A stretch of DNA of 22,909 nt from a virus. The translations under genes and the position numbers were made by a program. This document shows, piece after piece, positions 1-22,909 of the stretch. The notes beneath the pieces are model-generated. The model was not told the DNA's origin. It searched no databases and saw only the letters and a program-made list of their open reading frames with translations. The stretch is taken from positions 1 through 22,909 of the IMG/VR virus record IMGVR_UViG_3300017763_000216; one strand, written 5' to 3'. Positions within the stretch are counted from its first letter, which is position 1; the number at the start of each line of letters is the position of its first letter.

Positions 1-1
1 A

Positions 2-985
2 AAAGATTATGGTTCTAAGGCAAGCTCTCTTAAAATCGTAAAGATAAAAGGTGGAGTGTCTATTCAGACGCCGAGCGGACAAGAACTCGAAAGATATAAC
101 AATGTACCTAAGTTAGGATACACTGTAGTAGAAAAGAATGAATCGCTTGAAGAATCAAGAGGCGACCTTATGAAGAGTGCTGAATATCTCAAGCTTATAA
201 ATCAGGCAATGAGTGCAATGCCTGGTTCTCCAAAACAAAAAGGTATTATCAAAAAGATAAATGCAATTCGTGTTAAGGCTGGTTTTAAACCTTTAGATGA
301 AGCTGACGGATGTTGGGACGGATTTAAAAAAGTTGGTATGAAAAAGAAAGGTGACAAAGTTGTACCAAATTGTGTGCCCGAAGAAATCGAAGAAGAAATG
401 AAGTGTCCACCTGCGACACAAGACCTTGCTATTAACACAAAGAATCGTGATGCTACAATCAAGAAATATAATTATGGGCCACTAAATGTTGATGAGCCTG
501 GTAATTATTGGGAGAAGATTGCTAAGTACTGGAAAACTACTACGGCTGCTGCTAAGAAATCATTATGCGGTAATTGCGTAGCTTTTGATGTTTCGCCAAG
601 AATGAAAGACTGCATGCCTGGAAAAACATCTGATAAAGATGGAGTATTAGGTTATTGCTGGATGCACCATTTTAAATGTCATTCAGCTCGTTCTTGTCAT
701 ACATGGGCAAAGGGTGGGCCAATTAAAGACAATAAGACATCAGAAGAATGGCAAGAAAAATCTGGTATCACTGAAGGTAAAGGAAAACCAGAAAGTTGGG
801 AATCAGGCTTTGAAAGACGCGTTGTAAAAACAACTAAGCCCGAACACAAAGAAAAAGAGTACGATTGGAGAATCAAAGGAAAGGACAGAGCCGAAGTAAC
901 AATTAAACTCTATCGAACTAAGCCAAGCTTTGCAGAATTTAAGAAACAAATGAAACGAGTAGCTGGATGGGAGTTTGGTGGATAA
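2..985 (+). CDS. Cys-rich conserved phage protein, 5' end cut by the window
   Basis: I do not recognise a specific function. The frame is open to the first base, so the gene probably begins upstream; a GTG at 56 is the only candidate start inside the window and I do not favour it. Counting from that GTG, the protein has a short Lys-rich segment with two cysteines (C86, C106; CWDGF...PNCVP), then a compact six-cysteine domain (C171, C174, C186, C201, C208, C214, plus H204, H205, H209, H215) that resembles a metal or Fe-S site or a disulfide-rich fold. A Lys-rich C-terminal module follows (about 255-309, IKLYRTK...KKQMKRVAGWEF). Similar mosaic proteins occur near structural genes of marine T4-like phages. 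The stop overlaps the next start as TAATG, so the two are probably co-translated. The metal-binding idea is inference. Confidence 0.75.
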   Translation, partial: KDYGSKASSLKIVKIKGGVSIQTPSGQELERYNNVPKLGYTVVEKNESLEESRGDLMKSAEYLKLINQAMSAMPGSPKQKGIIKKINAIRVKAGFKPLDEADGCWDGFKKVGMKKKGDKVVPNCVPEEIEEEMKCPPATQDLAINTKNRDATIKKYNYGPLNVDEPGNYWEKIAKYWKTTTAAAKKSLCGNCVAFDVSPRMKDCMPGKTSDKDGVLGYCWMHHFKCHSARSCHTWAKGGPIKDNKTSEEWQEKSGITEGKGKPESWESGFERRVVKTTKPEHKEKEYDWRIKGKDRAEVTIKLYRTKPSFAEFKKQMKRVAGWEFGG

Positions 986-3045
986 TGGTTACAAAGAAAC
1001 AATTAGATACTATTGAAAGATTTGCAGATAAGCTTTGGGCTAAGGTGGGTCTTGATATAGAATTTACTCGTCACTTTCTCGACCGCGTCAATGACGCTCG
1101 AAATAAAAAGCAAATAACAGGTGGAGAGATTCAAAGATTGTTTAAGCAATCATTTAGAAGACACGGAAAGAAAATCTCAGCTCTTGGTAAAGGAGCAGAA
1201 GCAGTCATAAAAGATATGGAAACTGATATTAATATGCCATTCGTATTACAGTTAGATAAGAATGGTGAGATTGATTTGATAGCAAAGACTGTAATGAGAA
1301 AGAAAGATTTTAAAACATCAAATAAAAAATTTACAGTAGAAAGTGGAGCTGGTGAACAAGGTACAGATGAGCTTTCTTATAAATACAAGAAAGATACGCC
1401 AGGTCAATCATCTAATGGGAAAAACATGAAAGAAAAACAGTCAGACAAAGCCTTAGACATTAAAAGTCTTGAAAAACTAATTAAAAATCCGTCACCTCGT
1501 ATGGTGAAAATGTACGGCAAGAGTAAGTATATTAATATGCTTAAAAAGAAACTTGCTAAACTAAAAGAGACGATTGAAGAATCTACTTTAAATTATGGCC
1601 GTACGATGAAAGCAATCGATAAAGAGCGAAAGATGAAAAACATCTCAGCCAAAGACAAAGCAACTCTTGGAAAGATTGCAGACCTTATGAAGCAATTACG
1701 TAATGAAGAAGATTTAGAAGAAGAAACCCTACAAGAAAAGGAGTTCGACGTAATATTTGGGGGCTATGCAAGTGAATGGCCTAATGTTAAAGCCGCATTA
1801 AAGAAAATGCGTATTAAGATACAGAACTATTATAAAACACCTTATGGCGAACATGAATTTACTATTGATACTACTCAATCTAAATTAAAACAGTTGATGA
1901 AAAGATATGGTGATTTAGAATTACAAGAAGACGCAGTTTCTCGGGCTAAAGAAAAAGCAGATTTAAAGAAAAAACATCAAGACGAGATTGAAAGTGAAAG
2001 AGATGAAATCAAAAGTATTAGTACTGAGTCCGTTGAACTTGAAGAAAATCGTGCCGTTGTTTATAATCCTAAGCTAATTAAATTGTTTATTAAACAAGTA
2101 GAGAAAAAGTTTCCAAAGTATAAAGGTGAAATTCAACAGGCTGAAAAAGATGAAATCGTTTTTCCGAATGATCCTAAATTAATTAAATTTTTTAAAGGTG
2201 CAAGAGAAGTTAAGTTTGTTCTTAGCGATTCCGTTGAAGAAGCAGTTAAATTTTGGAAAGTTACTATTACTAAGAAAGCTGGTAAACTCTTTAAGGGCCA
2301 GACAGTTGACGTAAAAGCACGCAACTCTGCCGAAGCTATTAAGAAAGGAATTAAGCAAATGAAAGGTAATCCTGCACTAGTTCCAGGTGGTAGTGTTGAT
2401 GCTGTATTAGGTGAGTCAAGAAACATGGACTTTGAAAAAGCAAATGTACTGACTTATGATGAATATGATGAAGTTAAAAACTTTAGAAACTTTAATAAGA
2501 AAGATTGGAAACGCAATGTTATCCAAAAGAAATACGTTAGAATCAAAAAAGTTAAAGAATCTACTGAAATACATGAAAATAAAGAAACTGAATCAGAACT
2601 ACAAGAAGCAGCACCATTCAAATCGCTCGAGCAAAAATGGCTCGCAACAAAAGGAGATAAAAAGAAACAAGGAAGACTCATTAAGAAACACTCCCTTAAA
2701 CCCCTTATTTCAAAAGTCAGACCTGGAGCTGTTAAACTTGGAGTCTTAAATGATCTTGATGCAAAAGGTTCTAAAAATGCTACATTTGCAGGTTTAGATG
2801 CTGATGGCGAATTGATCTTTGTAACAAATAATCCTACTAAAATATATTATGCTAAAAAAGGTTCTAAGAGACCTAAAGGTATGGAACTCGAAGATGTAGA
2901 TTTAGATGCGCTAAGACTTCAAAGAATGGTAGAAGTTGCAACTGGAGAAGAAAACAACGAATTTATCTCTGAAGCCGGTGTTGATTTAACGTGGACGCCT
3001 TCGATGATTCAAAAAGAATACAAAAAATACCTAGGCAATACCTAA
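985..3045 (+). CDS. Large conserved mosaic protein of the structural region
   Basis: This is a 686-residue Lys/Glu-rich protein of unknown function. I chose the ATG at 985 because it forms a TAATG overlap with the upstream stop; an in-frame ATG at 967 would add six residues inside the previous gene. Visible modules are: residues 22-110 (IEFTRHFLDRVNDARNKK... and a later strand-rich EIDLIAKTVMRKK), a linker, a segment near 253-310 (GGYASEW...LKQLMKRYGDLEL), a beta-rich segment near 420-460 (VKFWKVTITKK...VDVKARNSAEA), and a C-terminal module from about 541. Modules are separated by charged, coiled-coil-like linkers. Such proteins are conserved near head and neck genes of marine T4-like phages, so a virion or assembly role is likely but not shown. 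Confidence 0.8.
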   Translation: MVTKKQLDTIERFADKLWAKVGLDIEFTRHFLDRVNDARNKKQITGGEIQRLFKQSFRRHGKKISALGKGAEAVIKDMETDINMPFVLQLDKNGEIDLIAKTVMRKKDFKTSNKKFTVESGAGEQGTDELSYKYKKDTPGQSSNGKNMKEKQSDKALDIKSLEKLIKNPSPRMVKMYGKSKYINMLKKKLAKLKETIEESTLNYGRTMKAIDKERKMKNISAKDKATLGKIADLMKQLRNEEDLEEETLQEKEFDVIFGGYASEWPNVKAALKKMRIKIQNYYKTPYGEHEFTIDTTQSKLKQLMKRYGDLELQEDAVSRAKEKADLKKKHQDEIESERDEIKSISTESVELEENRAVVYNPKLIKLFIKQVEKKFPKYKGEIQQAEKDEIVFPNDPKLIKFFKGAREVKFVLSDSVEEAVKFWKVTITKKAGKLFKGQTVDVKARNSAEAIKKGIKQMKGNPALVPGGSVDAVLGESRNMDFEKANVLTYDEYDEVKNFRNFNKKDWKRNVIQKKYVRIKKVKESTEIHENKETESELQEAAPFKSLEQKWLATKGDKKKQGRLIKKHSLKPLISKVRPGAVKLGVLNDLDAKGSKNATFAGLDADGELIFVTNNPTKIYYAKKGSKRPKGMELEDVDLDALRLQRMVEVATGEENNEFISEAGVDLTWTPSMIQKEYKKYLGNT

Positions 3046-3365
3046 TGAAGTCATTTAAGGAATATACTTCGTGTGGATGTCATACGATTGAAGAAGCAGA
3101 ATACCAAGGCAAGAAGGTAAAGCTGAACGATCCTATACGTACTTCTGAGAATCCTAATAAGAAATTTAAAGTTTATGTAAAAAACGAAAAAGGTACTGTC
3201 GTAGTAGTTCGATTCGGCGATCCGAAGATGAGCATTAAAAGAGACGACCCTGGTAGAAGAAAGAATTTTAGAGCAAGACACAACTGTGATAACCCAGGCC
3301 CGAAATGGAAAGCGCGATACTGGTCGTGTTTTCAATGGAGAGCCGGTGCCAAAGTAGACAACTAA
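3045..3365 (+). CDS. Conserved basic phage protein with Cys-rich C-terminus
   Basis: The protein has 106 residues. The start at 3045 overlaps the upstream stop (TAATG); an in-frame ATG at 2991 would lie deep in the previous gene and is not preferred. After a short N-terminus with a CGC motif comes a conserved module: a beta-rich part (YQGKKVKLNDPIRT, KKFKVYVKNEKGTVVVVRFGDP) and a basic tail with FRARHNCDNPGPKWKARYW and SCFQW. I recognise this module as widespread in marine T4-like phages, often fused to other structural-region proteins, with no assigned function. The pattern of paired cysteines and aromatic residues would fit a small metal-binding or nucleic-acid-binding domain, but that is a guess. 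It is probably co-translated with its neighbours. Confidence 0.75.
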   Translation: MKSFKEYTSCGCHTIEEAEYQGKKVKLNDPIRTSENPNKKFKVYVKNEKGTVVVVRFGDPKMSIKRDDPGRRKNFRARHNCDNPGPKWKARYWSCFQWRAGAKVDN

Positions 3366-3366
3366 T

Positions 3367-3684
3367 ATGAACGGAGAAGATAGAACTAGACTTGATAGAA
3401 TCGAAGAAAAGATCGATAAAATGGCAGAAGCTATTATATCACTTGCTCGCGCAGAAGAGAAAATACATTCTCTTGAAGAAAAGACCGTAACTACATGGCA
3501 ATCGATAGATGACCTACATGTAAAATTTGATGACATCGAAGAACGTCTTCGCGAAGCAGAGTGTATTCTTGGAGAAGCAAAATCAACTATTGCAACTATA
3601 GTAAAGTTTGGTTGGATAGTAGTCGGTGCATTAGTAACTGGCGGAGTCGCCGCATTGTTTATGCTATTTAATATACAGGTATAA
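3367..3684 (+). CDS. Coiled-coil protein with C-terminal membrane anchor (XhlA/holin-like layout)
   Basis: The protein has 105 residues. Residues 1-75 are highly charged with a heptad-like pattern (RLDRIEEKIDKMAEAI, LHVKFDDIEERLREAE), which predicts a coiled coil. Residues about 81-102 form one hydrophobic, Gly/Ala/Val-rich membrane segment (FGWIVVGALVTGGVAALFMLF), followed by a three-residue tail. This layout matches XhlA-type lysis-associated phage proteins and other C-tail-anchored phage proteins. No endolysin gene lies in the window, so a lysis role is only one possibility; a membrane-anchored assembly factor is another. The gene starts one base after the upstream stop and ends in a TAATG overlap with the next gene. 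No clear Shine-Dalgarno sequence is visible. Confidence 0.75.
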   Translation: MNGEDRTRLDRIEEKIDKMAEAIISLARAEEKIHSLEEKTVTTWQSIDDLHVKFDDIEERLREAECILGEAKSTIATIVKFGWIVVGALVTGGVAALFMLFNIQV

Positions 3685-4058
3685 TGAATTTAATTGAAAG
3701 AGCATTAGATATTTTAGAAGCTCCTCTTACGCCGATACAAAGACGTAAAAGAGGTATTCTTATGAAACGTCTCGCACCAAAGATCGCACGGAAAAGAAAG
3801 ATTGCGATGAGAAAAAAAGCTGGTGTAGAAAAAATACAATCACGCGCAAACAAGGCTGCGAGAGAATATATGCGCCAAATGTTTCTAAAGGGTAAGAGCT
3901 ATAGCGATTTGCCTTTTCAAGCAAGGGTAAATATAGATAAGAAAGTAGAAAAGAAAAAGACTTTAATGCAGAAATTAGCAAAAAGAATGATTCCTGCAAT
4001 GAGAAAAAAAGAAATTGAAAGATTAAAACAAGTTAGAAAAGCTAAAACAGATAAATAG
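3684..4058 (+). CDS. Very basic conserved phage protein
   Basis: The protein has 124 residues and is extremely rich in Lys and Arg throughout (for example QRRKRGILMKRLAPKIARKRK, AKRMIPAMRKKEIERLKQ). It is predicted to be mostly helical, with Met/Lys repeats and no cysteines. I recognise it as a type conserved in the structural region of marine T4-like phages, without a known function. The high positive charge suggests binding to nucleic acid or to an acidic scaffold, such as a head-internal protein; this is inference from composition only. The start forms a TAATG overlap with the coiled-coil membrane protein upstream. The stop lies four bases before the next ATG, and a late-promoter-like box overlaps its end. 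Confidence 0.75.
   Translation: MNLIERALDILEAPLTPIQRRKRGILMKRLAPKIARKRKIAMRKKAGVEKIQSRANKAAREYMRQMFLKGKSYSDLPFQARVNIDKKVEKKKTLMQKLAKRMIPAMRKKEIERLKQVRKAKTDK
4050..4057 (+). promoter_or_regulatory. Candidate T4-type late promoter box
   Basis: GATAAATA differs at one base from the T4 late consensus TATAAATA. The ATG of the next gene follows after five bases, so transcription starting at the usual distance would begin at that ATG. The box overlaps the last codons of the upstream gene, and AT-rich sequence produces such matches by chance, so this call is weak. Confidence 0.3.
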
Positions 4059-4062
4059 TATT

Positions 4063-4767
4063 ATGAATTTACAAGAAAATATTTTAAAAGTCCTTAATGA
4101 AGGCCTGGGTAAAACCAATAAACGTGATCAAGAATTTGCTGACCTTCATAAGACCCAAGTGGCCAACGACCCCGAACAGGACGATCCTAAAGCAGGTGAC
4201 AACGCACCCAAATCAAAAGTGCCAAAGGGCCAAGGAGCTAAAGGTGTAAAGATTACTGACGTAGAAGAATATGACGGTAAAAAAATAGACCCTAAGAAAC
4301 AGGACGATGTTAAAACAAAGAAAGACGCTGCTCCAAAAGGAAAAGGTCTTAAAGGATTTAAAGAAGCTTATAAATCTGGTGAGCTCGACGAGAAAAAACT
4401 CGATCCAGTAAATAAGAAGTCCGCATCAAAAGATTTTGACGACCGCAAAGATAAAGACATTGATAACGACGGCGACGTAGATAGCTCTGATAAGTATCTG
4501 CATAAAAGACGTAAAGCGATATCAAAGGCTACTAAAAAAGAAGCAGTAGACCCTGCTAAATTTGTTAAGGGCGGCGATCTTAAAGTAAAAAAAAATGATG
4601 TAGATTCAATGCTGTCTAAACTATTTGGAAATTCAAAATTAAGTAAAGAGGCAGAGAAGAATAAAGCTTATAAAGCAGGATACAAAGGCGGAAAAAATCC
4701 TTATAAAAAAGATACCGCGGACTTTCATTTGTTTATTCTAGGACAGCAGGCTAAGTCTGCAGAATAA
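4063..4767 (+). CDS. Acidic/basic repeat-rich protein with EF-hand-like loop and RMF-like tail
   Basis: The protein has 234 residues, is low in complexity and rich in Lys, Asp and Pro, and is probably extended or disordered over residues 1-125. Residues 132-143 (DIDNDGDVDSSD) place Asp at positions 1, 3, 5, 7, 9 and 12 of a calcium-binding loop, like an EF-hand or dockerin loop, followed by a helix (KYLHKRRKAISKA). The C-terminus (about 201-231, AYKAGYKGGKNPY...LFILGQQAK) has the spacing of a ribosome-modulation-factor-like motif (A-G-x-NPY-x-W/F-x-G-x-A), which is common in small phage proteins. Calcium binding is inferred from the loop. A role as a virion or assembly protein is suggested by location only. 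No Shine-Dalgarno sequence is visible. Confidence 0.75.
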   Translation: MNLQENILKVLNEGLGKTNKRDQEFADLHKTQVANDPEQDDPKAGDNAPKSKVPKGQGAKGVKITDVEEYDGKKIDPKKQDDVKTKKDAAPKGKGLKGFKEAYKSGELDEKKLDPVNKKSASKDFDDRKDKDIDNDGDVDSSDKYLHKRRKAISKATKKEAVDPAKFVKGGDLKVKKNDVDSMLSKLFGNSKLSKEAEKNKAYKAGYKGGKNPYKKDTADFHLFILGQQAKSAE

Positions 4768-4770
4768 ATA
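4763..4770 (+). promoter_or_regulatory. Candidate T4-type late promoter box
   Basis: AATAAATA matches seven of eight bases of the T4 late consensus. It lies across the upstream stop codon, five bases before the ATG at 4776, which is the same spacing as the box at 4050-4057. The start point predicted from T4 spacing coincides with the ATG. The sequence is also what a TAA stop in AT-rich DNA can look like, so confidence is low. Confidence 0.3.
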
Positions 4771-4775
4771 AACTT

Positions 4776-5138
4776 ATGTTTGCTGAACTAAATAATGACA
4801 ACTTTGAAATCTTCGCAGCTAAATATTATAGCAACCCAGCTTGTTTAACAGTCGAAGATTTTAAAGAAGACCTCGCGAGATTTAAATATATCAATCGTCT
4901 ACTTCGAAAGTATGACGATACTGGAGTAATTCAGTTACGATTGCTTTTAAATCACATTATTATATTATTCAATGTTTTTGAAATAAAAGCTGCGAATAGA
5001 ATGATATTTTACAGAATTGATGTTAAACATTGGAGCATCATAAAAACAATTTTACTATATTTAAATTTATTGCCACTGGGCGAAAAAAACGAAGTATACA
5101 CAGACCTTTATATTACTAAAAAATTAAAAGAAGTATGA
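4776..5138 (+). CDS. Conserved small T4-like phage protein
   Basis: The protein has 120 residues, is predicted all-helical and has many hydrophobic residues but no clear membrane segment (LRLLLNHIIILFNVFEIKAANRM in the middle, RIDVKHWSIIKTILLYLNLLPL later). I recognise the pattern (FAELNNDNFEIFAAKYYSNP near the start) as a family conserved in marine T4-like phages with no assigned function, possibly DUF7207 in Pfam terms, though I cannot check that. It sits between the EF-hand-like protein and another conserved protein, and its stop overlaps the next start as ATGA. No membrane or catalytic motif is evident. Confidence 0.8.
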   Translation: MFAELNNDNFEIFAAKYYSNPACLTVEDFKEDLARFKYINRLLRKYDDTGVIQLRLLLNHIIILFNVFEIKAANRMIFYRIDVKHWSIIKTILLYLNLLPLGEKNEVYTDLYITKKLKEV

Positions 5139-5698
5139 GCTTACTTAAAGGAGCAGATTTTTTCTATGCATTGAGATTTTTACGTCTTCTTACAACCCAG
5201 TGGAAAGATACTAAAGCGTTCGAACTTGGTATTGTAGATGAAAATGGAAAGAAGTTGAAGAAGCCTCAAGGTTCAGAAGAAAAGGGAGCCTATACAGCGT
5301 TTCATCGTTTAGTATATAATATAAAAAGACTTTTAAATAAACTTCCATTTGGTAAAACTAAATTGGCAAGTTATGCAACCGCGCTGTTTTTAATAAAAGA
5401 ACACACAAAATTAGCAGACGAGACTATCTGCGAAAGATTAGAAATAGAAGATTACCTCGAGTTACATGAGTGTAAAAATTTATTTTTAAATGAAAATGGT
5501 ACAATACAAGCGAATAAATATTTTCTGGTAAGAGATTTGCCTCTTAAAACAGGTGAGCCACTTGCAAAAGCAGATACTGAAGTTGTGGTTGAAGAGCATG
5601 AGCCGATTGGACATTTTTGTAATGTACCGATCTTTACAGCGCATCATGTCAAAACCAAGCAAAGTATATATATTACACAGAACGATATTATTATATGA
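5135..5698 (+). CDS. Conserved T4-like phage protein, function unknown
   Basis: The protein has 187 residues. The N-terminal half is basic and helical (FFYALRFLRLLTTQWKDTKAF, FHRLVYNIKRLLNKLPFGKTKLASYATALFLIKEH). The C-terminal half (about 95-187) is acidic and beta-rich, ending in a strand-like stretch (HHVKTKQSIYITQNDIII). Homologs with the same KLPFGKTKLASYA core occur in marine T4-like phages next to the small proteins found here, as far as I can recall, and none has an established function. A structural or morphogenetic role is inferred from location. Both ends overlap neighbours by four bases (ATGA), which suggests translational coupling across this three-gene set. Confidence 0.8.
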   Translation: MSLLKGADFFYALRFLRLLTTQWKDTKAFELGIVDENGKKLKKPQGSEEKGAYTAFHRLVYNIKRLLNKLPFGKTKLASYATALFLIKEHTKLADETICERLEIEDYLELHECKNLFLNENGTIQANKYFLVRDLPLKTGEPLAKADTEVVVEEHEPIGHFCNVPIFTAHHVKTKQSIYITQNDIII

Positions 5699-5988
5699 CG
5701 CCAAAGGAACAGATGACCAGTGGTGCAGTCGCGGTTCACGATAGACCGATGGCTCCACCAATAAAAAGAAAAAAATATAAGGACTTTGATGTGCCTTCAG
5801 AAGTATTTAATAAATTTGCTACTGGACGCAACAAGTTCGAAAGATGGTCAAAATATTTAAACCTCCAAGACGAAAATCAAAAGGCTATATACGACTACGC
5901 AAAGAAATCACGTAATTCTATTATTGTTCTGCGTAACTCCGACACCGGCGCTTTACGGGCAATTCGCCGTAAAGCATCAAACGAATAA
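5695..5988 (+). CDS. Conserved small basic phage protein
   Basis: The protein has 97 residues. It has a Pro-rich N-terminal tail (about 1-25), then a compact basic domain with KKYKDFDVPSEVFNKFATGRNKFERWSKYLNL and RNSIIVLRNSDTGALRAIRRK. The family looks conserved in marine T4-like phages, and no function is known to me. The C-terminal strands, with alternating hydrophobic and Arg/Lys residues, could bind nucleic acid. It is the last gene of the structural-type block: its stop codon lies inside the left arm of the terminator stem-loop. Its start overlaps the previous stop by four bases. Confidence 0.75.
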   Translation: MTPKEQMTSGAVAVHDRPMAPPIKRKKYKDFDVPSEVFNKFATGRNKFERWSKYLNLQDENQKAIYDYAKKSRNSIIVLRNSDTGALRAIRRKASNE

Positions 5989-6015
5989 AGAGAAAATTTC
6001 TCTTTATTTTGTTTT
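5985..6015 (+). terminator. Rho-independent-type terminator
   Basis: Two perfectly complementary 11-base arms (5985-5995, ATAAAGAGAAA, and 5997-6007, TTTCTCTTTAT) are separated by a single base, so the innermost pairs must open to form the loop. A T-rich tract (TTTTGTTTT) follows. The stem is AT-rich and so weak, but its position between the stop of one block and a strong promoter for the next fits a transcription boundary. Confidence 0.65.
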
Positions 6016-6041
6016 ACAATAACCCCTTAACAGTATATAAT
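6013..6041 (+). promoter_or_regulatory. Sigma70-type promoter for nrdB
   Basis: TTTACA (6013-6018, five of six consensus bases) and a perfect TATAAT (6036-6041) are separated by 17 bases. The expected start point is about 6048, one base before the nrdB ATG at 6049, so the mRNA would be leaderless or nearly so. The -35 box overlaps the T-tract of the upstream terminator. Confidence 0.75.
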
Positions 6042-6048
6042 AGTCTCT

Positions 6049-7023
6049 ATGATTTTCGAAGAACAAATAACGCGCAAGCCCGATAACTATCCTTGGACAG
6101 AAGAGTACATCTCTGCAATGCACAATGGATTTTGGACTGATAAAGAATTTAACTTTCAGTCAGATGTACAAGATTTCAAAGTAAATCTTAATGATCAAGA
6201 AAGAGAAATGGTCAAACGTTCTCTTTCTGCTATTGGTCAAATAGAAGTAGCCGTCAAAACTTTTTGGGCTAACCTTGGACAGAACTTACCACATCCGTCA
6301 ATTACAGACTTAGGATTTGTAATGGCTAATGTAGAAGTAATTCATAACAACGCTTATGAAAGATTACTTAAAGTACTTGACCTTGAAGATGTGTTTGAAG
6401 AAAACATGTCAATAGATATGATTCAAAATAGAATCAAATATCTTCGTAAGCACTTAAAGAAGTGTTATAAAGACGACAAGAAACAATACCTATACTCTCT
6501 TATATTGTTTACATTATATGTAGAGAATGTTTCATTGTTTGCACAATTCTATACTATCAATTACTTTAATCGCTTTCGTAACTATTTAAAAGATACTGCT
6601 CAGCAAGTAGCCTATACATCTAAAGAAGAAATGCTTCATGCACTGGTTGGTATTAAACTAGTTAATGTAATAAGAGAAGAGCATCCAGAGTTATTTGACG
6701 ACGAATTAGCAGACCGCATTCGTAGTTCGTGTCTTCAGGCCTTTGAAGCAGAATCAAATATAATTGAGTGGTCACTAAACGAATATGAGAGTGAACATCT
6801 TTCATCTGATATATTAAAAAACTTTATTAAGAATCGCTTAAATGATTCTTTAAAACAAATCGGATTCGATCCCGTCTTTGACGATGTTAACGAATCTCAA
6901 CTAGAACAAACTGTTTGGTTTGATGAAGATGTACTTGGTAATACGGCTACAGACTTTTTCTATAAACGCCCAACAGAATACTCAAAAAAAGATAAATCAT
7001 ACGACGAAGACGACTTATTTTAG
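6049..7023 (+). CDS. nrdB: Class I ribonucleotide reductase small subunit
   Basis: The 324-residue protein is the radical-generating beta subunit, which with NrdA converts ribonucleotides to deoxyribonucleotides for phage DNA synthesis in the host cytoplasm. The di-metal ligands can be placed by pattern: E66 (QIEVAVKTFW), E96 and H99 (VEVIHNNAY), E159 (LYVENVSLF), and E194 and H197 (EEMLH). The radical tyrosine is Y103, four residues after H99 as in E. coli (H118/Y122). The first ligand is Glu where E. coli NrdB has Asp84. The acidic C-terminal tail (YDEDDLF) fits the peptide that docks onto NrdA. The gene is first behind a strong promoter and precedes nrdA, the reverse of the common bacterial order. 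There is no Shine-Dalgarno sequence, and the transcript is probably leaderless. Confidence 0.95.
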   Translation: MIFEEQITRKPDNYPWTEEYISAMHNGFWTDKEFNFQSDVQDFKVNLNDQEREMVKRSLSAIGQIEVAVKTFWANLGQNLPHPSITDLGFVMANVEVIHNNAYERLLKVLDLEDVFEENMSIDMIQNRIKYLRKHLKKCYKDDKKQYLYSLILFTLYVENVSLFAQFYTINYFNRFRNYLKDTAQQVAYTSKEEMLHALVGIKLVNVIREEHPELFDDELADRIRSSCLQAFEAESNIIEWSLNEYESEHLSSDILKNFIKNRLNDSLKQIGFDPVFDDVNESQLEQTVWFDEDVLGNTATDFFYKRPTEYSKKDKSYDEDDLF

Positions 7024-7035
7024 AATAGATATATT

Positions 7036-8682
7036 ATGGAAAATTATTATTGGTTGAACGAGGATTCTCGCACATTCCTTGAAAGAGGCTATTTGTTAGA
7101 AGGCCAAAACGCAGAAGGCCGAATCCGCGAAATTGCAGAAGCTGCAGGTAAAGAATTAAATCAAAAGGACTTTGCAGATAAGTTCGAAGATTACATGAGC
7201 AAAGGGTGGTTTTCACTATCCTCGCCTATTTGGGCTAACTACGGTTTGGAACGAGGACTACCTATTTCTTGCTTTGGTTCATATGTCGATGACACTATGG
7301 AAGCAATTCTAACTAAGCAAGCCGAGGTTGGAATGATGACAAAGATGGGTGGCGGAACATCTGGCTACTTCGGAAATATAAGATCAAGAGGTACAGAAAT
7401 ATCTTCGGGTGGCAAATCAAACGGGCCCGTACACTTTATGGAATTGTTTGAAACAGTAACTAATGTTGTTTCACAATCGAATGTACGTCGAGGTTCTTTT
7501 GCAGCGTACTTACCAATTGACCATGACGATGTACTTGAGTTTCTTCAGATAAGAGGCGATGGTCACCCTATTCAAAACATGTCTATTGGTGTTACTATAA
7601 GCAATCAATGGATGTCAGATATGATTGATGGTGACAAAGAGAAACGCAAAGTTTGGGGTAAAGTAATTCAGAAAAGATTTGAAAGCGGTTATCCTTATAT
7701 CTTTTTTGAAGATACAATAAACAATAATGCGCCCGAAGTTTACCGAGACAAGGAGTTAAGAATCCACGCATCTAATCTTTGCTCAGAGATTGCACTACAC
7801 TCAAGTGATGATGAATCCTTTGTATGTAATCTGTCGTCAATGAACCTATTGCACTATGACGAATGGAAAGATTCTGACGCTGTTCAAGTACTTACTTCTT
7901 TCTTAGATGCTGTAATGACAGAGTTTATTCGAAAGACTACAGGTGTTCCTTATCTACAACCAGCAAGAAACTTTGCAAAGAGGCAAAGAGCTCTGGGTAT
8001 TGGCGTATTGGGCTGGCATTCTTATCTTCAGTCTAAATCAGTTTCGTTTGAATCGTTTGAAGCAAAACATCTAACTTCTGAGATATGGACTTTTATTAAG
8101 AAAGAATCGTATCACGCGTCAAGATGTTTAGCTGATGCATTTGGTGAGCCAGAACTGCTCGAAGGCTACGGAAGAAGAAATGTAACTACAATGGCTATCG
8201 CGCCTACTACATCTAGTTCGTTTATTCTCGGTCAAGTCTCGCCTTCGATTGAGCCACTAAACTCAAATTACTTTGTAAAAGATTTAGCAAAAGGCAAGTT
8301 TACATACAAGAACCCTTATTTAAAAGAAGTGTTATTACACCATAGTAAAGACACCAATGAAACATGGAAGTCTATTCTGGTCAATGGTGGTTCTGTTCAA
8401 CACCTAGACTTTTTATCAGATCACGAAAAAGAAGTATTTAAAACATTCGGTGAGATATCTCAAAAAGAAATTATTATTCAGACAGCAATCCGTCAAAAAC
8501 ATATTGACCAATCTCAAAGTGTTAACGTAATGATTCACCCATCAACTCCTGTAAAAGATGTAAATCAATTAATTATCTTTGCTTGGGAACAAGGTGTGAA
8601 AACATTGTATTATCACAGAGGTACAAATCCCTCTCAAGAACTCTCCCGTAATATTTTAAACTGTAGCTCCTGCGAAGCATGA
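7036..8682 (+). CDS. nrdA: Class I ribonucleotide reductase large (catalytic) subunit, no ATP cone
   Basis: The 548-residue protein is shorter than typical bacterial NrdA (about 760). It begins almost directly with the catalytic domain, so the N-terminal ATP cone that senses dATP is absent. Expected residues are present: redox Cys C79 (PISCFGS), the active-site set N247, C249 and E251 (SNLCSEIAL), the partner Cys C264 (VCNLSS), the radical-transfer pair Y525-Y526 (TLYYHRG), and a C-terminal CxxC (C543, C546) for re-reduction by a thioredoxin-like protein. The enzyme should therefore be active but not shut off by dATP, which suits phage replication. It lies 12 bases after nrdB and its stop overlaps a small zinc-ribbon gene by four bases. 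I see no intein or intron. Confidence 0.96.
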   Translation: MENYYWLNEDSRTFLERGYLLEGQNAEGRIREIAEAAGKELNQKDFADKFEDYMSKGWFSLSSPIWANYGLERGLPISCFGSYVDDTMEAILTKQAEVGMMTKMGGGTSGYFGNIRSRGTEISSGGKSNGPVHFMELFETVTNVVSQSNVRRGSFAAYLPIDHDDVLEFLQIRGDGHPIQNMSIGVTISNQWMSDMIDGDKEKRKVWGKVIQKRFESGYPYIFFEDTINNNAPEVYRDKELRIHASNLCSEIALHSSDDESFVCNLSSMNLLHYDEWKDSDAVQVLTSFLDAVMTEFIRKTTGVPYLQPARNFAKRQRALGIGVLGWHSYLQSKSVSFESFEAKHLTSEIWTFIKKESYHASRCLADAFGEPELLEGYGRRNVTTMAIAPTTSSSFILGQVSPSIEPLNSNYFVKDLAKGKFTYKNPYLKEVLLHHSKDTNETWKSILVNGGSVQHLDFLSDHEKEVFKTFGEISQKEIIIQTAIRQKHIDQSQSVNVMIHPSTPVKDVNQLIIFAWEQGVKTLYYHRGTNPSQELSRNILNCSSCEA

Positions 8683-8834
8683 TAAGAGAAACCAATTATT
8701 GTTATAGATGTGGCACTGAATACGTTATTACTAGAAACGAATCAGATGCCGACGAACTACCTCTTTATTGCCCGTTCTGTGGTTCTACAGATATTGGTGA
8801 TGAACCCGAAGAAGAATTAGAAGAAGAAGAATAA
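8679..8834 (+). CDS. 51-residue zinc-ribbon protein with acidic tail
   Basis: A short gene fills the gap between nrdA and the cupin gene and overlaps both (ATGA at the start, TAATG at the end). The protein has two CxxC knuckles, C8/C11 (YCYRCGTEY) and C31/C34 (YCPFCGSTD), which is the layout of a small zinc ribbon, and a tail made almost only of Glu (residues 42-51). Small zinc ribbons next to replication genes are common in T4-like phages and can act in protein or nucleic-acid contacts. The acidic tail could mimic DNA or contact a basic partner. The exact frame fit and overlaps make it a real gene; its function is unknown. Confidence 0.8.
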   Translation: MIRETNYCYRCGTEYVITRNESDADELPLYCPFCGSTDIGDEPEEELEEEE

Positions 8835-9133
8835 TGGAAACGAGATGGGGTAGTTACAATGTTTTATCAGAAGGTAAAGATTATAAAATTAAAACTTTAC
8901 ATATTGAACCAGGTAAATCATTAAGTGATCAAAGACATTTTCATAGAAATGAACATTGGTTTATTTTAGAAGGTGAATTATCTCTCAACGGTGATATATA
9001 CCACAAAAATGATTTCATTAATATACCAGTTAAAAAGTGGCATTTACCAGCTAATATTAGTAATAGTATGTGTGTTATTTGTGAAATACAATATGGTGAT
9101 AAATGTATAGAAGAAGATATAGAAAGAAAATAA
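8834..9133 (+). CDS. ManC-type cupin (phosphomannose isomerase type II C-terminal domain)
   Basis: The protein has 99 residues and is a single cupin barrel. The pattern WGSY...YKIKTLHIEPGKSLS, then HFHRNEHW at 35-42 (H35, H37, H41 as likely metal ligands with E40), then VKKWHLPAN (H70), matches the isomerase domain at the C-terminus of ManC/AlgA, which interconverts fructose-6-phosphate and mannose-6-phosphate. The N-terminal GDP-mannose pyrophosphorylase domain is missing. Known stand-alone versions occur in marine phages. It might supply sugar precursors for the glycosyltransferases located from 15628 onward, but it is transcribed with nucleotide-metabolism genes, so this link is only a guess. 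It overlaps both neighbours by one base (TAATG). Confidence 0.82.
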   Translation: METRWGSYNVLSEGKDYKIKTLHIEPGKSLSDQRHFHRNEHWFILEGELSLNGDIYHKNDFINIPVKKWHLPANISNSMCVICEIQYGDKCIEEDIERK

Positions 9134-9561
9134 TGTATACATATAAAGTAAAAGAAATAGTAAGAGTTGTTGACGGTGATACCGTTGACATATTAGTTGA
9201 TTTAGGATTTGGACTCACAAAAAAAGAGCGAGTTCGAGTAGCTGGAATTGACACACCCGAGTCTCGTACACGAGATTTGTATGAAAAGAAGCTTGGTAAA
9301 GAAGCTGCTGCATATCTCACAGAGCAACTCGAAGATGGTGATATTATCATCAGAACAGAAAAAGATGGTAAGTATGGTAGAATGCTAGGCTGGTTATATA
9401 AAGAAGGCCAAACAATATCTATTCAAGAAGATATGATTAATCGCGGATACGGTTGGGCATATGACGGTGGTAAGAAAGAAAAATCATACGAAGAGTTAAA
9501 AGAGAAAAGAATTGCTGATGGCTCTTGGATATCACAAGACCAGAGCGAGTTTGATCTATAA
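9133..9561 (+). CDS. Staphylococcal-nuclease-like (SNase) endonuclease
   Basis: The protein has 142 residues and resembles thermonuclease (OB-fold, calcium-dependent). Catalytic and metal residues can be matched: D14 and D16 (VDGDT), R36 (RVRVAG), D40, T41 and E43 (GIDTPESR), and R83 (KYGRMLGWLY), equivalent to D21, R35, D40, T41, E43 and R87 of the staphylococcal enzyme. There is no signal peptide, so it acts inside the cell, perhaps on host DNA or in nucleotide salvage for the adjacent reductase. I chose the ATG at 9133, which forms TAATG with the cupin stop; an in-frame ATG at 9103 would add ten Arg/Lys-rich residues inside the cupin gene. Confidence 0.92.
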   Translation: MYTYKVKEIVRVVDGDTVDILVDLGFGLTKKERVRVAGIDTPESRTRDLYEKKLGKEAAAYLTEQLEDGDIIIRTEKDGKYGRMLGWLYKEGQTISIQEDMINRGYGWAYDGGKKEKSYEELKEKRIADGSWISQDQSEFDL

Positions 9562-9564
9562 ATA
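9557..9564 (+). promoter_or_regulatory. Candidate T4-type late promoter box (perfect TATAAATA)
   Basis: A perfect TATAAATA overlaps the stop codon of the SNase gene, four bases before the GTG at 9569. T4 spacing would place the transcript start at about 9570, effectively on the start codon. The position is suggestive, but the genes around it look early or middle rather than late, so the call is weak. Confidence 0.35.
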
Positions 9565-9568
9565 ACTC

Positions 9569-9979
9569 GTGTGGTTATATAATGAAGAAGAGTTTACGAC
9601 AGAAGCTATTGCAGATAATGTTGGTTTCGTCTATGAAATATATGACAAACAAACGGAAATGCTCTATATTGGCAAAAAAAGGTTTTGGAGCAAAGTTTCA
9701 AAACCGCCGCTCAAGGGTCGTAAGAGACGAAGAAGGTCATTAAAAGAATCTGATTGGCAAGACTATTATGGGTCTAGCGAACAGGTAAAAACTCTTGTTG
9801 AAGAATCTGGTAAAGATAGATTTTCTCGTCGCATCCTTCGTTTGTGTAAAACACTAGGTGAAATGAGTTACTATGAAGCAAAGATACAATTCGAAACAGA
9901 CGCTTTACTTAAACCAGAAAAATATTATAACGCATTCATCGGTTGTAAAATTCATAGAAAGCATGTTTTTAAGGGTTGA
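9569..9979 (+). CDS. GIY-YIG-like phage endonuclease
   Basis: The protein has 136 residues. The GIY-YIG core is seen as GFVYEI (19-24) and YIGKKRF (33-39), followed by a basic loop (about 48-60), a DYYGSS segment (65-70), an Arg helix (FSRRILRLCK) and a conserved Glu near 103 (YYEAKIQFE), which is the usual metal-binding position. The protein ends with an NAF...HRKH tail. This matches small GIY-YIG proteins common in marine T4-like phages, often annotated as endonucleases. It may be a free-standing homing or DNA-processing nuclease, and no intron is seen nearby. The start is GTG at 9569, seven bases after the upstream stop; no better start is available in frame. Confidence 0.78.
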   Translation: MWLYNEEEFTTEAIADNVGFVYEIYDKQTEMLYIGKKRFWSKVSKPPLKGRKRRRRSLKESDWQDYYGSSEQVKTLVEESGKDRFSRRILRLCKTLGEMSYYEAKIQFETDALLKPEKYYNAFIGCKIHRKHVFKG

Positions 9980-10006
9980 CAATAGTTCAAAATAATATAG
10001 TATTAT
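9976..10006 (+). promoter_or_regulatory. Sigma70-type promoter candidate for rnh
   Basis: A perfect TTGACA (9976-9981) is followed by AT-rich -10 candidates: TAGTAT at 9998-10003 (16-base spacing) and TATTAT at 10001-10006 (19-base spacing). Neither is ideal. Either choice puts the transcript start at about 10010-10013, on the ATG at 10011, again suggesting a leaderless message. Confidence 0.5.
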
Positions 10007-10010
10007 ACTT

Positions 10011-10871
10011 ATGATACTACTAGACTACTCAGGTATTGCAGTTGCTGCAATTTTCTCACAAGACAGGCCCGAAGAAATTCAAGAGGGCTTAATTCGACAT
10101 ATGATTCTGAACACGATTCGTCGTTACAATGTTCAGCATCGTGATAAATTCGGTAAGATGGTAATTGCATGTGATGCTCATTCTTGGCGTAAAGAATACT
10201 TTGAGAATTACAAAGCTAAAAGAAAAACCACACGAGAAGAATCACCACTTGATTGGAAAGAGTTCTTTCGTCTAATTAATATGGTTCGTGAAGAGCTAGA
10301 AGACTATATGCCTTATCCTGTAATATATGCAGAAGGCGCAGAAGCTGACGATGTAATCGGAGTTCTAACAAAAGAAACACAAGACTTTGGAAAAGACGAA
10401 CCCGTTTTAATTATATCACCAGATAAAGACTTCTTGCAACTTCACAAATTCAAGAATGTAAAACAATTCAGTCCAATGAAACGCGATTTCATTACAGTTG
10501 AAGACCCACAAAAATATCTATTCGAACATATTTGTAAGGGTGATACAAGTGATGGTGTACCAAATATTCTTAGTGGTGATGATGTTTTTGTTGAAGGTAT
10601 TCGTCAAACACCTATGAGAAAAAAGAAGATCGAAGATTGGTACGAATGTCGTTGGGAGCTTGATCTGAATATGAGTGACGAAGAGAACCGAAACTTTGTA
10701 CGTAATCAAAAGCTAATTGATTTGGCATATACTCCACAAGAAATTGCGGATGACATTGTTAAGCAATTCAACGAGCAAAACGAAAAACCAAATAACAAAA
10801 TACTTAATTATTTAATTGAGAAAAGATGTGCAATGCTAGTAGAATCTGCCGCAGATTTTCAAACTAAATGA
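10011..10871 (+). CDS. rnh: RNase H / 5'-3' exonuclease of the T4 Rnh (FEN) family
   Basis: The protein has 286 residues, close to T4 RNase H (305). In T4 the enzyme removes RNA primers from lagging-strand fragments. The acidic residues of the FEN-family active site are visible: D5 (LLDYS), D55 (IACDAH), E111, D113 and D114 (AEADDVIGV), D138 and D140 (SPDKDFLQLH), and D178 and D181 in the helix-hairpin motif (KGDTSDGVPNI). The basic arch region (RKEYFENYKAKRKTTREE) resembles the T4 protein. It is the first gene of a run that includes an exonuclease further on, consistent with replication or recombination. The stop overlaps the next start as ATGA. Confidence 0.93.
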   Translation: MILLDYSGIAVAAIFSQDRPEEIQEGLIRHMILNTIRRYNVQHRDKFGKMVIACDAHSWRKEYFENYKAKRKTTREESPLDWKEFFRLINMVREELEDYMPYPVIYAEGAEADDVIGVLTKETQDFGKDEPVLIISPDKDFLQLHKFKNVKQFSPMKRDFITVEDPQKYLFEHICKGDTSDGVPNILSGDDVFVEGIRQTPMRKKKIEDWYECRWELDLNMSDEENRNFVRNQKLIDLAYTPQEIADDIVKQFNEQNEKPNNKILNYLIEKRCAMLVESAADFQTK

Positions 10872-11407
10872 ATATCTTTGCATTAGATAATAATCCTATT
10901 ATAGCAGCGAAGCAACATTGTGATAAACATGTTGTTAAGATGATTGTTGAATCTGCTCAAATGCTTTCAACAGCTCATCGCATTCTTGACGGTAAAGTAG
11001 AGAAAAGACGTTCCTCAAGCGGAAAGACAATACAAAACTATTGGGTATTACCTGATGACAGAGAACTTCATTTATACAAAGCAGTACACGCTAAACACCC
11101 TTGTACTATTTGGACGATGGAGTCAAAATATAATTATCAATGGCACTATCGTTTATTTAACGCACTATTAGATGAGTATACATATAGATATGGAAAGACA
11201 CACGCTTCTGCGGAACTGAACAATTATCTAATACCGATACCTAATAATATGCCAAGTTCGAACAGAACTAAATTCAAATTAGCTATGGGTTCTAACCCCG
11301 AGTGTATGTCAGATGACCCTATTGAAAGTTACAGAAAATTCTACAAAACAAAACAAGCAAGATTTAAAATGGTTTGGACAAAACGTTCTCAACCGAAATG
11401 GTTCTAA
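10868..11407 (+). CDS. Conserved phage protein with His-rich N-terminus, possibly DNA-glycosylase-like
   Basis: The protein has 179 residues. It begins MNIFALDNNP, then QHCDKHVVKMIVESAQMLS (about 17-35), and later carries KHPCTIWTMESKYNYQWHYRLFNALLDEYTYRYGKTH. I recognise this as a family found in many large phages. I believe some members are labelled as pyrimidine-dimer glycosylase-like, because the QHxxxH helix and the W/N/H pattern recall that fold, but I am not certain and the sequence shows no proof of activity. It overlaps rnh by four bases and is followed within two bases by the next gene, so it is probably part of the replication and repair set. Confidence 0.75.
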   Translation: MNIFALDNNPIIAAKQHCDKHVVKMIVESAQMLSTAHRILDGKVEKRRSSSGKTIQNYWVLPDDRELHLYKAVHAKHPCTIWTMESKYNYQWHYRLFNALLDEYTYRYGKTHASAELNNYLIPIPNNMPSSNRTKFKLAMGSNPECMSDDPIESYRKFYKTKQARFKMVWTKRSQPKWF

Positions 11408-11409
11408 TT

Positions 11410-11658
11410 ATGCCTACTTACGATATACAAAATCAAAAAACGGGTGAAGTAAAAGAAATCTTTTGCTCATACGATAACAAAGAAAAAGAATTAAAAAAAC
11501 ACGGTAAAGATTGGACATATCTTATTAATGCGTGTAATATGAATTACGAAACAACTCGAAGCAATGCAGGAAACAAAGCAGGTAGTGGGTGGAATGATAG
11601 ACTTGCTAAAATTCATAAAGGTTCTGATCCAAAGAAATCTACAATAAGACTTAAATAA
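11410..11658 (+). CDS. Small conserved protein, FmdB-like start
   Basis: The protein has 82 residues and begins MPTYDIQNQKTGEVKEIF, a beta-hairpin typical of FmdB-family zinc-ribbon proteins, but it lacks the two CxxC pairs that would bind zinc; only C17 (IFCSY) and C39 (NACNM) are present. The remainder is basic and ends KSTIRLK. I chose the ATG at 11410, two bases after the upstream stop; an in-frame ATG at 11374 lies inside the previous gene. The stop overlaps the next start as TAATG. Function is unknown; the position suggests an accessory of the exonuclease that follows. Confidence 0.7.
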   Translation: MPTYDIQNQKTGEVKEIFCSYDNKEKELKKHGKDWTYLINACNMNYETTRSNAGNKAGSGWNDRLAKIHKGSDPKKSTIRLK

Positions 11659-12326
11659 TGTTTACACACGAACCAATAGAATTAGGCTATGACCTAGTAG
11701 CAGAAACAACAGAAAAGGGTAGAGTATATAAGACACCTGAAGGTAAGTCTTATCCGTCTATTACTACAATGCTTGGGTATTTCTCGAAGGCTGCAATTAT
11801 GGCTTGGAGAAAAAGAGTTGGAGCAGAAGAAGCAAATCGTATATCACGAAAAGCTGCGGGTCAAGGTACTCGAATACATAACATTGCTGAAGACTATATA
11901 AACAATAAGCCTGATTATTTAAAAGAAGACGAGATGCCACACATTCTTGCTATGTGGAAACCACTTAAGAAAGTACTTGATGAGAATCTTGGTAAGATAG
12001 TACTTCAAGAGTGTCCGTTATATTCTCATTATTTAAAGCTTGCGGGTAGAGTAGATTTAGTTGCAGAGTTTGATGGTAAACTATCGATAGTTGACTTTAA
12101 AACATCACGTAGAATTAAGACTCGGCAAATGTGTGAAGGCTATTTTATGCAAGCGGCGGCTTATGCTATCATGTTTGAAGAAAGAACTAAGACACCAATC
12201 ACTCAATTAGTCATAGCGATGACCGTTGAAAATGAGTCAAAACCGCTCGTTTTTGTCGAAAAAAGAGACGATTGGGCCCCGATTTTGTTAGATAGACGCG
12301 ATAAGTTTTACAAGTCGTTAGAGTAG
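11658..12326 (+). CDS. PD-(D/E)XK exonuclease (RecB/MGME1-like)
   Basis: The protein has 222 residues. Motifs of the RecB-type nuclease fold are visible: H74 (GTRIHNIAEDY), E118 (LQECPLY), D133 (AGRVDLVAEF), the D146-x-K148 centre (SIVDFKTSRR), and Q165 with Y169 (YFMQAAAYA). The order and spacing match single-strand exonucleases such as MGME1 and phage homologs, which trim DNA ends during replication or recombination. It is the last gene before the promoter at 12342 and overlaps the small upstream gene by one base (TAATG). A short GC-containing hairpin (12314-12332) spans its stop, without a T-run. Confidence 0.88.
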   Translation: MFTHEPIELGYDLVAETTEKGRVYKTPEGKSYPSITTMLGYFSKAAIMAWRKRVGAEEANRISRKAAGQGTRIHNIAEDYINNKPDYLKEDEMPHILAMWKPLKKVLDENLGKIVLQECPLYSHYLKLAGRVDLVAEFDGKLSIVDFKTSRRIKTRQMCEGYFMQAAAYAIMFEERTKTPITQLVIAMTVENESKPLVFVEKRDDWAPILLDRRDKFYKSLE

Positions 12327-12341
12327 AACGACATATACTTG

Positions 12342-12357
12342 TTGACAAATATGTCAA
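12342..12357. repeat. Inverted repeat over the -35 box (possible operator)
   Basis: TTGACA at 12342-12347 and TGTCAA at 12352-12357 form a perfect inverted repeat around the four bases AATA. It overlaps the -35 element, the position of many repressor sites, but the left arm is the -35 consensus itself, so the symmetry could be partly accidental. Confidence 0.4.
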
Positions 12358-12370
12358 TATGTGGTATAAT
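12342..12370 (+). promoter_or_regulatory. Perfect-consensus sigma70 promoter with extended -10
   Basis: TTGACA (12342-12347) and TATAAT (12365-12370) are both perfect and separated by 17 bases, and a TGG in front of the -10 box gives an extended -10 element. The expected start is about 12377, leaving a leader of about 12 bases before the ATG at 12389. It should be among the strongest host-polymerase promoters in the window and points to early expression of the small-gene set. Confidence 0.88.
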
Positions 12371-12388
12371 ATTATTATAAGATTGATT

Positions 12389-12661
12389 ATGACTAATAAT
12401 AAAAACTACCGCTATTCCACTTCCTATGTCGGCACATTTGACCACAGGGACGCCAATGATTTAGCTATCATTGATAACATTCGAAAAGCCCTAAAGGGTA
12501 CGAATCAAAGGCTATGCCTCAAAGGTCGATTGGGTAAAAACAACCCAAATCGTGATTACTATAAAGTCTCTGATCCATGGCACTGGCGTGCTACTCGCGG
12601 GTATCAGACTATTCTTCTCAAACACGCATCGCGAGTTGACGCTTATATTTATTCCAAATAA
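12389..12661 (+). CDS. Small unknown protein, first gene of the small-gene set
   Basis: The 90-residue basic protein is not recognised. I chose the ATG at 12389 because the in-frame ATG at 12359 lies upstream of the -10 box and could not be on this promoter's transcript. The sequence is rich in Asn, Tyr and Arg (KNYRYSTSYVGTFDHRD), with an aromatic segment YYKVSDPWHWRATRGYQ in the second half and a strand-like C-terminus (RVDAYIYSK). A basic, aromatic small protein behind a strong early-type promoter would fit a host-directed function such as binding nucleic acid or a host enzyme, but nothing in it proves this. Confidence 0.7.
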   Translation: MTNNKNYRYSTSYVGTFDHRDANDLAIIDNIRKALKGTNQRLCLKGRLGKNNPNRDYYKVSDPWHWRATRGYQTILLKHASRVDAYIYSK

Positions 12662-12670
12662 ATTAAAAAT

Positions 12671-12769
12671 ATGAAAAAAACAATACTAGACACACTCGTC
12701 GCCTCCTTAATGGGAGCACTATTTGGAGCCATGTTTTACTATGGCTTAGTAATTTCAATCCCCGCTTAA
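12671..12769 (+). CDS. 32-residue single-span membrane peptide
   Basis: A short frame fits between its neighbours. It starts MKKTILDTLVASLMGALFG and continues with a hydrophobic stretch (about residues 8-30, Gly/Ala/Met/Phe-rich), so it is probably a single membrane helix with a positively charged N-terminus. There is no Shine-Dalgarno sequence; the ATG is nine bases after the upstream stop and the stop is three bases before the next ATG. Tiny membrane proteins are frequent among early phage genes. No family is recognised, and the call rests on tight packing and a coherent hydrophobic pattern. Confidence 0.55.
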   Translation: MKKTILDTLVASLMGALFGAMFYYGLVISIPA

Positions 12770-12772
12770 ACT

Positions 12773-12973
12773 ATGGAAAACGTAATTAACTACATTATTG
12801 ACTATAAAGGATATGGCAACATATTTGACCTCACCAATACTCGCACTGGCGAGTATAACGAAATCACTCGCGACACCGCTATTGATTATGACGTAAACCT
12901 TAATCACAAGACTTTTTTCTCCGTCCGAGCAGAAGTTGCTCTTAAATCATTAAAACAAGTAGAAGTAATATGA
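12773..12973 (+). CDS. Small acidic unknown protein
   Basis: The protein has 66 residues, with alternating hydrophobic and charged stretches that suggest a small alpha/beta fold (INYIIDYKGYGNIFDLTN, then FFSVRAEVALKSLKQVEVI). There are no cysteines or catalytic motifs, and I do not recognise it. The stop overlaps the next start by four bases (ATGA), so it is translated with the gene after it. It belongs to the run of tiny genes behind the promoter at 12342. Confidence 0.65.
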   Translation: MENVINYIIDYKGYGNIFDLTNTRTGEYNEITRDTAIDYDVNLNHKTFFSVRAEVALKSLKQVEVI

Positions 12974-13125
12974 TACGTATTAAAAAACTTTTAATATATA
13001 TGTTTAGTAAACCTTTACAGAAAAGATATTTAACTAAACATGCAATAACAAAAAATAAAGAGAAAAAATTACCTGATTCTGATTACGACGGAATGGGTGA
13101 CTTCTCACGATTTGGCAGACCTTAA
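12970..13125 (+). CDS. Small basic unknown protein
   Basis: The 51-residue protein begins with an amphipathic, Lys/Leu/Ile-rich stretch (MIRIKKLLIYMFSKPLQKRY) that could contact membrane or nucleic acid. A Lys-rich middle and an acidic, Gly-containing tail follow (SDYDGMGDFSRFGRP). The gene starts inside the stop of the previous one (ATGA) and ends three bases before the next ATG. I do not recognise the protein; overlap and packing support it as real. Confidence 0.6.
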   Translation: MIRIKKLLIYMFSKPLQKRYLTKHAITKNKEKKLPDSDYDGMGDFSRFGRP

Positions 13126-13128
13126 ATT

Positions 13129-13293
13129 ATGGATACTAAACTAAGAATGAAAATGTGGTCGGATATGTCCGAGCCAAAACCAAGTTGGGAGACATTCAAG
13201 CGAATGATGCCAATGAACAATAATGACCCTTTACTCGTAAGAACAAAGTGGCTTAAGGCAATTCGACAAAACGCCTCACAAATCGGGGCCTAA
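13129..13293 (+). CDS. Small Met-rich unknown protein
   Basis: The 54-residue protein has an unusual number of methionines (eight) and three tryptophans (RMKMWSDMSEPKPSWETF, FKRMMPMNN), and ends with a basic helix-like segment (LVRTKWLKAIRQNASQ). No family is recognised. The ATG follows the upstream stop by three bases in the ATT-ATG context that recurs in this window. It is the last gene before the promoter at 13308. There is no clear stem-loop terminator after it, only a T-run. Confidence 0.6.
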   Translation: MDTKLRMKMWSDMSEPKPSWETFKRMMPMNNNDPLLVRTKWLKAIRQNASQIGA

Positions 13294-13307
13294 AGTTCTT
13301 TTTTAAA

Positions 13308-13336
13308 TTGACAAACACAAGAATATTTCATAGAAT
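13308..13336 (+). promoter_or_regulatory. Sigma70-type promoter
   Basis: A perfect TTGACA (13308-13313) and TAGAAT (13331-13336, five of six) are separated by 17 bases in a 67-base gap between genes. The expected start is about 13343, giving an A/T-only leader of about 18 bases before the ATG at 13361 with no Shine-Dalgarno sequence. Confidence 0.75.
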
Positions 13337-13360
13337 TATTAAACAATAAAAAATTAAATT

Positions 13361-13573
13361 ATGGAAATAATGACAATAGATTATAATGAAAGCACAGGAG
13401 CTTTTGTTCTTTTTTCAGGCTCTACAGAGGTATGTACACTATCTCGCTCAGAGGCCTTCGACCGATATACAATTCATGTCGGATATAATACCGGATACAA
13501 ATTCACCAACGCCGCGGAGTCTACACTTGATGCAGACTTAGAAGAAATGGCAAATTACGCAAACGCTAGTTAA
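13361..13573 (+). CDS. Small acidic unknown protein
   Basis: The 70-residue acidic protein is the first gene of the second small-gene run. The N-terminal half has a beta-hairpin-like pattern (MTIDYNESTGAFVLFSGSTEVCTLSRSEAFDRY) and the C-terminal half is helical and acidic (STLDADLEEMANYANAS). The net negative charge and small size recall early phage proteins that bind host factors, but there is no specific match. It starts 18 bases after the expected transcript start and is followed one base later by the next gene. Confidence 0.68.
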   Translation: MEIMTIDYNESTGAFVLFSGSTEVCTLSRSEAFDRYTIHVGYNTGYKFTNAAESTLDADLEEMANYANAS

Positions 13574-13574
13574 A

Positions 13575-13802
13575 ATGATTATTAGAGATACTACTTACGA
13601 CAAATATGTACGTTTGGCGTCAAGCATCGTTTTGACGGAAAAGCTTCCACATAATTGGAATGAACTTGATTGGAAGAAAGGGCTTGAGCCTCTTATAAAA
13701 AAGAATCGTTCAGTTGTTTATAAAGACGAAATTGACGCAGCGTCTCTATGGATTATTATTGTACGAATCGCAATGGAAATGGAAAATGCAGCTAGACTCT
13801 AA
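13575..13802 (+). CDS. Small unknown helical protein
   Basis: The 75-residue protein is predicted mainly helical, with a Lys-rich centre (NELDWKKGLEPLIKKNRSVVYKDE) and a hydrophobic C-terminal helix (ASLWIIIVRIAMEMENAARL) that could pack in a dimer or touch a membrane. I do not recognise it. Its end overlaps the start of the next gene by 17 bases in a different frame. There is no Shine-Dalgarno sequence before its ATG. Confidence 0.65.
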   Translation: MIIRDTTYDKYVRLASSIVLTEKLPHNWNELDWKKGLEPLIKKNRSVVYKDEIDAASLWIIIVRIAMEMENAARL

Positions 13803-13989
13803 TTTAAGACAAGTTTTAGGATTAGATAGTCCAACACCTCGTGTAATTGAAAGAAACAGACGTGGTGTTATGGTGTACTCACATAAAACAGGTGGCGAGA
13901 TACAAGTTTTTACAAATGACAGTTGGAAAAGAAACAAAGATTATTATGTATCGAGGCAAGGCTCTCGGTCAGTAATGAAGAAATTTTAA
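13786..13989 (+). CDS. Small basic unknown protein
   Basis: The 67-residue basic protein starts at an ATG inside the end of the previous gene; a longer in-frame start at 13714 would overlap that gene by 89 bases and is not preferred. The sequence looks like a small beta-rich domain (RNRRGVMVYSHKTGGEIQVFTNDSW) with a basic tail (YYVSRQGSRSVMKKF). The pattern of charged strands could bind nucleic acid, which is speculation. It ends three bases before the next ATG. Confidence 0.6.
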   Translation: MQLDSNLRQVLGLDSPTPRVIERNRRGVMVYSHKTGGEIQVFTNDSWKRNKDYYVSRQGSRSVMKKF

Positions 13990-13992
13990 ATT

Positions 13993-14163
13993 ATGGAAGA
14001 AGAACTAAAAGAAGACGACTACGTCCAATGGGAAGACGGTGAAATGATTACACTTGGGCATGTAGTGCGTGTAATGGATAACGATGAAGTCCTTGTCAAA
14101 ACTGGCAATGGAGCTCGTAATATGGAATATGTAAAAAGGAAAAACCTTTCTAAAGTTAAATGA
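13993..14163 (+). CDS. Small beta-barrel-like unknown protein
   Basis: The 56-residue protein is acidic at the N-terminus and basic at the C-terminus. The segment DDYVQWEDGEMITLGHVVRVM followed by DEVLVKTGNGARNMEYVKRKNL alternates strands and turns like a small SH3/KOW or Tudor-type barrel, such as those that bind polymerases, ribosomes or DNA. No exact family is recognised. The ATG is three bases after the previous stop (AAATT-ATG context) and the stop overlaps the next start as ATGA. Confidence 0.65.
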   Translation: MEEELKEDDYVQWEDGEMITLGHVVRVMDNDEVLVKTGNGARNMEYVKRKNLSKVK

Positions 14164-14339
14164 ACACGAAGAAAAATCCTCCGCCACCTCCAAGTGATCC
14201 AATAGATGATTTGAACGAAGCCTGTTTTAGATTGCTTGGAACGTTGCAAAATATTAATAAAGAAGATCAAACATGGCACGAAGATTTTCAAAAGTCAATG
14301 CTGACAATGAGTGCCGCAATGAATAAATTTATACAATGA
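14160..14339 (+). CDS. Small unknown protein with Pro-rich N-terminus
   Basis: The 59-residue protein has a flexible N-terminus with five to six prolines (KKNPPPPPSDP) followed by one long amphipathic helix (about 17-58, DDLNEACFRLLGTLQNINKED onward), which may form a helical hairpin or dimer. It overlaps both neighbours by four bases (ATGA at each end), which is strong support that it is translated. No family is recognised. Confidence 0.65.
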   Translation: MNTKKNPPPPPSDPIDDLNEACFRLLGTLQNINKEDQTWHEDFQKSMLTMSAAMNKFIQ

Positions 14340-14911
14340 TTATACTAACAGACTGCGATGGAGTCCTTTTAAATTGGGCTCAAAGTTATCACTGGTGGAT
14401 GCACCGAAAAGGTTATCGGCCCGTAGATTCTACTGCGTATGCAATGGATATACATTACGGAATTGACCGTAAGGTATCAAAAGAGCTATGCAAAACTTTT
14501 TGTGAGTCGGCAGCAATTGGATTTCTTCCACCTATACGAGATGCTGTAAAGTATGTTCGAAAGTTACACGAAGAAGAGGGTGCTGTCTTTCACTGCATTA
14601 CATCAATGAGCGACGATCCTTGGGCAATCAAACTGCGAGAGCAAAACCTCGATCGTATTTTCGGAGAAGGCGTGTTTGAGCGGGTTGTATGTTTGCCATG
14701 TGGTGAAGATAAAGACGAAGCTCTTAAACGATACGAAGACTCTAATTTTATATGGGTCGAAGATAAGACAGAAAACGCTGAACTTGGTGCTAAGATGGGT
14801 TTAAATACGTTTCTTATTGACCATATATATAATAAGGGTCACGAGACAAGTGATGGTGTTACTCGAGTTAGTAATTGGAAAGAAATATATGAATACATTG
14901 GTGGAAAATAG
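14336..14911 (+). CDS. HAD-superfamily phosphatase, 5'(3')-deoxyribonucleotidase-like
   Basis: The protein has 191 residues. HAD motifs are visible: the nucleophile and acid-base aspartates in LTDCDGVLLNW (D6, D8), the Thr/Ser of motif II in HCITSMSDD (T89, S90), a candidate motif III lysine near 126 (GEDKDEA) and the metal-binding acids of motif IV in WVEDKTENAELG (E142, D143). The cap between motifs I and II is helical. Size and layout fit phage and bacterial nucleotidases that remove phosphate from deoxynucleotides, which would tie it to nucleotide metabolism, but another small phosphorylated metabolite is possible. Its stop lies inside the start of the PQ-loop gene, a 23-base overlap. Confidence 0.85.
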   Translation: MIILTDCDGVLLNWAQSYHWWMHRKGYRPVDSTAYAMDIHYGIDRKVSKELCKTFCESAAIGFLPPIRDAVKYVRKLHEEEGAVFHCITSMSDDPWAIKLREQNLDRIFGEGVFERVVCLPCGEDKDEALKRYEDSNFIWVEDKTENAELGAKMGLNTFLIDHIYNKGHETSDGVTRVSNWKEIYEYIGGK

Positions 14912-15158
14912 TTTAGGAATAATTTATAACGTTTGTTTTATTGGTTGTTTTTGGCCACAAATAATAAAGTCTGTTAGAACAAAATCCGTTGAAGATGTTA
15001 GCATAGGTCTATGTTTTATGTCTATAATCGGCTATGCTGCAGCGTTAGGATATGCTGTTTTAAAGTTCGGCTTTGATTATTGGCTGTGTCTAAATTATAT
15101 CTTTAGCGGCATATTCGTTGTCGTAATGATTTGTGTATATTACAAGTATAAAAAATAA
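14889..15158 (+). CDS. SemiSWEET/PQ-loop membrane transporter-like protein
   Basis: The protein has 89 residues and three predicted membrane helices (about 8-27, 39-60, 64-85). It carries the signature Pro-Gln at 23-24 in FWPQIIKSVRTKSVEDVS, followed by a second helix with SIIGYAAALGYA; this is one triple-helix bundle, as in SemiSWEET sugar transporters, which work as dimers in the inner membrane. I chose the ATG at 14889; an upstream in-frame ATG at 14817 lies deep in the HAD gene and would add a non-homologous tail. A sugar transporter in a phage that also carries a glycan gene cluster is notable, but the substrate is unknown. It overlaps the HAD gene by 23 bases and the next gene by one. 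Confidence 0.82.
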   Translation: MNTLVENSLGIIYNVCFIGCFWPQIIKSVRTKSVEDVSIGLCFMSIIGYAAALGYAVLKFGFDYWLCLNYIFSGIFVVVMICVYYKYKK

Positions 15159-15280
15159 TGAAAAAATCAATGAATCAAAGGAACGCTGATCGTAGACTTT
15201 CGACAGCAGATAAAATAATAATGGCAATATTTGGCGTATGCTTCGCCGTTGCTCTTTTTACTTGGTTGAGTTTACTATAA
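15158..15280 (+). CDS. 40-residue single-span membrane peptide
   Basis: This short gene lies between the PQ-loop gene and the tRNA cluster, with a TAATG start overlap. The N-terminus is basic (MKKSMNQRNADRRLS) and residues about 19-39 form one hydrophobic helix (KIIMAIFGVCFAVALFTWLSLL), giving a likely N-in, single-pass membrane peptide. It might partner the PQ-loop protein, or be one of the many small membrane proteins used by phages. No family is recognised. Confidence 0.6.
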   Translation: MKKSMNQRNADRRLSTADKIIMAIFGVCFAVALFTWLSLL

Positions 15281-15288
15281 CGATTAAC

Positions 15289-15364
<76 letters not shown>

Positions 15365-15369
15365 TTTTA

Positions 15370-15444
<75 letters not shown>

Positions 15445-15446
15445 TT

Positions 15447-15522
<76 letters not shown>

Positions 15523-15527
15523 TTTTT

Positions 15528-15604
15528 GCTCCGATAGCTCAGTTGGATAGAGCAACGGTTTTCTAAACCGTGGGTCGCAGGTTCGAGTCCTGCTCGGAGT
15601 ACCA
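15528..15604 (+). tRNA. tRNA-Arg (UCU)
   Basis: Acceptor GCTCCGA pairs with TCGGAGT. The D-arm has an extra base (TTGGATA), the anticodon loop is TTTCTAA (anticodon TCT), the T-arm is GCAGG/CCTGC, the discriminator is A and CCA is encoded. It reads AGA and AGG codons, which this genome uses heavily for Arg while many bacteria do not. Confidence 0.95.
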
Positions 15605-15613
15605 TTATTTGAT

Positions 15614-15621
15614 TATAAATA
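15614..15621 (+). promoter_or_regulatory. Candidate T4-type late promoter of the glycan cluster
   Basis: A perfect TATAAATA lies in the 23-base gap between the last tRNA and the ParB-like gene, outside any coding sequence. T4 spacing puts the transcript start at about 15627, one base before the ATG at 15628, so the message would be almost leaderless. Of the four such boxes listed, this is the best placed. Confidence 0.55.
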
Positions 15622-15627
15622 AAATAC

Positions 15628-16080
15628 ATGACAGCGTATGAAGAAAGTATTTTGAAATGTAAATTTCACGGAACAGCGTGGAATGGCTATAAAGTAACAC
15701 ACTTAGAAGTAAGTGAGCTTTGGGCGTCAGTTGTAAAAGCAGAAATGCTTAGAGGTAAAAGCTTTTTTGCAAAGGTGAAAGAAGATATTCAAAAAAATGG
15801 TCTTCACTTTCCTCTTATTGTTGTTGATACACCAAGACGTAATCTAATAGAACAGAAGAGCAGGTACGGAGACAAGTTAAAACCTTTGCCATTTGATCTA
15901 AAGCGCGATGATTTAAATGTTAGACAATATACTGTGTGGGGTGGTTCAAATAGATGGTACGCTGCGCATGAATTAGGATTTAAGTATGTAGATTGTATAG
16001 TTGTACCTAATGCAGATTTTAACAAAGCTCGATCTATGCAAGCAATGCACAGAGCACCTTACAGAGGACAACTATACTAA
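15628..16080 (+). CDS. ParB/sulfiredoxin-fold domain protein
   Basis: The protein has 150 residues. The segment VKEDIQKNGLHFPLIVVD (about 50-70) and VWGGSNRWYAAHELGFKYVDCIVVPN (about 108-133) match the two conserved boxes of the ParB N-terminal fold, including the G-x-x-R-x-x-A-A pattern that in ParB binds nucleotide phosphates. The central segment is Arg/Lys-rich. There is no helix-turn-helix DNA-binding domain, so it is not a partition protein. Known relatives of the fold include CTPases, kinases and nucleases. It starts a gene run behind a late-type box and overlaps the first glycosyltransferase by one base, which suggests it serves the same pathway or is simply carried with it. Confidence 0.8.
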   Translation: MTAYEESILKCKFHGTAWNGYKVTHLEVSELWASVVKAEMLRGKSFFAKVKEDIQKNGLHFPLIVVDTPRRNLIEQKSRYGDKLKPLPFDLKRDDLNVRQYTVWGGSNRWYAAHELGFKYVDCIVVPNADFNKARSMQAMHRAPYRGQLY

Positions 16081-16853
16081 TGAATATAGCAATACACGCA
16101 AAGCAGTCAATACCATGGCAAAAGAAAGTCGCACTATTATATCAAAACGGATTAGCGCGACATGGAATTAAAGCACAAATAGTTGATTCCCCAAAAAGAA
16201 TTTCTGATATTGCGCTTGTTCTTGGACCAAATTTTTGGAAACAAATTGAAAACGACGGTAAGCCATATCTAATGGCCAATCGTAAATTTGTAGGATTTGG
16301 TGATCATGTTCATACAACTAACGCAATTAGTTGGGACGGTTTTAACGGTTATGGAAGATTTTGTGTCAAAGGTATTGATGAGACACGTTTAAGTAAGTTC
16401 CTTGACGTTATTAAAATGCACCCACAACGTAAAGGTAAGTATAATCTATTGTGCGAACAATACGATTTAGGTAGATGCACTAAATACAGTAACGTTAATC
16501 AATGGTACAATGAAATAAAAAAATCTTTTTCTCCGTTAAAAGTTCGTTCAAAAAAGAACCCCGAAAAAGTTGGACATAATTTATGGGAACAATCTTTTTG
16601 CTCAGAAATATCTGATGTAAAAGAAGCTCATGTTTTAAACTCTACCGTATCGGTTGATTTGCTTTACTATGGTATACCCGTAGTTTCTTGGGACAAAGGT
16701 GATCCATGTTATGTAGGAACAATAGAAAATAGAGAAAAGCTTTTTCATCATCTTGCTCATTGTCAGTGGACTTACGACGAGATAAATAATGGTGATTGGT
16801 GGGAACAACTGAAAACTAATGATGGGCCTAAACTAAATCAAATAAAAATATAA
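16080..16853 (+). CDS. Capsule-synthesis-like (KpsC/KpsS-type) glycosyltransferase
   Basis: The protein has 257 residues. The C-terminal half shows the layout of the capsule synthesis family: a strand with LLCEQYDLG (about 123-131), an Arg segment (PLKVRSKKNPE, about 152-162) and a nucleotide-site-like run SEISDVKEAHVLNSTVSVDLLYYGIPVVSW (about 176-205), where NSTVSVDLLYYG is the classic core of GT-B enzymes that transfer Kdo or similar sugars. The N-terminus is a short Rossmann-like half (MNIAIHAKQ...). Acceptor and sugar donor are unknown. It overlaps the ParB-like gene by one base, and the next gene starts six bases after its stop. Confidence 0.72.
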   Translation: MNIAIHAKQSIPWQKKVALLYQNGLARHGIKAQIVDSPKRISDIALVLGPNFWKQIENDGKPYLMANRKFVGFGDHVHTTNAISWDGFNGYGRFCVKGIDETRLSKFLDVIKMHPQRKGKYNLLCEQYDLGRCTKYSNVNQWYNEIKKSFSPLKVRSKKNPEKVGHNLWEQSFCSEISDVKEAHVLNSTVSVDLLYYGIPVVSWDKGDPCYVGTIENREKLFHHLAHCQWTYDEINNGDWWEQLKTNDGPKLNQIKI

Positions 16854-16859
16854 ATTAAT

Positions 16860-17450
16860 ATGAACGATAAAATTAGAGTATTCATAGCAACAGATGGAGA
16901 TATACATTCTGATGCTGAAAAAGTAATCGAGCATTCGATTAAGAAAAACACAAATGAAGAAGTTGAAATAAACTTTATTAGACCTGGTTATAAAAATGGA
17001 TGTACCGGATTTACAAATCATAGGTATCTAATACCAGAGTTATGTAACTACGAAGGTTACGCAATTTACTTTGATGTTGATATGTTAGTACTAGGTGACT
17101 TACGTGAATTGTGGGAATATAAAAAAGAAGGCAAATGGGTAACAACACCACACCGTGATGATGTAAGTGTTATTGATTGCGCTGCCTTTAAAGGTATAAT
17201 ACCTACTAAAAACACTTTAATGAATATGAAAAAGCCTGCGCTGATGCGGATGTTGCAAAATAAGACAGTTTCAAATATTCCTATTCAATGGAATACGTGT
17301 GATAAAATAACAAGTGATGCTAAACTCATACACTATACTGATTTATCTACACAACCTTGGCACCCAATTCCAGGCAAAAAGTATAAAGAGCACAAAAATC
17401 AAGACGCAGTAAATTTATTTTTCGAGTACTTGAATGAAGCAAGTGTTTGA
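16860..17450 (+). CDS. GT-A glycosyltransferase, GT8-like
   Basis: The protein has 196 residues. It begins with a strand IRVFIATDGD, has a conserved HRYLIPELCNYEGYAIYFD segment and carries the metal-binding DxD at D72-V-D74 (FDVDMLVLGDL). The C-terminal LIHYTDLSTQPWHP contains the His expected for a second metal contact in GT8-type enzymes. It should transfer a sugar from a nucleotide-sugar, retaining its configuration. It is shorter than many GT8 proteins (over 250) but complete in motifs. Its 3' end overlaps the next gene by 17 bases. The ATG is six bases after the upstream stop, with no Shine-Dalgarno sequence. Confidence 0.8.
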   Translation: MNDKIRVFIATDGDIHSDAEKVIEHSIKKNTNEEVEINFIRPGYKNGCTGFTNHRYLIPELCNYEGYAIYFDVDMLVLGDLRELWEYKKEGKWVTTPHRDDVSVIDCAAFKGIIPTKNTLMNMKKPALMRMLQNKTVSNIPIQWNTCDKITSDAKLIHYTDLSTQPWHPIPGKKYKEHKNQDAVNLFFEYLNEASV

Positions 17451-18117
17451 TAATATAAAAATAGAGGGTGAAATGCCTCTTGGTCCTGTAGTTATGGCTG
17501 CGTGTGATTCTATATATTTTAAAGAACACGCGACTGCACTAATTAACTCTGCAAATAAGATTGGAAAAGATATTCATATTCATGTAGTAAACCCAACACA
17601 AACTCTACGTGCTCCGCAAAACTTAAATATTAACGTTACATTTTCGTATCATAAAGCTAAACAGAATAGCAGAGAGTATTATAGCTGTATACGATTTATG
17701 ATAGCAAAAGAAATATTAAAGCATTCAAAAAAGCTATTAATAGTAGATGTAGATTCTATATTTAAAAACACTTTTGAGTGGCCTAAAACCAATTATGGAT
17801 ATTTTCCTAGAGAACATAAAATGCGTGAATTACAAGTAGCGGCTGGGTGTGTATATTTTCAAGAGGCTGCCATTGAGACATTGCCTCAGCTAGAAAATAA
17901 AATAGCCTCTTTACCGCTGAAATGGTATATTGACCAAAAAGCACTAGAGTGGTATTTTCGAAACGTTATAAAAGACTCTATTACTTACTTTGATGATAAA
18001 TTTATGGACTGGGAGTTTAAAAATAATACAGTTCTTTGGACTGGCAAAGGCAAGAGGAAAAAAAGAAACGTTACATATTTAAATGCTAAAAAAGAATGTG
18101 AAAAGATTAATACATGA
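17434..18117 (+). CDS. GT-A glycosyltransferase-like protein
   Basis: The protein has 227 residues. A first strand (PVVMAACDSIYF) is followed by a helix (HATALINSANKIG), a strand (IHIHVVNP), a conserved YSCIRFMIAKEIL helix, and the DxD at D105-V-D107 (KLLIVDVDSIF). The middle has GCVYFQEAA and a WYIDQKALEW segment, as in GT-A acceptor regions; the end is basic (WTGKGKRKKRN), which could hold a pyrophosphate or a charged acceptor. I infer a sugar transferase; donor and acceptor are unknown. I chose the ATG at 17434, which overlaps the previous gene by 17 bases; the next in-frame Met is residue 14. The stop overlaps the next start as ATGA. Confidence 0.75.
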   Translation: MKQVFDNIKIEGEMPLGPVVMAACDSIYFKEHATALINSANKIGKDIHIHVVNPTQTLRAPQNLNINVTFSYHKAKQNSREYYSCIRFMIAKEILKHSKKLLIVDVDSIFKNTFEWPKTNYGYFPREHKMRELQVAAGCVYFQEAAIETLPQLENKIASLPLKWYIDQKALEWYFRNVIKDSITYFDDKFMDWEFKNNTVLWTGKGKRKKRNVTYLNAKKECEKINT

Positions 18118-18854
18118 ATTTAGTTTATCAATATTATTTACCATACCCTGGTGAGATTGGAAAACCAGATTGGGTTGAAATTGGTAAAAAATCAGCAGAA
18201 AAATACTCTAAAGAAATCGGCGCTGAATATATCTATTCAGAAGAAAAATATATGAACTCAGTATTAAATGTGTTTGAGTCATTTAGATTATTTTTTGATG
18301 AGTCATTTGATTGTTATGATAAAATTTTATTATTAGACATAGATACAATTGTTAACACAAAGGATAATATTTTTGATATTGAAATAGAAGACGTTGGAAT
18401 GGTGCATGAATTAGGTGTATATAATAGATCAGCCGTACCTGGCGCTACCTTTACACCAAAATTTTGGGATAATTATTTTAATAATCCACATACTGGAGTT
18501 TCTAGTTATGCTAAAAAGTTTTTAGACGAAAAATTTAAATGGAAAAAAAGTAAACTATATCCAAACGAAAAGTTTGCTTTATACAACGGAGGTGTACAAG
18601 TGTGGTCAAAAGAAGGCAGGATAAAAGCACGATCACTGTTTGATTCTAAAAAGCACGATCATTTTCACAAAGAGACGCGAAAAGGCGAAACCGCGTATTT
18701 GAATATGATGTTTTTTCACCATGGATTTAAAATAACGGAATTGGAAAACGATTGGAACCGTTTAAATTTTCAATGGAGCGAAAACAATCACTTTGGTAAA
18801 ATAACGCATTTTAATGATATAATAAAAGATAAGATGTATAATCATGGCAAATAA
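18114..18854 (+). CDS. GT-A glycosyltransferase, first tandem paralog
   Basis: The protein has 246 residues. It opens NLVYQYYLPY, carries DWVEIGKKSAEKYSKEIG, an ESFRLFFDE helix, and the DxD at D75-I-D77 (KILLLDIDTIV). The acceptor half has PNEKFALYNGGVQVWSKEG and an ETAYLNMMF...ELENDWNRLNF segment. It aligns along its length with the next gene but has about twenty extra residues after the IEDVGMVHELG motif. The DxD, the NGGV motif and the end strands are typical of GT8/GT-A folds. The DNA here is more AT-rich than neighbouring blocks. It overlaps both neighbours (ATGA at the start, 11 bases at the end). Confidence 0.8.
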   Translation: MNLVYQYYLPYPGEIGKPDWVEIGKKSAEKYSKEIGAEYIYSEEKYMNSVLNVFESFRLFFDESFDCYDKILLLDIDTIVNTKDNIFDIEIEDVGMVHELGVYNRSAVPGATFTPKFWDNYFNNPHTGVSSYAKKFLDEKFKWKKSKLYPNEKFALYNGGVQVWSKEGRIKARSLFDSKKHDHFHKETRKGETAYLNMMFFHHGFKITELENDWNRLNFQWSENNHFGKITHFNDIIKDKMYNHGK

Positions 18855-19524
18855 TTTAATATATCAATATTTTTTACCGTACGGTGGGCCAATGAAAAGC
18901 ACAACCGATTGGGCTGACTTAGGCGTAGAATCAGCTAAAAAATATGCGAAGACCATCGGCGTAAAATATGAATTCTCTAATAAAGCCACAATGAATGCGC
19001 CAAATCAAAATTTGGAATCGTGCAGAATATTTTTAGATGATTATTTTAATCAATTTGATAAAGTGTTGTTGTTAGATGTTGATATCTTAATTAATACAAC
19101 AGAAAATATTTTTGATGAAGACGTAGAAGACATCGGAATGGTGCAAGATAGAACTAAAGGCGCGTTCGTAGAAAATATTATTTCTAAAATGGAATCTTAT
19201 GGTAACATAACATTTGTTAATTCGAAATCTTGTCCAAATGAAAAGAGATATTGCAATGGTGGAGTTCAACTTTGGTCAAAAGAAGGTAGACTTAAAGCAA
19301 GAGAAAAATTTGGTGGGTTACCAGAAATTTATCGATATAGAGAAGCAACTAAAATGAATGAGCAACCTTATATAAATTTAATGTTTAATCTACACGATAT
19401 TAAGGTTACAGAACTTTCTAATCAATGGAATAGAATGTATTTTATGTGGAAGAATAATAAACCTGATGGTAAATTTAATCACTTTTTAGCATTACACAAA
19501 AACAGGATGAAAGAATACGTATGA
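18844..19524 (+). CDS. GT-A glycosyltransferase, second tandem paralog
   Basis: The protein has 226 residues and is a diverged copy of the gene before it: NLIYQYFLPY, DWADLGVESAKKYAKTIG, an ESCRIFLDD helix, the DxD at D78-V-D80 (KVLLLDVDILI), NIFDEDVEDIGMVQD, CNGGVQLWSKEGRLKAREKF, and VTELSNQWNRMYFMW line up in the same order. It lacks the insert present after the DVGM motif in the first copy, so substrate pockets may differ. The pair looks like a local duplication followed by divergence, giving two transferases that may act in sequence on the same glycan. It overlaps the previous gene by 11 bases and the next by four. Confidence 0.8.
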   Translation: MANNLIYQYFLPYGGPMKSTTDWADLGVESAKKYAKTIGVKYEFSNKATMNAPNQNLESCRIFLDDYFNQFDKVLLLDVDILINTTENIFDEDVEDIGMVQDRTKGAFVENIISKMESYGNITFVNSKSCPNEKRYCNGGVQLWSKEGRLKAREKFGGLPEIYRYREATKMNEQPYINLMFNLHDIKVTELSNQWNRMYFMWKNNKPDGKFNHFLALHKNRMKEYV

Positions 19525-20201
19525 GATTATATAGAATATTTGATGCACTCGGTGATAGTATTATATTACTAACTTATTTTCAAAAGTATGATATAAAAAC
19601 TGTTTATTATAATCGTGGTAAATTTGAAAGACTAACTTTATTATCAAACTATTTAAATATATCATTACCAAATTTTGTAAAAGTTAATGAGAAAATTGAA
19701 ACTGATATGATAGATGTATTGGTACAACTTACAAAGGATAATGTCAATCTCATTTCTTTTAATAATAACGCAGAAAAAGGAGATTATCAAACGACGCAGG
19801 TTGGTTCAAAATGGACAGCGTCTTCAGATAGAAACATAACAAAAGAAGAGACTCAAGAATATTTAACGCATGCATTAGTAAAAGACGTATCTATTGCAAC
19901 AACAATTGGTGATATTATAAAATTACTTTCATCATCACAAAAACATGTTTCAATGGATTCTGGCACTGCCTGGTTATCTGCCGCTCTTGGTATAGATACG
20001 ATTGTTATTTCGAAAAATAGTTATTATTGGCATGAAGCATATTATTATATGAGATATTTGAGTATACAGAAGAGCGTACAAAACATTTATCCAAAGATAA
20101 AAAAAGCAACTGAAAAAGAGTTTAATAATGCATTGGTAAATAATAATGTTTCAGAACCGTATTCTTATGAAACATATTTAAATAAAATTAAAAAACTATG
20201 A
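19521..20201 (+). CDS. GT9-like (heptosyltransferase-type) protein
   Basis: The protein has 226 residues. The start MRLYRIFDALGDSIILLTYF resembles the N-terminal strand and GD loop of GT9 enzymes. The late segment HVSMDSGTAWLSAALGIDTIVISK matches the donor-site core (DSGxxHLAxALG) of ADP-heptose:LPS heptosyltransferases, with W in place of the usual His. It is much shorter than typical GT9 members (around 330-350 residues), with a reduced middle region. Donor sugar and activity are therefore uncertain; a degenerate or accessory transferase is possible. Its coding DNA is strongly AT-rich. The ATGA overlap at both ends suggests coupling. Confidence 0.65.
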   Translation: MRLYRIFDALGDSIILLTYFQKYDIKTVYYNRGKFERLTLLSNYLNISLPNFVKVNEKIETDMIDVLVQLTKDNVNLISFNNNAEKGDYQTTQVGSKWTASSDRNITKEETQEYLTHALVKDVSIATTIGDIIKLLSSSQKHVSMDSGTAWLSAALGIDTIVISKNSYYWHEAYYYMRYLSIQKSVQNIYPKIKKATEKEFNNALVNNNVSEPYSYETYLNKIKKL

Positions 20202-20896
20202 AAGCGTTTATCATTTATATAAAAAATCACGAAGGCTCTACTGCTACTGCTAATTTAACTCTTGAGAGCTGTGAAAAACATGGGTATTCTGCAGAATTAT
20301 ATGAAGGTATAACGCCATCGACATTATCTGCATGGGAAGAAAAATACAAATTAGAAAATAAAGTTTTAAACCCAAGTCACATGTATGATAGACAAATTGG
20401 TATTAATGGTTCTGAATTTACGTATCAATGTAAATATTCTAATTTTCTAAATCATTATACTCTTTGGAATAAATGCGTAGAGTTAGATGAAACGATTGTA
20501 ATACTCGAACACGACGCTTTAGCGGTTAGCGAATGGAAAAATCCTAAGTTTGATGAACTATTAGTTTTAAATGTTAGAAGTGGTTTATATGGAGAAGAAC
20601 TGGATAAGCTCAGAAAACCAGAACTTTATAAGGGTGTTCACGATTATAAAAATAAATATTTGAACTATAAAGCAAAAAATATTTGGTTTGATGCTGGCAT
20701 GATACCTGGCACTGCTTCATACGCGATTAGTCCAAAGGGTGCTAAAAGACTTATAAATAACATTGAAAAATGCGGGTGGGATAAAGCAGACTATATTGTG
20801 AATAATAAATCTGTACATATGCAATATATACAGCCTGATTATTTTCATTTTTCACATCACATAATAAAAAATCAAAGAACAAGTCACGGAGAATAA
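20198..20896 (+). CDS. GT25-like glycosyltransferase
   Basis: The protein has 232 residues. The layout fits GT25 enzymes (LPS side-chain beta-transferases and relatives): strand MKAFIIYIKN, ESCEKHGYSAELYEGITP, then CKYSNFLNHYTLWNKCVELDETIVILEHDA, where E104-H105-D106 stands at the usual ExD site (a His replaces the middle Asp), and later GTASYAISPKGAKRLINNI, the typical C-terminal acceptor motif. I infer transfer of galactose or glucose to a growing glycan. The end of the gene carries a GGAG four bases before the next ATG, one of the few Shine-Dalgarno sequences in the window. Confidence 0.82.
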   Translation: MKAFIIYIKNHEGSTATANLTLESCEKHGYSAELYEGITPSTLSAWEEKYKLENKVLNPSHMYDRQIGINGSEFTYQCKYSNFLNHYTLWNKCVELDETIVILEHDALAVSEWKNPKFDELLVLNVRSGLYGEELDKLRKPELYKGVHDYKNKYLNYKAKNIWFDAGMIPGTASYAISPKGAKRLINNIEKCGWDKADYIVNNKSVHMQYIQPDYFHFSHHIIKNQRTSHGE

Positions 20897-21525
20897 TGGA
20901 AAGACGAGAAATAAAAAACGCAAAAGACTTAGGGGATTTTGTAGAAATACTAAAAAGAGATTTTCCTCAAGCCCATAGCTATAGGAATCACATGGACTTA
21001 GTTAAAGAGAACATGAAACCTGGATATACATATAAAGAACTTGGAGCTTTTTGGGGATATAGCGCAGCTATTGCAGTACTAGCCGGAGCTTCTAAATTAC
21101 ATGTTGTTGATATCGATATGGCTCCATTTAATCATCATAAGAAATATTTTGAAGACGCTCTTAAAAAAGTTGACGGAAAATTGGTACAGCATGAATATAG
21201 TTCTCTAGATGATAGGTGTGTTGGTTCTTGTGATGCTATGCTAATTGATTCTCTACATAAGTGGGAACACGTATATAATGAGCTAGAACTTCATTCTCAT
21301 ACTGTTAAAGATTGGATTGTATTTCACGATACACATACACTTTATAAGTGGACACGACACGGAGCCATCGGCGACCCTAGAGACTTTAAGACACCAACGC
21401 CTTCACCGATTGGGCCAGGAATTAAAGGATGGTTATTAACACCAAAGGGTTCTCATTGGGAATTCGCAGAAGAAACAACAGAACGTTGTGGCGCAATGAT
21501 GATTCGTAGAAAAGAAAATGATTGA
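20896..21525 (+). CDS. Class I SAM-dependent methyltransferase (CmcI/Methyltransf_24-like)
   Basis: The protein has 209 residues. Motif I is seen as YKELGAFWGYSAAIAVLAG (E48, G50, G54), followed by the acidic post-I strand LHVVDIDMAPF (D72, D74), then DAMLIDSLHKWEHVYNELELH and the strand WIVFHDTHT, which together match the methyltransferase group near cephalosporin hydroxylase-like proteins, often found in glycan clusters. It probably O-methylates a sugar or a modified residue of the polymer; SAM is the donor. It starts TAATG after the GT25 gene with a GGAG sequence four bases ahead, and its stop overlaps the next gene by eight bases. Confidence 0.85.
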   Translation: MERREIKNAKDLGDFVEILKRDFPQAHSYRNHMDLVKENMKPGYTYKELGAFWGYSAAIAVLAGASKLHVVDIDMAPFNHHKKYFEDALKKVDGKLVQHEYSSLDDRCVGSCDAMLIDSLHKWEHVYNELELHSHTVKDWIVFHDTHTLYKWTRHGAIGDPRDFKTPTPSPIGPGIKGWLLTPKGSHWEFAEETTERCGAMMIRRKEND

Positions 21526-21880
21526 AGTACCAGTAGCACATGGTGAGTTATATGATAAACTAACTATTTTACAAATCAAATCTGATAAAGGATTGGATGT
21601 TAAAACAGAATTGGAATATCTTACAGACAAAGTAGAAAAGCTAGATTGTGGAAGAATTGTATCTTCCTTTGTCGAATGTCTTAAAAGAGTTAATGAATTG
21701 CTTTGGAGTATTGAAGACGACAAAAGAGCACATGAAGGTAAGAAAGACTTTGGTAACGATTTTGTAGAGCTAGCAAGATTGGTTTATATTTTAAATGACC
21801 ATAGAGCTTTATTAAAAAGACAGATCAATCTATATTCTAATAGTGAATTTAGTGAAGTTAAAAAACACTCGGAGTACTAA
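21518..21880 (+). CDS. DUF6165-type protein of glycan clusters
   Basis: The protein has 120 residues. The opening EVPVAHGELYDKLTILQIK and the helical remainder (LKRVNELLWSIEDD, NDFVELARLVYILNDHRALLKRQIN) match a small family, which I recall as DUF6165, that sits beside glycosyltransferases in bacterial LPS and capsule loci. Its function is not known; an all-helical adaptor or regulator of transferases is possible. Its presence supports the reading that the surrounding genes build a surface-type glycan. It overlaps the methyltransferase gene by eight bases and the next gene by one (TAATG), with GGAG five bases before that ATG. Confidence 0.8.
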   Translation: MIEVPVAHGELYDKLTILQIKSDKGLDVKTELEYLTDKVEKLDCGRIVSSFVECLKRVNELLWSIEDDKRAHEGKKDFGNDFVELARLVYILNDHRALLKRQINLYSNSEFSEVKKHSEY

Positions 21881-22716
21881 TGGGATTAGGTGATGATATG
21901 TTATTTCTTGGTGAAGCTGAAAAGATACATAAAGAAACAGGTAAGAAAGTCTTTCCAGTTAATTACCGCAGATCTGCTATTTTCGAAAATGTCGACTTTT
22001 TAACTTTTGATAGAAATGAAGAACACGTAAAAGTTAACGTAACGAATCAACCTCCAACATGTCTTCGCGACGGTGAAAAGGTTGACTATCATATACCGTA
22101 TTATGTAAAAGAAGAAGTACATACAAAAAATGGAATGCACTTTATTTGGAATGAAGATTATAAACCAGTCCCATTTAAATTAAAATTTAGTCAAGAAGAA
22201 CTTCGGTCTCGCGATAGACGTGAAAAGCATATGCCAGCTCCTTGGTCAGAATATATAGTTGTAAACCCCGATGTTAAAAATAGTTTTTTTAAAGGAAATA
22301 AAAATTGGGGTTTCGATAATTGGCAAAAACTAACAACTAAACTGCATGAAGCAGGACATCTCGTAGTAAGATTTAAACCATCTGGTGCAGGGTATGATGA
22401 ACCAATGTTAAAAAATTGTGCAAATATCTTAGAGGTTCCTTTAAGGATTGCTTTAGCCATAAAATCTAAAGTAAAGTTGGGTGTTACATTTGACGGTTTA
22501 CTTAGTCATGTTTGGGCAGGAGCTGAAGTTCCTTGTGTTAGAATTTGTGGCGGCTTTATGTCTTCTAAGACATTACACTATGATAATAATCTTTCACTTG
22601 CGTTAAACAACAACCCAATTGGTAAATGTTATCCATCACAAGATATAATAGAAGCAAATAAAAAAATTACAGTCGACATGGTATATGATGCATGTATGAA
22701 ACAATTGAATTATTAA
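21880..22716 (+). CDS. GT9-like glycosyltransferase (heptosyltransferase-type), short N-terminus
   Basis: The protein has 278 residues. It opens directly with GLGDDMLFLGEAEKIHKETGKK, the GD loop that in typical GT9 enzymes follows a first strand, so the N-terminal strand is missing; stop codons lie in frame shortly upstream, so the start at 21880 is firm. The C-terminal half has YIVVNPDVKNSFFKGNKNWG, FDNWQKLTTKL, and a donor-site-like VKLGVTFDGLLSHVWAGAEVPCVRICGG, where GLLSHVWAGAEVP stands for the usual SGxxHLAxALG. A heptosyltransferase-like activity is inferred, with unknown donor. It is the second GT9-like protein in the cluster and the last complete gene. Confidence 0.7.
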   Translation: MGLGDDMLFLGEAEKIHKETGKKVFPVNYRRSAIFENVDFLTFDRNEEHVKVNVTNQPPTCLRDGEKVDYHIPYYVKEEVHTKNGMHFIWNEDYKPVPFKLKFSQEELRSRDRREKHMPAPWSEYIVVNPDVKNSFFKGNKNWGFDNWQKLTTKLHEAGHLVVRFKPSGAGYDEPMLKNCANILEVPLRIALAIKSKVKLGVTFDGLLSHVWAGAEVPCVRICGGFMSSKTLHYDNNLSLALNNNPIGKCYPSQDIIEANKKITVDMVYDACMKQLNY

Positions 22717-22717
22717 T

Positions 22718-22909
22718 ATGAAAGCATACGTAATTGGTGATGTAAATAATGAAACATCTTTTTGGGCAATGACTGCGTGTGTTCGTACCGCAACTATTCC
22801 AGTAGAAAGATTTCAACAGGTATCTGCATCAGATGTAACAGAGAAAGAACTCAACCAATACTCTTATCCTATTGGTGAAAGTGTATTATGTAAAAAATCT
22901 AATCTGGTA
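22718..22909 (+). CDS. Unknown protein, cut by the window end
   Basis: Sixty-four codons are visible, starting MKAYVIGDVNNETSFWAMTACVRTA. The ATG is one base after the stop of the GT9-like gene, in the same direction and close packing, so it is probably part of the same glycan run. The opening strand (KAYVIGDV) followed by a short helix could be the start of a nucleotide-binding or glycosyltransferase domain, but nothing decisive is visible. Confidence 0.65.
   Translation, partial: MKAYVIGDVNNETSFWAMTACVRTATIPVERFQQVSASDVTEKELNQYSYPIGESVLCKKSNLV

Follow-up and report, generated by a model that had tools for sequence, protein, structure and literature searches.

Does transcription of nrdB in this viral DNA start at the start codon itself, so that the message would lack a leader? 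The question concerns a 22,909-base IMG/VR virus record, which was analyzed as a whole and is called the window here. A sequence-only reading of the locus had described TTTACA, 17 bases, TATAAT, and an ATG seven bases past the -10 box. That description is exact, as coordinates 6013 to 6051 show. The site has the following features.

5984 to 6008, plus strand: terminator-like palindrome, near-perfect and AT-rich, with a T-rich tract behind it (self match and folding)
6013 to 6018, plus strand: -35 hexamer TTTACA of the nrdB promoter, 17-base spacer to the -10 hexamer
6036 to 6041, plus strand: -10 hexamer TATAAT of the nrdB promoter; the hexamer pair matches the consensus at 11 of 12 positions
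6042 to 6048, plus strand: discriminator AGTCTCT, the 7 bases from the -10 box to the ATG; expected +1 at 6048 or 6049
6049 to 7023, plus strand: nrdB, ribonucleotide reductase small subunit, 324 aa, N terminus MIFEEQ (PF00268, phrog_86)
7036 to 8682, plus strand: nrdA, 3' of nrdB, without a visible SD (homology match)

The nrdB ATG occupies positions 6049 to 6051, and the product was classified as a class I RNR small subunit (PF00268, E = 3.7e-49; phrog_86, E = 3.2e-61). Alignment of relatives revealed that the MIFEEQ N terminus agrees with that of the homologues. With a spacer of 17 (within 16 to 18 bp) and 11 of 12 matches, the hexamers form a promoter of the sigma70 type. Inspection of the upstream sequence revealed no SD-like word before the nrdB ATG, as at leaderless genes of the bacterial type. 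Transcription from sigma70 promoters starts most often at the 7th or 8th base after the -10 box, which here is 6048 or 6049. RNA polymerase favors a purine as the starting base, and T, the base at 6048, is a poor initiator. The earlier placement of +1 at 6048 is possible, but the purine preference makes A6049, the A of the ATG, the likelier start. Either position would give a message without a ribosome-binding leader, as had been proposed, and the sequence and the comparison with relatives both favor a start on the AUG or one base before it.

The hexamers by themselves are weak evidence for a promoter, because the expectation from shuffled sequence lies near the observed count. Three promoters with at least 11 of 12 matches were found in the window against 1.25 after dinucleotide shuffling (both strands, 40 shuffles, maximum 4), and a weaker scan of the window revealed 88 against 74.4 +/- 9.6 expected. 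What lifts the nrdB promoter beyond chance is its position and its conservation in relatives. This matters for the alternative that the -10/-35 pair is a chance AT-rich match near a start codon and no promoter, which gains from the 1.25 such matches expected per window and from the A/T richness near the ATG in the upstream regions of the window's clade.

The palindrome at 5984 to 6008 overlaps the stop codon of the upstream gene (5986 to 5988) and separates that gene from the nrdB promoter. The segment from 5975 to 6020 gave a folding energy of -12.1 kcal/mol (z = -5.05). Because of this terminator-like hairpin, a separate transcription unit seems to begin with nrdB. If the hairpin stops upstream transcription, most nrdB mRNA should come from the promoter at 6013 to 6041, and nrdA would be read from the same transcript. 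The hairpin directly upstream of the promoter thereby speaks against a second alternative, in which longer read-through mRNAs are the main templates for nrdB translation by SD-less internal initiation, the promoter is minor, and its distance to the ATG is accidental. Most genes in the window are packed in SD-less operons and are necessarily translated without SD, which fits read-through.

SD usage was determined with one mechanical gene caller and four-base SD words, for loci of at least 7 kb and at least 8 genes; the caller takes ATG starts only, so that GTG and TTG genes are missed. In the window, four-base SD words preceded 5 of 41 genes, against 5.0 in shuffles, and no five-base SD word was found before any of the 41. 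SD motifs are therefore not above chance in the window. The same caller found SD words before 46 of 73 genes in T4, 41 of 72 in HTVC008M, and 50 of 82 in Melnitz. In base composition, G peaks at -8 to -12 in the SD-using set but not in the SD-less sets. SD usage was intermediate in some relatives with about 80% NrdB identity (L022, 7/20; L024, 9/26), and in the later-fetched parts of the 128-kb record G014, SD words preceded 27 of 129 genes against 14.1 after shuffling. L022, L024, and L037 differ strongly in SD usage from L005 to L010, although their NrdB is about 80% identical to that of the window; this contrast may reflect host switches. A phage-borne bS21, a possible SD modifier, had no match in the 15 viral records G000 to G014, which are mostly fragments; it was found in HTVC008M and Melnitz.

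A scan of viral contigs for NrdB yielded 80 loci. In 15 of these viral relatives (L003 to L008, L012 to L014, L016, L017, L021, L023, L044, and L064), a -35/-10 pair ends 7 to 9 bases before the nrdB ATG, and the spacer and discriminator sequences differ. The TTTACA -35 hexamer also stands before nrdB in L005 to L008, L012 to L014, L016, L017, L021, L023, L044, and L064. The other 65 relatives do not have the leaderless layout at nrdB. Eight close relatives (L009 to L011, L015, L020, and L025 to L027) carry TATAAT about 26 to 29 bases before the nrdB ATG and no SD. These SD-less nrdB leaders of about 20 bases are compatible with read-through and indicate that nrdB does not need leaderlessness. 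Clear SD leaders at nrdB were found in a separate clade (e.g., L040, L045, and L058), and other relatives have longer leaders. A tree of 66 distinct NrdB proteins requires 5 changes of the leaderless label, at least 3 of them forced by well-supported branches, which indicates that the leaderless state was gained or lost repeatedly or that upstream regions were exchanged.

The distance between promoter and ATG was then compared over many genes. Promoters before genes were scored as sigma70-like at 10 or more of 12 matches with a spacer of 16 to 18, and the gap was counted from the end of the -10 box to the ATG. The sets were close SD-less (A), intermediate (P), far SD-less (B), and SD-using (C) loci, plus isolate phages. 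Sets A, P, B, and C were defined after the nrdB alignment and the SD census had been seen, so the held-out regions are the independent test. With hand-picked near copies and short loci omitted (L003, L004, L049, L070, L073, L075, L076, L077, and L080) and near-copies within the sets removed only in part, a gap of 6 to 9 was found at 16 of 41 promoters in set A (293 genes), against 1.5 in dinucleotide-shuffled sequence. The corresponding numbers were 8 of 40 against 0.3 in set P, 8 of 22 against 0.6 in set B, 3 of 20 against 1.1 in set C (all three at rnh), and 2 of 31 against 0.8 in the isolates. Column permutation (100 permutations), which preserves positional composition, gave 2.27 (maximum 6) for the 16 of set A, and sets A, P, and B each exceeded all 100 permutations. 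No early peak above the column-permutation maximum was found in set C (3 against a maximum of 4) or in the isolates (2 against 4). A half-swap control for set A gave 5.6 with a maximum of 10, still below the observed 16. In the held-out regions, which were fetched after the pattern had been seen, 18 of 30 promoters (344 genes) had a gap of 6 to 9, against 0.86 expected by column permutation. Totals with the held-out loci were 22/53 in A, 9/42 in P, 18/37 in B, and 3/20 in C (52/152 together); nine isolate phages gave 4/41. A merged histogram of A, P, and B (131 promoters; L012, L014, L057, and set C also omitted) contained no gap of 4 to 5, 49 gaps of 6 to 9, and a single gap of 10.

The excess over column permutation in set A and over expectation in the held-out regions, and the retention of the same hexamers in relatives despite different spacers, argue so strongly against a chance match that we give it hardly any probability. 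Nearly empty gaps of 4 to 5 and 10 are unlike an accident of distance, and the peak at 6 to 9 returns both in 25 gene families and in the held-out regions; translation mainly from read-through mRNAs is accordingly judged unlikely. The spread of the gaps from 6 to 9 bears on a third alternative, in which the layout is real and the host polymerase starts nearer to the -10 box, 2 to 5 bases before the AUG, leaving a leader of a few bases. CAGA before the ATG, which is kept in some genes of set B, points the same way, and gaps of 8 to 9 may mean a leader of 1 to 3 bases. At nrdB, the commonest sigma70 start falls on 6048/6049, and the T at 6048 is poor for initiation, which makes such a short leader very unlikely there.

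The nrdB layout had been taken as something exceptional at a much-needed enzyme. This view is not supported: the genes of the window show no SD signal overall, dozens of early and late promoters in relatives are placed alike, and the RNase H gene of the window has the same layout.

9976 to 9981, plus strand: -35 hexamer TTGACA of the second leaderless-type promoter, that of the RNase H gene (promoter scan)
9998 to 10003, plus strand: -10 hexamer TAGTAT, 16-bp spacer, 7 bases before the ATG at 10011 (promoter scan)
10011 to 10871, plus strand: homologue of T4 rnh (RNase H/5' exonuclease), 286 aa (homology)

At least one case was found in each of 25 early and 24 late gene families. Beyond the window, where its gap is 7, rnh has the layout in L063, L066, L068, L069, L074, L079, and L081, and a gap of 21 in L005, L006, and L064. 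The promoter scan revealed a gap of 7 before the gp43 DNA polymerase gene in G001 and C48C1; gaps of 7 in G014 and 8 in G009 were read by eye. UvsX has the layout in G001, G009, and G014 and lacks the early layout in L100 and L111, and the sliding clamp and clamp loader genes of G001 also carry it. Core replication genes with the layout in some records thus comprise those for DNA polymerase, clamp, clamp loader, UvsX, RNase H, and NrdB, and at rnh, gp43, and UvsX the layout reaches distant records. Primase has it in the SD-using C48C1 and Melnitz. Leaderless-type promoters in these SD-using records lie at 20001 and 23401 in L115 (C48C1) and at 16015 in L085 (Melnitz), before DNA polymerase and primase genes; Melnitz is a phage with a named cultured host.

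A T4 late promoter consists of an 8-bp TATA box (TATAAATA) located roughly one helical turn upstream of the start, as described in the available part of PMC2988020. Such boxes were found next to start codons in the window.

4050 to 4057, plus strand: GATAAATA, late box with one mismatch, 5 bases before the ATG at 4063
4763 to 4770, plus strand: AATAAATA, late box with one mismatch, 5 bases before the ATG at 4776
9557 to 9564, plus strand: TATAAATA, exact, 4 bases before the GTG at 9569
15614 to 15621, plus strand: TATAAATA, T4-late-type box, 6 bases before the ATG at 15628 (exact match)

In sets A, P, B, and C together, exact TATAAATA lies 5 to 9 bases before the ATG of 61 of 1378 genes, against 1.96 expected. 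By set, there were 14, 18, 15, and 14 genes (column-permutation expectation, 0.78, 0.51, 0.42, and 0.25), and the isolates gave 1 of 439. In the family of the gene starting at ATG 4776, 21 of 46 members have an exact late box at this distance. Unlike SD loss, the late layout is common to the SD-using set C. The late sigma gp55 is present in G009 and G014, the two largest viral records. Exact late boxes 10 to 44 bases upstream were also above chance in every set (13, 22, 17, and 11 genes in A, P, B, and C, against 2.6, 1.6, 0.9, and 1.1 expected), which indicates that not all late genes are leaderless. In a 49-kb stretch of T4, 4 of 4 exact late boxes lie 17 to 34 bases upstream of the ATG. The nrdB arrangement had also been called unusual for a T4-like phage; this is right in comparison with T4 itself, but within the present lineage the arrangement is ordinary. 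In relatives, the homologue of the gene at GTG 9569 (MWSYKGEE...) has an ATG 5 bases past the late box; the GTG is possibly a leaderless GUG start or the result of a small sequence change.

The layout, the depletion of SD motifs, the positional peaks over the controls, and the recurrence in many families and in held-out sequence were observed directly. It is highly probable that 6013 to 6051 is a sigma70-type promoter that starts transcription at the nrdB AUG or one base upstream and so yields a leaderless mRNA, and that this site is one instance of a layout common to the lineage; the leaderless reading of nrdB is well supported at the sequence level. A ribosome, probably 70S, would bind the 5'-terminal AUG together with initiator tRNA and without SD pairing. 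The available text of a review describes 5'-AUG binding by 70S for leaderless mRNAs (PMC9031893), and translation of such mRNAs was measured in Caulobacter according to the part of PMC4117421 used here. Across the lineage, sigma70-like early promoters and T4-late-type promoters would be fused to start codons, and the genomes of the window's clade appear to have lost SD motifs, possibly in connection with host translation. In the T4-like lineage as a whole, many messages probably lack the ribosome-binding leader that is otherwise usual. More tentatively, and with less than even probability in our judgment, this may amount to a lineage-wide leaderless program, in which core replication genes and many late genes have +1 on the AUG, messages are taken up by 70S ribosomes independently of SD both early and late, autoregulation through leaders (compare T4 gene 43) is absent, and phage messages are possibly favored over host mRNAs. 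Leaderless mRNA would presumably cost nothing in SD-poor hosts.

The window contains one T4-type core gene, rnh; the other core genes of this phage presumably lie outside the 22.9 kb and are taken from relatives. The sister record G001 encodes gp43, UvsX, a replicative helicase, a sliding clamp, a clamp loader, and an SbcC-like protein. A scan of genome contigs yielded 7 MAG loci with 63 to 76% identity, five of them in Bacteroidota bins, one in a Verrucomicrobiales bin, and one in a Lokiarchaeota bin. The nearest isolates are mostly alphaproteobacterial phages by NrdB, and C48C1 and cyanophages by DNA polymerase. Host assignment from bins or isolates was dropped because these lines point to different hosts and binning gives weak evidence for phage contigs. 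A Bacteroidota host, attractive as an explanation of SD loss, was set aside because TTTACA/TATAAT is not known to be the promoter type of Bacteroidota.

Several further features were seen. A second promoter type with an SD-free short leader consists of TATAAT, about 6 bases, ATAAGATTRATT or ATAAGATTGAGAAAG..., and ATG. Its leaders are nearly identical, and they occur at 12342 to 12391 in the window, 19826 in L006, 17909 in L008, 10562 and 10880 in L013, 8222 in L016, and 2057 and 4358 in L098, before different genes, including those for peptidase-like and ATPase-like proteins. The repeated leader is possibly an alternative translation signal or a regulatory signal. In L095 (Caulobacter phage Cr30, 593 to 644), RNase H homology begins at a non-ATG codon 51 bases before the start given in the annotation, which may be misplaced. 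At 15289 to 15604, the window carries a group of four tRNA genes (Thr-TGT, Asn-GTT, Lys-TTT, and Arg-TCT). Consecutive, overlapping or abutting genes of similar size (about 226 to 246 aa) at 17434 to 20896, beside glycosyltransferase-like genes, are possibly paralogues.

T4 is the textbook model for leader-based translational control (RegA, gp32, and gp43 operators). If the present reading is true, a lineage that fuses promoters to AUGs, with SD lost in part of the tree, would show such control to be dispensable, and phage gene callers that rely on SD would misplace starts. Among the relatives, the same gene occurs naturally both with a leader and without one, and the layout opens a way to ask whether phages gain preferred access to ribosomes through leaderless mRNAs. 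Leaderless genes, the signature of a -10 box next to the open reading frame in bacteria (PMC3160421, PMC12340547), and leaderless phage mRNAs are already known. In the literature covered, which is incomplete, we met no account of leaderless early and late promoters running through a whole lineage of T4-like phages. Leaderlessness in phages is in itself not a new idea, since the available text of PMC5312081 remarks that phage transcripts are often leaderless.

In bacterial leaderless genes, as far as the available texts go, a Pribnow box adjoins the start codon (Zheng et al. 2011, PMC3160421), and a -10 motif marks leaderless genes in Deinococcus (PMC12340547). They share with the present layout a -10 box about 12 bases upstream of the start codon, the lack of SD, and an AUG expected at the 5' end; the first T of the nrdB box, 6036, lies 13 bases before ATG 6049, close to the roughly 12 bp given in PMC3160421. 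Those genes are chromosomal, whereas here a T4-like phage lineage carries full -35/-10 pairs and, in addition, a fused late-type promoter. Caulobacter crescentus has 375 leaderless mRNAs (9.6% of CDSs), and 75.4% of its genes lack SD, according to the available part of PMC4117421. It resembles the present lineage in being SD-poor with many leaderless messages, which are here predicted from sequence; there, a bacterial genome was measured by RNA-seq and ribosome profiling. Lambda cI mRNA is leaderless (PMC3160421 and PMC9031893, in the parts available) and, as predicted here, is a phage mRNA starting at AUG; it is one repressor transcript of a temperate phage, whereas the present layout is repeated over replication and late genes. 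T4 shares homologous genes (gene 43, rnh, and late genes) and the TATAAATA late box with the present lineage but has its late boxes farther upstream, as given above, and uses SD. The autoregulatory operator of T4 gene 43 lies about 40 bases upstream of the AUG (PMC3014915, available part), so a leaderless gene 43 has no space for it. Among Kyanoviridae records, gp43 of C48C1 is preceded by TTGACA-17-TATAAT-7-ATG and its primase has a gap of 6, the primase of Melnitz has a gap of 7, and gp43 of HTVC008M has a gap of 12 (read by eye). These three differ from the present lineage in that they are SD-using genomes in which few promoters have the layout.

Follow-up and report, generated by a model that had tools for sequence, protein, structure and literature searches.

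A putative glycan-modifying gene cassette that related T4-like phages appear to exchange as a block

The window analysed here is the whole 22,909-nucleotide stretch of IMG/VR virus record IMGVR_UViG_3300017763_000216, in which nrd, rnh, dexA and segE genes provide a phage context. Positions 15628–22909 carry a head-to-tail run of 11 complete genes and one truncated by the contig end, all on the + strand, with junctions of +6 to −17 bases among the 12 successive frames. This confirms the one-strand run of enzyme-type genes with small gaps or overlaps described in a first-pass annotation. Upstream, on the same strand, lie a gene for a SemiSWEET-like PQ-loop membrane protein (14889–15158; PF04193, 1.1e-11) and then, ahead of the ParB-like gene that opens the run, four tRNA genes (Thr, Asn, Lys and Arg; 15289–15604, ARAGORN). 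The 23 bases between the end of tRNA-Arg (15604) and the first frame of the cluster include a late-promoter-like TATAAATA box (15614–15621, +), placed 6 bases before the ParB-like ATG.

Family support varies along the run. The first frame (15628–16080), the left anchor of the cassette, encodes a ParB/Srx-like protein with an invariant WGGSNR motif; its Pfam match is weak (PF02195, 0.0044; 17.5 bits for a cut-off of 26.3) and it matches PHROG 4715 at 2.7e-6. Two GT8 glycosyltransferases with a DVD motif, 16860–17450 (PF01501, 1.1e-6, 28.9 bits) and 18844–19524 (1.3e-6, 28.6 bits), exceed the cut-off of 24.3 bits, whereas the GT8-like product of 18114–18854, with a DID motif, falls below it (0.0029, 17.7 bits). 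The last two genes are paralogues, the 18844–19524 protein sharing ∼40% amino acid identity with the copy of the 18114–18854 gene in a relative, G001. A putative GT-A glycosyltransferase (17434–18117) has a DVD motif without a family match. Downstream are a short GT9-like, heptosyltransferase-type protein (19521–20201; PF01075, 0.1, 12 bits; TIGR02193/TIGR02195, 0.02), a GT25 glycosyltransferase of LPS biosynthesis type (20198–20896; PF01755, 3.9e-13, 50.2 bits, cut-off 24) and a SAM-dependent methyltransferase (20896–21525; PF13578, 8.7e-6, 27.0 bits, cut-off 26.3). A DUF6165 protein (21518–21880; PF19662, 5.2e-6, 26.7 bits, cut-off 27) and a second GT9-like glycosyltransferase (21880–22716; PF01075, 2.5e-4, 20.9 bits, cut-off 22) fall narrowly short. 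In another relative, G002, a DUF6165 protein with 72% amino acid identity is likewise followed by a GT9 gene, whose product is 62% identical to that of 21880–22716. DUF6165 has many bacterial relatives, in gene contexts too varied to suggest a function. The run ends with the start of a GT25-like gene (22718–22909), 92.2% identical in nucleotides and 93.8% in amino acids to positions 23380–23571 of a third relative, G008, where the counterpart resembles the GT25-family protein X_GT25b of G002. In sequence searches of the PDB, none of the KpsC-like, GT8, GT9, ParB-like and beta-barrel proteins had a significant match.

The second frame (16080–16853) was called a KpsC-like glycosyltransferase from motif and neighbourhood. 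No Pfam, NCBIfam or PDB-sequence match placed it among the KpsC/KpsS Kdo transferases. Structure models reached a pLDDT of 32.5 from the single sequence and 47.6 from six sequences, and Foldseek on the latter returned no match at E≤1e-3; given this and a model too poor to exclude KpsC/KpsS, we claim no fold for the protein. Its relatives adjoin the ParB-like gene in five contigs (L113, L122 and L114–L116), and the one in L115 matches glycan-cluster proteins of Caulobacter phage CcrSC and Pelagibacter phage Mosig. Overall, the earlier glycosyltransferase calls hold strongly for GT25 and well for two GT8 proteins, and weakly for one GT8 and one GT9 protein, while the KpsC-like, short GT9-like and GT-A calls come down to motifs; of these three cluster proteins lacking family support, the one modelled gave no usable fold.

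With glycosyltransferase genes of several kinds in a single operon, this phage contig has the gene layout of a phage LPS-type glycan cluster. The full glycan pathway that had been suggested was not borne out: the cluster comprises transferases and one methyltransferase. No Pfam match to a sugar-nucleotide enzyme, flippase or transporter, polymerase or ligase was found in the cluster and no transmembrane segment was predicted in any of its proteins, on a contig that ends inside the island. The cluster far exceeds a chance set of genes, since other phages have related clusters at the corresponding position. These data support a phage-encoded, probably late, glycan-modifying operon.

The TATAAATA box had been proposed as promoter-like, although its raw count in the window is not enriched (4, compared to 3.6 in shuffled sequences). 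The proposal stands because the position of the box is conserved. In all six contigs having it (the window, G008, L113, L114, L115 and L116), the box starts at −14 or −15 from the ParB-like ATG; 22 of 74 boxes lie 3–8 bases upstream of an ATG, compared to a mean of 1.4 for 55 anagrams. Such a fixed distance before late genes is that of a T4-type late promoter, and TATAAATA is a strong candidate for one. The ParB-like gene is predicted to have a leaderless start at 15628.

Comparison with relatives revealed a pattern that the first-pass annotation, drawn from one window, could not see. Up to the tRNAs, most backbone genes of G008 are 85–93% identical in nucleotides to those of the window; non-homologous glycan genes follow, and similarity resumes at position 22718, in the last gene (92%). 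With G001 the relation is reversed: the backbone is 55–73% identical, in contrast to 91.5–98.9% for five cassette genes, from the 18114–18854 gene to the methyltransferase (98.0% for 18114–18854, 96.5% for 18844–19524, 98.7% for 19521–20201, 98.9% for GT25 and 91.5% for the methyltransferase). Synonymous divergence (dS) from G001 is 0.015–0.28 in these five genes, whereas it is saturated or above 3 in the backbone. Four of the five (dS 0.015–0.12) are less diverged than the window–G008 backbone (0.36–0.79), so that the transfer looks younger than the split between the window and G008. In all five, dN is below dS, a signal suggestive of purifying selection that is weak for GT25.

Junctions are sharp. 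G001 and G012 are 99.74% identical over 13.7 kb and then carry different cassettes, starting no more than ∼20 bp from the ParB-like stop codon. Another lineage (G009, G010 and G011) shows the exchange of a single gene, bounded exactly by the ParB-like stop on one side and the KpsC-like start on the other; some relative contigs have no recognised glycan gene at the cassette position. The G001 scaffold contains a gap of 10 N in the first common gene, ∼650 bp to the right of the junction. We considered whether G001 could be a chimera in which assembly had joined G012 to a window-like phage. The glycosyltransferase gene stub left at the junction is not the same as the G012 gene, and the gap lies well away from the junction, which speaks against a chimera, if not conclusively. 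The locus is thus not absent or unordered in all relatives, the outcome that would have spoken for a chance set of genes: its flanks and part of its order are kept. Conserved flanks around variable content in close relatives, and the same five genes on different backbones with contrasting dS, are both features of antigen-type loci. As judged from these alignments, relatives swap glycan genes as blocks, like bacterial O-antigen and capsule loci.

Glycan clusters of T4-like phages were known already; the exchange pattern is new. The LPS clusters of T4-like cyanophages (P-SSM2, S-SM2, S-SSM7; PMC3037559, PMC7824862) likewise assemble several glycosyltransferase genes near tRNA genes with content variable between phages but, unlike the window, include enzymes for sugar nucleotides and for sugar modification as well; searches with five window proteins (two glycosyltransferases, DUF6165, ParB-like and SemiSWEET-like) gave no match in P-SSM2. 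The pelagimyophage host recognition cluster is also a hypervariable region of T4-like phages, where glycosyltransferases, most commonly GT8, adjoin tail-fibre genes and are read as modifying the O-chain (PMC7029224). In contrast, the window cluster stands behind nucleotide-metabolism and nuclease genes, with a ParB-like gene at its head and exchange shown at gene resolution. Pelagibacter phage Mosig EXVC030M (Mosig_00183–00191, MT647606) carries, behind nrdA/nrdB, methyltransferases, glycosyltransferases, a sulfotransferase and the relative of the L115 KpsC-like protein; no ParB-like gene was recognised in this cluster and its enzymes are otherwise different. In CcrSC, a run of small genes behind tail-fibre genes (gp169–gp174) includes an FkbM methyltransferase and relatives of the KpsC-like (gp171) and 21880–22716 GT9-like (gp174) proteins, but this is a jumbo phage of another lineage and identities are only 24–31%. 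Multigene curli (T8SS) transfers between pelagiphage families (PMC9599517) similarly move a co-located accessory block between distant phages; there a secretion system is concerned, here glycan enzymes with gene-precise exchange at fixed anchors.

From the observed gene set, conserved flanks, block exchange and promoter position, we infer enzyme activities, acceptor, timing and benefit as follows. The cluster would represent the left portion of a glycan cassette that a T4-like (Kyanoviridae-related) phage can exchange, placed after nucleotide-metabolism and nuclease genes; in G008, gp32 and baseplate genes follow. The late-type promoter directly ahead of the ParB-like gene would drive a single operon. 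GT8, GT25 and GT9 are LPS-type families, and these and the related transferases probably work in the cytoplasm of the infected cell, probably using host sugar nucleotides; with no membrane or export gene in the cluster, a cytoplasmic acceptor is needed. The putative transferases probably lengthen or cap an acceptor in the host envelope, for example the LPS or LOS core, and the methyltransferase probably caps a sugar. Late in infection the cell surface would thereby be altered, which would keep off competing phages or prevent progeny from sticking to debris. Phage–phage recombination at the conserved flanks would swap glycan genes, and close relatives would therefore make different glycans. We give about an even chance to this reading, a late-expressed exchangeable cassette remodelling a host surface glycan. 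A further link to the surface is found on the right side of the island, where G002, G008 and L143 encode a beta-barrel protein with a C-terminal Phe that is predicted to be exported.

Possible as well, with a distinctly lower probability, is cytoplasmic glycosylation of a virion protein, such as the tail fibre or capsid, by the cassette enzymes, giving particles that vary in antigenicity or receptor contact; the cassette would be exchanged likewise. Mycobacteriophages provide a documented case of glycosylated virions (Freeman 2023, as cited in PMC12619734). The late promoter suits virion glycosylation at least as well as it suits superinfection exclusion, which counts against host-surface remodelling, and membrane, export and lipid-carrier genes are missing from the cluster. 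Tail-fibre genes adjoin the cluster in several phages that have related genes (L114–L116, S-SRM01 and CcrSC; tail-fibre-like genes also in L143). That neighbourhood is, however, general in variable regions of T4-like phages and is consistent with host-surface roles too; the window, which ends before the right flank, has no identified tail-fibre gene. Moreover, GT9 and GT25 are typically LPS enzymes, and a set of about ten seems large for making a short glycan on a protein. Provided that the cassette functions, gene swapping would leave the infected cells or virions of closely related phages with different sugar coats, a phage counterpart of bacterial O-antigen switching. The purpose of T4-like phage glycan clusters would then be directly testable, since pairs such as G001 and G012 combine near-identical backbones with different cassettes.

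Other readings concern the origin or use of the genes. Each phage may have taken glycan genes from its own host, phage–phage matches then reflecting a shared donor bacterium; this is compatible with either acceptor and fits the wide bacterial distribution of DUF6165 and the G+C content of the cassette, somewhat below that of the backbone (32.4 versus 35.6%). We consider it unlikely: the junctions fall exactly on the same phage anchors, and bacterial matches were rare in thin samples (399 Pseudomonadota genomes with none for the methyltransferase and one, weak, for the ParB-like family; 197 genomes of one order with one, marginal, for GT25). The genes might instead be non-functional and retained to fill the head at packaging, an idea put forward for cyanophage LPS clusters (PMC3037559). 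This would explain why content differs widely among close relatives and why some contigs lack recognised glycan genes at the site; the twelve frames, intact and closely spaced, together with a dN lower than dS in the common block and the conserved promoter box, make it highly improbable. Hardly credible is a decoration of modified bases of phage DNA. Glycosylated DNA is known in T-even phages and a ParB-like gene heads the cluster, but the glycosyltransferase families are of LPS type and near-identical backbones carry different glycan genes. The modified bases put forward earlier as a possible acceptor found no support in the sequence at hand, with no thymidylate-synthase-type enzyme (PF00303) in the window or in near relatives, all of them fragments; a Tet/JBP search was uninformative, its control itself giving no match. 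The ParB-like gene occurs at nine viral loci, at most of which glycan genes follow it. That its product is the agent of exchange, marking or cutting DNA and so bringing about the replacement of glycan genes immediately downstream of the ParB-like gene itself, is very unlikely; it would amount to a phage-borne, self-promoted serotype switch.

The link between the SemiSWEET-like gene and a glycan cluster is also new, and offers a lead on sugar supply. The protein family, found at 56 viral loci, had no match among 50,697 deposited phage records. Its profile matched SemiSWEET structures (4x5m, 9kax and 4rng) at ∼1e-6 to 1e-5 and its PQ motif is invariant, which together place it, by homology, in the SemiSWEET sugar transporter family; the pocket Trp of SemiSWEETs is not conserved in it. 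The gene is a conserved upstream neighbour of the cassette, overlapping or abutting the ParB-like gene in G001, G012 and G002. No tRNAs were found on the scanned segments of G001 and G002. A nucleotide search of phage records with the window matched only the tRNAs and one 73-base stretch, and G008 carries two tRNAs at the same place as the four of the window.

The 22,909 bases of the window hold no Ns and include genes for ribonucleotide reductase, a T4-type RNase H, a DexA-type exonuclease (PD-(D/E)XK) and a SegE-like endonuclease, on account of which we assign the DNA to a T4-like phage. The gp32 protein of G008 (51 kb), a close relative, is most similar to those of Kyanoviridae (phage C48C1, 56%, and cyanophages). 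Three window frames (2-985, 967-3045 and 4063-4767) match the same PHROG families of unknown function, each over different stretches; they are partly shuffled in the distant contig G001 and are perhaps modular structural proteins.

Between 15628 and the end of the contig, twelve frames run head to tail on a single strand, their junctions ranging from +6 to -17 bases; this bears out the compact one-strand run described in the first-pass annotation. The glycosyltransferase set proposed there holds for the most part, at differing strengths. GT25 (20198) is strongly supported, and GT8 at 16860 and 18844, like the methyltransferase (20896-21525), lie above Pfam cut-offs; GT8 at 18114, GT9 at 21880 and DUF6165 (21518-21880) lie under them, the GT9 match at 19521 is weak, and the putative GT-A frame at 17434 shows a DVD motif only. 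The KpsC/S-like label given to the frame at 16080-16853 was not confirmed: the protein has no family match and no PDB sequence match, and its structure models were of too low quality to read. It is nevertheless plausible from gene context as a glycan enzyme, since relatives occur in the glycan clusters of Caulobacter phage CcrSC and Pelagibacter phage EXVC030M (Mosig) and come after ParB-like genes in viral loci L113-L116. The suggestion of a full glycan pathway is unsupported, because no membrane segment was predicted in any cluster protein and a Pfam search of the cluster found no sugar-nucleotide enzyme, flippase, polymerase or ligase.

Gene by gene through the tRNAs, G008 and the window mostly share 85-93% nucleotide identity, with lower values for the genes at 4063 and 14336. 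Identity is only 64% in the ParB-like gene (15628-16080), which opens the cassette, and 80% in the KpsC-like gene; past the latter, contents diverge up to 22718, where identity returns at 92%. The G008 island spans ~13 kb and some twenty genes. A further relative, G002, shares with the window the ParB-like gene at the left and, at the right, DUF6165 (72% aa) and GT9 (62% aa); between these it has different transferases, together with a methyltransferase and an epimerase, the last also present in G008. ParB-like genes occur as two tandem copies in locus L119 (3987-4954).

Blocks within the island have also moved. Across the backbone, G001 shares 55-73% nucleotide identity with the window, yet a run of five genes (18114-21525) reaches 91.5-98.9%. 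Within this block, four genes have a synonymous divergence of 0.015-0.12 and the methyltransferase one of 0.28, whereas nrdA, nrdB and dexA are saturated or >3 for the same pair. Backbone genes compared between window and G008 give 0.36-0.79, and the five-gene transfer therefore looks more recent than the window-G008 split. G001 and contig G012 are 99.74% identical across 13.7 kb and separate within ~20 bp of the ParB-like stop, where G001 retains a 42-codon remnant of a different GT gene. Alignments among contigs G009, G010 and G011 break off just past the ParB-like stop, one base beyond it in two of the three comparisons and eleven bases in the other, and restart at most 9 bases before the KpsC-like start. 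Each contig has its own insert in this gap: a methyltransferase in one, a GT61 in another and two unknown genes in the remaining one. The breakpoint behind the ParB-like gene is thus shared by both lineages.

The late-promoter-like box TATAAATA occurs four times in the window (3.6 expected). In six contigs (window, G008 and L113-L116) it begins 14-15 bases upstream of the ATG of the ParB-like gene; it is missing there in G001, G012 and G002, where the ParB-like gene abuts its upstream gene, and in the more distant L119 and L121. Across eight contigs, 22 of 74 boxes sit 3-8 bases before an ATG, compared with a mean of 1.4 for anagrams; such boxes are found in the window (9557-9564 and 15614-15621), G008, G002 and G009-G011. 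Were the box to act as it does in T4, transcription would begin at or near the ATG, and with this placement late transcripts of the phage group would have no leader or almost none. As to function, our best reading, given about even chances, is that the cassette remodels a host-envelope glycan late in infection. The late promoter, together with tail-fibre neighbourhoods, makes virion glycosylation a serious rival, possible at a lower probability; DNA modification is unlikely.

Upstream, a SemiSWEET-like PQ-loop gene (14889-15158) is conserved at 56 viral loci, preceded by a HAD-type gene in 39, and has no match among the 50,697 phage records searched. Its product may serve to supply sugar or some other small molecule. 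Considering loci with at least 2 kb downstream, a glycan-type relative was recognised there in 17 of 27 and none in 10, and the ParB-like gene was not seen in 7 of the 17; these counts are rough, some loci being near-copies of one another and search sensitivity being limited. Between the SemiSWEET-like and ParB-like genes lie four tRNA genes in the window (15289-15604) and two in G008; none were found on the scanned segments of G001 and G002. Glycan clusters of T4-like phages (PMC3037559, PMC7824862, PMC7029224) are already known, and so is the transfer of other accessory genes as blocks (PMC9599517). What is new is the gene-precise exchange at fixed anchors, which two lineages show, together with the linkage of a SemiSWEET-like gene; the part of the literature searched yielded no earlier report of either.

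G002, G008 and L143 carry, on the right-hand side of the island, a gene whose product ends in Phe and is predicted, from our own reading of the sequence, to be an exported beta-barrel. It is a neighbour and not a cassette member, because it occurs also in contigs without a nearby glycan cluster. This predicted beta-barrel protein, of outer-membrane type, was seen at nine viral loci, for example L003 (11736-12371) and L129 (14562-15236, minus strand), and in some cases adjoins the glycan island. Near the right end of the G002 island lies a subtilase-family (S8) protease gene (L003 14177-15976, minus strand). Another phage cluster (L008 938-10943) combines DUF6165, GT25, a methyltransferase, a radical SAM/SPASM protein and a TctA-type transporter.
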